From Candidatus Methanomethylophilaceae archaeon (lineage in GTDB: Archaea; Thermoplasmatota; Thermoplasmata; Methanomassiliicoccales; Methanomethylophilaceae), in the NCBI GenBank assembly GCA_017540825.1, contig JAFYAH010000001.1, positions 1 through 64,000 on the forward strand: a DNA stretch of 64,000 nt, in the 5' to 3' direction. Below, piece after piece: positions 1-64,000 of this stretch. Position 1 is the stretch's first letter. Every line of letters begins with the position of its first letter. The notes below the pieces were generated by a model, which did no database searches, had not been told where the DNA came from, and saw only the letters and a program-made list of their open reading frames with translations. The translations under genes were made by a program, and so were the position numbers.

Positions 1-114
1 AAGAGGTGCAGGACGATCTGCGAGGCCCTGAAGGTCCCCGTCCCCGTAGAGGTCAGGGAGAACATGGGGATCTGCAGTCCGGAGGACCTCGAGTCGATGC
101 TGCAGCCCGAGTGA
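1..114 (+). CDS. 3' end of an unidentified gene
   Basis: The first 114 bases read in frame 1 as the last 37 codons of a protein entering from the left and ending in TGA. Codon choice (AGG, GAG, CTG, GTC) matches the neighbouring genes, so it is probably a real C-terminus. The piece has three cysteines and ends with an acidic tail (PEDLESMLQPE). It is too short to identify. About 200 bases separate it from purS, with a TATA-like box just before purS, so it is probably not in the same transcript. Confidence 0.6.
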   Translation, partial: KRCRTICEALKVPVPVEVRENMGICSPEDLESMLQPE

Positions 115-280
115 ATTTACCTACCACACCAGACTTTAGGTGTTAATTGAATATTTTGTCCAAAACTCATATAGGTCCAACGCAACGGATTCTTCTTAAG
201 ATTCGACTATACAGAATGCAGGCGGGCGTGTATAGCAGCAAGATCGCCAAGTGCTGTCCTGCTCGCCTCGCAAGATAGTC

Positions 281-290
281 CTTTTATTGA
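281..290 (+). promoter_or_regulatory. TATA-like box before purS
   Basis: The T-rich element CTTTTATTGA is centred about 26 nt before the purS ATG at 312. That is the usual archaeal distance from TATA box to transcription start, so the purSLQ message may start at or next to its start codon (leaderless). This is inference from spacing only. Confidence 0.4.
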
Positions 291-311
291 TAGCCAGCGA
301 TAGCGCAGTCG

Positions 312-551
312 ATGACAGTAATAGAGATAAGGATCGAACTCAAGAAAGGCGTGGCCGATCCCGAAGGGAAGAACACCAGGAAGACCCTGGAGTCCCTGGG
401 ATTCGAAGGAATCGCCGATGTAAGATCGGTGAAGCTCTTCGAGGTCGAGCTCGACATGCCTGCCGACGACGCCCTCAAAGCGGGCGAGGAGATGTGCAGG
501 AAGCTTCTGGCCAACCCTGTGATACAGAACTACAGGGTAACTGTGAGATGA
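312..551 (+). CDS. purS: Phosphoribosylformylglycinamidine synthase subunit PurS
   Basis: This 79-residue protein matches the small PurS subunit of FGAM synthase, which bridges the PurL and PurQ subunits and helps pass ammonia between them in purine synthesis. The family pattern is visible: an N-terminal strand (MTVIEIRIELKKGVADPEGK), the helix with TLESLGF, the VRSVKLFEVEL strand, and a C-terminal NPVIQNYRV stretch. The length is typical for PurS. It is followed after 4 nt by purL and then purQ, the standard order for the three-protein archaeal and Gram-positive form of the enzyme. The TATA-like box suggests a leaderless start at 312. Confidence 0.95.
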   Translation: MTVIEIRIELKKGVADPEGKNTRKTLESLGFEGIADVRSVKLFEVELDMPADDALKAGEEMCRKLLANPVIQNYRVTVR

Positions 552-555
552 TCAG

Positions 556-2886
556 ATGTCCGGCCTAATGGTGAAGCGCGACGTCCCGTTCCCGCTGTAC
601 GACGTGGGCATCCTTTCCGCCACCGACGAGCAGCTGGAGCAGGTCTCTGCGGACATGTCCCTCGCCCTCTCGCTGGAGGAGATGAAGACGGTTCGCGACT
701 ATTTCAGGAAGGAGGGCAGGAACCCCACCGACGTGGAGCTCCAGTCCTTGGGGCAGGCATGGAGCGAGCACTGCTGCTACAAGAGCTCCAAGCCTATACT
801 CAAGGAGTTCGTCTTCGGCATAGACCGCGACGATGTGCTCTCCAGGGGCGACGCCGGCGTCATGGTCTTCGACGACGACTACGGGTATGCGCTACGCATA
901 GAGAGCCACAACCATCCGTCCGCCATCGAGCCCTACGGAGGGGCGGCGACCGGGATCGGAGGGATCCTGAGGGACGTGGTGTGCATGGGGGCGCAGCCGA
1001 TCGGCCTGGCCGACCCCCTATGCTTCGGCCCGATAGACCATAAAGGGGAGCTTCCGCCCGGGACGAAGCATCCCAGATACCTGGTCAGCGGCGTGGTCTC
1101 AGGGATCAGGGACTACGGCAACCGCGTCGGTATACCCACGATCACCGGCGGCTTCTTCTTCGACGAGAAGTACACCGGCAACTGCCTCGTGAACGTGGCA
1201 TGCCTGGGGATCGTCAAGCGCGCTGATCTCGCCAAGAACTATGCGGGCGGGCCCGGGGAGGTCATGATCCTCATCGGAGGCCGCACCGGGCGCGACGGGA
1301 TACACGGGGTGAACTTCGCCTCCGCGGATCTTACTGCGACCTCCGACGAGGACTCCAGGGGCGCGGTGCAGCTCGGGGACCCCATAACAAAAGAGCCCGT
1401 GATGCACGCATGCTTCGAGGTGAACGCCAAGCATCTCATCACAGGCATGAAGGACCTCGGAGGGGGCGGGCTGAGCTGCGTCGTCGGCGAGATGGCGCTG
1501 GACGCAGGATGCGGCGCGGACGTGGACCTGGAGAAGGTCCCCCTGAAGGAGTCCGGGCTGGCCCCGTGGGAGATATGGGTGTCAGAGTCGCAGGAGCGCA
1601 TGATGTGCACCTGCAAGCCGGAGAACGTCCAGGCCGTCCTGGAGATATTCGAGATGTGGGACGTTCTTGCCACGCCCATCGCCAAGACCACCGACCTCAA
1701 GCGCACCCGCCTGTTCTGGGACGGGGCGCCCATATTCGACATGGACCTGGAGTTCCTGACCGGAGGGCCGGTCTACAACAGGCCCTACGTCCTTCCCGAG
1801 GTCTCCACTAGAGAGAAGGAGAGGTTCCCGGAGCTGCCGTCCGACGACAAGGTCATCCTGTCGCTGCTCTCCGACTTCAACGTGGCGTCCAAGGAGTGGG
1901 CCATACGCCAGTACGACCACGAGGTCCGCGCCGGGACCGCCATCCACCCGATGGTGGGCGAGATGAACAGGACCGGGCCGGGCGACGCCTCCGTGCTGCT
2001 TCCGGTCCCCGGGAGGCTCAAAGGGCTCGCCGCCGCCATCGGCTGCAACCCATGGTTCACCGAGGCCGACCCGTACAACGGCGGAATGTCGTGCATAGAC
2101 GAGACCTGCAGGAACCTGGTGGCCGTCGGCGCAAGGCCAAACGCGTTCACCGACTGCCTGAACTTCGGCAACCCGGAGAAGCCGGAGAGGCTGGGGGAGT
2201 TCAGAGAGGCCGTCAGGGGAATAGGGGAGGCCGCCCGCGAGCTGGGGATACCCATACCGTCCGGGAACGTCAGCCTCTACAACGAGGCTCCCGGAGGGAA
2301 GCACATACTGCCTACCCCCATGATCCTCGGATGCGGCCTGGTCGACGACGTGAGGAAGGCCGTGACCGCCGACTTCAAGAAGGCCGGCAGCGTGCTGCTC
2401 CTCGTAGGGTCCACCAAGGACGAGATGGGCGCTTCCCTGCTGTTCCGCAGGTTCGGAGGCGAGCAGGGAGCCGTCCCCGCGGTGGACATCCCGTCTTTGA
2501 AGAGGAAGATGGACGGGCTCCTCAAGGCCATGGACGAGCGCCTGGTCCTGAGCTGCCATGACTGCTCGGACGGAGGGCTCGCCATAGCAGTGGCCGAGAT
2601 GTGCGTCTCCGGCGGGGTCGGCGCGGAGCTGGACCTGTCCGGGATAGACCTTCCCTGCCTGCAGAAGAAGCTGTACTCCGAGAGCAACGGCCGCTGGGTC
2701 GTGGAGGTCGACGGCAAGGACGTGACCAGGTTCTCGGAGATCATGGGCGGCGACGCGGTCCCGATAGGTATAACGAAAGGCGACAGCCTGAGGATAAAGG
2801 ACAACGGTACGGCAGTCCAGGTCGAGGACATGAGGAAGGCCTGGAGCTCGCCCATATGGGACGTCATGGGAGGTGCTGCGGAATGA
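556..2886 (+). CDS. purL: Phosphoribosylformylglycinamidine synthase subunit PurL
   Basis: The 776-residue catalytic subunit of FGAM synthase uses ATP and ammonia from PurQ to convert FGAR to FGAM. Family motifs include EHCCYKSSKP (about 71-80), SHNHPSA (117-123) followed by a glycine-rich GGAATGIGG segment, and a later DCSDGGLA motif, arranged as the two AIRS-like halves of small PurL. The length fits the small PurL type rather than the fused bacterial PurL of about 1300 residues. The ATG at 556 lies 4 nt after the purS stop; a second ATG at 568 is a possible start. The stop overlaps the purQ start (ATGA), so translation is probably coupled. Confidence 0.97.
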   Translation: MSGLMVKRDVPFPLYDVGILSATDEQLEQVSADMSLALSLEEMKTVRDYFRKEGRNPTDVELQSLGQAWSEHCCYKSSKPILKEFVFGIDRDDVLSRGDAGVMVFDDDYGYALRIESHNHPSAIEPYGGAATGIGGILRDVVCMGAQPIGLADPLCFGPIDHKGELPPGTKHPRYLVSGVVSGIRDYGNRVGIPTITGGFFFDEKYTGNCLVNVACLGIVKRADLAKNYAGGPGEVMILIGGRTGRDGIHGVNFASADLTATSDEDSRGAVQLGDPITKEPVMHACFEVNAKHLITGMKDLGGGGLSCVVGEMALDAGCGADVDLEKVPLKESGLAPWEIWVSESQERMMCTCKPENVQAVLEIFEMWDVLATPIAKTTDLKRTRLFWDGAPIFDMDLEFLTGGPVYNRPYVLPEVSTREKERFPELPSDDKVILSLLSDFNVASKEWAIRQYDHEVRAGTAIHPMVGEMNRTGPGDASVLLPVPGRLKGLAAAIGCNPWFTEADPYNGGMSCIDETCRNLVAVGARPNAFTDCLNFGNPEKPERLGEFREAVRGIGEAARELGIPIPSGNVSLYNEAPGGKHILPTPMILGCGLVDDVRKAVTADFKKAGSVLLLVGSTKDEMGASLLFRRFGGEQGAVPAVDIPSLKRKMDGLLKAMDERLVLSCHDCSDGGLAIAVAEMCVSGGVGAELDLSGIDLPCLQKKLYSESNGRWVVEVDGKDVTRFSEIMGGDAVPIGITKGDSLRIKDNGTAVQVEDMRKAWSSPIWDVMGGAAE

Positions 2887-3701
2887 AGCCGGAAGACGTG
2901 AAGGTCTGCGTGATAAGGATCGAGGGGACGAACTGCGAGGACGAGATGGCCGGAGCCTTCGAGGCGGTCGGCGCCCAGGCGGAGAAGGTCCACCTCAAGC
3001 AGCTGATAAAGCAGGCTCCCGCTGGCCTCCGGCGCGACCTGGAGGACTACGACGTCCTGGCGTTCCCGGGAGGGTTCTCCGCAGGCGACTACGTCCGCGC
3101 AGGGGCCATATTCGCCGCCAGGATAAAGGCGGGGATGGGCTCCGAGGTCAGGAGGTTCGTCGAGGACGGGAAGCCCGTGCTCGGGGTCTGCAACGGGTTC
3201 CAGATACTGGTCGAGCTCGGGCTCCTCCCCGCGTTCGAAGGGACGATGTCCGACGTGCCTGCGGCAGCCCTCTACACCAACGACTCCGGGAGGTTCGAGT
3301 GCAGGCCTACGGTACTAAGGAACGACAGCCGCGGGAAGTGCATCTTCGCTTCGTCCATACCCGAGAAGAAGCTGCTCACGATCCCTTCCGCACATGCCGA
3401 GGGGAAGCTCCTGAGCATGGACCCTGACTTCGTGCAGAAGCTGGAGGACAACGATCAGATAGTGTTCAGGTACGTCTGCCCCGACGGGTCTCCCGCAAGA
3501 TATCCGTGGAACCCCAACGGCTCCCAGTCGGACATAGCGGGGATATGCAACCCTGCAGGGAACGTCATGGGCATGATGCCCCATCCCGAGAGGGTCATGA
3601 CGCGCTTCACCCATCCGGACTGGACCAGGGGGTACATTTCGGAGGAGGGCGACGGCAGGGTCGTGTTCGAGTCCGTCATGAGGCATCTCGAGAAGAGATG
3701 A
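2883..3701 (+). CDS. purQ: Phosphoribosylformylglycinamidine synthase subunit PurQ
   Basis: This 272-residue class I glutamine amidotransferase supplies ammonia to PurL. The nucleophile elbow GVCNGFQIL places the catalytic Cys at residue 103, and the His/Glu of the triad lie in MMPHPERVM near the C-terminus. FPGGFSAGDYVRAG is the typical PurQ oxyanion-loop region. The start chosen at 2883 overlaps the purL stop as ATGA; the open frame extends upstream inside purL, but that part is antisense-like noise. The gene ends 8 bases before an 11-G tract and converges on the riboflavin kinase gene. Confidence 0.96.
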   Translation: MKPEDVKVCVIRIEGTNCEDEMAGAFEAVGAQAEKVHLKQLIKQAPAGLRRDLEDYDVLAFPGGFSAGDYVRAGAIFAARIKAGMGSEVRRFVEDGKPVLGVCNGFQILVELGLLPAFEGTMSDVPAAALYTNDSGRFECRPTVLRNDSRGKCIFASSIPEKKLLTIPSAHAEGKLLSMDPDFVQKLEDNDQIVFRYVCPDGSPARYPWNPNGSQSDIAGICNPAGNVMGMMPHPERVMTRFTHPDWTRGYISEEGDGRVVFESVMRHLEKR

Positions 3702-4399
3702 GAAACGAGGGGGGGGGGGCGCGTCCCTCCTCTATTTTGCCGTCGGAACGATATCCTCACGTCTACGCGGTCGCCGTCCTCGAGGCTGAGGGTGCGGCGG
3801 AGATGGAACTGGCAGATTATCTCTATGGTGTCGACGTAGTGGGACCTCTCCGGCACCACTATCGCGCAGTCGATGTTGCTTATCTTGGCCTTGTAGGCTA
3901 TCACGTTGCCGAAGCTCCTGCCGTCTTGGACGAAGCCCTCCACCAGGATCCCGGAGGTTCCTCTTACGACGTCCAGCTTGCTGACGTCCTCCGGGTCCAG
4001 GGCGATGTTCAGCGTCCCTTCGAACGGAGCGAAGCCGAGGAGGGATTCGAACTGCTTCATGTAGCCGCTCTGGCAGATGTAGTAGCTCCCCTCGCCCATC
4101 CCGGAGGTGACGCACCCGTGGACGGTGACGTGGTCGGACAGCTCGAATATGCGGCGGTACTCGTTATACTCCTTCTTGAGCTCCTCTACCCCTTTGGGGG
4201 TGATCTTTATGCGCTGCCTCCTCGCCCCCAGGTCCCTCACGATGTACTTCTCATCCAGAAGCTCCAGAATTCTTTTCGAGGCAGACTGCTGGCTCATCTC
4301 CAGGATGCTTCCAAGCTCGCGGGACGAGACTGCTACGTAATCGTCTACAGCTCCTAGGAGAGCTAGTTTTCTGAGCGCAAACGAGTACTTGTTGCCCAT
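3455..4399 (-). CDS. ribK: CTP-dependent riboflavin kinase with N-terminal winged helix
   Basis: The first ~90 residues form a MarR-like winged helix (ELGSILEMSQQSASKRILEL, then the wing RRQRIKITPKGVEEL). Residues ~95-222 match the DUF120 riboflavin kinase fold, which makes FMN using CTP; GYMKQFESLLGFAPFEGTLN and the closing LEDGDRVDVRIS are typical. The HTH suggests it may also regulate its own or flavin genes, as known for the archaeal RbkR family. The conserved domain ends near 3735, but the literal frame runs through the G11 tract and 247 bp into purQ antisense. With one G fewer the frame would stop at 3676, overlapping purQ by only 26 bp, which is more plausible. A TATA-like element 26 nt upstream suggests a leaderless message. 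Confidence 0.85.
   Translation of the reverse strand: MGNKYSFALRKLALLGAVDDYVAVSSRELGSILEMSQQSASKRILELLDEKYIVRDLGARRQRIKITPKGVEELKKEYNEYRRIFELSDHVTVHGCVTSGMGEGSYYICQSGYMKQFESLLGFAPFEGTLNIALDPEDVSKLDVVRGTSGILVEGFVQDGRSFGNVIAYKAKISNIDCAIVVPERSHYVDTIEIICQFHLRRTLSLEDGDRVDVRISFRRQNRGGTRPPPLVSHLFSRCLMTDSNTTLPSPSSEMYPLVQSGWVKRVMTLSGWGIMPMTFPAGLHIPAMSDWEPLGFHGYLAGDPSGQTYLNTI
3709..3719. repeat. Homopolymer of 11 G between purQ and ribK
   Basis: Eleven consecutive G residues sit between the 3' ends of the convergent purQ and ribK genes. The tract falls inside the C-terminal reading frame of ribK, where a one-base change in length moves the stop codon. It may be a slippage site or a sequencing-length error. 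Confidence 0.9.
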
Positions 4400-4420
4400 G
4401 ATGGTGAATGGAAGCGTCCT

Positions 4421-4428
4421 TAATATGA
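4421..4428 (-). promoter_or_regulatory. TATA-like box before ribK
   Basis: On the minus strand the element reads TCATATTA and is centred about 26 nt before the ribK ATG at 4399, so a leaderless transcript is likely. An operator for the HTH of RibK could overlap here, but no clear palindrome was seen. Confidence 0.35.
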
Positions 4429-4537
4429 ACTTGTCGATGTATTACACATTGGTTTTGTAATCGTGATTTTATACAGGATTATTGCCGAAAAAGGATACTT
4501 AACTCATCCAATGAACGTTCCGGACAGGCGTCCGGAT

Positions 4538-4569
4538 AACAAAAAAGAAAAAAAAGGTCCCGGAGGACC
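4538..4569 (-). terminator. Hairpin plus T-tract terminator
   Basis: Read on the minus strand, a perfect 5-bp stem GGTCC/GGACC with a 4-base loop is followed by about 15 bases that are almost all T. It lies 8 bases after the stop of the small membrane gene at 4577-4945 and fits a transcription terminator for that gene. Confidence 0.65.
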
Positions 4570-4576
4570 GATTGTT

Positions 4577-4945
4577 TCAGACAGCCTTCCTGCTGTCGCC
4601 GTACCTCACGACGGTGGGGCACGCGGCGAGGGCGACGTTGACGACGCCTATCGCCAGGAGGAAGATCTGCACCCACAGGAAGGTGGAACCATAGAACATC
4701 GACACGAGAGTGACTGCGACGCATACTCCGGCGATGACGGCGATGGACTTCCCTGCAATGGGGGCGGTCTTGGCGAACGCGCCTGCGGTAGCGAAGAACA
4801 TCGTCGCCACGAGCAGGTTGAAAGCTACGTTGTTGATGGCGTCGAGGCTGCCGTCCCAGGAGTACGCAAGCGCCGCCATGGCGACTATTCCTCCGAGCAG
4901 CCCGAGCCCCATGCCAACGGACATCTTTTTGGGGATTGCACTCAT
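4577..4945 (-). CDS. Small four-helix membrane protein
   Basis: This 122-residue protein has four hydrophobic segments (about 10-30, 40-60, 65-85 and 90-110) and a short charged C-terminus, so it is probably an integral membrane protein. No family was recognised. It lies 43 bp downstream of another membrane protein on the same strand (4989-5549), which suggests co-transcription, and it is followed by a good hairpin/T-tract terminator. Codon use is like the neighbouring genes. The function is unknown. Confidence 0.7.
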   Translation of the reverse strand: MSAIPKKMSVGMGLGLLGGIVAMAALAYSWDGSLDAINNVAFNLLVATMFFATAGAFAKTAPIAGKSIAVIAGVCVAVTLVSMFYGSTFLWVQIFLLAIGVVNVALAACPTVVRYGDSRKAV

Positions 4946-4988
4946 ATCTTACACCTTTGGATTTATCTCGATTCGGATATTAAACACA

Positions 4989-5549
4989 TCAGTCCAGGAT
5001 CAGCTTGAGGCTGTCGGCCGCGACCCATGCAATGGTGCCTGCGATCATGACCGCTTCTCCCATCTCGGGCGAGATTCCCAGGAAGGCGATCGCGGCGGCC
5101 GCGAGAACGCATGAGCAAACGGCTGCGTTGAGCATCCTGCCCTCTTTTCCGTCCGCGGAACCAGCCGCGATGATCGCGAACGCCAGGCACACCATCAGGA
5201 GGACCGAGAAAAGGAAGTGGTAGTTCTCGCCCGAGTGGACTATGCCTATTGCGAACAAGAGCGCTCCGGCGATCATCATGAGCATGCCGGAAGCGCATTC
5301 CGCGCCGCGGTAGGCGTAGGCCTTGCCGATGCCGTACACGAACATGAGGATTCCGACAAGGATGCATCCGTAGTTGAACATGTCCGCGGCAATGCTCACG
5401 CTGGAGATCCCGAGCTTGGACACGTAGTCGTTCCCAAAAGTCCAGGAAGGATCCGCGCAAGCGGCCACCACCCAGACGACGGAGAAGATGAAAGCTGCGA
5501 CAAGCCCTATGGCGCCGAAGCCTGCCGCGCTGCGATTTTCCTCTTTCAT
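4989..5549 (-). CDS. DUF998-like membrane protein
   Basis: This 186-residue protein has six hydrophobic segments. The N-terminal half has the pattern I associate with DUF998 proteins: a first membrane helix, then YVSKLGISSVSIAADMFNYG, and a conserved His after a later helix (IGIVHSGENYH). DUF998 members are uncharacterised integral membrane proteins common in archaea. The start at 5549 lies about 25 nt from an AT-rich element shared with the divergent GPN GTPase gene. The family assignment is by eye and moderate. Confidence 0.65.
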   Translation of the reverse strand: MKEENRSAAGFGAIGLVAAFIFSVVWVVAACADPSWTFGNDYVSKLGISSVSIAADMFNYGCILVGILMFVYGIGKAYAYRGAECASGMLMMIAGALLFAIGIVHSGENYHFLFSVLLMVCLAFAIIAAGSADGKEGRMLNAAVCSCVLAAAAIAFLGISPEMGEAVMIAGTIAWVAADSLKLILD

Positions 5550-5565
5550 GCGTACCGAACTTATC

Positions 5566-5579
5566 TTAATTATTATATT
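5566..5579. promoter_or_regulatory. Divergent promoter between DUF998-like gene and GPN GTPase
   Basis: An AT-only stretch (TTAATTATTATATT) lies 25 nt from the minus-strand start at 5549 and 52 nt before the plus-strand start at 5631. It could serve as a TATA box in both directions, giving a leaderless message on the minus strand and a leader of about 30 nt with an AAAGGAGG ribosome site on the plus strand. Confidence 0.45.
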
Positions 5580-5630
5580 GGTTTTGTTTTACCGTTCTCA
5601 TCCATCCATGCCAAAGGAGGCAATATCGTC

Positions 5631-6395
5631 ATGAAGAATGTGTTTTTCGTCGGCACCGCCGGGAGCGGCAAGAGCACCCTCGTCGGAGCGTACAAGCAGT
5701 GGCTGGACAGCAACGGCGTCGATTCGATAGCCGTCAATATGGATCCCGGCGCGGAGTCCCTTCCGTACGACCCGGACATCGACATTAGGGAATGGATAAG
5801 CCTGGACGAGGTCATGAGCGAGTACCAGCTCGGCCCCAACGGCGCGCAGATCGTCGCGGCGGACCTGATGGCGGTCAACATCGAGAAGATGACCAGCGTG
5901 TTCGCCGAGTACGACACGGACTACGTCCTCGTGGACACCCCCGGCCAGCTCGAGCTCTTCGCGTTCAGGGAGTCCTCCAACCTCACCGTCAGCGCGTTCG
6001 GAAAGGAGGACTCCATGCTGGTGTACCTGTCCGATCCGTCTCTGTGCAGGACCCCCAACGGCTTCATATCGGCGATGACCCTCGGGGCGCTGGTGCAGTT
6101 CAGGCTGCAGCTCCCGATGCTGAACCTTCTGTCGAAGAGCGACACCCTGTCCGACGACGACGAGCAGAGGATGCTGGACTGGTACTCCCTGCCGGACGTC
6201 CTCTACGGGGATCTCCTGGACGCGGATTCCATGCCCCAGACTGTCGTCGGCATGGAGCTGTTCAAGGCTATGGAGAATACGGGGGTGTTCGGAGAGATCC
6301 GCTCCGTCTCCGCACAGGACGAGATAGGCTTGGAGGAGATATACGCAGCGTCGCAGCTCGTGTTCTTCGGCGGCGAGGACACCGCGAGGGAGTGA
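5631..6395 (+). CDS. GPN-loop GTPase
   Basis: This 254-residue protein is an archaeal GPN-loop GTPase, related to Pab0955 and eukaryotic GPN1/XAB1, which in eukaryotes helps assemble RNA polymerase II. The P-loop GTAGSGKST is at 8-16, the name-giving Gly-Pro-Asn at 68-70, the G3 motif DTPGQ at 102-106, and a G4-like LSKSD after residue 165. The ATG at 5631 is preceded by AAAGGAGG at a suitable distance; the open frame upstream has no coding character. It converges on the PAN gene. Its client in archaea is not established. Confidence 0.93.
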   Translation: MKNVFFVGTAGSGKSTLVGAYKQWLDSNGVDSIAVNMDPGAESLPYDPDIDIREWISLDEVMSEYQLGPNGAQIVAADLMAVNIEKMTSVFAEYDTDYVLVDTPGQLELFAFRESSNLTVSAFGKEDSMLVYLSDPSLCRTPNGFISAMTLGALVQFRLQLPMLNLLSKSDTLSDDDEQRMLDWYSLPDVLYGDLLDADSMPQTVVGMELFKAMENTGVFGEIRSVSAQDEIGLEEIYAASQLVFFGGEDTARE

Positions 6396-6437
6396 GTAGG
6401 AAGGGGAGGGCCTCCCCCTCCTTCGAGCCTGAGCGGC

Positions 6438-7649
6438 TCAGACGAACATGTTAGCGGGAAGGTCGGGCATCTTCCCTTTCTTCGCGTCGAGGACCTTCTT
6501 CCTGGCGTTGTCGAAGTCCTCCTGGGTCACCGTGTCGCGGTCGTTCCTGATCGCGAGCATGCCCGCCTCGGTGCACATGTTCTTGATCTCGGCGCCCGAG
6601 AGGCCGTCGGTGGTCTCGGCCAAGGCCCTGGGGGATATGCCGTCCTCCACGTTCATGCGGGCGGTGTGGATCTTGAAGATCTGCTCCCTTCCGTCGACGT
6701 CCGGCAGGCCGACCTCGATTATGCGGTCGAACCTCCCGGGCCTGAGGAGGGCGTCGTCGAGGATGTCGGGCCTGTTCGTGGCCCCGATGATCTTTATGTT
6801 GCTCATAGGAGTGAACCCGTCCAGCTCTGACAGCAGCTGCATGAGGGTCCTCTGGACCTCCCTGTCGCCGGAGGTGGTGACGTCCAGCCTCTTCGCGCCC
6901 ACCGAGTCGAGCTCGTCGATGAATATGATGCTAGGGGCCTTCTCCTTGGCGAGCTCGAACAGCTCGCGGACCAGCCTGGCGCCTTCGCCTATGTACTTCT
7001 GCACCAGCTCTGAGCCCACCAGCCTGATGAACGTCGCCTGGGTGGCGTTGGCCACGGCCTTGGCCATGAGGGTCTTCCCGGTCCCGGGAGGCCCCACCAG
7101 GAGGACGCCTTTAGGAGGCTCTATCCCCACTTTCGCATACAGCTCGGGCCTGAGCAGAGGGTCTTCCACGGCCTCGCGGAGCTCCATCATCTGGGTCTTG
7201 AGCCCGCCTATGTCGTCGTAGGAGATGTTGGGCTTATCGACTATCTCCGCTCCGGAGACGACGGGATCGACCGATGACGGGAGGACGTCCATGATGGACA
7301 GGGTCTGCTTGTTCAGAGAGACCCTGGACCCGACGATCAGGTCCTTGTCCGAGACGTAGGAGGACACCGAAACGACGAAGTCCGGGCCCGTAGTGCTCTT
7401 CACCACTGCGCGGTGGTTGGGAAGCACGTCCCTGAGGGAGCCGATTATGAGCGGCGGGCTCTTCAGCCTCTCCAGCTCGTTCCTGAGCCTGGTTATATCC
7501 TTCTGAAGCCTGAACAGCTCGCTCTCCGAGTAACGCTTCTCAGTCTCCGCGTTCTGGAGATCCTCCATGAGCTTGACGTTCTTCTCCTCGAGGGACGCGA
7601 TCCTCTCTCTAAGTTCGGAAACGTCCTCGGTGACTCCCTCGTTAGTCAT
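6438..7649 (-). CDS. pan: Proteasome-activating nucleotidase PAN
   Basis: This 403-residue AAA ATPase unfolds proteins for the archaeal 20S proteasome. In order it shows an N-terminal coiled coil (about 8-62), an OB domain (65-125) and an AAA module with Walker A GPPGTGKT (186-193), Walker B IIFIDE (241-246) and the second region of homology with GATNRPDILDDALLRPGRFD. The family C-terminus is a hydrophobic-Tyr-X tail that docks into the proteasome; here it ends Met-Phe-Val, a Phe variant of that motif. The gene is monocistronic or divergently regulated with MBF1. Confidence 0.96.
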   Translation of the reverse strand: MTNEGVTEDVSELRERIASLEEKNVKLMEDLQNAETEKRYSESELFRLQKDITRLRNELERLKSPPLIIGSLRDVLPNHRAVVKSTTGPDFVVSVSSYVSDKDLIVGSRVSLNKQTLSIMDVLPSSVDPVVSGAEIVDKPNISYDDIGGLKTQMMELREAVEDPLLRPELYAKVGIEPPKGVLLVGPPGTGKTLMAKAVANATQATFIRLVGSELVQKYIGEGARLVRELFELAKEKAPSIIFIDELDSVGAKRLDVTTSGDREVQRTLMQLLSELDGFTPMSNIKIIGATNRPDILDDALLRPGRFDRIIEVGLPDVDGREQIFKIHTARMNVEDGISPRALAETTDGLSGAEIKNMCTEAGMLAIRNDRDTVTQEDFDNARKKVLDAKKGKMPDLPANMFV

Positions 7650-7677
7650 GTTTCCTCGGTCTCTGAAAAAGTGTACT

Positions 7678-7687
7678 GTTATATAAG
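7678..7687 (-). promoter_or_regulatory. TATA-like box before pan
   Basis: GTTATATAAG (CTTATATAAC on the minus strand) is centred about 33 nt before the pan ATG at 7649, which would leave a leader of under 10 nt. Confidence 0.5.
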
Positions 7688-7710
7688 CAGTACATAGAAT
7701 GGTCCGATAC

Positions 7711-7720
7711 GCTAATTAAT
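7711..7720 (+). promoter_or_regulatory. TATA-like box before MBF1 gene
   Basis: GCTAATTAAT is centred 27 nt before the preferred MBF1 ATG at 7743. This supports that start and a near-leaderless message rather than the earlier in-frame ATG at 7719, which overlaps the box. Confidence 0.4.
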
Positions 7721-7742
7721 GTGCTATTCTGTTAGAGAGGGT

Positions 7743-8234
7743 ATGATTTGCGAGATGTGCGGAAGAGACGTCCCCCAGACGAGGACGGTCATCGTGGAGG
7801 GCTCCAGGCTCAACGTGTGCCCCGCCTGCGCCAGGTTCGGGGAGGACTTCAAGACATCCTCCGCGGGAGGCGCGCCGGTGACTCAGTCCGTCATCGAAGA
7901 GAGGCTGGAGAAGCGCGAGAGGAGGATGAAGTCCAAGGACATATACGCCGGATCCACCAGCGTGGAGCTCGTCGACGACTACGGCGGAGTTATCAGGGCC
8001 GCTCGCGAGGCCAAAGGCATGGACCTGGAGAAGTTCGCGTCATCCATTCTGGAGAAGAAGGGGACGATCGCCAAGATCGAGTCCAACAGCCTCATTCCCG
8101 ACGACAAGATCATCAAGAAGATCGAGAAGGCCCTGGGCATAAAGCTGACCGAGACGGTCCAGTCCGGAGCAGCTGTCGGGCCTGGAGGGTCCGGAGACAG
8201 GATGACCCTCGCCAATTTCATCAAGAAGGCCTGA
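7743..8234 (+). CDS. mbf1: Multiprotein bridging factor 1 (archaeal MBF1)
   Basis: This 163-residue protein has the archaeal MBF1 layout: an N-terminal zinc ribbon with Cys at 3, 6, 26 and 29, a lysine-rich linker, and a Cro/C1-type helix-turn-helix at about 75-128 (IRAAREAKGMDLEKFASSIL, then IAKIESNSLIPDDK). In eukaryotes MBF1 bridges TBP and activators; archaeal MBF1 has been linked to the ribosome. An in-frame ATG 24 nt upstream is possible, but 7743 places the first CxxC at the family position. The gene ends 2 bp from the convergent DUF2240 gene. Confidence 0.93.
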   Translation: MICEMCGRDVPQTRTVIVEGSRLNVCPACARFGEDFKTSSAGGAPVTQSVIEERLEKRERRMKSKDIYAGSTSVELVDDYGGVIRAAREAKGMDLEKFASSILEKKGTIAKIESNSLIPDDKIIKKIEKALGIKLTETVQSGAAVGPGGSGDRMTLANFIKKA

Positions 8235-8236
8235 GG

Positions 8237-8770
8237 TCAGGCTTCTTTGATGCCTTTGTACACCGCATCGACGTACGGCGCGATGTCGACCCCGCTGTCC
8301 TTCAGGACGATCAGGGCCGCCGCGCCGATGTCGATGTCCAGGCTCTTCTGGATCTTGTTGCTGCTCTGGATGAAGTCCTTGCGCGGAATGCCGGCTCCGG
8401 TGGCGACGTCCATGAGCGCATGGAACGCGTCCTTCGGCCCCGAGGCCTTCTGCTCCGTCTTGGCCTCCGGAGCGCTCGTCGGCGCCGACTTGGGCTCCAG
8501 CGGCTTGTCCAGCAGGGACAGGAGATCGGCGGAGGGCTTGTAAGCCAAGGGCAGGTCGATGCCCTGGAGGTCGGGAGACAGGCGCACGTATCCGTTCTTG
8601 CACTGCACCGCGCCTTCGCTCTCCAGAAGGGCAAGAAGCTTCTTCGCCTTGGAGGGCGCCATCCACTTGAGCTCCAGGGACGCGCTCATGACGAACTCGT
8701 CCGCGGTGGCGACGTCCTTTCCGCTAGCCCTGAAGAAAGCCGCGGCGCATGTCCGGATCTCGTTCTCCAT
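8237..8770 (-). CDS. DUF2240 family archaeal protein
   Basis: This 177-residue soluble protein matches my recollection of the archaeal DUF2240 family. It has an N-terminal helical/winged-helix-like region (SLELKWMAPSKAKKLLALLE, then GAVQCKNGYVRLSP), a Pro/Ala/Lys linker (about 85-110), and a C-terminal helical domain ending AAALIVLKDSGVDIAPYVD. The winged-helix character suggests nucleic-acid binding, but the function is unknown. A TATA-like element lies 26 nt before the ATG. The 3' end abuts MBF1. Confidence 0.75.
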   Translation of the reverse strand: MENEIRTCAAAFFRASGKDVATADEFVMSASLELKWMAPSKAKKLLALLESEGAVQCKNGYVRLSPDLQGIDLPLAYKPSADLLSLLDKPLEPKSAPTSAPEAKTEQKASGPKDAFHALMDVATGAGIPRKDFIQSSNKIQKSLDIDIGAAALIVLKDSGVDIAPYVDAVYKGIKEA

Positions 8771-8790
8771 GCGCCCTCATCCTACACGTT

Positions 8791-8800
8791 CTAAAAATAA
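8791..8800 (-). promoter_or_regulatory. TATA-like box before DUF2240 gene
   Basis: On the minus strand TTATTTTTAG is centred 26 nt before the ATG at 8770, which is consistent with a leaderless transcript. Confidence 0.4.
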
Positions 8801-9014
8801 CTTGTCCGGATAAATTGCATGGATTATTTTGTTCATTAATGTATTTAATCAGACAAAATCTCTCGCGCGCGTGCGTTGTTTGATATGTATACTAACAATA
8901 ATAATAAGGGGTCACAAAGCATTAAATAAAAGGTCTTTCGTCACGCAGGAACATACAGCGGACTACCGGACGCTTCTGCTGACGGGTCCGCGCACAGATC
9001 AAGAGGTTACACAC

Positions 9015-9644
9015 ATGGCAGACGAAGACATCAGCATGCCCGTCAACACGGACCTCCTCGTTGCAGAGGACATCTATCTCACCTCCGGCGTCCACATCGG
9101 AACCCAGCAGAAGTCCGCCGACATGAAGGAGTTCATCTACAAGGTCAGGCAGGACGGCCTTTACGTCCTCGACGTCAAGAAGACCGACGAGAGGATCAGG
9201 GCGGCCGCCTCTTTCCTCTCCCGCTACGACCCCAGGCGCATACTCGTGGTCTCCGCCAGGCAGTACGGGCAGAAGCCCGCCAGGGAGTTCTCCAAGGCCA
9301 TCGGAGCGCCCGCGTTCGCCGGACGTTTCGTTCCCGGGACCCTGACCAACCCCGCCAACCCCGGCTTCATCGAGCCCGAGATCCTGGTCGTCACAGACCC
9401 TTCCGCGGACAAGCAGGCCCTCAACGAGGCTCTGAACCTCGGGATCCCCATAGTCGCGCTCTGCGACGCCAACAACGAGACCCGCAACGTCGACCTCGTC
9501 ATCCCCACCAACAACAAGGGAAGGCGCGCCCTGGCCTGCGTCTACTGGCTCCTGGCAAGGGAGGTCCTCGTCGCTCGCGGAAACCTCAAGGACCCCGCCG
9601 ACTTCAGCATGGGCATCGACGACTTCGAGGCCAAGCTCGTCTGA
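9015..9644 (+). CDS. rpsB: 30S ribosomal protein S2 (uS2)
   Basis: The 209-residue archaeal uS2 of the small ribosomal subunit is recognised by [34 protein letters not shown], and the C-terminal part with [17 protein letters not shown] and [20 protein letters not shown]. The ATG at 9015 has an AGAGGT element 7 nt upstream; the open frame reaches further 5' only through an AT-rich leader. AT-rich sequence at 8890-8935 probably holds the promoter. The gene is followed after about 50 bp by a MEMO-family gene, a common archaeal neighbour of rpsB. Confidence 0.96.
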
Positions 9645-9697
9645 TCGATCAGCAGTCGCTCGCAAACATCTTACGCTCAAACCTTTTACCCCCACTC

Positions 9698-10522
9698 ATG
9701 AGGCAACCGGCGGTCGCAGGCCGTTTCTATCCTTCGGATCCTGATTCTCTTAGAGCGTGCATCGAGTCCTGCTTCAGGAGCCGCCTGGGGCCAGGCATGC
9801 CGGCCGATGCGGGGGATTCGCGGCGTATACGCGGGATCATGGCGCCTCACGCAGGCTACATGGCCTCCGGGATGAACGCCGCCCATGCGTACCGCGCGCT
9901 GAAGGAGGACGGGCTCCCGGAGGCCTACGTGGTCATCGGCCCGGACCATTACGGGACGGCGTCCGGCACCGTGATATGCTCCGAGCCCTACCTGACGCCG
10001 TTCGGGCCCTGCAAGACTGACGAGGAGATCTGCGGAGCCTTGGCGGAGGAGTTCGAGGACAGCGCATCGGCCCATCGCTTCGAGCACTCCGTCGAGGTCC
10101 AGCTGCCCTTCATCCAGTACATCGACAGGGACCCGCGCGTGGTTCCGGTGGTCATGGGCCGCCAGACTCCCGGCGAGGCCCGCAGGCTGGCGGATTCCAT
10201 CGCCGCCGCATGCAGGGGGCGCGACGTCGTCGTGGTGGCGTCCACGGACCTGTCCCATTACATACCGAAGGACGAGGCCGCGAGGCTGGACGCCCTGGCT
10301 CTGGGACGGGTGGAGGCCATGGACCCGGAGGGCCTATACAGCACGGTCAGGTCCAACAGGATAACCATGTGCGGGTACGGCCCCGTGATGTCCGCCATGA
10401 TGCTCTGCGAGGGATGCTCCGCAAGGGTGCTGAAGCATTCCGACTCCTACGACTCTCTGGGATCGGACCCCGGCTCCGTCGTCGGATACGGGTCGGCTGC
10501 GTTCGAGAAGAAAGGCGTTTGA
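9698..10522 (+). CDS. MEMO1 / AmmeMemoRadiSam system protein B
   Basis: This 274-residue protein belongs to the MEMO family, related to extradiol dioxygenases. It begins with the family signature MRQPAVAGRFYPSDP, has a conserved metal-site-like His at 51 (APHAGYMASG), and shows YVVIGPDHYG, EHSVEVQLPFIQYI and STDLSHYIP. The biochemical role in archaea is unknown; bacterial and archaeal relatives occur with AMMECR1 and radical SAM proteins. A T-rich element at about 9671 could give a leaderless start. It ends at a G5/C5 hairpin shared with the convergent RPA-associated gene. Confidence 0.92.
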   Translation: MRQPAVAGRFYPSDPDSLRACIESCFRSRLGPGMPADAGDSRRIRGIMAPHAGYMASGMNAAHAYRALKEDGLPEAYVVIGPDHYGTASGTVICSEPYLTPFGPCKTDEEICGALAEEFEDSASAHRFEHSVEVQLPFIQYIDRDPRVVPVVMGRQTPGEARRLADSIAAACRGRDVVVVASTDLSHYIPKDEAARLDALALGRVEAMDPEGLYSTVRSNRITMCGYGPVMSAMMLCEGCSARVLKHSDSYDSLGSDPGSVVGYGSAAFEKKGV

Positions 10523-10523
10523 C

Positions 10524-10537
10524 GGGGGAGGCCCCCC
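10524..10537. terminator. GC hairpin between convergent genes
   Basis: GGGGG-AGG-CCCCC lies between the stops of the MEMO and RPA-associated genes. It has a strong short stem but no long T-tract, so its role as a terminator is only suggested. Confidence 0.35.
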
Positions 10538-10539
10538 GC

Positions 10540-11550
10540 TCATATGATTTTGAGGAACTTTAGGCTGGGCTCGTAGATCAGGCCCTTCTCCATGAGGGAG
10601 TTGGACACCTCCTCGAGCTCGATGCTGCTTATCCCCATGCTCTCGGCGCGCCTCTCGAGCTCGTCCCTGGGGGCCCCTCTGCCGTCGACGTCCAGCTCCT
10701 CCAGGAGGCGCATGATGGCGTCCTCAGTCGAGGCGTTCCCCGCCACAGGCTCGCTTCTCCTCGGCGCCGAGAAGCCTCCGCCGGGCACGTAGACCTCGTC
10801 GGGGGCGTCTCCCGGTATGCCCAGGTCAATCTCCTCGTCGGGCAGGAGCTTCCTGATGGCGTTCTGTATCGACCTGAGGTAGACTTCGGAGGACGGGGGC
10901 TCGGCGTTGTCGAGGGCGTATATGATGCCTTCCGCCTCCGCCGGGCAGACGCCCATGGAGATCAGGGTGTCGACGGTGGCGTCCGGCATCCCGCACGCCC
11001 TCCTCATGTTCTTCAGCCTGGCCCATGTCGTCTTCGCGGTCTCCAGGATCCATTCCGAGTAGGCCTTCTCGTCTATCTGGACGACGCGCTCCGGCCTTAC
11101 GCTCATCGAGATGTTGCCGTCCTCCCTGCGGAAGAGCCTCACCTTTCCTACAGCGGCGACCAGGCACGGCGCGACCAGGGAGGCCATCGCGGCGGACGCC
11201 TCGGGCTGGAACCTCCCGGCGTTGACGTAGAAGTTCCCCGACGGGTCCTGGACGCGGCACACCCACATGTGCTCGTCCTCGCTCCCGCGGTCCTCTATCT
11301 CGGTCAGCACGCCGGCCACCAGCACCCTGTTGACCTTGGCCCCCAGCGGGGTGACCACGTAAGACGGCATCTTCTCCTCGGTCGGCTTGATCTCCAGGCT
11401 GGTGCCGTTGAACTCGGTAGAGAACAGCCTCCAGGCGGTCTCCCTCGCCCCGGGGCGGGACTTGACGGCCTGCTGTGGCTGCGGGCCGGGGGCCTCGCGC
11501 ATGTATTCGTTCCCGCTGGAGAACGGGCTGTCTTCGAAATCTCCGTTCAT
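10540..11550 (-). CDS. RPA-associated OB-fold protein (COG3390 type)
   Basis: This 336-residue partner of archaeal replication protein A has a single OB fold at about 70-170 (VTPLGAKVNRVLVAGVLTEI, then WVCRVQDPSGNFYVNAGRFQ) and a long C-terminal region ending in a winged-helix-like segment (ERRAESMGISSIELEEVSNS). Members of this family are encoded beside RPA and bind it; they are thought to help protect single-stranded DNA. The start codon overlaps the RPA stop as ATGA, so the two are co-translated. Confidence 0.88.
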   Translation of the reverse strand: MNGDFEDSPFSSGNEYMREAPGPQPQQAVKSRPGARETAWRLFSTEFNGTSLEIKPTEEKMPSYVVTPLGAKVNRVLVAGVLTEIEDRGSEDEHMWVCRVQDPSGNFYVNAGRFQPEASAAMASLVAPCLVAAVGKVRLFRREDGNISMSVRPERVVQIDEKAYSEWILETAKTTWARLKNMRRACGMPDATVDTLISMGVCPAEAEGIIYALDNAEPPSSEVYLRSIQNAIRKLLPDEEIDLGIPGDAPDEVYVPGGGFSAPRRSEPVAGNASTEDAIMRLLEELDVDGRGAPRDELERRAESMGISSIELEEVSNSLMEKGLIYEPSLKFLKII

Positions 11551-13550
11551 GAAAGGTTCGCCTCCACGTCTTCGAGAAGGGCTCTGGCCTCGGACTCCAC
11601 GTCCACCTCGACCGGTTTGAGCCCTCTGACAGTTATGCTCGGCCCGAAGTCGTCTATCGTGACGTTACCGGACACGCGCACCCTACGCATGAGGACCTTC
11701 GAGGCGAGGTCTCCTGTGACCGCCCCCTCGCCGAGCCTGGCGGCCATGGCCTCCGCCTCCTCGAGGGTGACCCCGGTGATCCTCTCGGTGTCGGAGCGGC
11801 CTATGACCGCCCCTATCGCGCCGGTCCCGTCGTCTATGACGGCCTTCAGCCTGATGTCGCTGGTCCCCTCCACCTGCCCGTGCATGGTGCAGACGCCGCT
11901 AAGTATGGACCTCTTGCACAGAGGGCATCTCTTGATGAGCCCGCTCCCGGCCCTGATGTCGACCACCATCCCCTCTATGTCGATGTCGATGCCGCCTCCG
12001 TTCTTCATTATCTCGGCGACGGTCCTGAGGTTGGATCCGGTGTCGACCGTCTGGAAGTCCGAGTCTATGCGGCTCACCTCTGTGGCCTCGCCCAGGTTCA
12101 GCTGGGGTATGCCCTTCCACGAGCGCACGCTGGCGTTCTCGATGCAGACGCTCTCGTTCTCCTAGAGGCCGAAGTCCTTCCACGCGGAGTACTGGATCTT
12201 CCCCGTGTCGTCCGCGAGTATCCCGGACCAGACCGTGCGGTTCTCCCCTCTGACGACGACCTCCCTCATCTCCACTGAGGCGATGAGCCCTCTGACCTTG
12301 ACGATCCCGGCGCCGTCGTGTATGTCCTTTATCTTGTATTCGGACGTGCTCATGTTGTATACCCGGTCGGGCACGTCTATGTCCGCGTCGATGGGCTCCA
12401 CCTTGCCGCGGCTTCCGATGGTCAGCTGCACCGCCCCGTTCCTGGCGCGGGCGTAGGCGCTCCTGAACGCGTAGGTCCTGCCCTTCTCCATCGTCAGGTC
12501 GCCAGGCTCCCAGATGGTGAACTGGATGGATCCGGTCTCGTCCCCGACGATCCCCGATATTATGTCCCTCGGCACCCCTTTGACGGGGACGTTCCTCCTC
12601 TCCGCGGACAGGGCCTTGACGTCCAGGTCGACGTTCTGCTCGGTGCCGTCCAGCTCTCCGATCTTCTTCTTCTCGCCAGGGCCCATGCTGACGGCGGCGG
12701 GAGACGCGCTGGGCGTGAACTCCACGGCGTCGATCTTCGCAGGCGAGGCTTCTATCGTGCTGCTGTTCCCGGTGTTCACCTGGACTGCGCCCATGTAGGT
12801 CTTGCAGTAGCATCCCTTGAACTCGTACACCGAGCCCGTCTCCAGAATCTCCGCGGAATCGTTCCATACGGTGAACGGGACGAATCCGGTCTCGTCCGCG
12901 ATGGTCCCTGTGACGACCTCCTTCGCCTCCCCCTTGACCGTGACCGTCTTCTTTCCGGCCTCCATGACCTTGGCGACTATGTTGATGTTCTGCTCGCTGC
13001 CGGTCAGCTCCCCTATCTTCTTCGTCTCCGCAGGGGTGCCTACGACCGCTCCCGACGCCTGCACGTCCGTGTCCGCGGTCTCGATCCTCCCGCGGTTGCC
13101 TATGTTCAGCTGGACCATGCCTTTGTAGGTCTTGCAGTAGCAGTTCCTGAAGACGTACGTCGAGCCGGCAGCGAGCTCGGCGATGCTGGGGTCCCAGAGC
13201 GTGAACGTCACGCTGCCGGTTTCGTCTCCCACGACTCCCGATACGATCTCCTTCTCGACGCCCCTGCTTCTTATAGGGCGGCGCTCTGTGGAGACGATCT
13301 TGCCGACTATGTCCACGTTCTGCTCGTTCCCGGTCAGCATGCCGACCTTCTTCGTTATGGTGCCGCCGATCGACGCGGCGCTGTCCAGGGCCCCGTACTT
13401 GCGCAGGATGCCCCTCTTGGCAGCTTCCACGTCCACGTGGTACTCGTTAAGGTACTTGTCCAGCTCCGCTTTCAGAGTTTCATCGTCGATCTTGTCGTTG
13501 AGCACCCTTTTCATCTCTTCCATCAGGGGTGTTAGTTCAGCTTCGTTCAT
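11547..13550 (-). CDS. Replication factor A (RPA) large subunit with an in-frame TAG at codon 463
   Basis: The frame encodes 667 residues of archaeal ssDNA-binding RPA if the TAG at 12162-12164 is read as an amino acid. After an N-terminal helical region (1-55) come four OB folds, each opening with a K-x-G-x-L/I-type strand and closing with a W strand followed by an aromatic/Gly segment, then a zinc motif (CPLCKR...C..H) and a last OB-like domain. The TAG follows WKDFGL in the fourth OB fold. The three upstream OB copies have an ordinary residue in the same loop, and the fold resumes directly after it (ENESVCIENASVRSWKG). Termination at TAG would give a 462-residue protein lacking half an OB fold and the zinc domain. 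The stop at 11547 is TGA and overlaps the next gene. Confidence 0.9.
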
Positions 13551-13607
13551 CGTATCGACTCCGGCATGCCTGACCTCGGCACACCTTGGCGACCTAGTTT
13601 CTGTCAG

Positions 13608-13617
13608 TATTTAATTA
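13608..13617 (-). promoter_or_regulatory. TATA-like box before the RPA operon
   Basis: TAATTAAATA on the minus strand lies about 60 nt before the RPA ATG at 13550, which predicts a leader of about 35 nt for the two-gene RPA transcript. Confidence 0.4.
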
Positions 13618-13758
13618 GTGGCAACAGGTGGCCGAAAGACCTCCCGAATCCGAAAGGCGCGAGTCAGACGCCTGTTTGCTTCAGACGTCAGGGCTTAAGG
13701 CGACGGGCGCCTGGTTTCCCGTGCCGGCGCAGGTTCCGAGAAACAGTCTTCTGGCAAT

Positions 13759-13770
13759 ATTTATTATAAA
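13759..13770 (+). promoter_or_regulatory. TATA box before purP
   Basis: ATTTATTATAAA is centred 24 nt before the purP ATG at 13788. The spacing predicts a leaderless purP transcript. Confidence 0.55.
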
Positions 13771-13787
13771 GAACGCAATACCCCGTC

Positions 13788-14861
13788 ATGGTTCCCAAGA
13801 GCAAGATCGATGAGATTCTGGACGGATACGACGTTAACGATCTGACCATAGCGACCCTGTGCTCTCATTCGTCTCTGCAGATCTTCCACGGCGCCAGGAA
13901 GATGGGCTTCAAGACTCTGGGCCTTACCATTTCGCATGACACCAGGTACTACGACGCCTTCCCCCTCGCCAAGCCCGACGAGATAATAAGGTACGCCGAC
14001 TTCGACGAGATGGAGGAGCGCATCGGCGAGCTGTACGACAAGAACGTCATACTCATCCCCCACGGCTCGTTCGTCGAGTACATGGGCCCCCGCCGCTTCT
14101 CCGACTACGCCGTCCCCTCGTACGGCAACCGCGCCGTTCTAGGGTGGGAGTCCGACAGGGACAAGCAGAGGCAGTGGATAACCTCGGCCGGGGTCCCCAT
14201 GCCCAAGCTGATAACCGATGCAAGGGAGATCAGCGAGCCGGTGATGGTGAAGTACCACGGGGCGAAGGGAGGCAGCGGGTACTTCATAGCCAGGGACTAT
14301 CTGGACTTCAAGATGGCCGTGGACAACACGCAGCCCTACACCATCCAGGAGTATTGCCTGGGAACAAGGTATTACATGCACTTCTTCTACGACCCTCTGA
14401 AGAAGGACGGCTACAGGTGCGAGCAGGGAGGGTCCCTGGAGCTTCTGTCGATAGACCGCAGGGACGAGAGCAACATCGACGAGATGTACAAGCTCGGGTC
14501 CATCGAGGAGTCCAGGAGGCACGGGATAAACCCGTCGTTCGTGGTCACCGGCAACACTCCTGTGGTCATCAGGGAGTCCCTCCTGCCGAAGGCCTTCGAC
14601 ATGGCGGAGAAGATCGTCAACAGGTCCTACGAGCTCTTCGGAGGGATGTGGGGCCCGTTCTGCCTGGAGACCGTGGTCAACGACAAGCTGCAGTTCAAAG
14701 TCTTCGAGATCTCCACCAGGATAGTGGCCGGGACCAATCCGTTCATCTCCGGCTCCCCCTACGCCGATCTGATATACCCAGGCTTCAGCACCGGAGCCAG
14801 GATGGCGATGGAGATCAAGGAGTCGGCGGCTGACGGCACCCTGAAGGAGCTAATGTCCTGA
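13788..14861 (+). CDS. purP: Formate-dependent FAICAR synthetase PurP
   Basis: This 357-residue ATP-grasp enzyme formylates AICAR using formate and ATP, the archaeal replacement for the folate-dependent step of purine synthesis. The sequence shows the family N-terminus (ATLCSHSSLQIFHGARKMGF), the ATP-grasp core (EPVMVKYHGAKGGSGYF) and the C-terminal GPFCLETVVNDKLQFKVFEI with ISTRIVAGTNPF. The length is normal. Because a bacterial-type PurH is encoded at 36302, this organism appears to have two ways of making FAICAR. The 3' end overlaps the convergent Rpn-like gene by 47 bp. Confidence 0.95.
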   Translation: MVPKSKIDEILDGYDVNDLTIATLCSHSSLQIFHGARKMGFKTLGLTISHDTRYYDAFPLAKPDEIIRYADFDEMEERIGELYDKNVILIPHGSFVEYMGPRRFSDYAVPSYGNRAVLGWESDRDKQRQWITSAGVPMPKLITDAREISEPVMVKYHGAKGGSGYFIARDYLDFKMAVDNTQPYTIQEYCLGTRYYMHFFYDPLKKDGYRCEQGGSLELLSIDRRDESNIDEMYKLGSIEESRRHGINPSFVVTGNTPVVIRESLLPKAFDMAEKIVNRSYELFGGMWGPFCLETVVNDKLQFKVFEISTRIVAGTNPFISGSPYADLIYPGFSTGARMAMEIKESAADGTLKELMS

Positions 14862-15852
14862 CAGGATCCTCGGGGATTCGAATCTCAGCCGGTCGCCGGA
14901 TGCAGCCGAGGGACCTTCTGACGTCCTCCATGAGGCTCGGCGGGATGGGCATGCCCTCCAGAGCCTCCTCTACGGACAGCCCGGACTCTCTCGAGCGGTT
15001 CCGCACCATGTCGGCGACTTCCTCGACCAGGTCCGCCTGGCGCTTTGCCAGGCCCTTCTCCATGCCCTCTTGCATGCCCTTCTCCATGCCCTCTTCGAGC
15101 CCCATCATGCGGCCCTCCTCTATGCATTGGTCCCTCTGATCGTCCGCCAAGCAGGTGTTCATTCCTTTCAGCGCCTCCATTATTTCATTGCTAAGCGTGA
15201 TATTAAAGCGTTTTTTGTAGAATTCAGCGCGTTCATGCGGCGTCAAGTCCGGACACGCTATGGCGAACAGCGCCGCCATGGATTCAGAACGGCAGCTGTC
15301 GGGGTGCTCGACGTAGATGCATCTGTAAGAGGCGCACATTCCTCCCTTCGCAGCCGCGCCCTTGTCCTCCCTGCGGACCGTCCCGCTCTCGTCTACGAGC
15401 TCGAACAGGCGGCCTTCTTGGACGAACTCGGCGACCAGGCCAGCGAGCTTCGGACTGGAAAAGAGGGCCAGCCAGGTGGAGGTCACGCCCTTCACCTCCT
15501 TGTATGCCGGCCAGAGCCTGCGCCTCGCAGCTTCCTTCCATAGGCGCTCCAGATATCCCATGGACCTGCAGCCGAAATCCGTGGAATTCGACTGGAACTC
15601 CAAGTCCAGCAGCCATCTGCCCATGTTCGGCACTTCTATCGATAGCACCAGGTCCATATTGCGGGCCCCTTCGCCTGCGGAAGGGGACTCGTTAGGGACG
15701 AGGCAGATCCTGCCGTCGCCGATCATCTCCCGCACCTCCTCCCGGGGCACGTCTTCCATGCCGGGCATGAGGGCTCCGAGCGTGGCCGACAGGACGTCAG
15801 GGTCGCTGAAGCAGATCTTCATCGCCTGGTCGAGGTACCTCCTTTCCGCCAT
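14815..15852 (-). CDS. Rpn-family (PD-(D/E)XK) nuclease-like protein
   Basis: This 345-residue protein resembles the Rpn/transposase_31 family of PD-(D/E)XK nucleases. The core has NMDLVLSIEVPNMGRWLLDL followed by EFQSNSTDF, which supplies the acidic and E-x-Q motifs. The C-terminus has an EG/MEKG-type charged repeat (MGLEEGMEKGMQEGMEKGLA), typical of the family. The start MAERRYLDQAM at 15852 was chosen over the longer frame because the 57 residues upstream look non-coding and overlap the promoter of the divergent aminotransferase. The role is unknown; family members promote recombination in E. coli. Compare the paralog at 57177. Confidence 0.75.
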   Translation of the reverse strand: MAERRYLDQAMKICFSDPDVLSATLGALMPGMEDVPREEVREMIGDGRICLVPNESPSAGEGARNMDLVLSIEVPNMGRWLLDLEFQSNSTDFGCRSMGYLERLWKEAARRRLWPAYKEVKGVTSTWLALFSSPKLAGLVAEFVQEGRLFELVDESGTVRREDKGAAAKGGMCASYRCIYVEHPDSCRSESMAALFAIACPDLTPHERAEFYKKRFNITLSNEIMEALKGMNTCLADDQRDQCIEEGRMMGLEEGMEKGMQEGMEKGLAKRQADLVEEVADMVRNRSRESGLSVEEALEGMPIPPSLMEDVRRSLGCIRRPAEIRIPEDPVRTLAPSGCRQPPTP

Positions 15853-15989
15853 GCGGCTATCACGGCCCGGCGGCCTATACAAACGGCCGCTGTGCGTGTT
15901 CGCTACATCGGCGACGGCCGCAGACTGTTCAAGGCACCTTATCTTAAATAATGGAATCAGGATTCGACAGCACCTCAGAAGGCGCAGAG

Positions 15990-17144
15990 ATGGTTTCGAA
16001 AAGGCTCCAGGAAATACCCGCATCCGGGACGATAGCGATATCCAACCTAGTAAGTCAGATGAAGTCCGAGGGTGTGGACGTGGTCTCGTTCTCGATGGGG
16101 GAGCCCGACTTCGACACCCCGGCGAACGTGGTGGAGGCCTGCTGCGACTCGCTGCGCTCCGGGTACACGCACTACACCCCTTCTCTGGGGATTCCCGAGC
16201 TTCGCAAGGCCGTCGCCGACGCCTCCCGCGCGGAGAGCGGCATACCCTGCGACCAGTCCAACGTCCTGATCACGCCGTGCAAGCAGGCCATTTTCATGGT
16301 CGCGCTCGCATACATCGACCCCGGCGACGAGGTCATCCTCTCCGACCCTTCCTGGGTGTCCTACGAGGCGTGCATTCGCCTGGCCGGAGGCGTTCCGGTA
16401 TACGTGCCCACGAGCTTCGAGGACGGGTTCGTCCTGGACCCTGCGAAGGTCGAGGCGGCCATAACTCCCAGGACCCGGATGATCATCCTCAACACGCCTT
16501 CCAACCCGACCGGATGCGTCATGCCTCGCGGCGTCCTGAAGCAGATAGCCGACATAGCGAAGGCCCACGGGATCAAGGTCCTCGCGGACGAGATATACTC
16601 GGCGATAGTCTACGAGGGCGAGCACGTGTCGATCTCCTCCTTCCCGGGGATGTTCGAGAACACGATAACGGTCTCCGGGCTTTCCAAGTCCTATGCCATG
16701 ACCGGCTGGAGGCTGGGATGGGCTATCGCGCCCGCCGAGGACATCAAGGCCATCAACAAGCTGCAGTCCCATTCGATATCCTGCGCCGTGTCGTTCGTCC
16801 AGAAGGCGGCCGTGGAGGCTCTGACGGGGCCGCAGGACTCGAGGGCGTCCATGGTGAAGGAGTTCAGGAGGCGCCGCGACCTGGTCATGGACCTGGTGGA
16901 GGAGATCCCGGGGTTCGAGTGCAACGTCCCGTCGGGGGCCTTCTACGTGTTCCCGAAGTACAACAGGGACGTCCCCTCAGCGAAGCTCGCCGAGGTCCTC
17001 CTCAAGGAAGGGCATGTCGCCGTAACACCCGGCACCGCGTTCGGGCCGAACGGGGAAGGGTTCTTCAGGATATCCTACGCGACGTCCGAGGACCAGATCC
17101 GCGAGGGGATGGCCAGGATAAGGAAGGTCGTCTCCGGGCTCTAA
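15990..17144 (+). CDS. Class I/II PLP-dependent aminotransferase (AspC-like)
   Basis: This 384-residue fold-type I aminotransferase probably uses aspartate, aromatic or branched amino acids. It has the GEPDFDTP motif (38-45), the NTPSNPTG motif (168-175) and the PLP-binding Lys at 233 in SGLSKSYAMTGWRLGW. The family N-terminus MVSKRLQEIPASGTIAISNL supports the start at 15990; an in-frame ATG at 15951 sits right at a TATA-like TTATCTTAAATA and is less likely. The gene is divergent from the Rpn-like gene. The exact substrate cannot be told from sequence alone. Confidence 0.92.
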   Translation: MVSKRLQEIPASGTIAISNLVSQMKSEGVDVVSFSMGEPDFDTPANVVEACCDSLRSGYTHYTPSLGIPELRKAVADASRAESGIPCDQSNVLITPCKQAIFMVALAYIDPGDEVILSDPSWVSYEACIRLAGGVPVYVPTSFEDGFVLDPAKVEAAITPRTRMIILNTPSNPTGCVMPRGVLKQIADIAKAHGIKVLADEIYSAIVYEGEHVSISSFPGMFENTITVSGLSKSYAMTGWRLGWAIAPAEDIKAINKLQSHSISCAVSFVQKAAVEALTGPQDSRASMVKEFRRRRDLVMDLVEEIPGFECNVPSGAFYVFPKYNRDVPSAKLAEVLLKEGHVAVTPGTAFGPNGEGFFRISYATSEDQIREGMARIRKVVSGL

Positions 17145-17334
17145 TCGCGAGACGCAGGCTCCGCCCGGATGCGCGGGCGCAGTCGATCGCAAGGGCAAGA
17201 GATCAGGAAGACGCCCCTCGTTCCGTAACAGCCTGATTCTCGCTAGCGTATGCCAGAGCGATCATCCATGACTGCAATGACAGAGACTAGACATCCTTGC
17301 CCTGCTCCCAGCAGAAGGTCGGAGAGGTGAGACG

Positions 17335-17985
17335 ATGAGGCATCCTTTTGTAGCGGCCTTCGTCGTTGTTTCAGCGATATTCGTGACGATCCTGGGAGTC
17401 GCCTCGTACGCTCAGTCCGAAAGGGACAGCACGGCGACCCTCATCGAATCGGTGCTTCTCTTCGTGCCTATCGCCGTCAGCCTCTTGCTGGCTTCGTACA
17501 GCCTCGCCCCCGCCGTGGTCCTCTGCATCATAGGCGTCCTTTTCTACGGAGGGGCATACATCATGTATGGCAGGCCTTTGGATTTGGGTGTCATCATGGT
17601 CCTGTGGCCTATAGCGACGCTGGTATCCGCCTATGCGATCGGCTCGGACTCAGGCTACAGAGGAGGCGGCTACAGCGGAGGATCAGGCAGCCGCAGCGGC
17701 GGCAGCGACTATTTAAAAGACTCCTTAGGGCCGATGACCTATGAAGAGCAGAGGATATGGGACGAGGCCACAGGCTATTCCGACGATCCAGATCTCAGCG
17801 GTTTCGGGTACAACGCCGTCAACAAGCATCGCAGAGAACGCTACCGACGCACGACGACCCTTCAGGAATCGAATCATGGCCGGCCTCAGCGTCCCATTGC
17901 CAAGGATGGTGTGGAAAAACTGACGCTTTCTGTTATCTCCACGGCATTTGCCCCCATCCTCTCCTTGATGCCATATGAATCCTAA
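17335..17985 (+). CDS. Membrane protein with Gly/Ser-rich cytoplasmic tail
   Basis: This 216-residue protein has three to four hydrophobic segments in the first 105 residues, followed by a low-complexity Gly/Ser/Arg stretch (about 109-125) and a charged tail (MTYEEQRIWDEATGY). No family was recognised. The start has GAGAGGTGA upstream. Its stop overlaps the next gene by 11 nt, so it heads a three-gene run of membrane or exported proteins (17335-19290) that is probably one transcript. Confidence 0.65.
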   Translation: MRHPFVAAFVVVSAIFVTILGVASYAQSERDSTATLIESVLLFVPIAVSLLLASYSLAPAVVLCIIGVLFYGGAYIMYGRPLDLGVIMVLWPIATLVSAYAIGSDSGYRGGGYSGGSGSRSGGSDYLKDSLGPMTYEEQRIWDEATGYSDDPDLSGFGYNAVNKHRRERYRRTTTLQESNHGRPQRPIAKDGVEKLTLSVISTAFAPILSLMPYES

Positions 17986-18670
17986 GGTTTCAGGTTACTT
18001 CCTCATGGCGGCGGGCATCGTCTCCGCCATGATATCCGTCGGTCTCGCGAAGGCCGACTTCTTCGATTTGGAGGGCATACTGCTGTTCTTCTTCAAGTGC
18101 TTGACTGTAGGGACCCTCGTAGGGTCGTTCCTGCTGATACTGTGCGGCAGAAAGTTCGCCGCCATCGGACCGGACTACAGTCCTGAAGATGTCGCTTCCG
18201 GACAATATTTCGTCTCGTGTCTCCTCCTGTACGCTTCTTCGTGCATGCTGGGGACGTGCGGGGCCCTGTCCCTCGTATTTACGGCCGGTGTGTCCAGCGT
18301 GACGGGCGCAGCGGGCATTGCGGACGTGTTCGCCGCTGTTCCGGACTATATGCGCTACACGATGATCCTGGCCATAGCGGGGCTCCTCGGGACGATATTC
18401 ATACGCTCGACCATGCGGAATCCCGACGTCATCGACGCGATGATGTGGGACGAGGAACAGGTGCACAAGGCTACGAGCATATGGAGGATCCTCATCGCTC
18501 TGTTCCTGCCGCTGATCATACTGCTGATAATTCTTCTGATAGTCGGATACATCGCCCTGACCGCCGCCGCGGACAGCATGGACACCTGGACGTGTCACCA
18601 CTGCCAAGCCATAAACTCTGGCGGGAACAGATGCTACAACTGCAATAGAAGGAGAGGGTCGCTATGGTGA
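17975..18670 (+). CDS. Membrane protein with C-terminal zinc ribbon
   Basis: This 231-residue protein has about five hydrophobic segments and ends in a soluble zinc ribbon with CHHCQAINSGGNRCYNCNRR, i.e. two CxxC pairs. It resembles the protein at 21605-22252 in layout and in the segment before the last helix (RSTMRNPDVIDAMMWDEEQVHK versus RQTMLNPDVVEG), so the two look like paralogs. The zinc ribbon may bind protein or RNA at the membrane. It overlaps both neighbours by a few bases (coupled translation). The function is unknown. Confidence 0.7.
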   Translation: MNPKVSGYFLMAAGIVSAMISVGLAKADFFDLEGILLFFFKCLTVGTLVGSFLLILCGRKFAAIGPDYSPEDVASGQYFVSCLLLYASSCMLGTCGALSLVFTAGVSSVTGAAGIADVFAAVPDYMRYTMILAIAGLLGTIFIRSTMRNPDVIDAMMWDEEQVHKATSIWRILIALFLPLIILLIILLIVGYIALTAAADSMDTWTCHHCQAINSGGNRCYNCNRRRGSLW

Positions 18671-19290
18671 AGGTATCCGTTCCCAGCATAGTGGCGATCG
18701 TGGGCATCGTCATAGCGGTCCTGGCGGCCACCGTCGTGCTGAGCTCCGACAACGTCCCATGGTATCCCCAGGACGAATGGAAGGACTACGACGTGGACCA
18801 TGTCAGCGATTCGCTGAAGGTCGGGGACAGCTATTCCTTCAGCATCGCGATGAGTGACATGGAGGATGCGACGAAGAACGGGTTCTTCGAGGACGTCTGG
18901 ACCATAGAGAAGGTCGTCCCCGGAGGCTATGAGGTCTCCAGCTCCCTTTCCGGCTCCAGCTCGGTCATGACCGCAGATGAGTTCCTCCAATATCTTAGCG
19001 ACTCTTCCTTGAAGTCGGTGGTCCATGTCGTCAAATGGTACAGCGACAAGGACACGACCAAGAGGACGCCGTTCGGCTACAGGAACATCAAGGTCGAATA
19101 CAGCAGCGGCGATGACGACCATTACAAGGTCTGGTTCGGGGAGGACGGAGTCATATACAAGCTGGAGAAGAACCACAGGTATACGACGACGGACGAGGAT
19201 GGAAGGGAGATCAGCAAGAGCGATCTCATGTCGGTCAAGCTGAAATCATGCAACTTCATCACCACGACCCATGCGGTTCCCGTCTCCTGA
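18664..19290 (+). CDS. Exported or membrane-anchored hypothetical protein
   Basis: This 208-residue protein starts with a single hydrophobic helix (residues 7-27, IVAIVGIVIAVLAATVVLSS) that could be a signal anchor, followed by an extracellular-type domain rich in Ser, Asp, Tyr and beta-prone segments. There is no lipobox Cys at the helix end. The start overlaps the previous stop by 7 nt after a GGAGAGGG ribosome site, so it belongs to the same operon as the two membrane proteins upstream. No family was recognised. Confidence 0.65.
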   Translation: MVKVSVPSIVAIVGIVIAVLAATVVLSSDNVPWYPQDEWKDYDVDHVSDSLKVGDSYSFSIAMSDMEDATKNGFFEDVWTIEKVVPGGYEVSSSLSGSSSVMTADEFLQYLSDSSLKSVVHVVKWYSDKDTTKRTPFGYRNIKVEYSSGDDDHYKVWFGEDGVIYKLEKNHRYTTTDEDGREISKSDLMSVKLKSCNFITTTHAVPVS

Positions 19291-19931
19291 CGGCTGTTAG
19301 GATGGGGCGATCCCCTCTGCCATGATGTGACAGCGGACGGCTTCCAAGGGGCATTAGCTCGGGCGCCTGAACCGTTTAGAAAGGCGTCCGACGGCCCCTA
19401 TTTTGTCTGGCGGCTTCTCTGACATCCCGGCTTAGGCCTAAGCGCCAGGACAATCCGGACATGGCGCATCGGCATGGTTGAACAAGTAAACATTACATTA
19501 AAATAAGGAATTTAGTATGAACAATGATTAAAATGCTAGTATTTGCACTATAAAGTTAAAATAAAAAATAAGAAAACGGACTGCATTCCGAAACATCGTG
19601 GATGTATAATGCGAATGTGCCCTCGACTCGGCGGACTCTGGCTGTCTATTCCGCATCTGCGGACGACTGCGCAGCAAGGGTCTGTCCAAGTCGGAATGCG
19701 CAACGGTGCATGCATGGAGCAGGTGCGAGCACATCCTCTGCTAGACGAGCATGGACGGTCGCCGTTGGCTCGCATTCGATCTGGATATCGACCGAGCCCA
19801 GTGTCGGGCATCGGGTTCCGGAGGTTGATACGACGCAGGACAAGGGCGCTGGCAGGTACAAGATAGTTCACAAGACCGAAGCGAAGGACATGTGGTGCAG
19901 GCCTCCGAAGAGGGGTGGCGACGGCTCAATA
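19291..19931. other. 641-bp intergenic region with an AT-rich island
   Basis: No convincing gene was found here. Open frames exist in several registers but have poor codon patterns and no ribosome sites. Bases 19480-19580 are strikingly AT-rich for this GC-rich sequence and contain several TATA-like strings, which could be the promoter for the following two genes with a leader of about 350 nt, or for a small RNA. Confidence 0.5.
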
Positions 19932-20972
19932 ATGAGCAGGACGGAGAAGGCGAAGATGCTGGTCTCCCTGTCGCTGACCGCTCATCACATCATATAGAAC
20001 CGCAAGGATTGGAACGAGCCTTGCAAGAGCCTCAAGCCGTGCATAGACGCCCATGTGAAGCTCGCCATGGCCCTCACCAGCATGAGCCCCGGCAATTCCA
20101 GCATCCAGATCAAGAAGCAGGCGGAAGCGTGCCTCGAGCATCTGGAGTCTAACGGGAGCGTGCTGAAGGACAGCTATGCGAACATGGTCGACAATCTGCG
20201 CACCGGGAAGGAGGGCTTCCTCGCCCTTACGTTCGACGACGAGCTGAAGGACACGGGCGTATCCTCGGAAGGGATGCCGCTTCTTGAGTACATCACCTCC
20301 GAAGCAGGCAGGCGTCTTTTCGATGAAAGCATGGTCATGAATCTGATATCTAACCTGACGAACTCCTGCTTCGTGACGTCTCCGATCCTGCGCAAGTATC
20401 CCATCGTGTTCCGCAGGGTAGTCGGATGCGTCTGGCTCGTATCAGAGTTCAGCGACTTCGGACCGTTCTTCCTTGGCGGAAACCCCAGCTTCTACATCTA
20501 TGTCAACCTGGATTTGCTTGCGAAATCCGTCGTCGGGGCGAATCCATCGGAGCATGTGGACACCGTGGTCTTCGTGCATGGGAACAGTTCCTGGCTAACC
20601 GGTTCGGATCGCAAGCGCGACGAGCCTATAGAGGAGTTCCAGTACGATGGCGACAGGAAGTACGTGACGATACACATCGACATGAGGAACATCCCCATGT
20701 GCGCCGAGCTGATCCGGTTCAAATACCCGAGGTCGACGATCATATTGGACGAGAGGGTGAACCCAGAGCCGTTCTTCGACATGAGCCCGATAGTGGATCC
20801 TCTCGGCGTGTGCCTGGAGGACATCTACGAATACGGGAACGCATGCAGGGAGGTGGTGGCGACGCTCGCCCTCATAGACCTGCACCGCATGATCGTCGAC
20901 GATCCTCTCGATGCGAAGCTGCGCGAAAGGATAGTATCCTTGTACGGGAGGCGGCGAGCATGGAGGGGCTAA
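19932..20972 (+). CDS. Hypothetical protein with an in-frame TAG at codon 22, coupled to a TBP-like gene
   Basis: From the GTG at 20055 a clear coding frame of 305 residues runs to TAA at 20972. The same frame continues upstream with good codon use through a TAG at 19995-19997 to an ATG at 19932 (MSRTEKAKMLVSLSLTAHHI), giving 346 residues if TAG is read through. Residues after the TAG (NRKDWNEPCKSLKPCIDAHV) look like helical protein sequence rather than a leader. No family was recognised; the protein seems soluble and mixed alpha/beta. Its end overlaps the start of the TBP-like gene by 13 nt, so the two products probably act together. The ATG at 19932 lacks a clear ribosome site; the GTG at 20055 is the alternative start. 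Confidence 0.6.
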
Positions 20973-21496
20973 GGGTCGTGGCGGTCATGACGCAGGGCAT
21001 CCTCTCCGGCATCTCGGACGATGCTGTGAAAGCCGTGACATGTTTCAGCAACGCGGAATGGAACAGCAAATCTAGGTGCGCTCTCGTCAGGGTCTTGGAC
21101 AACACCGTGAACATCTATCCCAGCGGCAAGTTCGTGGTGATGGGCGCCAAAGACATGGAGGCCGCTGCAGATTCGGTGTCCGAGGTCGTGGGCATGTACG
21201 AGGCGGTGGGGATACCGGCGTCCGTGGAGTCTCACAGGATCATATGCACCAACATGATCTGGGACGGAGACATCACCATAAACCTCGAGCTGCTGTCGAG
21301 AGAGTTGGAGAACCTGGGGTCGTGGCGCAGCTTCTACGACCCGGAGCTCGGCCCCAAGAGCCTGTCCATCAGCGCGGAGGGCATTTCTGCCATCGTGAAC
21401 CACTCCGGCTCTGTGCTGATCAACTCGGACGAGCCGGTCGACTGGGACGAGGTGTCGAACATCTGCGAGTTCATAGCGAGATTCGAGGTCGCATGA
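20960..21496 (+). CDS. Divergent TATA-binding-protein-like protein
   Basis: This 178-residue protein has the length and two-repeat layout of archaeal TBP. Repeat 1 contains NTVNIYPSGKFVVMGAKDME followed by a helix (AAADSVSEVVGMYEAVGI), matching the TBP pattern of a strand, SGK, GAK and a helix ending in Gly. Repeat 2 contains RIICTNMIWDGDITINLELL, then YDPELGPKSLSI and AIVNHSGSVLINSDEPVD with a final helix, the equivalent positions of the second half. The EQFPG loop with the DNA-kinking Phe is not conserved, so DNA binding may be altered or lost. ATG 20960 overlaps the upstream gene. It could be a specialised TBP paralog or a TBP-fold regulator. Confidence 0.65.
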   Translation: MEGLRVVAVMTQGILSGISDDAVKAVTCFSNAEWNSKSRCALVRVLDNTVNIYPSGKFVVMGAKDMEAAADSVSEVVGMYEAVGIPASVESHRIICTNMIWDGDITINLELLSRELENLGSWRSFYDPELGPKSLSISAEGISAIVNHSGSVLINSDEPVDWDEVSNICEFIARFEVA

Positions 21497-21604
21497 GGCG
21501 GCCGTCCACATGGCTGCGAAACGGGCTGCAGGTTCGATTACGATGTTGTGGAAATCTTCGTTATTTCTGATAGTTCGTAACGTCAGTATGCGTTATGGCA
21601 TCGC

Positions 21605-22252
21605 ATGGAAATCTTTACAGGACGCAACCTGGGCTTCTATCTGATAGGTCTGGGGATCTTGGACATCATAATGGCTGTGGTGGCGGTTCTGACGAATCCT
21701 GGAGGAACGGGCCATGACCTCGCCGCTATAGGCAGCATGGCAGTTTTCGCCGGGATATTTAGTCTGCCGCTTTTCATAAACGCTAGGAAATGGATCTCCG
21801 GCCCTAAATACAACGCCGAGGGCAAGGCCAAGTGGGGCAGGATGCACTTTTACTTCACCGTACTGCTCCTGTACTCCTCGGCATTCTTCTTCGGGATACC
21901 CTTGTCCCTGATGGTGCTGGGCGGGTTCGTAGGATTGACTTTCACTGACGATGCCGCTCCCTTCATCTACGCATTCATGGCCGTCGCCCTTGTCACGCTG
22001 GTTATGATCCGCCAGACCATGCTTAATCCGGACGTCGTCGAAGGGTTCGGCTGGAAGTGGGACAAGGTCGAGAAGCACACGGGAATCCTCAGGCTGGTGG
22101 TCTTGATAATAGCCCCCATCTTAATCGTGATATTGCTCATATTATTAGGGCTGGCTGTCTCGAACGACTCCAAGTATTCTTGTGGGCATTGCGGAGGCCC
22201 CATATCGTACAGCGGCGAGACCTGTCCGAGGTGCGGGTATAAAAATTACTGA
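21605..22252 (+). CDS. Membrane protein with C-terminal zinc ribbon (paralog of 17975-18670)
   Basis: This 215-residue protein has about five hydrophobic segments and a C-terminal zinc ribbon with two CxxC knuckles (CGHCGGPISYSGETCPRCGY). The order of helices, the RQTMLNPDVVEG motif before the last helix and the terminal ribbon match the protein at 17975, so both probably arose by duplication. It lies 108 bp after the TBP-like gene on the same strand. The function is unknown; a membrane-tethered ribbon could recruit nucleic acid or partner proteins. Confidence 0.7.
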   Translation: MEIFTGRNLGFYLIGLGILDIIMAVVAVLTNPGGTGHDLAAIGSMAVFAGIFSLPLFINARKWISGPKYNAEGKAKWGRMHFYFTVLLLYSSAFFFGIPLSLMVLGGFVGLTFTDDAAPFIYAFMAVALVTLVMIRQTMLNPDVVEGFGWKWDKVEKHTGILRLVVLIIAPILIVILLILLGLAVSNDSKYSCGHCGGPISYSGETCPRCGYKNY

Positions 22253-22284
22253 TCTAGCTTATAGAAGGATGACATCCCGGTCAC

Positions 22285-22310
22285 GGAGCCGCCGGGTCAA
22301 AAACGGCTCC
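22285..22310 (+). terminator. Stem-loop after the zinc-ribbon membrane gene
   Basis: A 7-bp stem GGAGCCG/CGGCTCC with a 12-base loop lies 33 bases after the stop at 22252. No T-tract follows, so a terminator role is only suggested. The rest of 22253-22546 shows no gene. Confidence 0.35.
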
Positions 22311-22546
22311 GAATAATCTTCTGCAGAGGGCGTCGTGCTGGAGCGGCTTCAGCCGATTCCCTGGTTTTATCGCACGTGATCTTGCACGCAGCGTGGTCGC
22401 AGCCAGGACGATTCGGACCTGGACGGAGCCGGCTTATGGCCAGAATGCTCCGAGGGCGCTAAGCTGCGGTCCCTCGAGAACCGTATCCGAACAGGCCCTG
22501 GGCTGCGGAGCGTTCATGCGAGAAGCAGCCCGGAAGCGGTTTAGGC

Positions 22547-22720
22547 TCAGGAATTGTTCCATCCGCCGTTGATCCATCCGTATCCGCCGTTGGACCATCC
22601 GCCGTCCACCCATGTGGAGAAGTTGCTCCAGCCTCCGTCGATCCAGGCGGTCGCTTCGTTCTCGAAAGACGTCGTCTCTTCGCATCCCTGGAGCTCAGCG
22701 AACATCTCTATGCTCTTCAC
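22547..22720 (-). CDS. RiPP precursor peptide with six Trp-X-Asp/Asn motifs
   Basis: This 57-residue peptide has a leader-like half (MKSIEMFAELQGCEETTSFE) and a C-terminal core made of a repeat of the form W-x-(D/N)-G-G-W-x-N. All six Trp (26, 31, 37, 42, 49, 54) are followed at +2 by Asp or Asn: WID, WSN, WVD, WSN, WIN, WNN. This is the aromatic-X-Asp/Asn pattern that radical-SAM/SPASM cyclophane enzymes crosslink in triceptides. The GTG start at 22720 is 8 nt after GGAGG; an in-frame GTG three codons upstream overlaps that ribosome site. The gene lies 30 bp downstream of the tandem radical-SAM gene on the same strand. The modification itself is inferred. Confidence 0.85.
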   Translation of the reverse strand: MKSIEMFAELQGCEETTSFENEATAWIDGGWSNFSTWVDGGWSNGGYGWINGGWNNS

Positions 22721-22750
22721 TGTTGTCACCTCCTTCTCTTTTATTCGCCT

Positions 22751-25057
22751 TCAGGCGTCGTCGCTATCGCGGAACGGCCTCAGCAGAGACGGCCCTCCGA
22801 TCTCGTATGCAGAAGGCCACACGCCCGCACAACGGGGTTTCGCCTTGCAGCCCTCGCACTCGGCATGATCTGTGCTGCAGCGGGGTATCGCAAGGTTCTC
22901 TCCCACATCATTGTTAGTGAACAGGTTCAGCCTCGAACTTTCAGAATCGGCGTGACGGCTCTGATACTTCCTGCCGGTGGCGCACAGGGGCATCTCGAAA
23001 AGGGAGAAGCGGCACCCTGCGCCGGCAAGATAGTCGCACGCCTCCTCCACGTGCGCCTGCGCCTCTTCGAAGGACACGAACAGCTCGTCCTCATGGGCCT
23101 TCGCATTGCCGCAATAGTCCATGCCGCAGATCAGTATCCCTGCCTTGCCGAGGTTCTCGTGAACCGTCCTGCAGATCTCCCTCAGCTCCTTGAAGTTCCT
23201 CTTTGTCACGAGGACCTTCACCTGGACGTCCACTCCTGCGTCCTCGAGGTTCGACAGCCCGCGCATCGTCTTGCCATGGCTTCCGCGAACCGTCGTCACT
23301 TCGTCATGGGACGCCGGGTCGGCGGAGTGTATAGCGGCGATCACGGATGCCGTGCTCCGGTCGACGGAACCCGCGAATCTTTCGGCGAACTCTTTGTCGG
23401 AGAACCTCAGAGAGTTGCTCAGGACGGTCACCGTGATCCCTTTCGATGTGAGGAGCCGCGCTATGTCCATGAAGTCCGGATTCCCTGTGGGCTCCCCGCC
23501 GGAAAGGACGACCCTGTCCCCTTGTCCGAGCCCGTTCCTTGACACATAGTCTGCGACATCGTCCAGACTTAGGTATGAGGGGGCGCCGGAGGACCCTTTG
23601 GGGGACGGGCAGGTGATGCAGCGGAGCTCGCAGGAGTCGCTTATGGCCAGATACGCCGATCTGCGATTCCTCATGTATTTGTACTTTAGGCAGGAGCTGT
23701 TCTGCGGGGACGTGACGAGATTCCTGTAGGCGTCTCCGCCTTCCACGATCAGCCTGACGTATTCGGGGTAGACCGCCTTGTTGATGGCGCATTCTACGGC
23801 GTCGTAGCCTTCGTAGCCGCAATGGAGCCGCCTGGAGCTGCATCCTCCTCTGCAGAACGGGCGCCAGGGGCATTCCTCGCATTCTTTGGTCTCCTTGTTT
23901 TCGAAATACCTGTTCCGCTTCGCGCTTCTGGCGATCTGCTCGTCCAGAGGGATTCCGTCGTATATCGACCCTATGCGCACCGATTCCACGTCGGTCATGT
24001 CGCACGGGTAGATGTCCCCCTTGCGGTCGAACCCGACGATCCTGTACCCTCCCTGGCATCCGCGCGACACGCAGCAGCTCTTCTGGCTGGCGGAGACCAG
24101 ATTGCAGATCTTCGCGTCTATGTTGGGGTCCACGAACACTCTGCCTTCCTTGTTCATCCTGACCAGGGCGTGGAACAGGTCGATGTTGAACTTCGCCGAC
24201 TGCTCAGGGGAAGGCGCGAGGCCACGCTCCCTCGCGAACGGGTTGTCGCGGACGATGTTGAACTTCAGGCTCTTCAGCCCCAGCACGTTGATGGCGTGGT
24301 CCAGCATCTCGTCCAGCTTCCCGATGCTGTGGCGAGTCACCACGCTTATGCCGGTGATTTCGTCGCCGTAGTACCTTTTCAGGTTGGATATCCCTTCTTT
24401 TATGGCGTCGTACGTCCCCCTGCCGTCGGCGAACGTCCTTTGGATGTCGTTTATCCCCTTCGGTCCGTCGACGCTCACGCCGACCCTTATCCCGTTCTCC
24501 CAGAGGGTTCTGGCGACCTCGTCCGTCACGAGGGTGGCGTTAGTCTCCACGGTGAACACGCACGAGACGGACGACTCGTCGAACATCTTTTTGGCCGCGA
24601 GGATCTTGTCCAGTTCCAGGAGCGGCTCACCTCCCCACGGCTGGACGCTTATGCCCCTGACGCCCTTGCGCTCGCAATAGTCTATTATGAACCTGCACAC
24701 GTCAGAGAGGGTGCCGTCGTCTATAGACTCGTGGACGCTGGTGTTGCGAAGGCAGTAGCAGCAGTCCATGTTGCACCTCTGCGTCATGTCTATCAGGAAG
24801 AACGTGACGTTCGGCTCGAGCCCGAACACCGGGAAGGGCTTGCCCTTTGCCTTTGCGAAGTAGCGCTGCGCCAGCTTGAAGTCGAGCTCGGGGCTGGTCT
24901 CGCGCCTCCTGAGGCTGTCGAGAAGCTCGTCGTCCACCATCAGGCTGGTCCCGTTGGCGCTGAGCATGAAATTCGAGCCGCCGGCGCTGCAGCATACATA
25001 CGCGCCCAAGAACTCGAACCCGTCCTTGGAGAAAGGGCCGATCCATTCGTAGCTCAT
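22751..25057 (-). CDS. Tandem radical-SAM (SPASM) peptide-modifying enzyme
   Basis: This 768-residue fusion carries two radical-SAM domains. The first has CNMDCCYC (Cys 95, 99, 102), a WGGEPLLEL glycine motif (141-149) and a SPASM-type auxiliary region (Cys near 328, 334, 352, 393, 396, 402, 406). The second has CELRCITC (Cys 476, 480, 483), an LSGGEPTGNPDF motif and a further Cys cluster near the C-terminus (CSTDHAECEGCKAKPRC). Such pairs modify ribosomal peptides, as in the His-Xaa-Ser (HxsB/HxsC) type, where the two are separate proteins. The 91-aa gene overlaps its start (ATGA) and the precursor follows its stop, so the substrate is almost certainly that peptide. It is cytoplasmic and oxygen-sensitive by family. 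Confidence 0.9.
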   Translation of the reverse strand: MSYEWIGPFSKDGFEFLGAYVCCSAGGSNFMLSANGTSLMVDDELLDSLRRRETSPELDFKLAQRYFAKAKGKPFPVFGLEPNVTFFLIDMTQRCNMDCCYCLRNTSVHESIDDGTLSDVCRFIIDYCERKGVRGISVQPWGGEPLLELDKILAAKKMFDESSVSCVFTVETNATLVTDEVARTLWENGIRVGVSVDGPKGINDIQRTFADGRGTYDAIKEGISNLKRYYGDEITGISVVTRHSIGKLDEMLDHAINVLGLKSLKFNIVRDNPFARERGLAPSPEQSAKFNIDLFHALVRMNKEGRVFVDPNIDAKICNLVSASQKSCCVSRGCQGGYRIVGFDRKGDIYPCDMTDVESVRIGSIYDGIPLDEQIARSAKRNRYFENKETKECEECPWRPFCRGGCSSRRLHCGYEGYDAVECAINKAVYPEYVRLIVEGGDAYRNLVTSPQNSSCLKYKYMRNRRSAYLAISDSCELRCITCPSPKGSSGAPSYLSLDDVADYVSRNGLGQGDRVVLSGGEPTGNPDFMDIARLLTSKGITVTVLSNSLRFSDKEFAERFAGSVDRSTASVIAAIHSADPASHDEVTTVRGSHGKTMRGLSNLEDAGVDVQVKVLVTKRNFKELREICRTVHENLGKAGILICGMDYCGNAKAHEDELFVSFEEAQAHVEEACDYLAGAGCRFSLFEMPLCATGRKYQSRHADSESSRLNLFTNNDVGENLAIPRCSTDHAECEGCKAKPRCAGVWPSAYEIGGPSLLRPFRDSDDA

Positions 25058-25329
25058 TCTATCATGCTCTCCCTGAAGAGTATTTTGACGAACCTTTCGG
25101 CGGCGTCCCTGTCGGCATCCAACATGCCTTTGAAGTCTTCGGCGCTGAACCCTTTGCCTTCCAGGTATCCGTCCGCCAGCTTCTCCATGCAGCCAGGCCT
25201 AGTCCTGAATTCTAAGGAGCGGCCGGTGATGGAATTGGATAGGAATGCCGAACAGCCGTCCCTGACCGTCAGAACTGCGAACGGAGTGAAGTAGACGGTG
25301 TTCAAGGATTTGCGGTCGAAGGCGATCAT
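25054..25329 (-). CDS. Small protein of the RiPP locus
   Basis: This 91-residue protein is the first gene of the locus and overlaps the tandem radical-SAM gene by 4 nt. The N-terminal half (KSLNTVYFTPFAVLTVRDGC, then AFLSNSITGRSLEF) is beta-rich and resembles the N-terminal peptide-binding segments of SPASM enzymes, while the C-terminal half is helical (LEGKGFSAEDFKGMLDADRD). It could be a peptide-recognition partner, analogous in size and position to HxsD of His-Xaa-Ser systems. It has no cysteine motif, and its sequence does not show the repeated aromatic motifs of a precursor. The family is not identified. Confidence 0.7.
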   Translation of the reverse strand: MIAFDRKSLNTVYFTPFAVLTVRDGCSAFLSNSITGRSLEFRTRPGCMEKLADGYLEGKGFSAEDFKGMLDADRDAAERFVKILFRESMIE

Positions 25330-25370
25330 CGTTCCGAGGCTCCCGCAGGCAACGAATCATTGGGATATAC

Positions 25371-25380
25371 GTATTTAAAT
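25371..25380 (-). promoter_or_regulatory. TATA box of the RiPP operon
   Basis: ATTTAAATAC on the minus strand lies 42-51 nt before the ATG at 25329, giving a predicted leader of about 20 nt. It is the only clear TATA box for the three-gene locus. The remainder of 25381-25621 shows no gene. Confidence 0.55.
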
Positions 25381-25621
25381 GGCCTGTGCTTGGTGCATCC
25401 AAATGGTTCGTGCTTCCGACTAGTATCTTCTAGGTCTCCGCACTTATGGAATCGCATACCTGTTTCCAAGTCCTCAAGAAAAATAATTAGGGGGGACGGC
25501 CGCGTCCGTCAAGGGCACAGCCGTCCTTTCAGCCTGTTCCAGGCTCGCTGCTGTGAGTTTGGAATAGCGTGACAGGAACTGAAACACGATGTGCGTTTCA
25601 GGCGCAAGATTCATCTCGTTC

Positions 25622-26278
25622 TTACCTGGAACGAATCTTCCTTCTTCTGGAGCAGAGGTTGCATATGTCCTTGGACAGGGCCTTTATCCTGTCCCCGTCG
25701 TCGTCCGAGGCGGCATCCACGAGGTCCATGGACTTCGCCAGGAGCTCTTCGTCTATCTCAGTGAACATCGGTCCGAATCCGGACAGGCTCCCGACGTCGT
25801 CCATGGCGCGCTCTATGGGAGGCTTGTTCTCTTTGCTGGCCTTGTTGTACGCGTCTCTGATCTCCCTCTTGACCGCCTGTATGTCGTCCTTGCTGGCGGT
25901 CTTCACGCTTATTTCCTTCTCCACTCTGCTGTTGGTAGACAGCATGATTGCGGTGAAGAGGATCATGAGCACCAGGAGGACCACTTGGATGACTATGGGC
26001 ACAAGCCCTTCCCATCCGGTGACTATCACGGCGATTCCGATGATCAGCTCTAGTACGAGGTAGCCTATAGTCAGCAAGCCTGAGGTGGTGGAGTAGAGGT
26101 AGCTGTTCTCGTTCTTCGGGGACAGGTACGGGACGACTATCGACAGGATGAACGCCGCGTCTATGACAGCGAGCGATACTATCCTGGTCGTCGTCCACTC
26201 GTGTACGAAAAGAAGGAGGACGACGTCCACGATGGCCATTATAGTAAGGCTGGACACCAGCTGTATCTTGTTAATCAT
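25622..26278 (-). CDS. Membrane protein with cytoplasmic coiled tail, last gene of the SPFH operon
   Basis: This 218-residue protein has four hydrophobic segments in the first 115 residues, with two helical pairs, followed by a charged helical tail of about 100 residues (VEKEISVKTASKDDIQAVKR and beyond) ending CNLCSRRRKIRSR. No family was recognised. It follows the SPFH/zinc-ribbon gene by 31 bp, so it is probably its membrane partner in the four-gene operon 25622-30089. The stop is TAA. Confidence 0.65.
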   Translation of the reverse strand: MINKIQLVSSLTIMAIVDVVLLLFVHEWTTTRIVSLAVIDAAFILSIVVPYLSPKNENSYLYSTTSGLLTIGYLVLELIIGIAVIVTGWEGLVPIVIQVVLLVLMILFTAIMLSTNSRVEKEISVKTASKDDIQAVKREIRDAYNKASKENKPPIERAMDDVGSLSGFGPMFTEIDEELLAKSMDLVDAASDDDGDRIKALSKDICNLCSRRRKIRSR

Positions 26279-26309
26279 TTGAATTCCTCCGTTGGTATGC
26301 GGTCGGCGA

Positions 26310-27626
26310 TCACGGAAGTCCTCCTCCGCAGTTGGAACAGAATTTCGACGTCGAGGGGTTAGGCGTTCCGCACTTGGGGCAGGGCACGGTCGCGGGCCCG
26401 GCAGACATGGGCGACCCGCATCCCGAGCAGAACTTGGCCCCGGACGGGTTGGCGGCCCCGCACTTGGGGCAGGGCACGGTCACTGGCCCGGCAGACATGG
26501 GCGACCCGCATCCCGAGCAGAACTTGGCCCCGGACGGGTTGGCGGCCCCGCACTTGGGGCAGACGGACGCGCTGGGGGCAGGAGGCATCATGGAGGCTCC
26601 GCAGCTCCCGCAGAACCTGGATGCGGCCGAGTTGGCGACTCCACAGCTGGGGCAGAGAACGGTGGCTCCTGTGACGCCTCCCATGGCCCCTGTCGTGATC
26701 CCCTGCATGGCGCCTCCCATGCCGAGCCCCACTCCCAGCCCTATGCCGGCTCCCATGAGGCCTCCCAGGCTGCCTTCGTTCGCAGACGCCGTGTTTATGG
26801 CGTCCAGGCTCCTCTCCTGCTTGTGCCGCTCCCAATTGACCTGGGAGAACTGGTTGAGGCCGGCGACCTCTCCACGGGCCTGCATCGCTTTCTTCCTTTC
26901 CGGAGTGTCCAGGATCTCCATGGGGTTGACGTTGAACCTGACAAGGCGGATCCCGTAGGAATCCAGCATGGGTTCGATGGTTTCCTGCACCTTCTGGGCG
27001 ATGTCGGTGATCTTCGTGGAGACCAGCTCCAAGAGATCGAGCCCTGTGGCTATGGACTCGCTAGCGAGTATCGTCGACAGGTTCCTGGTGACCGCCTCGT
27101 TCACAGGGGAGCGGATCTTGGCGTTGACGTCCTTCGCTGTCAGGGAGCCTGCGTTCATGCCGACCATCTTGACGAAGAACTTCTTCGAGTCGACAATCTG
27201 GATGGTGTATGCCCCGTTGGCTGTTATCATCGTGGGGATGTTCTGGAAGTTCACGTCCTTGACGGATATCGGCGAGGGCGTCCCCCATTTGACCTCCATC
27301 TGATCCGCCTTGTTGACGTAGTATATCTGACAGTTGTAGATGCTGACGCCATCGGTCAAGGAGTTCCTTATCCTGCTCAGGAACGGGTAGTTCCCGGTGG
27401 ACAGGTCGTAGGAGCCGGAGGAGAGCACTTCTTCGACCACTCCGTTCTTGTAGAACAGCGCATCCATGCTCTCCGCGACGATGACCTTCGAATGCGAGTT
27501 GAAGTCCTCGTAAGGGACCTTCCATATCACGAACTCGTTGCTGCCCTCGTATTTTATGACGCTCATGAACGGCTTCTTGCCGTTAGGGTAGTCCACTTCG
27601 TTCGGATTCTTCTTGAATATGGCCAT
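26310..27626 (-). CDS. SPFH-domain protein with four C-terminal zinc ribbons
   Basis: This 438-residue protein carries an SPFH/band-7-like domain (about 25-265: VIKYEGSNEFVIWKVPYEDF, VTRNLSTILASE, YGIRLVRFNVNPMEI), then a Gly/Met-rich linker and four zinc ribbons with the pattern CPxCG...KFCSGCG. It resembles the virion-core/YdjI-type SPFH proteins with zinc ribbons that in Bacillus recruit PspA-like proteins to the membrane. Ribbons 2 and 3 are encoded by a 90-bp tandem repeat. The ATG at 27626 follows GAGGGGCGGGA. It lies in an operon with zinc-ribbon, TPR and membrane genes, which suggests a membrane-stress or membrane-microdomain complex. Confidence 0.85.
   Translation of the reverse strand: MAIFKKNPNEVDYPNGKKPFMSVIKYEGSNEFVIWKVPYEDFNSHSKVIVAESMDALFYKNGVVEEVLSSGSYDLSTGNYPFLSRIRNSLTDGVSIYNCQIYYVNKADQMEVKWGTPSPISVKDVNFQNIPTMITANGAYTIQIVDSKKFFVKMVGMNAGSLTAKDVNAKIRSPVNEAVTRNLSTILASESIATGLDLLELVSTKITDIAQKVQETIEPMLDSYGIRLVRFNVNPMEILDTPERKKAMQARGEVAGLNQFSQVNWERHKQERSLDAINTASANEGSLGGLMGAGIGLGVGLGMGGAMQGITTGAMGGVTGATVLCPSCGVANSAASRFCGSCGASMMPPAPSASVCPKCGAANPSGAKFCSGCGSPMSAGPVTVPCPKCGAANPSGAKFCSGCGSPMSAGPATVPCPKCGTPNPSTSKFCSNCGGGLP
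26371..26550 (-). repeat. Two 90-bp tandem repeats encoding zinc ribbons
   Basis: Bases 26371-26460 and 26461-26550 are identical except at two positions (88 of 90), and a partial third copy starts at 26551. Each unit encodes one 30-residue zinc ribbon of the SPFH protein. Such near-identity points to recent duplication or gene conversion and to possible copy-number variation. Confidence 0.9.
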
Positions 27627-27637
27627 TGTCCCGCCCC

Positions 27638-29140
27638 TCACAGATTCATGGATGGCACGAGGTCTGGGTTACCGAGCGAGCGCGGAGGGACGCCTCCCAT
27701 GTCTATGGTTGGGACGAAATCGTATCCCTGCTTGTTGCAGGGTATGTATATGACTTCTCTGGCCTCGCATTTTGCCATGCGAAGCTTGTCGGCGTTGCTC
27801 TTGCATCCTTTAAGATACTCGTTGCAAAGCTCTTCGGCTACGTGTTTGGTGCAGAGGGGGACCACCAGTACGCCTGTCAGCCCTCCAGCGGTCGCGGAGC
27901 TGCATATTTCGCTGATCCTGCTTCCAGCAGAGAGGCTGTCCACTCCCTTGAACTTCGTGCTCAGGGTGGCCTTGGGGGCTGCACCGAAGATGTCGGTGAC
28001 GAAAGACAGCGGGTACTCCATGCTGGAGGTCATGAAGCAGGCCGACACCAGGACGGTCTCCGTCACCTCCACGGCTTTTTTCTTGAACAGGGATCCCCCC
28101 TGGAAGGTGTATTTCACATCCACCGCCCACATCGGGACCATGTAATCCCCTTTCCCGGAAGCGACCTTCACCAGGCGTTCGCCGTTCAGGCGGGTTTTAA
28201 CCAGCTTGCTGAATTCCTCTAGGATCTCCTTCCGGTCGGTGTTTGCGATGGATTCTCTGTCCAGCTCGCGCATAAGCTTCCCGAACAGCTGAAGGGCGAG
28301 AGCCTCCTCCTCGTCGTCGAGGCTGTCCCCCAGCGAGTCGCATACCGTTATGCAGGAGGAGCAGGTGCCGATCTCCTGGTTGATGGCGGTGACCATTGCC
28401 GACGAGTCTATGTCGTTCTTCGCCATCGCCCTCGCGTCTTCGAGCCTCTTGCTAGCGCTTTTGAGTTTTTCTGCTGCGGGTTTGAAGTTCCCGGATATCA
28501 TGTCTTCCAATCCTATGGATGCTTCGTGCAGGGCGTTCAGACGAGCCTTCAGAGGCTTTTTGTCATCGCCCAGCGCTTCAGCAGCCTTGGAGTAGTTTGT
28601 GGGCAGGAAGGAGTACCTGTTGTTGACAGACTCACGGTCCGAGAGGAGGTCTAGGCAGGTCAGCACATAGGCGTATGCTGTAGACGTGCCTTTAGACTTC
28701 TTTATCAGGTCTTTAGCGGAATCCGCCACTGCCAGCTCTTCGTAAAGCTCGAGCTCCGACTCGAAACTGTGGAGCTGGTTGGAATTGTGCTTCACCTTGG
28801 CCTGCGTTTTCAACGTGTATGGCGCTATGAGAAGCTGGTTGGTGCATGCCGATGTCAGTCCGAAGGTGTAGTCCCTGAGGGCCGACTCCACGTCCGGCCT
28901 GATGTCCGTCTCGAATATGTGCTTCCTGGAGACGGTGTCAACCACTCCGCCAGGGGGGATGAGCTCGTTCCTGCGCGCCGCCTTGCGGTCTTCCTGCTCC
29001 TGATAGGCTTCCTTGAAGAGGTTCACCGCTCTCAGCTTTCCGCAGCATTCGCAAATGTACGTCGACTCTTTGGGGTCGATGTTGTTTATAGCCCCGCATC
29101 CCGGGCACTTTCCTGGAGTGAGGCTGTCAAGCGCGGACAT
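27638..29140 (-). CDS. Zinc-ribbon protein of the SPFH operon
   Basis: This 500-residue soluble protein has an N-terminal zinc ribbon (CPGCGAINNIDPKESTYICE, then CCG), a long helical middle region (about 70-300) and a C-terminal alpha/beta domain (AVDVKYTFQGGSLFKKKAVE; VVPLCTKHVAEELCNEYLKG). No family was recognised with confidence, but its layout and position recall the zinc-ribbon partner (YdjG-like) of SPFH systems. It starts 1 bp after the TPR gene and ends 11 bp before the SPFH gene, so the three are surely co-transcribed. Confidence 0.7.
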   Translation of the reverse strand: MSALDSLTPGKCPGCGAINNIDPKESTYICECCGKLRAVNLFKEAYQEQEDRKAARRNELIPPGGVVDTVSRKHIFETDIRPDVESALRDYTFGLTSACTNQLLIAPYTLKTQAKVKHNSNQLHSFESELELYEELAVADSAKDLIKKSKGTSTAYAYVLTCLDLLSDRESVNNRYSFLPTNYSKAAEALGDDKKPLKARLNALHEASIGLEDMISGNFKPAAEKLKSASKRLEDARAMAKNDIDSSAMVTAINQEIGTCSSCITVCDSLGDSLDDEEEALALQLFGKLMRELDRESIANTDRKEILEEFSKLVKTRLNGERLVKVASGKGDYMVPMWAVDVKYTFQGGSLFKKKAVEVTETVLVSACFMTSSMEYPLSFVTDIFGAAPKATLSTKFKGVDSLSAGSRISEICSSATAGGLTGVLVVPLCTKHVAEELCNEYLKGCKSNADKLRMAKCEAREVIYIPCNKQGYDFVPTIDMGGVPPRSLGNPDLVPSMNL

Positions 29141-29141
29141 G

Positions 29142-30089
29142 TCATCTCCTCAGGGAATCGATGCGGCGGTCGAGGGCGTTGATCTGGCTCTGCAGGTTGT
29201 CTAGTCTCGATGCCGTCCAGTCGGCCAGGTCCTGGACCTTTCCGTCGGTGTACTGCTTGGATTCTTTCAGGCAATCCTGGTACTGGTTGTAGAAAACGAA
29301 TCTGCATCCGCTGCAAGCGTATACGTTTTTGTTGCTGTCGTTGTCGGGCATCCGCTCGCCCTCTTTAGCATAGTTTTCCTTGCTGAGCAGCGTAGGCATC
29401 GGCCACAGCCTCATGAAGAGCCCTGTCTCCTCTCTGTTGCAGAACCAGCATTTTCCAGATTTGCTGGCGTTCTCTATGAACTCGTCGCATCTCTTGACAT
29501 CATCCTCGAAGTTGCACTCGGTATAGAACTGTCTTGCAGAGATCATGCGTTCGGCGGCCATCTTCGGGGATTCGTATTTTATCGACTCGGCGATAGTACT
29601 GTACCCTTCGCCCTGAATGTAGTTTCCCAGCATCGAAGGGCTCATCTTCTCTTCTTTGAACACGTCGTTGAGGATGAGGTTGGGGTATTCGAGGTCCATG
29701 TACTTCTGTCCGAGACGGATGAACGCCTCGCCTACTTCCACGGAGTCCTCTTTGCTGCTCAGCGTTTCGTCGTCCCTTCTAAGCTCGCATTCGTAGAGCA
29801 GCTGGCTGACTTTGACCGTGTGCGCGCCATACTCCACCGTCAGGTCTTTGTTCTTGCGGAAAAGATCTATAGAATCATTCAAGATTTTGGGGCTGTCATA
29901 GTCCATCGCCATCAGGACCATCTGCCTGAGAACGTAGATATCGGGAGTGGCGTTTCCTTTATCTATCAAGCCGTTGAAATACTTCAGCGCTCCGTTCCAG
30001 TCCTTCATCTTGATGGCATCCTTGCCTTTCTCGGTCTTTTTCTCTATTCTTTCCTCTTTGTTTTTGATCAGGCCACCTAGCAGAGCCAA
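29142..30089 (-). CDS. TPR-like protein with zinc fingers, first gene of the SPFH operon
   Basis: This 315-residue soluble helical protein opens with charged helices (KNKEERIEKKTEKGKDAIKM) and a TPR-like pair (KDWNGALKYFNGLIDKGNAT). Near residues 210-270 two CxxC pairs (KCWFCNREE and YACSGCRF) suggest a zinc-binding module, and the C-terminus is a coiled coil (DNLQSQINALDRRIDSLRR). The start is TTG, supported by GGAGGTG just upstream. It probably scaffolds the complex formed by the downstream zinc-ribbon and SPFH proteins. The function is unknown. Confidence 0.65.
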   Translation of the reverse strand: MALLGGLIKNKEERIEKKTEKGKDAIKMKDWNGALKYFNGLIDKGNATPDIYVLRQMVLMAMDYDSPKILNDSIDLFRKNKDLTVEYGAHTVKVSQLLYECELRRDDETLSSKEDSVEVGEAFIRLGQKYMDLEYPNLILNDVFKEEKMSPSMLGNYIQGEGYSTIAESIKYESPKMAAERMISARQFYTECNFEDDVKRCDEFIENASKSGKCWFCNREETGLFMRLWPMPTLLSKENYAKEGERMPDNDSNKNVYACSGCRFVFYNQYQDCLKESKQYTDGKVQDLADWTASRLDNLQSQINALDRRIDSLRR

Positions 30090-30484
30090 GCGAGCACCTC
30101 CGGCCAGGAATCGGGCTGTATACGCTTCGCTGTTTCAGAAATGGCAGCCGGTTCCGATTCATACGTAGTAGCGGTTCGGAACGAGGTCTCCCGCACCACC
30201 GTTCTGGTGGGAAGCATCTTACAAAAGAGCGGCAGGGCATCGGCACTCGTCTCCCTTGACACGTCGCGCTTCTCGATACTGACGATATGCGGCCGCACCC
30301 TGTATAGATATTATGAGAAGAAGATGGCCATGACGTTCATGCAGCCATGTTTCCTTGTAGCGCGTCCCTTTCTGTCGGCTTTCGCGCCGCCATTGGATGT
30401 TCGGACTTCCCACGCACAAGTTTATTATTAGTGGTAGAGTTCATACCCCCCGTATCAGCCCTGTTTGGGCCCAGAGGGATTACC
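30090..30484. other. Divergent intergenic region of about 395 bp
   Basis: This region separates the SPFH operon from the serine operon. A 96-codon open frame at 30141-30431 lacks a ribosome site and looks like noise. A TTTATTATTA box at 30420-30430 belongs to the serine operon. Nothing else was recognised. Confidence 0.5.
30420..30430 (+). promoter_or_regulatory. TATA box of the serine operon
   Basis: GTTTATTATTA lies about 60 nt before the TTG start at 30485, leaving a leader of roughly 30 nt that contains the AGAGGG ribosome site. Confidence 0.5.
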
Positions 30485-31549
30485 TTGAGCAGAACGTTAT
30501 TCACCGTCGGTCCTGTGAACGTGGAGGCCGACGTGCTCCAGTCAATGACCAGACCGATGATCACCCACAGGTGCAAGGAGTACAAGGAGCTCCATGCCGG
30601 AATCGTGGAGAAGATCCAGAAGGCTCTCAACACCGATATGGACGTTTTCCTTGTGGGCGGGTCCGCTACGATCATGCTCGAGGCGGCGGTGAGGAACGGC
30701 GCTTCCAAGAAGACGCTCGGACTGACCAACGGGTCCTTCGGGAACAGGTCGATAGAGCTTGGGGAGCTCAACGGGAAGGCCGTGGAGAAGGTCCAGGTCC
30801 CCTGGGGGAAGGCGATGAAGCCCGAGCATATCGCCGGCAAGGTCGGAAAGGACGTCGAGCTCGTCCACTGGGTCAGCAACGAGTCCTCCACCGGGGTGTT
30901 CAGCGACTCCGTAGCCCTCGCGAACGAGGTCAGGTCGCAGAACCCCGACTCCCTGATAATGGTCGACGCCGTCACATCAGCCTTCGCGATGGACCTCAAG
31001 ATCAAGGACATGCAGCCCGACGCGCTGGTGTTCGGGACCCAGAAGGCGCTCGCCCTCCCGCCCGGGCTGGCTATCATGCTCTGCTCCGAGAGGATGCTGG
31101 AGAAGGCCAAGACCGTCGAGAACAGAGGGTTCTACACAGACCTGCTCAAGATCAAGAAGCAGAGCGACGTCAGCTATGCGCTCACGACGCCCCCCGTGTC
31201 CCTGATGTACGGCCTGGACTACCAGCTGGACAAGGCCCTGAAGGAGGGCATGCCCGCCAGGTACAGGAGGCACCAGGAGATGGCCGACCTCGTCAGGAAC
31301 TGGGCGGACAGGAAGCTGGCCGGGGTGTTCCCCGAAGAGGGCTACAGGTCGAACTCCATAGGGGTCCTGAACCGCGGGCCCGTCGACTACGACTCGTTCA
31401 ACTCCAAGCTCAAGGCCGCCGGATACGAGATCTCCAACGGCTACGGCGAGGTCAAGGAGAAGACCTTCAGGATAGGCCACATGGGCGACGCCACCCCTGA
31501 GGGCGTCAAGAAACTGCTTTCGGTCATGGATGGGATATTGGAGGAGTGA
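30485..31549 (+). CDS. Class V aminotransferase of the serine pathway (SerC/alanine-glyoxylate type)
   Basis: This 354-residue fold-type I PLP enzyme of the small class V group resembles serine-pyruvate/alanine-glyoxylate aminotransferase. It has FTVGPVNVEADVLQSM at the N-terminus, MVDAVTSAFA with the PLP Asp at 161, and the PLP Lys at 187 in VFGTQKALALPPG. It sits 2 bp before serA, so its likely job is phosphohydroxypyruvate to phosphoserine, as known for archaeal broad-specificity class V enzymes. TTG at 30485 is chosen because AGAGGG lies at the right distance and conservation begins there; no suitable ATG exists. Confidence 0.88.
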   Translation: MSRTLFTVGPVNVEADVLQSMTRPMITHRCKEYKELHAGIVEKIQKALNTDMDVFLVGGSATIMLEAAVRNGASKKTLGLTNGSFGNRSIELGELNGKAVEKVQVPWGKAMKPEHIAGKVGKDVELVHWVSNESSTGVFSDSVALANEVRSQNPDSLIMVDAVTSAFAMDLKIKDMQPDALVFGTQKALALPPGLAIMLCSERMLEKAKTVENRGFYTDLLKIKKQSDVSYALTTPPVSLMYGLDYQLDKALKEGMPARYRRHQEMADLVRNWADRKLAGVFPEEGYRSNSIGVLNRGPVDYDSFNSKLKAAGYEISNGYGEVKEKTFRIGHMGDATPEGVKKLLSVMDGILEE

Positions 31550-31551
31550 AA

Positions 31552-33129
31552 ATGGCAAAGATCCTTGTGTCTGACCCCCTTTCCGAAGAGGGGCTTGCAA
31601 TACTGAAGAATTCGGGATATCCCGTCGACGTCAAGACCGGGCTCTCCGAGGACGAGCTCTGCTCTATAATCGGGGACTACGACTGTCTCATCATAAGGTC
31701 CGGGACGAAGGTCACTTCCAAGGTGATCGACGCCGCCAAAGGCCTCCGCATGATCGGCCGCGCGGGAGTCGGAGTGGACAACATCGACGTGCCCGCCGCC
31801 ACCGCGAAGGGCATACTCGTGATGAACACCCCCTCGGCGAACATCCTCTCCGCGGCGGAGCACTCCTGCGCCATGCTTCTGGCCCTCGCCAGGAACATCC
31901 CCTTCGCGCACGAGTCCATGCACAAGGGCGAGTGGAAGAGGTCCAAGTTCACCGGCGTCGAGATGAACGGCAAGATTCTGGGGATCATCGGGGTCGGCCG
32001 CGTCGGAGGAGAGGTCGCCAAGCGCATGAAAGCGTTCAACATGACCCTCATCGGGTACGACCCGTTCCTTCCCAAGGAGGTCGCGGACGCGATCGGCGTC
32101 AGGCTCACCACTCTGGAGGAGGTCATCACCACCGCCGACTTCATGACGATCCACACCCCCCTGCTCCCCGAGACCAGGAACATGATCTCCCTGGAGCAGT
32201 TCAAGATGATGAAGCCCAACGCGAGGATCGCCAACGTGGCCCGCGGGGGGATAGTGAACGAGGACGACCTGTACACCGCTCTGAAGGAGGGCATCATCGC
32301 AGGGGCTGCCTTCGACGTCTGGTGCAACGAGCCTCTCAGCGAGGACGAGGCCAAGCTTATGGAGCTCGGGAACCTGGTAACCACCCCCCACCTCGGCGCC
32401 TCCACCGTGGAGGCCCAGGAGAGGGTCGCCGTCGAGATCGCCGAGCATGCGATCATGTACCTCAAGGACGACATAATCTCCAACGCGATCAACGCTCCCC
32501 GCGGGAAGCTGGACGCCGAGACCGAGCCCTTCGTCGTCCTCGCGGAGAGGATGGGCAGCCTCGTCCAGCAGATCGTCGGCAACCACCCGCTCAAAAAGCT
32601 CGAGGTGACCTACTGCGGAAGCCTCGCCAGCAAGCCCACCAAGCTTCTCACGGTGTCCGCGGTCATAGGGTACCTGAAGAACGTCATAGGCACCGCCAAC
32701 ACGATCAACGCCCTCCCCGTGGCCAAGTCCAAGGGGATAGACATATCGGAGAGCAGCAAGTCCGAGTCCAAGGACTACGCCTCCGTCATACAGATGAAGT
32801 TCGTCTCCGAGGGCACCGAGCGCACCATCAGGGGCACCGTCATCGGCGGCCAGAACAGGCTCGTCGGGTTCGACGAGTTCTCGTTCGACATACCCTTCTA
32901 CGGCAACATGATGTTCGTGGGGTACGACGACGCTCCCGGCGTCATAGGCATAGTCGGGAACAACCTAGGCAAGGCCGGGATCAACGTCGGCCAGATGTCC
33001 GTCGGAAGGGCAGGCAAGAGGGCCCTGATGTTCCTCACCCTGGACCACGAGGCCCCCGCAGCCATCGTGTCCGCCATAGCGTCAGAGGTAGGAACCGACG
33101 ACATAAGGTCCGTACGCTTCGTGGAGTGA
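31552..33129 (+). CDS. serA: D-3-phosphoglycerate dehydrogenase
   Basis: This 525-residue enzyme oxidises 3-phosphoglycerate to phosphohydroxypyruvate, the first step of serine synthesis. It has the substrate-domain RAGVGVDNIDVPAAT motif, the Rossmann GVGRVGGEVAKRM, the NVARGGIVNEDDLYTALKEG segment with conserved Arg and Glu regions, and TPHLGASTVEAQ carrying the catalytic His. The C-terminal ~200 residues form the intervening domain and an ACT domain (DDAPGVIGIVGNNLGKAGIN) that normally senses serine. The ATG follows GGAGGAGTG. It is in an operon with the class V aminotransferase and a DUF6015-like gene. Confidence 0.96.
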   Translation: MAKILVSDPLSEEGLAILKNSGYPVDVKTGLSEDELCSIIGDYDCLIIRSGTKVTSKVIDAAKGLRMIGRAGVGVDNIDVPAATAKGILVMNTPSANILSAAEHSCAMLLALARNIPFAHESMHKGEWKRSKFTGVEMNGKILGIIGVGRVGGEVAKRMKAFNMTLIGYDPFLPKEVADAIGVRLTTLEEVITTADFMTIHTPLLPETRNMISLEQFKMMKPNARIANVARGGIVNEDDLYTALKEGIIAGAAFDVWCNEPLSEDEAKLMELGNLVTTPHLGASTVEAQERVAVEIAEHAIMYLKDDIISNAINAPRGKLDAETEPFVVLAERMGSLVQQIVGNHPLKKLEVTYCGSLASKPTKLLTVSAVIGYLKNVIGTANTINALPVAKSKGIDISESSKSESKDYASVIQMKFVSEGTERTIRGTVIGGQNRLVGFDEFSFDIPFYGNMMFVGYDDAPGVIGIVGNNLGKAGINVGQMSVGRAGKRALMFLTLDHEAPAAIVSAIASEVGTDDIRSVRFVE

Positions 33130-33134
33130 TCCGC

Positions 33135-33518
33135 ATGGGCATACTGACCGTCGAGGACCTTACGCTGGCCATCAAGAACGGCATAGACAGCAGAAAGGAG
33201 ATGGACATGGACCAGGCATACGACCTCGCCCACAGCGTCCTCAACTTCTTCGGTTATTCGGACCGCATCATAGACAATGTCCTGGAGTCCCAGGACCGCA
33301 ACGCCTTCTACATCCTGGAGGACGCCGACATCCTGACCACCGAGAGGGAGGAGACCACCCTCTACGACGGCAGGGAGTGGAGGATCCACTACTGGGTGTT
33401 CAAGAGGGAGAAGATCGACGAGCTCAGGTCCAGGCCCATCGGCCCCGACAAGGACGACGACGTCGTGGAGGACATCTACAAGACCCTCGACGACGACATC
33501 TGGGTCAGGAACAAGTGA
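33135..33518 (+). CDS. DUF6015-like small archaeal protein
   Basis: This 127-residue acidic soluble protein lies 5 bp after serA. The N-terminal half is helical (TVEDLTLAIKNGIDSRKEMD; DLAHSVLNFFGYSDRIIDN), followed by EDADILTTEREETTLYDGRE and a C-terminal strand HYWVFKREKI with an acidic tail. It agrees with my recollection of DUF6015, a family restricted to Thermoplasmata-like archaea, which has no known function. Its position implies co-transcription with serine synthesis, but that does not prove a link. Confidence 0.65.
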   Translation: MGILTVEDLTLAIKNGIDSRKEMDMDQAYDLAHSVLNFFGYSDRIIDNVLESQDRNAFYILEDADILTTEREETTLYDGREWRIHYWVFKREKIDELRSRPIGPDKDDDVVEDIYKTLDDDIWVRNK

Positions 33519-33680
33519 TCCCTTTCCACCACGGGCTCCGTAGCGGCGGGGCCCGCGCATTCATTTCTGCGCGCCTCTAAGAGAGGAATACCCAATCCTG
33601 TTCGGAATGGCCATGGGAAGCCTTCCGCGCTGCCGCTGTCGGACCGGCCAGGGGCATCCCGCCGGCTCCGCTAGCGTTAA

Positions 33681-33690
33681 CACTTTAAAC
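33681..33690 (+). promoter_or_regulatory. TATA-like box before the 90-aa gene
   Basis: CACTTTAAAC is centred about 27 nt before the ATG at 33712, consistent with a leaderless message. Confidence 0.4.
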
Positions 33691-33711
33691 CACTAACCAT
33701 ACTATGGGCGC

Positions 33712-33984
33712 ATGGAGATCACTGTAGACGACGCTGTCATCGACATGATAAGGAAGGAGGGCAGGGACTATCGCGTCTGCACCGCATGCATGGGCCCGGC
33801 CCTGGTCCCGACGACCGTGAAGGCCCCCAAAGACTCGGACATACGGATAAAGGTCGGGGACAACACGCTCTATATCTCGCGCGTGCAGGCCATGTACATA
33901 GACCACGTGTCGATCGACATGGTCTACGGCGAAGAGGACATCGACGCCTGCCCCGCCTTCTATGTCAGGCGCAACCTGAATTGA
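33712..33984 (+). CDS. Small conserved archaeal protein, possibly HesB/IscA-like
   Basis: This 90-residue protein starts with a strand-helix (MEITVDDAVIDMIRKEGRDY), contains a Cys-x-x-Cys (VCTACMGPAL) and continues with IRIKVGDNTLYISRVQAMYI and DHVSIDMVYGEEDID. The order of elements and the phrase around the second half recall the HesB/IscA Fe-S carrier fold, but the three-Cys pattern of true A-type carriers is not present. It could instead be an archaeal zinc-binding protein. The assignment is weak; the gene itself is convincing by codon use and promoter spacing. Confidence 0.55.
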   Translation: MEITVDDAVIDMIRKEGRDYRVCTACMGPALVPTTVKAPKDSDIRIKVGDNTLYISRVQAMYIDHVSIDMVYGEEDIDACPAFYVRRNLN

Positions 33985-33990
33985 CTTTCC

Positions 33991-34632
33991 TTATCGGAGG
34001 GGCGTCCCGTCTCGACGGACGAGGACAGCCTTCTCCGCTGATTCTCTGGCAAGCGCTTCCACGTCGATGCCGAAGGCTTTTATGCGCTCCGGATCGGCCG
34101 CTGTGGTGACCTTGTGCGGGACCACTGTGCAGCCTACCGACGGGGAGATGGAGATGTCGAAGGTCCCGATCTCGCGGGCTATCTCCATTATCTCCGTCTT
34201 GTCGAGGCCGATCAGCGGCCTGACGATGGGGACGGACATCCCCGTGTTCTCAGCGCGTATGTTCTTGAGGGTCTGGGAGGCCACCTGGCCCAGGGAGTCT
34301 CCCATCACCACGACGTCAGCCCCTACGGCCTTCGCGAACTCGCCAGCGGTCCTCTGCATCGCGCGCTTGCACATGACGCACTGGTAGTTCCTGTCGCAGG
34401 AGTCGCGGATGGCGGTCTGGGAAGGCCCGTGGGGCGCTACGTAGAGCGGGAACCGCTTCCCGGTGTGCTTCTCCAGCTGCTCCGCTATCGCCATCACGTT
34501 CTTCATCGCCCGCTCGTCGCAGTAAGGGCTGTTGTCCATGTGGAGCAGGACCACGTCCGCGCCGGCGCGGCTGATGAGATAGGACGCCACAGGGGAGTCT
34601 ATCCCTCCGGAAAGCAGCGATACGGCCTTCAT
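33991..34632 (-). CDS. Stand-alone ThiI-type PP-loop sulfurtransferase domain
   Basis: This 213-residue protein corresponds to the ATP-binding PP-loop domain of ThiI, the enzyme that activates tRNA uridine 8 for 4-thiouridine formation. It shows LLSGGIDSPVASYLI (PP-loop, about 6-20), NYQCVMCKRAMQR with the conserved Cys pair, and ADVVVMGDSLGQVASQTLKN. The N-terminal ferredoxin-like and THUMP domains and the rhodanese domain of full ThiI are missing, so tRNA recognition would need a separate THUMP protein. The start codon overlaps the Csl4 stop (ATGA). Confidence 0.82.
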   Translation of the reverse strand: MKAVSLLSGGIDSPVASYLISRAGADVVLLHMDNSPYCDERAMKNVMAIAEQLEKHTGKRFPLYVAPHGPSQTAIRDSCDRNYQCVMCKRAMQRTAGEFAKAVGADVVVMGDSLGQVASQTLKNIRAENTGMSVPIVRPLIGLDKTEIMEIAREIGTFDISISPSVGCTVVPHKVTTAADPERIKAFGIDVEALARESAEKAVLVRRDGTPLR

Positions 34633-35195
34633 CGGATCTTCACGTCGCCGTAGTCGTCGGCGAGCTTCCTCGTCGCGCTGTACTTGCACTCGTTGCAGTA
34701 GAGGCCGTTGCCTTTCCTGACGAGCTCCGACTTGCACTTCCAGCAGAGGGACCTGATGACGCCCAGATGGTCGTCCTTCGTGGTAAGCTGCAGGGAAGGC
34801 TTGACGCTGGTGACCTTCGCCCTTATGTAGTCACCTTTTCTGAGCTCCTTCGACACGTCGTCCGTGTATCCGGGGGATATCTTGGAGACGTGGAGGGTGG
34901 CGTAGGTCTCGCATCCGAGGCTCCTGTCGACGCCGTCCTTAGCAACGACGTCGGCCGTAGCCATCGTGTTCCTGATGTCCGCGACTATGGCGTACACCGT
35001 GTCGCCCTCCTTGAGGACGTTGGGCGGGTTCATAGTGACGACCCTGGCGACGCAGTCCTTGTCGTCAAGCTCCAGGACTCCCACCTGGGACGCGTATATC
35101 ACTCCGTTCTCGGCGAAAGTCCCGTCCGAGGCGTAGTACTCCTCCTCCACGGCGACCTCGTCACCGGGGAAAACCAATTCTGTTCCTGTCATCAT
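34629..35195 (-). CDS. csl4: Exosome subunit Csl4
   Basis: This 188-residue cap protein of the archaeal RNA exosome has an N-terminal domain (FPGDEVAVEEEYYASDGTFA), a central S1-type OB fold (GYTDDVSKELRKGDYIRAKV) and a C-terminal zinc ribbon (CWKCKSELVRKGNGLYCNEC). Csl4 recruits RNA and DnaG to the degrading core. It starts MM; either ATG (35195 or 35192) may be used after AAGGTGA. It sits between an RNA methylase gene and the ThiI-like gene in one operon, a recurrent archaeal arrangement for Csl4. Confidence 0.94.
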   Translation of the reverse strand: MMTGTELVFPGDEVAVEEEYYASDGTFAENGVIYASQVGVLELDDKDCVARVVTMNPPNVLKEGDTVYAIVADIRNTMATADVVAKDGVDRSLGCETYATLHVSKISPGYTDDVSKELRKGDYIRAKVTSVKPSLQLTTKDDHLGVIRSLCWKCKSELVRKGNGLYCNECKYSATRKLADDYGDVKIR

Positions 35196-35198
35196 GAC

Positions 35199-35792
35199 TC
35201 ACCTTATGTTGACGACAGCGACGTCTACCGTCTTCTTCGTCTTCGTATGAAACGCGAATACATGAGGGATTTCGTACTTATAGATTCTATAGGAGGCCAC
35301 TGTGCGGCCGCGCCTTCCGCAGTACTCCTTGACGAAGTCCAGCGTATCGGCCATGTGGATGGAGTACACGCACTCCGAAAGCGACATGGCGCGGTCCAGG
35401 AAGGGCCGGTCGGCGTTCCTGCTCTGGCATCCGAAGGGCGGGTTCATGAATATCGTGTCGGCCTGCTCTTCGACGTCCCTGACGTCCCTGTGCACGAAAT
35501 CGACGTCGACGCCTAATGCTATCGCATTGGAGCGGGCGATCTCCAGGGCCTTCTCCGAGACGTCGAACCCGACGACCATCCCTGCCCCGAGGAGGCAGGC
35601 CCCGATGGAGAACATGCCGGTCCCGCACCCCAGGTCGACGACCTTCATGCCGAACACGTCGCCGTTGCGGTAGGCGTCGAACAGTATCTCCGACGCCATG
35701 GAGGCAGGGGTCATGTACTGCTCCAGGGCGGGATCGGGGTCTTCGAACCCTCTCACCCTCTGCAGCGCCATCTCAAGGTCCTTGCGCTTCAT
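35199..35792 (-). CDS. METTL5-like RNA methyltransferase (COG2263 type)
   Basis: This 197-residue SAM-dependent methyltransferase has the SAM motif VVDLGCGTGMFSIG, an acidic post-motif (VGFDVSEKALEIARSNAIAL) and the adenine-N6 catalytic motif NPPFG. Archaeal members of this family are encoded next to csl4 and are related to METTL5, which methylates an adenine of small-subunit rRNA. The N-terminus (KDLEMALQRVRGFEDPDPALEQY) is the family start and fits the ATG at 35792. The gene lies 3 bp upstream of csl4. The exact RNA target is not known from sequence. Confidence 0.9.
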   Translation of the reverse strand: MKRKDLEMALQRVRGFEDPDPALEQYMTPASMASEILFDAYRNGDVFGMKVVDLGCGTGMFSIGACLLGAGMVVGFDVSEKALEIARSNAIALGVDVDFVHRDVRDVEEQADTIFMNPPFGCQSRNADRPFLDRAMSLSECVYSIHMADTLDFVKEYCGRRGRTVASYRIYKYEIPHVFAFHTKTKKTVDVAVVNIR

Positions 35793-36301
35793 CGCAAGCG
35801 GATAGTCGGTGCCGGTATATCCGTTATCCGAACGCGCCCGTTCCAGGATCCTTTCTCGCGGCGGCCCGAATCTTCAAGATGGCGGATTATGACATCTGGA
35901 ACGCGGGCAGGTGGCGACTCTACGATGGCCGCCGCCGACACGGCAGGGCCGACATGAACGGGTCAGCAGGACGCTCATGCGTTTTTCTCGAGAATCGCTG
36001 TCGGATGCGCTCAATGTCCTGATTATGTCTTGTTAAAGCCTCCATCACGGCCAGATGGATGTTAGACACTGTTATATATCACGTAAAACTAACGGTCTAG
36101 TGGATAAAGCCATCGGTATTGCAGATGCTGGTGGCGGTATTCGATCCTTCAAACCGTTTCCGGGTGCGGTTCCCTTTAGCCGTGCCCGGTCAATATTTCG
36201 ATGATTTCCTCCCGTTATGGCATCCGAAAGACCCTTTAACGATGATGCGATTATCGTCATGCATACACAGGTATCGCAGCCTCGAAAGAGGAGGTGTGCT
36301 A
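35793..36301. other. 509-bp intergenic region including the purH leader
   Basis: No convincing gene was found. A TATA box at 36071-36079 predicts a transcription start near 36103 and hence a purH leader of about 200 nt, unusually long here. The leader has scattered short inverted repeats but no recognised riboswitch or tRNA. Bases 35793-36070 show nothing I could identify. Confidence 0.5.
36071..36079 (+). promoter_or_regulatory. TATA box before purH
   Basis: GTTATATAT is a strong TATA-like element about 225 nt before the purH start, the only clear one in the region. Confidence 0.5.
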
Positions 36302-37852
36302 TTGTCTAAAGTTCGCAGAGCGATAATCAGCGTTTCCGACAAGTATGGGATCGTGGACTTCGCAAGGTCCCTCTCCTCGCTCGGAATCGAAATAATCTCC
36401 ACAGGCGGGACATACAGGCTTTTGAAAGAGAACGGCGTCCGCGTCACCGAGGTGTCCGATGTGACCGGGTTCCCCGAGATGCTCGACGGCCGCGTAAAGA
36501 CGCTCCATCCGAGCATCCATGCAGGCATCCTCGCTCGCAGGGACGTACCGGAGCACATGCAGGCCATATCGGACAAAGGGATAGAGCCCATAGACATGGT
36601 GGTCATAAACCTCTATCCGTTCAAGCAGACCGTCCTGAAAGAGAGCTCCACCTTCGAGGACGTCGTAGAGAACATAGACATCGGCGGCCCCAGCATGATC
36701 CGCGCCGCGGCGAAGAACTGGAAGTCCGTCGCTGTCGTCACCTCGCCCAGCCAGTACGACGACGTACTCGACCAGCTGAAGGAGTCCGGAGAGCTTTCCG
36801 AGGAGCTCCTGGGGAGGCTCATGGCCGAGGCCTTCGTGACCACCGCCAACTACGACGCCATGATAGCGTCCCGCATGTACCCCCACTTCTGCAAAGGGTT
36901 CCCCGCGTCGTTCCCAATCCCGCTGGAGAAGGTGGAGGACCTCAGGTACGGGGAGAACCCCAACCAGTCCGCAGCGTTCTACAAGGACCCGTTCACCCCG
37001 GGCACCACGGTCGCCAAGGCGGAGCAGATCCATGGCAAGCAGCTCTCCTACAACAACATCCTCGACCTGGACAAGGCCCTGGACATCTGCATGGACTTCG
37101 AGAAGCCCACCGCGGTCGTCATGAAGCACACCAACCCGTGCGGGCTGGCGTCGGCCGACAGCATCTACGACGCTTTCATCACCGCCTACAACGTGGATCC
37201 GCTCTCGGCGTTCGGATGCGTCATCTGCCTGAACAGGAACTGCGACGTGGCCACCGCCCAGGAGATCTCCCAGCACTTCGTGGAGGCCGTCATCTGCCCC
37301 GACTACGAGGAGGGCGCGGCGGAGATAATGGAGGCCAAGAAGAACATACGCCTCCTCAGGACCAAGTCCCCCATATGCCCTTCCGAGAAGCACAGGGAGT
37401 ACAAGATGAAGAAGGTCCAGGGCGGGATGCTCGTCCAGACCGACGAGGACGTTGCCATAGACCCGGCGAACCTGAAGGTGGTCACCAACCGCGCTCCCAC
37501 CGAGGAGGAGGTCGCGGCGCTCCTGTTCGCCTGGAAGCTCGCTAAGCACGTGACCTCCAACGCCGTCGTGTACGTGAGGGAGGAGCGCGCCGTGGGGATC
37601 GGAGCCGGGCAGATGAGCCGCGTGGATTCCGCCAAGATCGCCACGATGAAGGCGAACGAGCCCACCAAGGGCTGCGTCATGGCTTCGGACGCGTTCTTCC
37701 CGTTCAGGGACGGCGTCGACGAAGCCGCCGCGGCAGGCGTGACGGCCATAATCCAGCCGGGCGGGAGCATCAGGGACCAGGAGGTCATCGACGCCGCCAA
37801 CGAACACGGGATGGCGATGGTGTTCACCGGCTGCCGCGTCTTCAGGCACTGA
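36302..37852 (+). CDS. purH: Bifunctional AICAR transformylase/IMP cyclohydrolase PurH
   Basis: This 516-residue enzyme performs the last two steps of IMP synthesis. The N-terminal cyclohydrolase domain (about 1-195) shows SVSDKYGIVDFA, ISTGGTYRLL and VKTLHPSIHAGILARRD. The C-terminal transformylase domain has ENPNQSAAFY, the catalytic Lys-His pair in VMKHTNPCGLA, and the closing QPGGSIRDQEVIDAANEHGM. It uses N10-formyl-tetrahydrofolate, consistent with folD in the window. TTG at 36302 is preferred because AGAGGAGG lies just upstream and the family N-terminus begins there. Most archaea use PurP/PurO instead, so acquisition from bacteria is likely. It ends at a clear hairpin terminator. Confidence 0.95.
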   Translation: MSKVRRAIISVSDKYGIVDFARSLSSLGIEIISTGGTYRLLKENGVRVTEVSDVTGFPEMLDGRVKTLHPSIHAGILARRDVPEHMQAISDKGIEPIDMVVINLYPFKQTVLKESSTFEDVVENIDIGGPSMIRAAAKNWKSVAVVTSPSQYDDVLDQLKESGELSEELLGRLMAEAFVTTANYDAMIASRMYPHFCKGFPASFPIPLEKVEDLRYGENPNQSAAFYKDPFTPGTTVAKAEQIHGKQLSYNNILDLDKALDICMDFEKPTAVVMKHTNPCGLASADSIYDAFITAYNVDPLSAFGCVICLNRNCDVATAQEISQHFVEAVICPDYEEGAAEIMEAKKNIRLLRTKSPICPSEKHREYKMKKVQGGMLVQTDEDVAIDPANLKVVTNRAPTEEEVAALLFAWKLAKHVTSNAVVYVREERAVGIGAGQMSRVDSAKIATMKANEPTKGCVMASDAFFPFRDGVDEAAAAGVTAIIQPGGSIRDQEVIDAANEHGMAMVFTGCRVFRH

Positions 37853-37860
37853 AAAAACCG

Positions 37861-37882
37861 GAGGGGGTTCTCCCCTCTTTTT
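37861..37882 (+). terminator. Hairpin plus T5 terminator after purH
   Basis: GAGGGG/CCCCTC with a 5-base loop is followed by TTTTT, 8 bases after the purH stop. Its T-tract ends at the stop codon of the convergent 83-aa gene. Confidence 0.65.
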
Positions 37883-38132
37883 AATAATAGGGCCCGGCGC
37901 CTCGCGGTCGGTTCCCGGTCGTCCTCTTGTTCTCTTCCACCATGGGCTCCAGGTCGGTGGGTATTATCGGCTTGCCCTCCGCCTTCCTCTTCATGTGGCC
38001 GCCGGGCCCTCCGCGGGCGATCCTGGCCTTCTCGATGCATTCGGGGTCGTCGCAGACAAAGGCAGCGTATATGACGTTCTTGCAGGTCTTCCCGCAGAAC
38101 TCGCATGTGTAGTCGTCGAGATTGAGAGGCAT
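37881..38132 (-). CDS. Small zinc-finger-like protein
   Basis: This 83-residue basic protein has an N-terminal CxxC...C.....C pattern (CEFCGKTCKNVIYAAFVCDD, then PECIEK) suited to bind one zinc ion, followed by a Gly/Arg/Lys-rich tail (GGPGGHMKRKAEGKP). No family was recognised. The size and basic tail suggest nucleic-acid or ribosome association, but this is a guess. Codon use is normal. It converges on purH with overlapping termination signals. Confidence 0.65.
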   Translation of the reverse strand: MPLNLDDYTCEFCGKTCKNVIYAAFVCDDPECIEKARIARGGPGGHMKRKAEGKPIIPTDLEPMVEENKRTTGNRPRGAGPYY

Positions 38133-38284
38133 GGACGTTAATCCCGGGTTGCGGATAAAGACTTTATCGATATCCTCGACGCACTTTCAGAATCTGGATA
38201 GCAAGCCATTACGAATTTATGAATCTGAGAAGAAGGGGACGACTGCTGTAAAGGTCCGGGCGAGGGGAAGGAACCCCTGCCCGC

Positions 38285-39085
38285 TCAGGCCATCTCCAGG
38301 TCGAACCGGACCGGCTTGCAGCCGAGGGATGCGCGGTCCAGGACGACGACGTCGGCCTTCCCGACGTACTCGGCGATGTTGTGGCGGCCTATCTCCCCGG
38401 ATGCCTCGACGACTATGCGGTCCGAGACGGACTTGGCGGCGTCGAACACGTCGGCGGTCGACTCGGGCCCCAGCCCTACGGCCCTCACGATGTCCGCTCC
38501 CATCGACGACGCGACAGCGGCCTCTTCCGCGCTGACCACCTCGATCCCTCTCTTGACTGCGACGGAGGCCTTGGAGATGCGCTCCATGGCGTTCCTCACG
38601 CCGCCGCAGGCCGACACATGGGACCTCTTCAGGAACACCAGGGAGTCCAGGGCGTCGGCGTGGGGGTCTCCTCCTCCGACCAGCACCGCCTTCCTCTCGA
38701 ACGTTCCGAACCCCGGGACGGACGTCCCTTCTACGGCCACGGCGACTTTCCCGTGCGCCGCCTCCGCAACGGAGGACACGGCTGTGGCCACGCCGCTCAT
38801 GCACGATAGGAATCCGAGGGCGGTGCCTTCGCAGGTCAGGATGCCCTGCAGCGGGCCGGATATCGACAGCACGCGGGACCCCGCGCGGACTCTGTCGCCG
38901 TCCTTGGCCGTGGGCTCCGCGTCCGCTCCCAGGATGGCGAAGACGTCGGACGCCTCGTCGATCCCGGCCAGCACGGCGTCTTCGCGGCATACGACATGGG
39001 CGGTGCCGTCCACGTCCGGCACGGACAGCTTGGTGGTCAGGTCGCGCCTGCCGACGTCGGCCTTGAGGAAAGCCGATAGGTCCAT
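38285..39085 (-). CDS. NadC-like phosphoribosyltransferase (divergent)
   Basis: This 266-residue protein has the two-domain NadC layout: an N-terminal open-faced sandwich (VGRRDLTTKLSVPDVDGTAH) and a barrel domain with CEGTALGFLSCMSGVATAVS, KAVLVGGGDPHADALDSLVF and VEASGEIGRHNIAEYVGKAD. NadC makes nicotinate mononucleotide from quinolinate. The usual T-R-K-T motif reads VEGTSVPGFG here, and the G-G-x-x-x-H-R motif reads GGGDPHAD, so Arg residues that bind the two carboxylates are missing. It may use another substrate, as ModD-type relatives do. It starts 4 bp before the stop of the upstream nuclease gene, in the same operon. Confidence 0.7.
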   Translation of the reverse strand: MDLSAFLKADVGRRDLTTKLSVPDVDGTAHVVCREDAVLAGIDEASDVFAILGADAEPTAKDGDRVRAGSRVLSISGPLQGILTCEGTALGFLSCMSGVATAVSSVAEAAHGKVAVAVEGTSVPGFGTFERKAVLVGGGDPHADALDSLVFLKRSHVSACGGVRNAMERISKASVAVKRGIEVVSAEEAAVASSMGADIVRAVGLGPESTADVFDAAKSVSDRIVVEASGEIGRHNIAEYVGKADVVVLDRASLGCKPVRFDLEMA

Positions 39086-39089
39086 GCGC

Positions 39090-40325
39090 TCAGATCTCCA
39101 GGTGGAACTCCTGTCCTGTGGACGGGAGGATGACGTTGTAGTCCTCCAGGTCGGGGAGGAACAGGTCGCGCGTCTCGGAATGCATCATGATGACGTTGTC
39201 CGGGTCGCACTTCTCTATGAACCTGACGATCTGCCCGTGGTCGGCGTGCGCGGAGAAGTCATACCTCTCGAGCTCGCAGGCCACCTTGCAGATCTCGCCG
39301 TCGATGTTCACGCAGCCGTTCTCCAGGAGCATCCTCCCGTTGGTGTCCTCGGCCTGGTACCCGACCAGCAGGATGGCGCTCTTGGGGTCGTTCCGGAGGC
39401 TCTTCAGGTATCCGAGTATGGGCCCCCCGTCAAGCATGCCACCGGTGGTGACTATGATGTCCCCTTTTCTGGCGGAGTCCCTGGAGACCCCGTTCCTGAC
39501 CTCGTTGAACCTCTTCTTGGCGGATTTGAGGGCCTTGACGTCCTTGATGTACTCGGGGTAGTCCAGGAACAGGCGCGTCACGGCCCTTCCCATGCCGTCC
39601 ACCCACATGTCGTAGTCGAGGTTCTTGAGCAGGAGCATTATCTCCTGGGTCCTTCCGACTGCGAAGCAGGGGATCAGGACGGTGCCTCCGCGCTCCACGA
39701 CCTCCTTGATCTTGGCCAGGAACCTCTGCTCGGTGTCCTTCCTTGACGGGTGGTAGCGGCCCCCGTAGGTGCCCTCGATGAACAGGTTCGTGCAGTCCTC
39801 GGGCTTGGCGGCCCCGACGAGCCTCTGGCTCTCGGTGTGTATGTCTCCCGAGTAGACGGTCTTGACGTCCTTCTCGAAGGCGAACATCGCCGCTCCCGGT
39901 ATGTGGCCGGCGTCCAGCATGGTCACGTCCACATGGTTCAGGCTTATCGTGTCGTTGAACGTCATGGCCGCGACGGCCCTCATGGTCCTCTCGATGTCGC
40001 CGGAGGTGTACGGCTGGACGTAGTCCTCCGCCTTCGCTATCTTCAGGGTGTCGTTCATCATGAGCTCCCCGATCTCCGCGCTGAGGGGGGTCGTGAACAG
40101 CGTGCAGTCGTTCCTTCCGCACACCTGGGGGATCATCCCGCAGTGGTCCAGATGGGCGTGGGTGAGGAACACGTAGTCCACCTTGGGCGCAGGCAGGGGA
40201 AACTCCGGCGGCTTGGTAGGGCTCAGGCCGTATTCCACCAGCAGGCTCATGTCGTCGCCTTCCATGGTCATCCCCATGCGGCCTACCATGTCGGCTCCGC
40301 CGAGGAATCTGAACTTCATATCCAT
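39090..40325 (-). CDS. Metallo-beta-lactamase/beta-CASP ribonuclease (aCPSF2-like)
   Basis: This 411-residue RNA-processing nuclease lacks KH domains and therefore resembles archaeal aCPSF2. The MBL domain starts KFRFLGGADMVGRM, has the zinc motif THAHLDHCGMIP and later MLDAGHIPGAAMF and YSGDIH. The beta-CASP part includes IEGTYGGRYHPSRKDTEQRF, IPCFAVGRTQEIML and the terminal SAHADHGQI. These proteins act as endo- and 5'-3' exoribonucleases. The ATG at 40325 follows AAAGGAGC; another in-frame ATG lies 6 nt on. It is co-transcribed with the NadC-like gene. Confidence 0.92.
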   Translation of the reverse strand: MDMKFRFLGGADMVGRMGMTMEGDDMSLLVEYGLSPTKPPEFPLPAPKVDYVFLTHAHLDHCGMIPQVCGRNDCTLFTTPLSAEIGELMMNDTLKIAKAEDYVQPYTSGDIERTMRAVAAMTFNDTISLNHVDVTMLDAGHIPGAAMFAFEKDVKTVYSGDIHTESQRLVGAAKPEDCTNLFIEGTYGGRYHPSRKDTEQRFLAKIKEVVERGGTVLIPCFAVGRTQEIMLLLKNLDYDMWVDGMGRAVTRLFLDYPEYIKDVKALKSAKKRFNEVRNGVSRDSARKGDIIVTTGGMLDGGPILGYLKSLRNDPKSAILLVGYQAEDTNGRMLLENGCVNIDGEICKVACELERYDFSAHADHGQIVRFIEKCDPDNVIMMHSETRDLFLPDLEDYNVILPSTGQEFHLEI

Positions 40326-40662
40326 TGTTTTCAGCTCCTTTTCGTATCGCCTTCGAATCGCGAAGGGCTTTGTGAAAGGAAGCCCGGTTCCAGGCTCCCC
40401 TTGACTGTGATGATGATGCAGGGGCATCGCCCTGTATATAAGGCAGTCAACGCTATTTTCAGCGTATATATCTAACTTGCTATAGGGCAGGGGGAACGCG
40501 CCGAGGACAGGATGCGGTCCCGGCCCATGCTCTTGCGATAACTGGCATCATCAGGCGCTTCCTGCTCGCCGCCAGCGGGGAGCGGGGATCCGGCGGCTCT
40601 CGTGTGCCACCTCGATATAACTATATACGGACAGTCAATCCCCAAAAACAGAGGCTGTTAAA
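40326..40662. other. Divergent intergenic region of about 337 bp
   Basis: Two promoters can be seen: CCTTATATACA on the minus strand at 40433-40443 for the beta-CASP gene (leader about 85 nt), and GATATAACTATATACG at 40614-40629 for the TFS operon. GC-rich sequence between them contains inverted repeats but no recognised gene. Confidence 0.5.
40614..40629 (+). promoter_or_regulatory. TATA box of the TFS-PCNA operon
   Basis: GATATAACTATATACG lies 34-49 nt before the TTG start at 40663. It predicts a short leader and drives a seven-gene run with gaps of at most 11 bp. Confidence 0.55.
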
Positions 40663-40968
40663 TTGTTTTGTTCGTCGTGCGGTTCAATGATGCTTCCCAG
40701 GGACGGAAAGTACGTCTGTTCTGGCTGCGGCTTCGAAATGGAGATCGGCGAGAAGAAGGAAGTCATAACCACCGAATCCAAGGACAAGGAGACCGTGGTC
40801 ATGTCATCCGAAGACACTCCGGCGACCCTTCCGAAGACTCGTATACTCTGTCCGAAATGCGGCCATACGGAGGCTTTCTACGTCATAAGGCAGACCCGTG
40901 CTGCCGATGAGCCTGAGACCATGATCTACCGTTGCTGCAGCTGCAACCACTCCTGGAGAGAATACTGA
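40663..40968 (+). CDS. tfs: Transcription elongation factor S (TFS)
   Basis: This 101-residue archaeal TFIIS homolog rescues backtracked RNA polymerase by stimulating RNA cleavage. The N-terminal zinc ribbon has Cys 3, 6, 19 and 22 (MFCSSCGSMM...VCSGCG). The C-terminal ribbon has CPKCGHTEAFY and CCSCNHSWREY, with the catalytic acidic tip Asp-Glu in RAADEPETMIY. TTG at 40663 is the start because the first CxxC directly follows it. It heads the operon with PCNA. Confidence 0.95.
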   Translation: MFCSSCGSMMLPRDGKYVCSGCGFEMEIGEKKEVITTESKDKETVVMSSEDTPATLPKTRILCPKCGHTEAFYVIRQTRAADEPETMIYRCCSCNHSWREY

Positions 40969-40979
40969 GGTGAGCCCAG

Positions 40980-41759
40980 ATGTCAGAGGTTGTTGGATAC
41001 GATGACGCCCCTGCACAGAACCAGTTCAGCGTCGAGCTGAAGTCCGACACGCTGAAAGGCCTGGTCAACGTGATCTCCGCCCTCGTCGACGAGGTCAAGT
41101 TCTCGATAACGCCCGAGGGGATGACGCTCAAGGCGGTGGACGCGGCGCACGTCGCCATGATAGAGATGAAGGTGGACAAGGGCGCGTTCGAATCCTACTA
41201 CGCCGAGGACTGCGACATCGGCCTCGACCTGGACAAGGTGAAGGGCGTCCTGAAGCTGGCGTCCGGGGTGGACCTCATGAGGATGGAGAAGGACCCCTCC
41301 ACCGGCAGGCTGGTATTCAAGATAGGGAACATCACGAGGGAGATGGCCGTCCTCGATCCTTCGAGCTTCAGCGACCCCAAGGTCCCGGACCTGCACCTCA
41401 AGGCCAGCATCGGCATCTCCGTGGACGAGCTCAAGAGGGGGATAAGCGCTGCCGACACGATCTCGGACCACATAACGATGAAGGCCAACCCCGAGCGCTT
41501 CGAGCTCTCGTGCGAAGGAGACACGGACTCAGTGTCTCTGTCGGTGGAGAAGAGCGCCCTGGTAGACCTCAGCACGGACTCCGAGGTCTGCAGCATGTTC
41601 CCTCTGGACTACTTCTCTAACATAATCAAGGCCGTTCCCGGCGGCACGGTCATCAACATAGAGCTCGACAACGACTATCCTATGAAGCTGCTGTTCAACA
41701 TCGCGGACAAGCACGTGTCCGTCAACTATCTCCTTGCGCCGAGGATCGAGAGTGACTGA
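40980..41759 (+). CDS. pcn: DNA polymerase sliding clamp PCNA
   Basis: This 259-residue clamp tethers DNA polymerase and other factors to DNA. Family features include SDTLKGLVNVISALVDEVKF, AVDAAHVAMIEMKV, the domain linker region with LVFKIGNITREMAVLDPSSF, and the C-terminal MKLLFNIADKHVSVNYLLAP. It has an N-terminal extension of about 15 residues (SEVVGYDDAPAQNQ) before the usual first strand. It lies 11 bp after TFS and 1 bp before the transketolase gene, linking replication and sugar genes in one transcript. Confidence 0.95.
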   Translation: MSEVVGYDDAPAQNQFSVELKSDTLKGLVNVISALVDEVKFSITPEGMTLKAVDAAHVAMIEMKVDKGAFESYYAEDCDIGLDLDKVKGVLKLASGVDLMRMEKDPSTGRLVFKIGNITREMAVLDPSSFSDPKVPDLHLKASIGISVDELKRGISAADTISDHITMKANPERFELSCEGDTDSVSLSVEKSALVDLSTDSEVCSMFPLDYFSNIIKAVPGGTVINIELDNDYPMKLLFNIADKHVSVNYLLAPRIESD

Positions 41760-41760
41760 A

Positions 41761-42591
41761 ATGGCAGAACGCAGCGTAGAGGAACTGAAGAACATTGCGA
41801 ACAAGCTGAGACTCCACGTCATCAGGATGACCTATGCGGCCTCTTCGGGCCATCCTGGCGGATCCCTGTCTTCCGCCGACCTGATGTCGGCCCTTTATTT
41901 CCGCGCCATGAGGCACGATCCTAGCAACCCCTCATGGCCCGACAGGGACAGGTTCGTTCTTTCCAAGGGCCATGTGGCCCCGGTGCTGTACGCTGCTCTG
42001 GCGGAGTCGGGCTACTTCCCCGTGGAGGACCTCCTCTCGCTGAGGAAGATCGGCTCGAAGCTCCAGGGGCATCCTGTCCGCGGGAAGGTCCCCGGGGTGG
42101 AGATGTCCACGGGATCCCTGGGGCAGGGGCTCAGCATGGCCTGCGGCATAGCGCTCGCAGGGAAGATGGACGGGAAGCAGTACAGGACGTTCTGCCTCCT
42201 GGGAGACGGAGAGCTCCAGAGCGGCCAGAACTGGGAGGCGGCGATGTTCGCCCGCCAGTACGGCCTCAGCAACCTCATCGCGTTCGTGGACCGCAACCGC
42301 CTCCAGATCACAGGAAACACCGAGGACGCGGTCGGCCTGGACCCTCTGCCGGAGAAGTGGAGGGCGTTCGGATGGAACGTGCAGACAATCGACGGCCACG
42401 ACATCCTTCAGATACTGGAGGCCATAGACAAGGCGTCCACGCACAGGAAGAGCCCCACGGTGATCATAATGAACACGGTGAAAGGGAAGGGAGTCTCGTT
42501 CATGGAGAACAACGCCGGGTTCCACGGCAGGGCATGCAAGCCGGACGAGTACGAGAAGGCTGTCGCCGAGCTCGAGAAGGTGATACAGTGA
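41761..42591 (+). CDS. Transketolase, N-terminal subunit
   Basis: This 276-residue thiamine-diphosphate-binding half of a split archaeal transketolase acts in the non-oxidative pentose phosphate pathway. It has the GHPGGSLSSADLM motif, HVAPVLYAALAESGYF, STGSLGQGLSMACGIALAGK and the TPP/Mg motif GDGELQSGQNWEAA with DRNRLQ. The ATG at 41761 lies 1 bp after the PCNA stop; the longer frame upstream is not coding. The stop overlaps the GTG start of the C-terminal subunit (GTGA), so the halves are made together. Confidence 0.94.
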   Translation: MAERSVEELKNIANKLRLHVIRMTYAASSGHPGGSLSSADLMSALYFRAMRHDPSNPSWPDRDRFVLSKGHVAPVLYAALAESGYFPVEDLLSLRKIGSKLQGHPVRGKVPGVEMSTGSLGQGLSMACGIALAGKMDGKQYRTFCLLGDGELQSGQNWEAAMFARQYGLSNLIAFVDRNRLQITGNTEDAVGLDPLPEKWRAFGWNVQTIDGHDILQILEAIDKASTHRKSPTVIIMNTVKGKGVSFMENNAGFHGRACKPDEYEKAVAELEKVIQ

Positions 42592-43547
42592 GCACAGACG
42601 CGCCCAAGGTGCTGGCACAGCGCAACTACTACGGCAAGGCGCTGGAGGTCCTGGCCAAGACGAGGGACGACGTGGTCGTTCTCGACGCGGACCTCGCAGG
42701 CTCCACGAAGACTTCGGATTTCAAGAAGGCGGCCCCCGAGCGCTTCGTCGAGGTGGGCATCGCGGAGCAGAACATGATAGGCATAGCCGCCGGCCTCGCA
42801 GCCTCGGGCAAGGTGGCCTTCGCCTCCACGTTCGGGGTGTTCGCCTCGGGGAGGTGCTGGGAGCAGATAAGGCTCGCAGCAGCATACCCCCGCCTCAACG
42901 TCAAGATAGTCGCCACCCACTGCGGCATAAGCGTGGGGGAGGACGGTGCGTCCCACCAGGCTCTGGAGGACATGGCCATAATGCGCGTCCTGCCAAACAT
43001 GACGGTGATATCCCCGGCCGACGCCTACGAGGCCTACGCCGCGACCCTCGCCATAGCCGACTACGACGGCCCCGTGTACATGAGGATGGGCCGCGCGGAG
43101 TTCCCCACCATAATGCCCGAGGACGTCAAGTTCGAGATAGGGAAGGCCACGGTGATGAGGGAAGGGAGCGACGTCACGCTGATCGGGTGCGGCCAGATGG
43201 TCTCGTCCTGCATGGACGCCGCCAAGGCCCTGGAGGCCGAGGGCGTCAGCGCCGAGGTCATAAACATGTCCACCATCAAGCCTCTGGACAGGGCGGCGGT
43301 CGAGGCCTCCGTCCGGAAGACCAGGTGCTGCGTCACCGCCGAGGAGCACAGCGTCATAGGCGGGCTGGGATCGGCCGTCGCCGAATGCCTCTGCTCCGGC
43401 GTCTGCGCGCCTCTGGAGATGGTCGGGACCAAGGACACGTTCGGCGAGTCGGGGACTCCAGCCGAGCTTCTCGCTAAATACGGGCTGACCCCGGACGACA
43501 TTGTCGCGGCAGCCAAGAAATCGATTTCCAGGAAGGTGAAGAGATGA
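42588..43547 (+). CDS. Transketolase, C-terminal subunit
   Basis: This 319-residue second half of transketolase carries the pyrimidine-binding and C-terminal domains. It shows [17 protein letters not shown], the catalytic-glutamate motif [38 protein letters not shown] and [12 protein letters not shown]. The GTG at 42588 overlaps the preceding stop, and [16 protein letters not shown] is the natural start. The stop overlaps the transaldolase start by 4 nt. Confidence 0.94.
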
Positions 43548-44191
43548 AGATTTTCATAGACACAGCGAATCTGGACATGATCAAGGAGATAAACAGCTGG
43601 GGCATACTCGACGGAGTCACGACCAACCCCAGCCTCATCGCCAAGGAGGGCGTGGACGTCAGGACCCGCGTCAAGGAGATCGCGGAGATAGTCGACGGCC
43701 CCGTATCCGCCGAGATAATGTCGATGACCGCTCCGGAGATGATCGCGGAGGGCCGCGAGGTCGCGAAGATCCACCCGAACATCAACATCAAGCTCCCCAT
43801 GTGCGTCGAGACCCTGAAGGCCACCAAGGTCCTCTCCTCCGAGGGGATAAAGGTCAACGTCACCCTGATCTTCTCCGCTCAGCAGGCCCTTCTGGCCGCC
43901 AAGGCCGGAGCCGCCTTCGTCTCGCCTTTCATCGGGCGCCTGGACGACATCGGCATCTACGGCACCGACCTGGTCGCGCAGATCATGCAGGTCTTCCAGA
44001 ACTACGGGATCACCACTGAGGTCATCGCGGCTTCCATCCGCGGCCCCCAGCACGTCCTGGACGCCGCCCTCGTCGGCTGCGACATCGCCACCATCCCCTA
44101 CGACACCCTCAAGCTGATGGTGAAGCATCCCAAGACTGACGAAGGCATCGCCAAGTTCATCGCGGACTACGAGAAGTCCAAGCAGAGCTGA
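43544..44191 (+). CDS. Transaldolase / fructose-6-phosphate aldolase-like
   Basis: This 215-residue member of the short transaldolase (MipB/TalC) family begins [15 protein letters not shown] and has [13 protein letters not shown], the Schiff-base Lys in [35 protein letters not shown] and SPFIGRLDD. With the split transketolase upstream it completes a non-oxidative pentose phosphate module that makes ribose phosphate from hexose phosphates. The short family also contains fructose-6-phosphate aldolases; context favours transaldolase. Confidence 0.93.
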
Positions 44192-44198
44192 GAAGCCC

Positions 44199-45347
44199 AT
44201 GCTGGACGCCGTGGTCGTGGGCGGAGGTCCTGCCGGCAGCGCTTCCGCCCGCCTCCTGGCATCGAGGGGCTACGGCGTCAGGGTCCTCGAGGAGCACCCC
44301 TGCTCCGGGAGGCCCGTCCAATGCGCAGGTCTCGTCAGCGACGGGACGATCAGGATGTCCGGCGTCTCTCCGGACGTCCTGAGCACTTTATACGGGGCGG
44401 AGGTGGTCTTCCCCGACGGCGAGACGTTGTCGGTCCGTTCCTCCACGCCCAAGATCCGTGCGGTCGACCGCGCGCAGCTCGACCAGCTGATGGCGGATGC
44501 GGCGAGCGACGCCGGGGCGGAGTTCTCTTGCTCGGACAAGATGCTGTCTTATTCTTTAGGGGACGGGTTCGTCGAGGCCAGCTCCCGCACGGGATCGGTC
44601 CGCTGCAGGGCCCTCATAGGCGCCGACGGGCACTCGTCCGCCGTAGCGTCGTCCTTTGGCGACAACGGCCCCAGGGAGTACGTGAGGGGCGTCCAGGCCG
44701 ACGTGAAGGCGCCCTCCGACCTCGACGGCATGTTCAGGGCCCGTCTTGGGAGCAGGTACGCCCCTGGCTTCTTCACCTGGGAGTTCCCCTGCGGCGACTT
44801 CGTCCGCGTCGGCCTGTGCGCGTCGTGGTCCGCCGGGCCTCCGTACCAGTATCTGAAGAGGATGCTCGACGACCTCTACCCCGGCTGTCGGGTCCTGTCC
44901 AAGAGCTGCGGGAAGATCCCTCTGGGCGGCCGCAGGACGGTCTGCTCCGACAGGCGCATGCTCATCGGCGACGCCGCAGGACAGGTGAAGCCGATCTCCG
45001 GCGGAGGGATATACCCCTCCCTCATGGCGGCGCCCATCCTGGCGGACGTCCTGTCGTCCGCTCTCGAAAGCGACGACCTCTCCCGCAAGTCGCTCCTCCC
45101 TTACGAGAGGCGCTGCAGGAAGGTGTTCGGCAAGGAGCTGGAGAGGAGCTACCGCATACGCAGGCTGTTCCTCCGCATGGACGACGACGAGCTGTCGGCT
45201 GCAGGCAGGTTCGCCTCCCGCGACGACGTGCGCGTACTGCTGGACGACATAGACATAGACCATCCCGGGAACGTCGTGAAGAAGGTTCTCTCCAAGCCTT
45301 CGACGCTGCCGGCCGGCCTCGTCCTGCTCATGAGGTGCGTCCTGTGA
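44199..45347 (+). CDS. Geranylgeranyl reductase family FAD enzyme
   Basis: This 382-residue flavoprotein of the geranylgeranyl reductase family probably saturates the isoprenoid chains of archaeal membrane lipids. It has the FAD motif VVVGGGPAGSASARLLASRG, the HPCSGRPVQCAGLVS segment with conserved Cys, and the second FAD motif MLIGDAAGQVKPISGGGIYP. It is in the operon with transaldolase (7 bp upstream) and overlaps the Taw2/Trm5 gene by 4 nt. Archaea often have several paralogs, so the exact substrate is uncertain. Confidence 0.9.
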   Translation: MLDAVVVGGGPAGSASARLLASRGYGVRVLEEHPCSGRPVQCAGLVSDGTIRMSGVSPDVLSTLYGAEVVFPDGETLSVRSSTPKIRAVDRAQLDQLMADAASDAGAEFSCSDKMLSYSLGDGFVEASSRTGSVRCRALIGADGHSSAVASSFGDNGPREYVRGVQADVKAPSDLDGMFRARLGSRYAPGFFTWEFPCGDFVRVGLCASWSAGPPYQYLKRMLDDLYPGCRVLSKSCGKIPLGGRRTVCSDRRMLIGDAAGQVKPISGGGIYPSLMAAPILADVLSSALESDDLSRKSLLPYERRCRKVFGKELERSYRIRRLFLRMDDDELSAAGRFASRDDVRVLLDDIDIDHPGNVVKKVLSKPSTLPAGLVLLMRCVL

Positions 45348-46384
45348 AGCGGGTGACGTTCGCCAAGATAAGGTCCGAGGATGCCGGACCGGTCATCCGC
45401 AGGCTGATGGACGAAGGGTTCGTGGACGTTCACGCCAAGATAGGCAAGGACGGATCCTACCGCTACGTCCCGATACTGCCGGAGCGCCTGGGCGAAGAGC
45501 CCGTGTCATCCATGGAGCTAGTGGAGGGGGACGCCCACACCTTGGACCGCAGGCCTCCTCAGGAGCGCATAGGCGAGATCCTGGGCCCGGAGCTGTCCCG
45601 CATCGTTCCGAGCAAGTGGGAGACCGTCGGCGACGTGGTCATCCTGCGCCTCGGCCCCGAATGCTGGTCGCATAGGCGGGAGATCGGGCGCGCATACGCG
45701 GAGGTGCTCGGCGCCAAGTCCGTGTGCGCCGACGTCAGGGGCGTGTCGGGAGAGTTCAGGAAGCCGAGCATGGAGGTCCTGTACGGGTCGGACACCGAAT
45801 CGGTCCGCCTGGAGAACGGCATCCGCTATCGCTTCGACGTGACCAAGGTCATGTTCGCTTCCGGGAACACCGACGAGCGCATGAGGATGAGGAGGCTGGA
45901 CTGCTGCGGGGAGACCGTGCTGGACATGTTCGCGGGGATAGGGTACTTCACCCTTCCTCTGGCCAAGTTCTCCGGGGCGAGGAGGGTGTTCGCATGCGAG
46001 AAGAACCCCGAGTCCTACGCCTATCTGGCGAGGAACATAAAGGACAACGGGCTGGCCGACGTCGTGATCCCGATTCTGGGAGACAACAGGGACCTGCCAG
46101 GGAGGGCCTTCGCGGACAGGATCCTGATGGGATACGTACAGACCACCTCGGAGTTCCTGCCGGCGGCGCTGAGGATGCTGAAGCCTGGCGGGATCATCCA
46201 CTACCACGACACGTTCTACGTGAACGAGCGCGACAGGCGCCTGGAGGAGATCTTCGACGCGGCGTGCGGGAAGGACGGCTACGAGGTGCTCTCCGTCCGC
46301 GAGGTGAAGTCCTTCGCGCCGTCCGTATCCCATTATGTGGCCGATGTGAGGGTCAGACCTTCTCGCCCGAGCTGCTCGCGATGA
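45344..46384 (+). CDS. taw2: Trm5/Taw2-type tRNA(Phe) wyosine-pathway enzyme
   Basis: This 346-residue class I SAM enzyme has the Trm5/Taw2 fold. The N-terminal region (VTFAKIRSEDAGPVIRRLMD) precedes the core with VTKVMFASGNTDERMRM, the SAM motif VLDMFAGIGYFTLPLAK and a GYVQTTSEFLPAAL motif followed by GGIIHYHDTFY. In Trm5 m1G37 methyltransferases the corresponding motif is N-L/P-P-like, whereas G-Y-x-x-T-T...HYH is typical of Taw2, which transfers an aminocarboxypropyl group to the wyosine precursor. GTG at 45344 overlaps the previous stop. The 3' end overlaps the convergent unknown gene by 32 bp. Confidence 0.88.
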   Translation: MKRVTFAKIRSEDAGPVIRRLMDEGFVDVHAKIGKDGSYRYVPILPERLGEEPVSSMELVEGDAHTLDRRPPQERIGEILGPELSRIVPSKWETVGDVVILRLGPECWSHRREIGRAYAEVLGAKSVCADVRGVSGEFRKPSMEVLYGSDTESVRLENGIRYRFDVTKVMFASGNTDERMRMRRLDCCGETVLDMFAGIGYFTLPLAKFSGARRVFACEKNPESYAYLARNIKDNGLADVVIPILGDNRDLPGRAFADRILMGYVQTTSEFLPAALRMLKPGGIIHYHDTFYVNERDRRLEEIFDAACGKDGYEVLSVREVKSFAPSVSHYVADVRVRPSRPSCSR

Positions 46385-47861
46385 GGTAGGTGTTCATCGC
46401 CTCGGCGTAGCGGGTCCCGTCCGCGTCTATCAGGTTCTTGGCGAACGGCTTCAGGTAATCCGCGAGGTCCTTCTCGGAAGGGGTGAGCTTGAACGTGACG
46501 TCCTCCACGCCGCAGGCCATGAGGAAGGACGCCTCGACGGTGCGTATCTTCCCGTTCTTCAGGCCTCTGGTCTCTATGGACTCCTTGAGAAGCTCTTTCC
46601 CGCCTGCCTTGTACGCCTTGGCCAGCCTGTCGGCCACGGCCGTCACCGGCCCGGGCTTCTTGAACTCTGGCAGGGACGCGCTGACCCCTGCAGTCTTGAA
46701 CCTGTCGTAGGCGGCTATGAGCGTGGGGAGGGGCTGGTTCTTGGACACGTCTCCCATGGCCTCTGCGGTGGCCATGTCGGTGTGCGCGGCTATGATCTCC
46801 TTCCAGTCGTTCTCCCAGATGGCGTTGAGGGCTTCGGAAGCCTTCCCGCTCTTGACCACGATCGCCCTGGGGTTGGCGGTGAGGAACTTCCTGAGGGCGT
46901 CGGTCTCGTGGTCGTCTCCGGAAAGCGCGGACAGGAACGCGTCCAGGTCGTCGCCGTAGTTCTTCGATCCTATGACGTAGGCCGACACGTCGCTGTCCTT
47001 CAGGTCGCCCATCTTCGACCTCTTGACGGACGATATGAGCGAGGCGTCGGTGATCAGGCCCACCATGTACTTCTTCAGGACGTCCCCGGTCACGACCTCG
47101 TAGTCCTTCTCTCCGGGCTTGTGGTACTTGTGCCTCACGCGGACCTCTATGTCGTCCAGCGGGTCGACGGCGGAGAGCCTGGAGACGACGTACGCCAGGG
47201 ACGAGACGCTCTTGGCGCAGTTCTCGCAGACGCTTATCGCGGTGTCGAGCGACTTTATCCTGACCTCCAGAACGGCGGAGGCGTCGTGGCCGCAGGCGAA
47301 GCCGTCGTCGGGGAACTCGTACGGGGACTCCCAGAACGTGTCCTGGAGATACTCCTCAGGCATGTTCGGCTTGTCGGAGCAGACCACGTTCTCCCCGAAC
47401 GAGTACAGGTGCAGCTTGTTCTTCTTTATCATGTCGTTGTAGAGGAACATCCTCAGCTTCGGGTCGTCGAAGTACTGGCATCCGATGAGCTTGTCAGCTT
47501 TCACCGTTCCCCTCACAGCATACGATATCGGCTCTCCGCTCGGGAGCTTCGCGGTCGCGAGCAGAGGTATGGAGCCGGCGGCGGAAAGCGACACCGTTCC
47601 CGCATAGGCGCGGACCAGGTCGTCGCCTCCGAACCTGGAAGCCTCTTTTATGAGCGCCTCGGGGTTGTCGATTATCTTCCTGAGCCCGTCTATGCTCTTG
47701 AAGCTCTTGTCGAAAGCGCATTTCCTGCAGTCTCCGGCGCAGGCCGGCCTCAGAAGGCCCGGATTGGAAGCCAGCTGCTTCGAGCGGTCGAGGAGCTCGT
47801 CTTCGAGCCTCTTCGAAGTGTGCTTCACCCCTCTCATCCTCATGCGTTTCTTCTCAGCCAT
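46353..47861 (-). CDS. Uncharacterised Cys-containing archaeal protein
   Basis: This 502-residue soluble protein has a strongly basic N-terminus (AEKKRMRMRGVKHTSKRLED), a Cys cluster near residue 45 (CAGDCRKCAFDKSF) that could hold a metal or Fe-S cluster, and a second CENCAK motif near 215. The rest is mixed alpha/beta without a motif I know. MAEKKRMR at 47861 is chosen over the longer frame because an AT-rich promoter lies 20-33 nt upstream. It is divergent from the RNase III gene. The function is unknown. Confidence 0.7.
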   Translation of the reverse strand: MAEKKRMRMRGVKHTSKRLEDELLDRSKQLASNPGLLRPACAGDCRKCAFDKSFKSIDGLRKIIDNPEALIKEASRFGGDDLVRAYAGTVSLSAAGSIPLLATAKLPSGEPISYAVRGTVKADKLIGCQYFDDPKLRMFLYNDMIKKNKLHLYSFGENVVCSDKPNMPEEYLQDTFWESPYEFPDDGFACGHDASAVLEVRIKSLDTAISVCENCAKSVSSLAYVVSRLSAVDPLDDIEVRVRHKYHKPGEKDYEVVTGDVLKKYMVGLITDASLISSVKRSKMGDLKDSDVSAYVIGSKNYGDDLDAFLSALSGDDHETDALRKFLTANPRAIVVKSGKASEALNAIWENDWKEIIAAHTDMATAEAMGDVSKNQPLPTLIAAYDRFKTAGVSASLPEFKKPGPVTAVADRLAKAYKAGGKELLKESIETRGLKNGKIRTVEASFLMACGVEDVTFKLTPSEKDLADYLKPFAKNLIDADGTRYAEAMNTYLIASSSGEKV

Positions 47862-47879
47862 GAGGCACGCATTGATGAC

Positions 47880-47894
47880 GCAATAATAAAATGG
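47880..47894. promoter_or_regulatory. Divergent promoter of the unknown gene and RNase III
   Basis: An AT-rich stretch (GCAATAATAAAATGG on the plus strand) is centred about 26 nt from the minus-strand start at 47861 and 42 nt before the plus-strand start at 47929. It suits a leaderless message on the minus side and a leader of about 15 nt on the plus side. Confidence 0.45.
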
Positions 47895-47928
47895 TTTACC
47901 TGTTTCAAGGAAGCTTAGATGATCAATA

Positions 47929-48453
47929 ATGCCTGAAGCGAAGTTCGAGATGGAGGTCCGCGAGTTCTTGGCAGGGCCTCCGTTCGGATACAGGGGGCTG
48001 GGGGAGGACGACGTCAGGCTGTTCTGTGCGGCCCTCACGCATGACAGCTACACGAACGAGGCCAAGGACAAGGTCGTCCCGGAGGACGCCCCGTCCTACG
48101 AGCGCCTGGAGTTCCTCGGTGACGCTATCTTGGAGATGATAGTGTGCGAGCAGGTCTATTCGGTCACGGAGCTATCCGAGGGGGACATGACCGCCTTCAA
48201 GCAGCGCTATGTGGGCAACGACAGGGTCTCGGACCTGATCCTGGCTTACGGGCTCGACATCGACCGCGCCATGCGGACGGGGAAGGTGCAGGTCAAGGAC
48301 GGGAGGAAGGACGTCCAGCCCAAGATGCGCGCGGACGCCTTCGAGGCCCTTCTCGCGGCGATCTATCTCGTCAAGGGGTTCCACGAGGCGCGCAGGGTGG
48401 CTAAGGAGGTCCTGGGGCTAGGTTGCGGGGCCACCGGTCCGCGTTTGACGTGA
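47929..48453 (+). CDS. rnc: RNase III-like double-strand ribonuclease without dsRBD
   Basis: This 174-residue protein is an RNase III catalytic domain. The signature ERLEFLGDAILEM is at 58-70 with metal ligands Glu61 and Asp65, and the second acidic pair is Asp136 and Glu139 in ADAFEALLAAIYL. The early ALTHDSYTNEA is also typical. The usual C-terminal double-strand RNA-binding domain is absent: the protein ends about 35 residues after the catalytic domain, as in bacterial Mini-III-like forms. RNase III is uncommon in archaea, so transfer from bacteria is plausible. Confidence 0.88.
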   Translation: MPEAKFEMEVREFLAGPPFGYRGLGEDDVRLFCAALTHDSYTNEAKDKVVPEDAPSYERLEFLGDAILEMIVCEQVYSVTELSEGDMTAFKQRYVGNDRVSDLILAYGLDIDRAMRTGKVQVKDGRKDVQPKMRADAFEALLAAIYLVKGFHEARRVAKEVLGLGCGATGPRLT

Positions 48454-48542
48454 TGCCTCCGAACGGCACAATCGCGTTATAGCGGTGTTAATACAGAGAA
48501 AATGTAGCTTCAAGACTATCTTCAGCAATCAAGTGTAACGCT

Positions 48543-48553
48543 AAAATTATAAA
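48543..48553 (+). promoter_or_regulatory. TATA box before the 203-aa membrane gene
   Basis: AAAATTATAAA is centred 27-28 nt before the ATG at 48576, predicting a leaderless transcript. Confidence 0.5.
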
Positions 48554-48575
48554 CTAATTAGTTGTAAACGGTAGT

Positions 48576-49187
48576 ATGTCATTCTTTAAGGAGAATAGGA
48601 CAGCAGGGATAGCACTCATGATCCTGGGAGTTATCAACCTCATAGGAGCGTTGGTTGCCCTCGTGGGTGCCCTGACCGGCAGCATCGTCATATCTGCCGT
48701 CGTGGCCTGCATCGGTCCTATAATAATGGCAGTACTGTACTTCAGATTCGGAGTGTCCGTCAAAAACGGCGGAGTTCCCGAGAAGATCGATATCCTCGCT
48801 TACTTCGTGAGGCTTGCTGGTCTGTCCGAGATCATCATCGCGGTCTTCAACCTCTGGAACGCTTGGGAGACCAAAGGGGCTTGGGCCGCTATCGCAGCTC
48901 TCGCAATCTCTATCATCGTCGGTCTCATCATCCTGTTCGTCGCCGGAAGGATCAACGACAGGAAGCAGGACACCGGTGACAAGATCATCTGGATCATCCT
49001 CGTGGTCCTCTTCGCGATCTCTGCGATCATGGACATCCTCGCCATCGTTGGCGTCATCGCCGCCGGTATCGCCTTCGACCTCACGTTCCTCACCATCGTC
49101 GTCCTGCCCATCGTCAGCTTCATCATCGACGTCTTCATGCTCCTCCTCCTCTTCGACAGCGATGTCAAGAGAGAGATGAACATGTAA
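48576..49187 (+). CDS. Multi-pass membrane protein
   Basis: This 203-residue protein is almost entirely hydrophobic with about six transmembrane segments separated by short charged loops (KENRTAG, VKNGGVPEK, INDRKQDTGDK). It ends in a short charged tail. No family was recognised. It has its own TATA box and a good hairpin terminator, so it is probably monocistronic and may be well expressed; codons such as ATC and CTC are used heavily. The function is unknown. Confidence 0.7.
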   Translation: MSFFKENRTAGIALMILGVINLIGALVALVGALTGSIVISAVVACIGPIIMAVLYFRFGVSVKNGGVPEKIDILAYFVRLAGLSEIIIAVFNLWNAWETKGAWAAIAALAISIIVGLIILFVAGRINDRKQDTGDKIIWIILVVLFAISAIMDILAIVGVIAAGIAFDLTFLTIVVLPIVSFIIDVFMLLLLFDSDVKREMNM

Positions 49188-49241
49188 GCGTCTCGAAGCA
49201 GAGGATCGGCATCGAGCAAACCTTTTCCCAAACGGCTTCCC

Positions 49242-49260
49242 GGGGCTTCGCGCCCCTTTT
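49242..49260 (+). terminator. Hairpin terminator after the membrane gene
   Basis: GGGGC/GCCCC with the stable loop TTCGC is followed by TTTT, 54 bases after the stop codon at 49187. Confidence 0.6.
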
Positions 49261-49265
49261 CATTC

Positions 49266-49277
49266 ATTATTTATTGT
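49266..49277 (+). promoter_or_regulatory. TATA box of the AMP-pathway operon
   Basis: ATTATTTATTGT is centred about 28 nt before the ATG at 49300, consistent with a leaderless operon message. Confidence 0.5.
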
Positions 49278-49299
49278 GCGATTGGGATAACCTCTTCCG

Positions 49300-50226
49300 A
49301 TGAGCGCAGTAGACGACACTGCTCGGAAGATCACCGACATGAGCATACGCGGCGCTGGCCGCATAGCCCGGGCCGGCGCTTCCGCCATAGGCGATTTCGC
49401 AAGGACTTACGAAGGGAAGAGCCTCGAAGGGTTCCTGGCCGACCTCGACAAGGCCGCAGACACGCTGATATCCTCCAGGCCTACAGCCGTGTCCTTGTGG
49501 AACGGGGTGCACCATGCCGTGAAGGGGGCTTCCGTATGCGCTTCACTGGACGAGGCCATAGCCACCGTCTCTGCAAACGCCGACAGGTTCGTGGAAGCGT
49601 CCTCGAAGGCGGTCGAGAAGATAGCGGCAATAGGCGCCAAGAGGATATGCGACGGGGACACGATCCTCACCCACTGCAACAGCAGCGCCGCTCTGGGCGT
49701 CATCAAAGAGGCTCATCGCCAGGGGAAGGACATAAAGGTCTACGCCACGGAGTCCCGCCCGTGGAGGCAGGGCATCCTCACGGTCACAGACCTAGCCAAC
49801 AGCGGCATAGACGTGACCCTGGTCATAGACAGCGCCGTCCGCAGCGTCATGAAGAGGATAGACAAGATCTTCGTCGGAGCGGACACCATAACCTCGGACG
49901 GGGTACTGATAAACAAGATCGGGACCTCGCAGCTGGCCCTGGCCGCCCACGAGAGGAGGGTGCCGTTCTACGTCTGCGCCGAGACGTACAAGTTCTCGCC
50001 CATGACCCTTTTCGGGGACATGGTCGTCATCGAGGAGAGGGACATCTCCGAAGTGGTCAAGCCGGGGGAGGTCCCCGACTCGGTGAAAGTATTCAATCCC
50101 GTATTCGACAGCACTCCCGGAAGGTACATAGACGCGCTGATAACGGAGGTGGGCATGATATCCCCAGGCTCCGTGTACGGCGTCATGGCCGGGCAGCTGG
50201 GCGAAACGGCGTTTTCAAAGGAGTGA
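49300..50226 (+). CDS. Ribose-1,5-bisphosphate isomerase
   Basis: This 308-residue protein of the eIF2B-like family converts ribose-1,5-bisphosphate to ribulose-1,5-bisphosphate. Evidence includes THCNSSAALGVIKEAHRQGK, YATESRPWRQG, GADTITSDGVLINKIGTSQL and the C-terminal NPVFDSTPGRYIDALITEVG. It is followed at 5 bp by RuBisCO and then by AMP phosphorylase, which together define the archaeal AMP pathway and rule out a translation-factor role. No other start is better than ATG 49300, which agrees with the TATA spacing. Confidence 0.93.
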   Translation: MSAVDDTARKITDMSIRGAGRIARAGASAIGDFARTYEGKSLEGFLADLDKAADTLISSRPTAVSLWNGVHHAVKGASVCASLDEAIATVSANADRFVEASSKAVEKIAAIGAKRICDGDTILTHCNSSAALGVIKEAHRQGKDIKVYATESRPWRQGILTVTDLANSGIDVTLVIDSAVRSVMKRIDKIFVGADTITSDGVLINKIGTSQLALAAHERRVPFYVCAETYKFSPMTLFGDMVVIEERDISEVVKPGEVPDSVKVFNPVFDSTPGRYIDALITEVGMISPGSVYGVMAGQLGETAFSKE

Positions 50227-50231
50227 ACAAG

Positions 50232-51467
50232 ATGGAAAGCTATTCCTACCTGCACCTCGGAGAGCCCGAGGACCCTGAAGAGTACGTGGTCTGCAGATAT
50301 CGGGTGACCACCGACCTCCCTATGGAGAAGGCGGCGGAGGCTCTGGCCGCCGAGCAGTCGACCGGGACGTGGACCGGGATATCCACCCTGGACAGCGGCA
50401 TATTCGAGAGGCTGGGCGCGAGGATCGTCAGGATCGAGGGAGACATGGTGACGGTCGAGTTCCCCGCCGACGACTTCAGCATAGAGGTCGGGTCCGTCCC
50501 CCAGATACTCAGCGTCATAGCCGGGAACCTGTTCGGCCTGGGCTCGCTCAAAGGGGTGAGGTTGGAGGACGTCTCGTTCCCTCCGTCCATAACTTCGCAG
50601 TTCAAAGGCCCCAAGTTCGGGGCGGACGGCCTGAGGAAGGTGCTGGGGCGCCCCGAGAAGCCCCTGGTCGGCACCATAGTCAAGCCCAAGATAGGGCTGT
50701 CGCCCGAGAGGACCGCCGACTACGTCTACGAGGCCGGCGCGGGCGGGCTGACGAACTCCAAGGACGACGAGACCCTGGTGGACCAGCCGTTCTGCCCGAT
50801 AGAGGCGAGGACGGTCGCCGTCGCCGACGCGCTGGACAGGCTGAAGGACGAGGGCCGTCTGATGGTCCATGCAATAAACGTGAGCACCCGCGGGGACAAG
50901 ATCGTGGAGCTCGCGGAGAAGGTGCAGGGATGGGGCGCCAAGCAGCTGATGGTCGACGTCATCACCTGCGGGTTCGGAGCCGTCCAGGCCCTGGCGGAGG
51001 ACCCGTCCATAAAGGTCCCGATACACGTCCACAGGACCATGCACGGGGCGTTCACCAAGGACCCGTACCACGGCGTGGCCATGCTGCCGCTGACCAAGCT
51101 GGTGCGCATGTGCGGAGGCGACGCCCTCCATATAGGGACGCTCGGCGCAGGGAAGATGTCCGCAGGGGCCCACGACGACGGGAACCTGAAGGCGTGCCTC
51201 GGGGACGACGTCCCGTATAAGACCGTCATGCCCGTGTGCTCCGGCGGAGTGTACCCCGGGATAGTCGCGGACATCACCGACCGCGCCGGGATGAACGTGC
51301 AGATACAGGCCGGGGGAGGCGTGGCAGGCCATCCCAACGGCGTCAGATGCGGCGCCATGGCCATGAGCCAGGCTGTGGACGCGGCCTTCGCGGGGATACC
51401 GGTCGCCGAGTACGCCAAGGACCACAAGGCGCTGGCGATAGCTCTGGAGAAGTGGGGATCGAGATGA
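50232..51467 (+). CDS. rbcL: Ribulose-bisphosphate carboxylase, type III
   Basis: This 411-residue archaeal form III RuBisCO carboxylates ribulose bisphosphate from nucleotide breakdown. All key residues are visible: catalytic Lys151 in TIVKPKIG, the carbamylated Lys177 with Asp179 and Glu180 in NSKDDE, VPIHVHRTMHGAFT, and the loop 6 Lys in HIGTLGAGKMSAG. It lacks any small subunit gene. ATG 50232 lies 5 bp after the isomerase gene, and its end overlaps AMP phosphorylase by 4 nt. It works in AMP/nucleoside recycling to 3-phosphoglycerate rather than in a Calvin cycle. Confidence 0.97.
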   Translation: MESYSYLHLGEPEDPEEYVVCRYRVTTDLPMEKAAEALAAEQSTGTWTGISTLDSGIFERLGARIVRIEGDMVTVEFPADDFSIEVGSVPQILSVIAGNLFGLGSLKGVRLEDVSFPPSITSQFKGPKFGADGLRKVLGRPEKPLVGTIVKPKIGLSPERTADYVYEAGAGGLTNSKDDETLVDQPFCPIEARTVAVADALDRLKDEGRLMVHAINVSTRGDKIVELAEKVQGWGAKQLMVDVITCGFGAVQALAEDPSIKVPIHVHRTMHGAFTKDPYHGVAMLPLTKLVRMCGGDALHIGTLGAGKMSAGAHDDGNLKACLGDDVPYKTVMPVCSGGVYPGIVADITDRAGMNVQIQAGGGVAGHPNGVRCGAMAMSQAVDAAFAGIPVAEYAKDHKALAIALEKWGSR

Positions 51468-52975
51468 AGCTGAAGATAAAAGAGGTAGATGTGGACTCCT
51501 CCGAGCCTGGAGTCCTGATACACGACGACGACTGCCTGGAGATAGGGGTGCAGGAAGGGGACCGCGTCAAGATCTCCGGGCCCAAGCCGACCATACTGCT
51601 GGTCAGCAGGTCCGACACCCTCATGGAGAGGGGCTTCATGGCCGTCTCTTCCAGCGTCGTGAAGAAGTGCGGGCTCAAGGACGGGGACGTCGTCAACGTC
51701 GTATACGCCCCCAAGCCCGACTCCGTGCGCTCCATCAGGAAGAAGATGGACGGGGAGAGGCTGGAGAAGGAGGAGATACATGCGGTCGTGGAGGACATCC
51801 TCGAGAGCAACCTGACCAAGATCGAGATCTCCGCCTGGCTCACCGCCCTCTACATCAACGGGATGGACATCGGCGAGATCGCGGACTTCACCGTGGCCAT
51901 GGCGGAGACCGGGGACATGATCAGGTTCGACAGGACCCCAGTGTTCGACTTCCACAGCCTGGGCGGGGTCCCGGGGAACAAGATCACCCCCATCGTGGTC
52001 TCCATAGTGGCGGCCGCCGGGATAATGATCCCGAAGACTTCTTCCCGCGCCATCAGCAGCGCCTGCGGGACCTCCGACTTCGTGGAGACGTTCTGCAACG
52101 TGGAGATCGACGCCGAGTCCCTGAAGGAGATAGCCCAGGAGGTCGGCGGCGTGTTCTCGTGGGGAGGGTCAATGAACCTCGCCCCGGTGGACGACATGGT
52201 CATCAAGGTGGAGCATCCGCTCGGCATCAACCCCCGGGCGCAGATGCTCGCGTCCATCATGAGCAAGAAGCTGGCCATGGGCGCCACCCACATCGTCGTG
52301 GACATCCCCACCGGAGCCGGAACCAAGGTCCCGACCATAGAGGTCGCGAGGCAGTACGCCAAGGACCTCATGGAGCTCGGGGACAGGATAGGGATGCACG
52401 TGGAGTGCGCCATAACCTACGCGGACCAGCCCATCGGATACGCGGTGGGGCCGAACCTCGAGGCGAGGGAGTGCATAAGCATCCTCGAAGGGAACAAGCA
52501 CCCCGCCGCCGTCATCGAGAAGGCCTGCGACTGCGCGGGGATAATCCTGGAGATCGCAGGGATCCCCAACGGCGCGGCCAAGGCGAAGGAGATCCTGGAG
52601 TCCGGGGACGCGTACCGCAAGTTCATGGAGATAGTGGTAGCCCAGGGAGGCCGCCCCGACCTGAAGTCGGACGACCTGAAGCCCGGTATGTACAGCTACG
52701 AGTTCCGCTCGCCCAAGTCCGGGTACATCCATGCGATAAAGAACAAGGAGATCGTGTCGGTGGCGAAGGCCGCAGGGGCGCCCGCCGACAAGGGGGCAGG
52801 GATACTGTTCTCCAAGAAGAAGGGCCAGCGCGTCGAGGAGGGCGAGGTGCTGTTCACGATCTACGCCGACAACGAGGCCAAGCTCAGGCGCGCCAAGGAC
52901 GTCGCGACCAAGTACCAGCCGATGGACATCGAGGGGATGCTCATAAAGAGGGTCTCCCCGCTGACCGCGAGATGA
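51464..52975 (+). CDS. deoA: AMP phosphorylase
   Basis: This 503-residue enzyme cleaves AMP with phosphate to adenine and ribose-1,5-bisphosphate. It has an N-terminal extension (about 1-90) found only in AMP phosphorylases, then the pyrimidine-phosphorylase-like core with LTKIEISAWLTALYINGMDI, FDFHSLGGVPGNKITPIVVS, KTSSRAISSACGTSDF and AMGATHIVVDIPTGAGTKVP. The length matches the characterised archaeal enzyme. It overlaps rbcL upstream and the deacetylase gene downstream by 4 nt each. Confidence 0.96.
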   Translation: MKLKIKEVDVDSSEPGVLIHDDDCLEIGVQEGDRVKISGPKPTILLVSRSDTLMERGFMAVSSSVVKKCGLKDGDVVNVVYAPKPDSVRSIRKKMDGERLEKEEIHAVVEDILESNLTKIEISAWLTALYINGMDIGEIADFTVAMAETGDMIRFDRTPVFDFHSLGGVPGNKITPIVVSIVAAAGIMIPKTSSRAISSACGTSDFVETFCNVEIDAESLKEIAQEVGGVFSWGGSMNLAPVDDMVIKVEHPLGINPRAQMLASIMSKKLAMGATHIVVDIPTGAGTKVPTIEVARQYAKDLMELGDRIGMHVECAITYADQPIGYAVGPNLEARECISILEGNKHPAAVIEKACDCAGIILEIAGIPNGAAKAKEILESGDAYRKFMEIVVAQGGRPDLKSDDLKPGMYSYEFRSPKSGYIHAIKNKEIVSVAKAAGAPADKGAGILFSKKKGQRVEEGEVLFTIYADNEAKLRRAKDVATKYQPMDIEGMLIKRVSPLTAR

Positions 52976-53859
52976 GGAGGGCCTTCCGCTTCACGGTGGA
53001 CCTGGACCGGGACGTCAACATCCCCGTTCCGGGACAGGCCGCCGCCGGGTCCTTGGACAGGGGATCCGGCACTGCCCCTCGCTTCTCCTCGGCGGACAGG
53101 GGCCTGGACGTCCTCCTGGATGTCCTCGACGACGTCGGGATGAAGGCAACGTTCTTCGTCGAGGGGAGGACGGCGGAGGCTGTCGACTGCTCCCGCCTGT
53201 CAGGGCACCGCATAGGCTTCCACGGGTACGACCACGAGGACCTTTCAGGCGAGAGCACAGGCGTAATCCTCTCGTCGGAGGAGAAGGAGGCTGTCCTGAG
53301 GAGAGGGTTCGACGCCGTCTCGGACAGGGCGTCCAGGCCCACGTGCTTCCGCGCCCCGTACATGGTCCTCGACGAGCAGGCGCTGTCGATCCTGCCGTCG
53401 CTGGGCATCAGGGCGGACTCTTCGGCCTATTCATACGGAGGGTGCGAGCCCTATGCGGTCGGGAAGGGGATCACAGAGTACCCTGTGCCCAAGGCCAAGG
53501 ACGCGGCCGGAAAGGCCATCGCGGCGTACCTCTGGCCGATGCACGAGGGGAGGCGCCCTCCGGAGGACTATGTGGCCATGGCCTCGGGGGCGGGCTCCTT
53601 CATGCTGGCCACGCACACCTGGCACATGTGCGAGCGCAGGGACGGAGGCGCGATGGACCCCTCGGAAGAGCGGGAGAACGCCGAGAAGGTCCGCTCAGTG
53701 CTGGTCGGAATCCTCGACGAAGGCTTCGAGCCGCGCCTTGTCGGGGAACGACCCGGCAGAGGTTTTTTTGCCGATTATAGGCGAGGGCGATGTTTTCATA
53801 AGGATGTATTCATTGGATATATTCACCATTACCTGTTGTATTTTAGCCTCCATATCTAA
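52972..53859 (+). CDS. Polysaccharide deacetylase-like (NodB fold) protein
   Basis: This 295-residue carbohydrate esterase 4-like protein has FRFTVDLDRDVN (first metal Asp region), MKATFFVEGRTAEAV, HRIGFHGYDHEDLSG with the metal-binding His pair, CFRAPYMVLDEQAL and a late LATHTWHM. No signal peptide is seen, so it probably acts in the cytoplasm on a nucleotide sugar or glycan precursor. It is the last gene of the AMP-pathway operon (ATGA overlap), an unexpected partner. The last ~40 residues (after GERPGRGFF) look unlike the family and may be an extension caused by a lost stop. Confidence 0.85.
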   Translation: MRRAFRFTVDLDRDVNIPVPGQAAAGSLDRGSGTAPRFSSADRGLDVLLDVLDDVGMKATFFVEGRTAEAVDCSRLSGHRIGFHGYDHEDLSGESTGVILSSEEKEAVLRRGFDAVSDRASRPTCFRAPYMVLDEQALSILPSLGIRADSSAYSYGGCEPYAVGKGITEYPVPKAKDAAGKAIAAYLWPMHEGRRPPEDYVAMASGAGSFMLATHTWHMCERRDGGAMDPSEERENAEKVRSVLVGILDEGFEPRLVGERPGRGFFADYRRGRCFHKDVFIGYIHHYLLYFSLHI

Positions 53860-53874
53860 ACAACTATGAATTGA

Positions 53875-53884
53875 GGGGGGGGGG
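53875..53884. repeat. Homopolymer of 10 G upstream of a BspA-like gene
   Basis: Ten consecutive G residues lie 16 bases after the deacetylase stop and about 155 bases before the BspA-like gene at 54040. With the G11 tract at 3709 it is one of two such runs noticed in the window. Confidence 0.9.
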
Positions 53885-54039
53885 AGATACCATCCATGAG
53901 GTTCTTTAAGGTAAGTCGAGGCTCTGTGACGGGCTGATCTTCGTATGAATAGCTCCTGTCCGGCGCTTTTGTGTTTCCAGGAACCGGAAGGATCCGCCAG
54001 AGGCCGGAGTGGCCCGAGCCCGGATTCGGAGGAGTGAAA

Positions 54040-54867
54040 ATGTTGAAGATCAAAGAGATAGCAATCGTCCTGTTGGCTGTCTTGGCCTCCCTCCCGGCGG
54101 AGCTGGAGGTCTGCGGGCACGACGAGTCCTTCAGGAACGTGACCATACCCGAGAGCGTGGTTCTGGACGGAGTCTCGTACAGGGTGACGGCCATCGGGGA
54201 CTACGCGTTCAAGGGCTACGCCAAGATACGCACCGTGAGCATGCCGCACGTTGAGAAGATCGGCAAGGAGGCCTTCTATGGCTGCACCTACGTCAAGCCG
54301 ACGGACATGGACAGCGTCAGGTCCATCGGCGTGAAGGCGTTCGCCAGATGCTCTAGCATCGGACCGGTTGAATTCGGCGGCTCGCTCAAGACGATAGGCG
54401 CCTACGCCTTCTACGGCTGCAAGTCCCTGGAGTCGGTAGACATCCCGGACATCGTCACATCGATAGGCTCCTACGCCTTCTACAAGTGCTCCGGCCTCTC
54501 CGATGTCCAGCTCGGGCCGTCGCTGAAGAAGATAAGCTCCCGCGCGTTCGCGTACACAGCCCTGGAGGAGGTTACGGTCCCAGCGAAGGTATCTTCAATA
54601 GGCTCCTACGCCTTCTACGGCTGCTCGGCACTTAGGTCCGTCGACGTCGAGGGTGCCTCCGTGTCGATAGGGGCCTCCGCGTTCGCCTCCTGCCCCGCCC
54701 TGGAGCACGTCTCCATGCCGGACGCCATAAAGAAGCTGGGGTCCGGCGCATTCAAGGGCGTGACATTCAAGGACGTCGCCGGGAGCACCCTGAAGCACAC
54801 CGCCAAGGCCCTCTCAGGGAAGGCCTTCGAGGGATCCGGCTGCGTATTGGTCGAGGTCGCCGCATAA
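54040..54867 (+). CDS. BspA-type leucine-rich-repeat exported protein
   Basis: This 275-residue protein starts with a possible signal peptide (MLKIKEIAIVLLAVLASLPA) and then has about eight LRR_5/BspA-type repeats of about 23 residues with the pattern I-G-x-x-A-F-x-x-C-x-x-L (for example IGAYAFYGCKSLESVDIPD). Such repeats mediate binding to host or bacterial surfaces in gut and oral microbes. ATG 54040 is chosen because GGAGGAG lies just upstream and the signal peptide begins there; the open frame starts 23 codons earlier. No membrane anchor is visible at the C-terminus. It is followed by a good terminator. Confidence 0.82.
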   Translation: MLKIKEIAIVLLAVLASLPAELEVCGHDESFRNVTIPESVVLDGVSYRVTAIGDYAFKGYAKIRTVSMPHVEKIGKEAFYGCTYVKPTDMDSVRSIGVKAFARCSSIGPVEFGGSLKTIGAYAFYGCKSLESVDIPDIVTSIGSYAFYKCSGLSDVQLGPSLKKISSRAFAYTALEEVTVPAKVSSIGSYAFYGCSALRSVDVEGASVSIGASAFASCPALEHVSMPDAIKKLGSGAFKGVTFKDVAGSTLKHTAKALSGKAFEGSGCVLVEVAA

Positions 54868-54891
54868 CCATAAGCCATCAACCTGGCGAAG

Positions 54892-54916
54892 GGCGGGGAG
54901 ACCCGTCCGCCTTTTA
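54892..54916 (+). terminator. Hairpin plus T-rich terminator
   Basis: GGCGG...CCGCC with further pairing inside the loop is followed by TTTTATT, about 25 bases after the BspA-like stop. Confidence 0.55.
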
Positions 54917-55306
54917 TTCATGTTCGGGCGTCGGCCTCATGTGGCAGTCGCCCTCGCCCGGACATTCACGAATCATCTGCATCCTGCCGCCGGCCGTCTT
55001 CCGTCAGACGCAGCCGCACGCTCGCGAGCGCGTTCTACGCCGCAGGGCATGTGGGGAGCTGGGCTATGAGGGGCTGGGATCGGAGGGCCCAACCCTTACT
55101 CGGCCTGACGGAAGGACAGAGGAGCGAGTCGTTTTAGCCGGTGCAGTATGCAGGGTACCTTGTTACAATACGAGAGTCAGGGATGCGCGCACACGAGCAA
55201 TCAGACTTTGTTCATGCCGATAAGCTCGGGGTTGACGAATGTGCCTGGAAGGTCCTTTCCATGCTGGAGAGCCTTCGGCACGGTTCCTGGACGCGCCTCA
55301 TTATTT
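54917..55306. other. Intergenic region between two BspA-like genes
   Basis: These roughly 390 bases lie between the convergent BspA-like genes. Several short open frames exist in both directions (for example 55141-55326 plus) but none has a ribosome site or recognisable product. Base composition is less regular than in the coding parts, so gene decay is possible, but I see no identifiable remnant. Confidence 0.45.
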
Positions 55307-57019
55307 TTAGATATATTGAATGTTGAAGTCCGAGGTGCTCCTGCCGGGACTAACGTGCTTCAGACGGGCAGGGACCCTGATCGTCAGGTGGGAACGGCAG
55401 TATCTGAACGCATCCAGGTCCCAGGCCGCCAGTCCTGGAAGCTCTATCGATTCCAGAGGACAGCAACTGAAGGCTTCCCATCCCAGCCTCTTCACCGACT
55501 TGGGCACGGAGACGAAGGACATTTTCGTGCATCTGCAGAACACACATCTGTCAATTTTTTCGAGGGACTTTGATATCACAGCATATTTCAGGGACTCGCA
55601 GCTCTCAAACGCTTCTTCCTCCAGCACGGTCACCGAGTCCGGTATCTCGATCGATACCAGGGATCTGCAGGATTTGAAGGCGGCTTTGTGGATCTCCCTG
55701 AGCTGGTTCGGCAGGGCGACAGAGACCAGGCCACAGTTATCGAAGGCTCCTTTGCCGATGACCAGCACCGATTCAGGCATCGTGACGGAGGCCAGTGAGC
55801 GGCAAGAACTGAACGAATAGTCTTCGATTTTAACGATTGAGTCCGGAATCTCTATCGAAAGAAGGGAACTGCACATGTAGAATGCCCCCTCGCTAATGCA
55901 TGTGACCGAGGCAGGGATGTCCACAGCGGTCAAATTATCGCAATAGGAAAATGCATCTTTCCCTATCTAGGTCACTGTGTCGGGAATCTTGAAAGTCGTG
56001 TGCCGGCAATAGCTGAATGCCGATTCCCCTATCTCCACCAGGCTTTTCGGGGCATCGAAGCGTCCGTTCTCTTTGCATTTCCAGTTCTGCGGGAACCTTA
56101 TGATCTTCTTCTTGTCGATGTCGTACACGACTCCGTCTATTGACGTGTAGTTGGGGTTCCCGGCATCGACGTCCACGCGCTCTAAGCTGATGCAGTATGA
56201 GAACACGTTCCGCCCTATGCTCTTGACAGATGCCGGCAGTTTTATCGATACAAGAGATCTGCATTGGTAGAACATAAGATTTTCAATCGATTCCACTTGG
56301 CTTGGAATCTCTATCTTTTTCAGAGATTGGCAATCTGAAAAAGCCCCCTTTCCTATAGACCTCACGGATTCCGGAAGGTTCACCGAGACCAGCGACTTGC
56401 ACTCTGAGAATGCCCTCTTCCCTATTTTTTCCACCGTGTTAGGAATCTCTACGGTCATGAGGCGGGCGCACCTCTCGAACGCATTGTCCGCTATGGACGT
56501 CACTTTGTGCCCTCTGTATTGGCTCGGTATCCTGATGTCGGCATCTTCTCCGACGTATTTGAGGACCGTCGCCTCGAACCCTTCCGCGTTCAGCACCAGC
56601 CCTTCCGGTACCGGCTCAGCCTTCGCCGGCCTAGGCTTGGAAGCGCGAGGCGCCTCTGGTTTAGGCGGCTCGGGCGCCGGAGCCTTCGGTGCGGGCGCCT
56701 CTGGAGCGGGAGGCTCGGTCTCCGGGCGGTTTTCCTCGGCATCCTCCGACCCGCACATCCTTTCGAAAAGGGACCTCGCTGTCCGGACGTCCACCTTCGC
56801 CTGCTTGGAGGCCATGGCGGCAGCCTCCTCCGGCGAGGCGTCCCCTCTGAGGAGCTTGGAGACGACCGCGGGGCAGACCCTGGCCATCGTGCGGTACGCG
56901 GATATGTCCTCCTTGGGGAACCTCTGCTCTATAAGGTAGCCCGTGAGGGATAACGGGTTCTTTGAGAACTCCTCCTTGCTCTTCGACTCGAATATGGCCC
57001 TGAAGCTCCCGCCTGCCAT
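55307..57019 (-). CDS. BspA-type LRR protein with an in-frame TAG at codon 351
   Basis: The frame encodes 570 residues if the TAG at 55967-55969 is read through. Residues 1-95 are helical (MAGGSFRAIFESKSKEEFSK onward), followed by a Pro/Ala/Glu-rich linker (about 96-135) and then BspA-type LRR repeats to the end. The TAG lies inside a repeat: FKIPDTVT, then TAG, then IGKDAFSYCDNLTAVDIP, and the downstream part continues the 23-residue periodicity without a break. In other repeats that position holds Ser, Lys, Glu or another variable residue. There is no signal peptide, unlike the neighbour at 54040. ATG 57019 follows GGAGGA; TAA ends the gene. Confidence 0.8.
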
Positions 57020-57176
57020 GCCCCATAATGTCCTCCATGGGTTATAACAGGTTACCAGGCTTTCGGCAGGACGGTGCACATCTGTCAGACCTCCTCCTTC
57101 TCGCGGTCGCCGTAGGCATGAGGTTGCGTGCGCGCACAGTGCTCAATTTATCCCTCGGCGACGGGCATGGGCCCGC

Positions 57177-58286
57177 ATGGAGACTGGATCGCCTGGGAAG
57201 AACCCCCTCGAGAGGCCATACGAGGATCTCAACGCGAAGGACATACTGTGCCGCAGGCGCATCCTGGCCTGGATAAAGATGTTCCTGGACGGGGCGGATC
57301 ACGGGAGGGTCCATGACCTGTGCTAGATGTTCGAGCCGCAGGCGGACATCCAGATGGCCAAAGGCCTCCCGACGGAGATGAGGACGTTCGGCGGCCGCAT
57401 CCTTCTGGATTCCGCCTTCGAGTGCGGGACGCCCAGCGGCGGGAGGGAGCATCTTTACGTCGAGGTCCAGAAGAGCCCGTACACGGAGTACGACCTGGGG
57501 AAGAGGCAGGAGTTCTACGCCCACGTCCTGATGGCGCTGCAGCAGGGGAGGACGTTCAAGGGGGACGACTACAGCGGCCTGGTCAGAGCCGACTTCCTCT
57601 GGATCATCGTCTGCCCGAGGGCCAGGGACAGGGGGAAGAAGACAGTGTACTGGGACGCGGCCAGGTGCATGCAGGACGGTCGGGAGGATGTCGTCCCGTC
57701 CGGGATGAGGGCCCGCATCACGGTGGTCAACCTCTGCCATCCCGACAAGGCGAAGGACGGCCTAACCAGGCTCCTGAGCGTGCTGTTCTTCCCTGAGCTT
57801 ACGCTGGAAGAGAGGGAGAGACGCCTGAGGGAAGACTATAACATCGTGATAGACGAATTAATGAGGGAGTGCCTCAGGAGAGTGGGCATAATGGGATACA
57901 GGGAAGAGCTGATAGAAGGCATGGTGGCTACCGCGAGGGCGGAGGGCCTGGAGGAAGGGATGGAGAAAGGAATTGAGAAAGGGATTGAGAAAGGGATTGA
58001 GAAAGGGATTGAGAAAGGGATGGAGAAGGGCAGGAGCGAGGAGAGGGCCAGGACCGTCAGCAGGTACGTCCAGACCGTCGCTGGCATGCTCTCCAAAGGC
58101 CTCACGTCCGAGGAGGCCATGAGCCTGGTCCCCGAGGACATCGCCGAGGACGTCCGCAAGGCTATGGCGGCATCCGCCGTGCGAGGGGAAAGTCCCTCCT
58201 CCAACCGGGGCTCTCCGTACCATCCCCATGCTTTCAGCGGGGAGCCCCTGCGCCTCATCGCGCGAAGAGCGGATTTCGATAGTTAA
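57177..58286 (+). CDS. Rpn-family PD-(D/E)XK nuclease-like protein with an in-frame TAG at codon 50
   Basis: The frame gives 369 residues if the TAG at 57324-57326 is read as an amino acid. Before it lies the conserved start of this family (ERPYEDLNAKDILCRRRILA and WIKMFLDG); after it the core continues with MFEPQADIQMAKG, FGGRILLDSAFECGTPSGGR and the E-x-Q-K active-site motif HLYVEVQKSPYTEYDL. The C-terminus has charged EKGI repeats encoded by a 12-bp tandem array, then a helical tail. Starting at the ATG right after TAG (57327) would remove the conserved first 50 residues. The function is unknown; relatives are recombination-promoting nucleases. Confidence 0.78.
57963..58022 (+). repeat. 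Five 12-bp tandem repeats in the Rpn-like gene
   Basis: The unit GAGAAAGGGATT (Glu-Lys-Gly-Ile) is repeated five times with only single-base changes. The unit is a multiple of three, so slippage would lengthen or shorten the protein without a frameshift. Confidence 0.9.
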
Positions 58287-58292
58287 TATAAA
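58282..58292 (+). promoter_or_regulatory. TATA box of the folD operon
   Basis: GTTAATATAAA overlaps the end of the Rpn-like gene and lies 39-49 nt before the folD ATG at 58331, giving a leader of about 17 nt with AGGTG. Confidence 0.5.
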
Positions 58293-58330
58293 GAAAGGGA
58301 ATCCGTTATCGCACACCAACAGGTGTTCAA

Positions 58331-59224
58331 ATGACTACCAAGCTCATTCTGGGAAAGGACGTTTCCGAGGAGATCTACGCAGAGCTGAGGCAGAGGATAG
58401 ACGCGCTCAAGGTCAAGGGGACGGTCCCCGGACTGGCCGTGATCCTCGTCGGCGACGATCCCGCATCCCAGGTCTATGTCCGCAAGAAGGGCGAGATGTG
58501 CGAATCGCTGGGGATGCGCTCGGTCACCGTCCGCATGCCCGCGGAGACCACCCAGGACGAGCTCATGGCAAAGGTGGCGGAGCTCAACGCCGACCCGTCC
58601 ATCCACGGATTCCTGGTCCAGCTCCCTCTTCCGAAGCATCTCGACGAGAAGCAGGTGATCAACGCAATCTCTCCCTCCAAGGACGTGGACTGCTTCCATC
58701 CCGAAAACGTGGGCCGCATGCTCATAGGGGAGCCGACCTTCCTTCCGGCGACCCCTGCAGGAGTCCAGCAGATGCTGGTAAGGTCCGGCGTGGAGACCGG
58801 CGGGAAGCACGTGGTAGTCGTGGGACGCAGCAACATAGTCGGCAAGCCTATGGCCGCGATGATGGTCCAGAAGGGCGCGGGCGCCGACTCCACCGTCACG
58901 GTGGTGCATTCGCGCACGAAGGGCCTCGCCGATATTATAAGACAGGCCGACATACTCGTAGTGGCGATAGGGAAGCCCCGCTTCGTCACCGCGGACATGG
59001 TGAAGGAGGGCGCAGTGGTCATAGACGTGGGCACCAACAGGGTCGACGACCCCTCCCGCCCCAGCGGCAGCAGGCTCGTAGGGGACGTGGACTTCGACGC
59101 GGTCAAGGACAAGGCCTCCGCTATAACGCCGGTCCCGGGAGGCGTCGGGCCGATGACCATCTGCATGCTCATGGCCAACGCCGTGAAGGCCGCCGAAGAC
59201 GCCTGCGGGAGGGGACCGCAATGA
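58331..59224 (+). CDS. folD: FolD: methylene-THF dehydrogenase/cyclohydrolase
   Basis: This 297-residue bifunctional enzyme interconverts methylene- and formyl-tetrahydrofolate. It has the family motifs VGDDPASQVYVRKKGEMCES with the catalytic Lys, GFLVQLPLPKHLD, PSKDVDCFHPENVGRM, the NAD(P) motif VVVVGRSNIVGKPMA and the closing TPVPGGVGPMTICMLMANAV. It supplies N10-formyl-THF that PurH (36302) needs, so the organism uses tetrahydrofolate for purines, as reported for Methanomassiliicoccales. It heads a five-gene operon and overlaps kptA by 4 nt. Confidence 0.97.
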   Translation: MTTKLILGKDVSEEIYAELRQRIDALKVKGTVPGLAVILVGDDPASQVYVRKKGEMCESLGMRSVTVRMPAETTQDELMAKVAELNADPSIHGFLVQLPLPKHLDEKQVINAISPSKDVDCFHPENVGRMLIGEPTFLPATPAGVQQMLVRSGVETGGKHVVVVGRSNIVGKPMAAMMVQKGAGADSTVTVVHSRTKGLADIIRQADILVVAIGKPRFVTADMVKEGAVVIDVGTNRVDDPSRPSGSRLVGDVDFDAVKDKASAITPVPGGVGPMTICMLMANAVKAAEDACGRGPQ

Positions 59225-59886
59225 TAAGGGAGTGCGAGGAGCACGGATATTTCCGCAACGAGGTCTGCCCGTACTGCGGCGCCGAGGGCAAGTTCATAAT
59301 GTCTGACTACGAGGTGGAGAAGCTGGGAAGGTCCCTGGCGGGCATACTCAGGCACCGCAAGAACGACCCGGACATGGACTCCCAGGGGTTCGTGTCCCTC
59401 CGCGAGGTCCTCAGCATCGTGAAGTCCCGCAACGGGCGCATGGAGTGGCTCAGGACCAGGCACATAGAGGCCCTGGTCGACACCGACCCGAAGGGGAGGT
59501 ACATGATAGTCGGGGGCAAGATCAAGGCCACGTACGGCCACACCGTCCAGCTGGACATCAGGCTGGACAACCAGAACATACCGGAGACGCTGTTCTACCC
59601 CGCGACCCCGGAGGAGGCCTCCTTCCTGGAGGAGTCCGGGATATACCCGTCCGACAGGGCGATGGTCCATCTGTCGCTGACGTACAAGGACGCCTTCAAG
59701 GCCGGGTCCGTGCGCGTCGACGAGCCGGTGATCCTCGAGGTGGACACCGACACGTGCATCGACATGGGGTACGACATAGGGAAGGCCGCGCGCACGGTGT
59801 TCTTGTGCAGGCACGTGCCCCCGGACGCGATATTCGAGGCCGACCCAGACGACTACATAGACCAGGAAGACGAGGAGGACGATTGA
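59221..59886 (+). CDS. kptA: RNA 2'-phosphotransferase Tpt1/KptA
   Basis: This 221-residue enzyme transfers the 2'-phosphate of spliced RNA to NAD. After a short zinc-ribbon-like N-terminus (CEEHGYFRNEVCPYCGAEGK), common in archaeal members, it shows LGRSLAGILRHRKND, FVSLREVLSI, the YGHTV motif and LFYPATPEEASFLEESGI, followed by VHLSLTYKDAFKAGSVR. The native role in archaea is unclear because their tRNA splicing does not leave a 2'-phosphate. ATG 59221 overlaps the folD stop. Confidence 0.93.
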   Translation: MIRECEEHGYFRNEVCPYCGAEGKFIMSDYEVEKLGRSLAGILRHRKNDPDMDSQGFVSLREVLSIVKSRNGRMEWLRTRHIEALVDTDPKGRYMIVGGKIKATYGHTVQLDIRLDNQNIPETLFYPATPEEASFLEESGIYPSDRAMVHLSLTYKDAFKAGSVRVDEPVILEVDTDTCIDMGYDIGKAARTVFLCRHVPPDAIFEADPDDYIDQEDEEDD

Positions 59887-59888
59887 AG

Positions 59889-60839
59889 ATGACATATGTT
59901 CTTAGACCGGACGAGGTCCGCGAGAAGTACGGCCCCATGTTCTGCAAAGGGTTCTACACCCTCGTGGACGAGGAGAACGGGGTGGCGCAGATCATAGAGA
60001 GATGCTCCGGGCAGGGTCCCGCCGAATGGGACACCGTCAACAGGAGGCGCACCAAGGGCGTAGCCACGGACGTCAGGATGAAGTCCGGCATGATGGTCAT
60101 GGACGCGGTCATCGGCGAGGGCGACCTGAGGTTCGGCCCCGCGCAGGCGGACACCGGAGGCCAGGGGCTGAAGGCGATCAAGGTTGAGGGGAGCGAGGTC
60201 CGCACCACCTGGTACGGCATAGCCGGGGCCTCCGTGGGCATAGGCGCGTGCATCCCCCAGTGCCCCGATGTCATCCGCACCGAGTATCCCGACGACTTCA
60301 AGATAGGGGGAGCGCACAGCGCCCACGTGGACATCATAACTCCGAAGCTAGTGCGCGTGATAATAGGGGTCGACGACACCGACACCAAGGAGAAGGGCGC
60401 CTCGTGGGTCACCTCGATGAAGATGGGCGCCCAGTGCCCCGTGGGCAAGCTCCTGGAGCACAAGATCGTGCAGCTCAACCCGAAGGCCCCCAACAAGACC
60501 ACGAACTGCTGCGCCACAGCGGTGTCATTCGCCGTGAAGGAGGAGGAGATCCCGGCGCTGATCGAGTTCGCCACCGAGTTCGTCAGGAAGGAGACCTACT
60601 CCGACGACACCGTCATCACGGTCTTCAAAGGCCTGAAGGTCCCGGAGGCCCTCAGGGAGTTCGGATGGAGCTGCAAGAGCGTCCTGTACAAGCCCGAGGA
60701 CGCCATCCGCATCGCCGAGGAGAACGGGGTGCAGGTGATCAGCGTCACCGGCATGAAAGGGGTCATCGGAGCGGTGGCCGCCGTGGGATGCTTCGACATG
60801 GGGGAGGCGGCGGCAGGCGTTCCCGAGGACTTCGAGTGA
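59889..60839 (+). CDS. mmp11: Methanogenesis marker protein 11
   Basis: This 316-residue protein matches the methanogenesis marker 11 family, found only in methanogens and relatives and of unknown function. Its C-terminal half is related to the TiaS-type fold, with the motif VRVIIGVDDTDTKEKGASWV, CPVGKLLEHKIVQLNP and NKTTNCCATAVSFAV. The N-terminal half has YTLVDEENGVAQIIERCSGQ and Cys-containing GIGACIPQCPDV. Its presence supports a methanogen. It lies 2 bp after kptA and 4 bp before the cis-prenyltransferase gene. Confidence 0.88.
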   Translation: MTYVLRPDEVREKYGPMFCKGFYTLVDEENGVAQIIERCSGQGPAEWDTVNRRRTKGVATDVRMKSGMMVMDAVIGEGDLRFGPAQADTGGQGLKAIKVEGSEVRTTWYGIAGASVGIGACIPQCPDVIRTEYPDDFKIGGAHSAHVDIITPKLVRVIIGVDDTDTKEKGASWVTSMKMGAQCPVGKLLEHKIVQLNPKAPNKTTNCCATAVSFAVKEEEIPALIEFATEFVRKETYSDDTVITVFKGLKVPEALREFGWSCKSVLYKPEDAIRIAEENGVQVISVTGMKGVIGAVAAVGCFDMGEAAAGVPEDFE

Positions 60840-60843
60840 TCAC

Positions 60844-61626
60844 ATGGAGTTCCCGCGGATAGTGAACGACCGGATATACAAGACGTACGAGGCCCGCATC
60901 GAGAAAGAGGTCAAGGAGTGCGAGATCCCCCAGCACCTGGCCGTCATAATGGACGGCAACCGCCGCTACGCCCGCGAGGTCATGGGCACGGACGACGTGA
61001 ACAAGGGCCACGAGCGCGGGAAGGAGAAGCTCAGGGAGGTCCTGGACTGGTGCATCGACCTGGACATAAAGTACCTCACGGTGTACGCCTTCTCGATGGA
61101 GAACTTCAACCGCGAGGGGAGCGAGGTCGACTACCTGATGTCGATCCTGTCGGACGCCCTGAGGGAGTTCGCCGACGACAAGCGGGTGGAGAAGTACGAG
61201 GTCGCCATCCGCGTGATAGGGGACGTCTCTCTCCTTCCGGAGTTCGTGAAGGAGTCGATGGAGTACGCGTACGAGAAGACCAAGGGCTACAGCAGGTACT
61301 TCCTGAACCTCGCCATAGCCTACAGCGGCCGCCAGGACATCACGGAGGCGGTCCGCGCCATATCCCAGGACGTCCTGGACGGGAAGATATCGGTGGACGA
61401 CATCGACGAGGGGATGATAAGCGAGCGCATGTCCATGTCGGACATCCCCGACCCGGACCTCGTCCTCCGCACCTCGGGGGAGATCCGCGTGTCCAACTTC
61501 CTGCTGTGGCAGATAGCCTATTCCGAGCTGTACTTCACCGACGTCTACTGGCCGGGTTTCAGGTACATAGACCTCCTGAGGGCGATAAGGACGTACCAGC
61601 AGCGCCACAGAAGGTTCGGGAAGTGA
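60844..61626 (+). CDS. uppS: Cis-prenyltransferase (UppS-like polyprenyl diphosphate synthase)
   Basis: This 260-residue enzyme elongates isopentenyl diphosphate into the lipid carrier used for glycosylation in archaea. It has the catalytic Asp37 in IMDGNRRYARE, TVYAFSMENFNREGSEVDYL, NLAIAYSGRQDITEAVR and the C-terminal LVLRTSGEIRVSNFLLWQ followed by YSELYFTDVYWPGF. The length is normal for archaeal members with an N-terminal helical extension. It is in the folD operon, between marker 11 and a B12-binding radical SAM protein. Confidence 0.95.
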   Translation: MEFPRIVNDRIYKTYEARIEKEVKECEIPQHLAVIMDGNRRYAREVMGTDDVNKGHERGKEKLREVLDWCIDLDIKYLTVYAFSMENFNREGSEVDYLMSILSDALREFADDKRVEKYEVAIRVIGDVSLLPEFVKESMEYAYEKTKGYSRYFLNLAIAYSGRQDITEAVRAISQDVLDGKISVDDIDEGMISERMSMSDIPDPDLVLRTSGEIRVSNFLLWQIAYSELYFTDVYWPGFRYIDLLRAIRTYQQRHRRFGK

Positions 61627-61629
61627 GAG

Positions 61630-63417
61630 ATGCCCCGCTGCGACGCGATATTCCTCCACGCCCCCAGCGTCTACGACTTCCGCAGGAAGCCCATATTCTA
61701 CGGCCCGGTCAGCGACGTCATCCCGTCCTCGCCCGTGTTCGAGATGTACCCCGTGGGTTTCATGACCATCTCCTCCCACCTGGAGGCGGCGGGGTTCAGG
61801 ACGAGGATAGCCAACATAGCCGTCCAGATGCTAGCAAGCGACAGGTTCGACGCGGAGAAGAAGATAAAGGGCCTCGACGCGGACGTGTTCTTCATCGACC
61901 TGCACTGGATGCCGCACGCCCACGGGGCCTTGGAGCTGGCCAAGATAGTCAAGAGGCTCCATCCGGAGTCCAAGGTTGAGCTCGGCGGGCTGACGTCGTC
62001 CTACTTCCACGAGGAGCTCATCCGCCGCCCGGAGGTGGACATGGTCATGCGCGGGGATACCACAGAGGTCCCGACCGTCATGATGATGGAGGCCCTACAG
62101 AAGGGCGGCGACCTGTCGAAGGTGCCGAACCTGACGTGGAAGGACGGGTCCGGGAAGGTCCGCGTCAACGACTTCGGCTATTCCCTGGAGTCTCTGGACG
62201 AGGTCATCTTCGACTACGGCACCATGATAAAGTGCACCATGCGCAACATGGATGTCAAGGGGGCGCTGCCGTGGTACGGGTGGGACAAGGTCCCCCTGAC
62301 CTCCGTGTTCACCGTCAGGGGATGCTCCGTGAACTGCGCCGAGTGCGGGGGCTCGCACTACGCCAACGGGAAGGTCGTCTGCAGGAAGGCGCCGGCGTTC
62401 AGGAGCCCGGAGAGGCTGGCGGACGACATGGAGATGATACAGTCCTACTTCGACACGCCGGTGTTCATAGTCGGAGACCTCAGGCAGAGGGGGATGTCCT
62501 ACGCGGAGCGCTTCCTGGAGGAGTGCCGCGCCAGGAGGATAAGGAACCACGTGGTGGTGGAGCTGTTCAACGGCGCCACGCCGGAGTACTTCCAGATGCT
62601 GGACAGGACCTTCGAGGGAGGGTGGTCCATAGAGTTCTCCCCCGACTCCCATGACGAGAAGGTCAGGTTCGCGCTAGGGAAAGGTTACACCAACGAGAAC
62701 ATAGAGAAGACGGTGGCCGCGTCCTTCAGGAACGGGTGCAGCAGGTTCGACCTGTTCTACATGAACGGCCTCCCGTTCCAGGACAGGGAGTCCGCCCTGG
62801 ACAGCGCGAGGGCCGCAGAGCGCCTCTGGAGCCTGGTCGGCCGCGACGACCGCCTGTTCATCTACAACGCCCCGTTCGCGCCGTTCGTCGACCCCGGCAG
62901 CCGCGCCTTCGAGGAGCCGGAGAAGTGGGGCTACAGGCTCCGCGCCCGCACCCTGGAGGACCACAGGAAGCTTCTCGACAGCCCCTCGTGGAAGCACGTG
63001 CTCTCCTACGAGACGGAATGGATGACCCGCGACGACGTAGCAGAGATATCCTACGACGCGGCGAACATCCTGGCCCGGGCGGAGCACGGCGCAGGCCGCA
63101 TAGACGACGCCGAGCTCAAGGGGAGGACGGAGAGGACGGAGTTCGCCAGGGAGCTCATGCACCGGGTGGACAGGATACTGGAGATCCCCGACGAGGAGGA
63201 GAGGGAGGCCCGCCTATGGGAGACCAAGGACGAGGGCACCAGGATGATGAACTCCACCGTCTGCAACAAGAAGGACCTCGACTGGGAGACGGGCTCCATC
63301 TGGAGCAACGCCCCCCGCATCGGGGTCTCGCTGCTGAAGTCGTTTTTCAAGCGTCGATCGTCTCTTGCTCATGCTGCGGGACTTAGCGATGGTCTCGTCC
63401 ACCGCGGCTATCACTGA
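61630..63417 (+). CDS. B12-binding domain radical SAM protein
   Basis: This 595-residue protein has an N-terminal cobalamin-binding Rossmann-like domain (about 1-160: MTISSHLEAAGFRTRIANIA, DADVFFIDLHWMPHAHGALE) and a radical-SAM domain with CSVNCAEC (Cys 232, 236, 239). It resembles the archaeal B12-SAM family typified by Thermoplasma Ta0216. Such enzymes often methylate unactivated carbons; the target here is unknown. It ends the folD operon. Its last ~25 residues, after SLLKSFFKRRS, lie in antisense overlap with the proC reading frame, so the natural stop may be slightly earlier. Confidence 0.85.
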   Translation: MPRCDAIFLHAPSVYDFRRKPIFYGPVSDVIPSSPVFEMYPVGFMTISSHLEAAGFRTRIANIAVQMLASDRFDAEKKIKGLDADVFFIDLHWMPHAHGALELAKIVKRLHPESKVELGGLTSSYFHEELIRRPEVDMVMRGDTTEVPTVMMMEALQKGGDLSKVPNLTWKDGSGKVRVNDFGYSLESLDEVIFDYGTMIKCTMRNMDVKGALPWYGWDKVPLTSVFTVRGCSVNCAECGGSHYANGKVVCRKAPAFRSPERLADDMEMIQSYFDTPVFIVGDLRQRGMSYAERFLEECRARRIRNHVVVELFNGATPEYFQMLDRTFEGGWSIEFSPDSHDEKVRFALGKGYTNENIEKTVAASFRNGCSRFDLFYMNGLPFQDRESALDSARAAERLWSLVGRDDRLFIYNAPFAPFVDPGSRAFEEPEKWGYRLRARTLEDHRKLLDSPSWKHVLSYETEWMTRDDVAEISYDAANILARAEHGAGRIDDAELKGRTERTEFARELMHRVDRILEIPDEEEREARLWETKDEGTRMMNSTVCNKKDLDWETGSIWSNAPRIGVSLLKSFFKRRSSLAHAAGLSDGLVHRGYH

Positions 63418-64000
63418 CGAGCGGAGGCCGCCGTCCTCCAGCGCCTTTACGCCCACGATGGTCGTCCCGGCGGGGGAGCAGACCTCGTCCTTGAGCTGGT
63501 CGGGGTGCTTCCCGGTCTCCAGGACCATCTTGGCGGCCCCGAGCATGGACTGGGCCGCCAGCCTTATCGAGTCGGAGCGGGACAGCCCGTTGAGAACCCC
63601 CGCATCCGCCATGGCGTCGATGACCATGTACATGAAGGCGGGCGAGCTCCCGGCGATTCCGGTTATCGCGTCCATGTCCGACTCGGGCACCTCGACCGCC
63701 AGGCCCACTGCCTCCAGCATCTCGGCCACCTGGTCCTCCTCGTCGGCCGTGAGCCCGGGGCCGCAGGCGTAGCCCATGGCGCCCTCGAGGACCATGCAGC
63801 AGTGGTTGGGCATGACCCTGACGATTTTTGATCTCGGGGCGTAGCCCTTCAGGGACTCGACGGTGAGGCCGGCGACTATGCTGACTATGACCTTCCCCAC
63901 GCAGTCGAGGCCTTCGGCGAAGACCTCCGGGACGTTCTTCGGCTTGACTGCCAGGACCAGCATGTCGGCCTTCTTCGACATATCTGCGGCGGTCTCGTAC
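63214..64000 (-). CDS. proC: Pyrroline-5-carboxylate reductase, partial at the right edge
   Basis: The gene enters from beyond base 64000. Visible motifs are ADMLVLAVKPKNV, IVSIVAGLTVESL, IVRVMPNHCCMVLEGAMGY, the ITGIAGSSPAFMYMVIDAMA signature and CSPAGTTIVGVKALEDGG, all of ProC, which makes proline from pyrroline-5-carboxylate. Homologs end soon after SRSMSK (near 63370), but the literal frame runs on to a TAG at 63214, overlapping the radical SAM gene by 204 bp. A one-base change just after SMSK would give a stop near 63348, so the last ~50 codons are doubtful. Confidence 0.88.
   Translation of the reverse strand, partial: YETAADMSKKADMLVLAVKPKNVPEVFAEGLDCVGKVIVSIVAGLTVESLKGYAPRSKIVRVMPNHCCMVLEGAMGYACGPGLTADEEDQVAEMLEAVGLAVEVPESDMDAITGIAGSSPAFMYMVIDAMADAGVLNGLSRSDSIRLAAQSMLGAAKMVLETGKHPDQLKDEVCSPAGTTIVGVKALEDGGLRSSVIAAVDETIAKSRSMSKRRSTLEKRLQQRDPDAGGVAPDGARLPVEVLLVADGGVHHPGALVLGLP

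Follow-up and report, generated by a model that had tools for sequence, protein, structure and literature searches.

We observed that a three-gene cassette on the minus strand of the window (the whole 64,000-nucleotide stretch analysed) encodes a small protein, a twin radical-SAM (rSAM) enzyme and a 57-aa peptide. Judged by its sequence, the cassette is a divergent His-Xaa-Ser-like (Hxs-like) twin-rSAM RiPP system with Trp in place of His. We read it in this way because HxsC was the nearest profile to the C part of the enzyme at each of the three loci found, because the B protein of one relative (L073) was closest to HxsB, and because the gene order in the window is D-B-C-A (A being the precursor), as in bacterial hxs operons. 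That the three genes form a RiPP cassette is very likely. For the whole, the best explanation, which we hold with moderate confidence, is a divergent Hxs-like RiPP operon in a methanogen that makes three-residue cyclophanes on Trp.

The window cassette and its precursor

The features of the locus are as follows.
25372-25379, minus strand: TTTAAATA, putative archaeal TATA box about 45 nt upstream of gene D, as inferred from the sequence
25054-25329, minus strand: gene D, 91-aa protein (ORF list)
22751-25057, minus strand: twin rSAM enzyme, a B-C fusion of 768 aa (ORF and profiles)
23708-25057, minus strand: N-half (B domain, residues 1-450), rSAM and seven-Cys SPASM, with an N-terminal domain of about 85 aa
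22754-23707, minus strand: C-half (residues 451-768), HxsC-like rSAM with a C-terminal CxxCx5C; best profile HxsC
22726-22733, minus strand: Shine-Dalgarno sequence GGAGGTGA of the peptide gene (sequence)
22547-22720, minus strand: precursor peptide gene, 57 aa, GTG start (ORF, Shine-Dalgarno)
22622-22645, minus strand: motif pair WIDGGWSN (DNA pattern scan)
22589-22612, minus strand: motif pair WVDGGWSN (DNA pattern scan)
22553-22576, minus strand: motif pair WINGGWNN (DNA pattern scan)

The sequence-only reading of this DNA had described a candidate archaeal triceptide RiPP locus of three ORFs. The ORF coordinates confirmed their positions, and the cassette is of the RiPP type. McrA is encoded in the genome of the host (2.37 Mb on 73 contigs), which is therefore a methanogen. 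Gene D overlaps the 768-aa rSAM ORF by 4 nt (ATGA), and the peptide gene follows the rSAM stop codon after a gap of 30 nt, both as that reading had it. The longest reading of the peptide ORF opens at GTG 22729 (60 aa); the 57-aa reading was preferred, since a strong Shine-Dalgarno sequence (AAGGAGGTGA) ends 5 nt upstream of GTG 22720. The claim that no protease or exporter lies beside the cassette also held, as neither family was found among the ten flanking genes. A scan for sigma-70 promoters and terminators was uninformative, which is no surprise in an archaeon.

Elsewhere in the window, positions 26310-27641 (minus strand) encode an SPFH/Band-7 protein with four zinc ribbons in a row, adjoining a small membrane-like protein, and positions 20984-21493 (plus strand) encode a 170-aa protein with one partial TATA-binding-protein domain (Pfam, E 8e-6).

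When we examined the precursor, all six Trp residues were seen to stand in W-x-D/N (WID, WSN, WVD, WSN, WIN and WNN), as had been claimed. This was reached in 0 of 200,000 residue shuffles of the whole 57-aa peptide, and likewise for the core alone. At the DNA level, the W-x-D/N-G-G-W-x-D/N pattern had three matches in the window genome, all within the precursor gene, and a single match among the order's remaining 146 genomes. The latter, in genome G026, sits in an unrelated ORF and was set aside as a chance match. The precursor has one Cys, which lies outside the Trp core. No family match above cut-off was obtained for it with the Pfam and NCBIfam profiles; the profile of the Grr/Osc precursor (TIGR04260) touched it weakly (E 0.008).

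Relatives in the order and in a rumen metagenome

Relatives were sought in the genus (31 genomes), the family (102), the order (147), samples of the class and phylum, and IMG/VR. The sequence-only reading had proposed a search of related genomes for the trio of precursor, 91-aa protein and tandem rSAM enzyme, and unfused counterparts were indeed found at G028 and L073.

The genus search gave one further locus, on contig 31 of genome G028, where the two halves of the enzyme are separate adjacent genes, with 34% and 26% identity in this search. A 102-aa precursor is followed there by a C-type rSAM gene with a D-like tail and by a B-type rSAM-SPASM gene; the last ~75 residues of the C protein resemble the 91-aa protein of the window, so that it is a C-D fusion. 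Every Trp of the G028 precursor (10 of 10) stands in W-x-D/N (WTD, WSN, WKD, WSN, WKD, WSN, WKD, WSN, WKN and WSN), which was matched in 0 of 200,000 shuffles. The repeats are near-copies at the DNA level, however, so the ten motifs cannot be counted as independent of one another. The genes of L015 in the same genome (2092-7346, plus strand) adjoin and converge with the RiPP cassette. By eye, they look like genes for a phosphopantetheinyl transferase, an AMP-ligase, a small acyl-carrier protein, an HD protein and a GNAT acetyltransferase, which is unusual company in a methanogen.

Scanning IMG/VR with the B alignment also gave one further locus, L073 (35%, E 7e-86), from a sheep-rumen metagenome (3300021431; PMC6118326). 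Here a 54-aa precursor (MKELEIYSEKLGAMVKVSEEVSENDNQVIMEDSSSTMVGWSHGGWNNSGGGANW) with a Shine-Dalgarno sequence precedes the C, D and B genes. The peptide has no Cys, and its Trp residues read WSH, WNN and W-stop; D/N stands at +2 in one of the three, and any +2 residue in two of the three. D/N at +2 is therefore not an absolute rule. The earlier expectation, that relatives would keep W and D/N with a variable X, was borne out in G028 (X being T, S or K) and weakened by L073. The leader of the L073 peptide (MKELEIYSEKLG) resembles that of the window (MKSIEMFAELQG), and an equally good resemblance arose in 8 of 2000 shuffles. Since G028 and L073 carry separate genes, we take the fusion to be a local event and not a defining feature. 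The pairing of an archaeal and a rumen contig suggests horizontal spread of the cassette.

We also noted an in-frame TGA in the L073 C gene (4571-4573) at a conserved position, beyond which the homologous frame continues (GTYFTAYDVCG). Recoding was considered and rejected, as the neighbouring genes end in TGA; the more likely cause is a mutation or an error in the sequencing. A second peptide on this contig (7920-8153) ends in GWAHAGWINHGSGGDSW and is built like the first (GWSHGGWNNSGGGANW); its neighbours are several short rSAM genes and an IPP-isomerase-like gene.

The complete system was present in 2 of the 147 genomes of the order, namely the window genome and G028, and in none of the class and phylum samples. 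A whole-enzyme scan of GTDB contigs returned three loci, all of them unrelated rSAM, and the class and phylum searches returned other or generic rSAM genes only, with the exception of L050. This locus (G236, 4372-7777) is an archaeal Hxs-like B-C-C' set, in which a SPASM rSAM gene is followed by two overlapping HxsC-like genes (one HxsC4-like, one HxsC-like), with no recognisable repeat precursor beside the set. An orphan rSAM gene (L026 in G023, 1994-3256) was evaluated as a possible C-half and rejected, as it falls outside the C/HxsC group in the tree. Its C-terminal domain is somewhat like gene D, and no Trp-repeat peptide adjoins it.

Taking the two archaeal precursors (window and G028) together, the +2 residue is D/N for 16 of 16 Trp residues, and the +3 residue varies (G, F, S or Q). 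Neighbouring Trp residues lie at irregular distances (5-8), a pattern that fits rings within single motifs better than links from Trp to Trp. The motifs alternate in both peptides: in the odd-numbered ones X is never Ser and D mostly stands at +2, whereas the even-numbered ones read W-S-N apart from one W-N-N. In both peptides, N takes the +2 position of the final odd-numbered motif. This alternation, which is partly tandem duplication (plain in the G028 DNA), is compatible with the idea that each rSAM domain would act on one motif class, W-(non-S)-D or W-S-N.

The twin rSAM enzyme and gene D

The 768-aa protein was found to contain two rSAM stretches (Pfam PF04055), as first described, and both halves scored as rSAM (61 and 60 bits). 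The N-half carries CNMDCCYC and the full seven-Cys SPASM set, and the C-half carries CELRCITC and the C-terminal CxxCx5C. In the alignment, the window N-half is 35% identical to G028 B and 33% to L073 B, and the rSAM and SPASM cysteines are invariant across these B sequences (alignment, n=3). Seven Cys are common to the C proteins of the window, G028 and L073 and to three bacterial HxsC proteins, and the invariant columns of this alignment include the CxxxCxxC, LC and CxxCx5C cysteines.

The Hxs comparison, which the sequence-only reading had raised, proved to be the most informative lead, since each of the three C proteins matched HxsC best. For the window enzyme, HxsC (TIGR03977) was the best profile at 154 bits (cut-off 267.9), and the next family assigned to its C-half was AhbD (111 bits). 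The C protein of G028 scored 105 bits (next best 50) and that of L073 117 bits (next best 66). In the tree, the three C proteins grouped together (support 88/87), and the group lay nearer HxsC than most outgroups, with weak support for the joint node (51/72).

The B proteins gave a more varied picture. L073 B matched HxsB best, at 145 bits against a cut-off of 370 and over positions 9-460 of the 466 in the profile, and G028 B matched DynA best. For the window N-half, DynA, PapB (141 bits) and AnSME ranked above HxsB, and through this half DynA was the second-best profile of the enzyme overall (147 bits, cut-off 450). The solved structures nearest to the N-half are CteB, a thioether maturase, and anSME. 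No enzyme score of the window, G028 or L073 cassettes reached any curated cut-off, and the cassette was therefore not filed as Hxs or Grr/Osc.

Gene D had no match in Pfam, NCBIfam or PHROG. It weakly resembles the domain at the C-terminus of G028 C (BLASTP E 0.003) and an ~88-aa L073 protein (alignment A4). At each of the three loci, the end of D, or of its domain, overlaps the beginning of B by 4 nt. When alignment A4 was compared by hhalign with three bacterial HxsD-position proteins, the probability was 0.4%, and D was rejected as an HxsD homologue at this sensitivity. AF2 models of the 91-aa and 768-aa proteins, made without an alignment, reached a pLDDT of 49 and 39, too poor for a fold search.

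Proposed product and comparison with known systems

A RiPP layout (a small precursor with leader and repeat core, beside genes for modifying enzymes) is present in all three loci. In the mechanism that we propose, the 57-aa precursor would probably be bound through its leader (MKSIEMFAELQG...), and the 91-aa D protein, from its position and size, would be the likeliest recognition or adaptor part. The fused enzyme is expected to generate SAM-derived 5'-deoxyadenosyl radicals at two separate [4Fe-4S] sites. The Trp ring would then be crosslinked to the C-beta of the Asp/Asn at +2, so that one precursor could carry as many as six three-residue cyclophanes, each formed with a loss of 2 Da. Of the two halves, the SPASM half is more likely to catalyse the crosslinking, and the HxsC-like half may act on a second motif class (W-S-N versus W-x-D) or carry out a second modification. 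Release of the product would presumably depend on unlinked proteases or exporters.

Several related links have been described. OscB joins Trp C7 to the C-beta of Asn/Asp at i+2, XncB joins Trp C6 to the C-beta of Arg/Asn, MscB forms a related link on Phe-x-Ser, and in dynobactin Trp C6 is joined to the C-beta of Asn at i+3 (PMC11002830). We consider Trp cyclophanes a reasonably likely product of the cassette. Three-residue rings are the best guess because W-x-D/N is the motif that OscB crosslinks, and because X and the Trp spacing are variable with no constant partner elsewhere in the archaeal cores. The earlier assignment to the triceptide type is supported by the motif of the two archaeal precursors and not by the enzymes, none of which scored above the cut-off of any cyclophane-forming family tested. 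The scores were far below: the window enzyme gave 91 bits with AmcB (cut-off 425), and L073 B gave 86 bits with YhhB (cut-off 445) and 74 with FxsB (cut-off 370).

We weighed these conclusions against other explanations. It is unlikely, though not negligibly so, that the common product of this RiPP is something other than an i to i+2 cyclophane, such as an Hxs-type modification, a longer-range (+3) ring or a Trp-Trp link. The DynA matches of G028 B (best) and of the window enzyme (second overall) would fit a dynobactin-like ring at i+3, the WSH, WNN and W-stop of L073 loosen the +2 rule, and the motifs are paired, with alternating classes, in both archaeal precursors; however, it is the +2 and not the +3 position that is constant in these precursors, and the irregular Trp spacing speaks against a Trp-Trp link. 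We find it possible, if somewhat doubtful, that the peptide is modified by just one of the rSAM halves, with a structural role or another step left to its partner, and that the fusion merely fixes the stoichiometry. This can coexist with a cyclophane product, and it would agree with the known triceptide systems, in which a single SPASM rSAM suffices (PMC11002830), and with the D-B overlap and the G028 C-D fusion, which point to one complex. However, the CxxxCxxC and C-terminal cysteines of both halves are kept in all three loci and in bacterial HxsC, and B and C travel together.

The remaining explanations are much weaker. That the small ORF is an ordinary small protein or a chance frame would be in line with the lack of a family match above cut-off, but is very improbable given the strong Shine-Dalgarno sequence, the operon position, the W-x-D/N pattern, the leader similarity to L073 and the same arrangement in all three loci. 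Maturation as a sacti- or ranthipeptide, with Cys thioethers, is suggested by the PapB score and the CteB structure. It is scarcely credible and largely refuted, as the single Cys of the window precursor lies outside the Trp core; thioethers are excluded as the common product because the L073 precursor has no Cys.

Together, these observations lead us to conclude that the cassette is a real, small and sparsely scattered RiPP system, a divergent twin-rSAM variant related to Hxs that probably forms Trp cyclophanes. Archaeal RiPPs made by SPASM-rSAM enzymes are little described in the literature searched. Besides being compact, with a single enzyme, a small protein and a 57-aa peptide, the cassette offers well-defined candidate target triplets. 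It may plausibly play a part in interactions among gut microbes, since it occurs in such methanogens and on a sheep-rumen contig.

Among known systems, GrrM/OscB (precursor TIGR04260, enzyme TIGR04261) is alike in its W-x-N/D within a Gly-rich repeat and in its SPASM rSAM, and differs in that the window enzyme scored 94 bits against a cut-off of 310 and that the host is an archaeon. To our knowledge, a second rSAM and a D gene are not part of the GrrM/OscB system. The dynobactin and darobactin maturases (DynA, DarE) are alike in the G028 B match and in the Trp-Asn C-beta link of dynobactin; unlike the window enzyme, which stays far from the DynA cut-off, they are single rSAM enzymes and the ring is at i+3. 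Sacti- and ranthipeptides differ in having the Cys-rich core that is lacking here.

The sequence-only reading had presented the fused architecture as one not known from a described archaeal system; the fusion proved not to be a defining feature. Besides the unfused G028 and L073 loci, a methanogen of the same archaeal family encodes a 775-aa tandem rSAM fusion of the TIGR04083 family (L027; G075 contig 90, 1633-3960, minus strand), so a fused rSAM pair is not unique as such. Its N-half is TIGR04083 (308 bits, above cut-off), and its C-half is SPASM-like and not HxsC-like. No W-x-D/N peptide or obvious precursor was seen on that 4.5-kb contig.

The closest likeness is to Hxs (TIGR03977, TIGR03978). 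Both systems have paired B (SPASM-type) and C rSAM proteins, a small gene of ~90 aa and a repeat peptide, with HxsC as the top profile of C in each locus here. The window shares the D-B-C-A order and short overlaps with the annotated hxs operons of the S. meliloti and Aminobacter plasmids, whereas G028 and L073 run A-C-D-B. The HxsA repeats (HRS, HSS, HAS) are also aromatic-x-residue triplets, and they partly alternate (HRS, HSS) in two of the three peptides examined. As side observations, the hxs operon adjoins CBASS genes on the Aminobacter plasmid (L078, 1-5333) and a VWA, PP2C phosphatase and protein kinase trio on the S. meliloti plasmid (L040, 5264-8270). In contrast to bacterial Hxs, the window and G028 cores have W-x-D/N and not H-x-S (Trp for His, D/N for Ser), B and C are fused in the window, B keeps all seven SPASM Cys (the three aligned bacterial HxsB proteins miss part), D is not detectably HxsD, the enzyme scores stay below the curated cut-offs, and the window precursor has 57 aa against ~190-210 aa for HxsA.

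We found no description of the product of the widespread bacterial Hxs system in the literature searched. A tentative and rather unlikely extension is that the archaeal cassette and Hxs are two branches of one kind, which would share an i to i+2 aryl-C-beta crosslink and two cooperating rSAM sites acting on alternating triplets (W-x-D and W-S-N; HRS and HSS). A solved product of the cassette would put a concrete prediction for Hxs chemistry to the test and explain the use of two rSAM active sites on one repeat peptide. If the joint reading is true, no triceptide system would have come from an archaeon before that of the window, and the nature of the Hxs product would follow from it.
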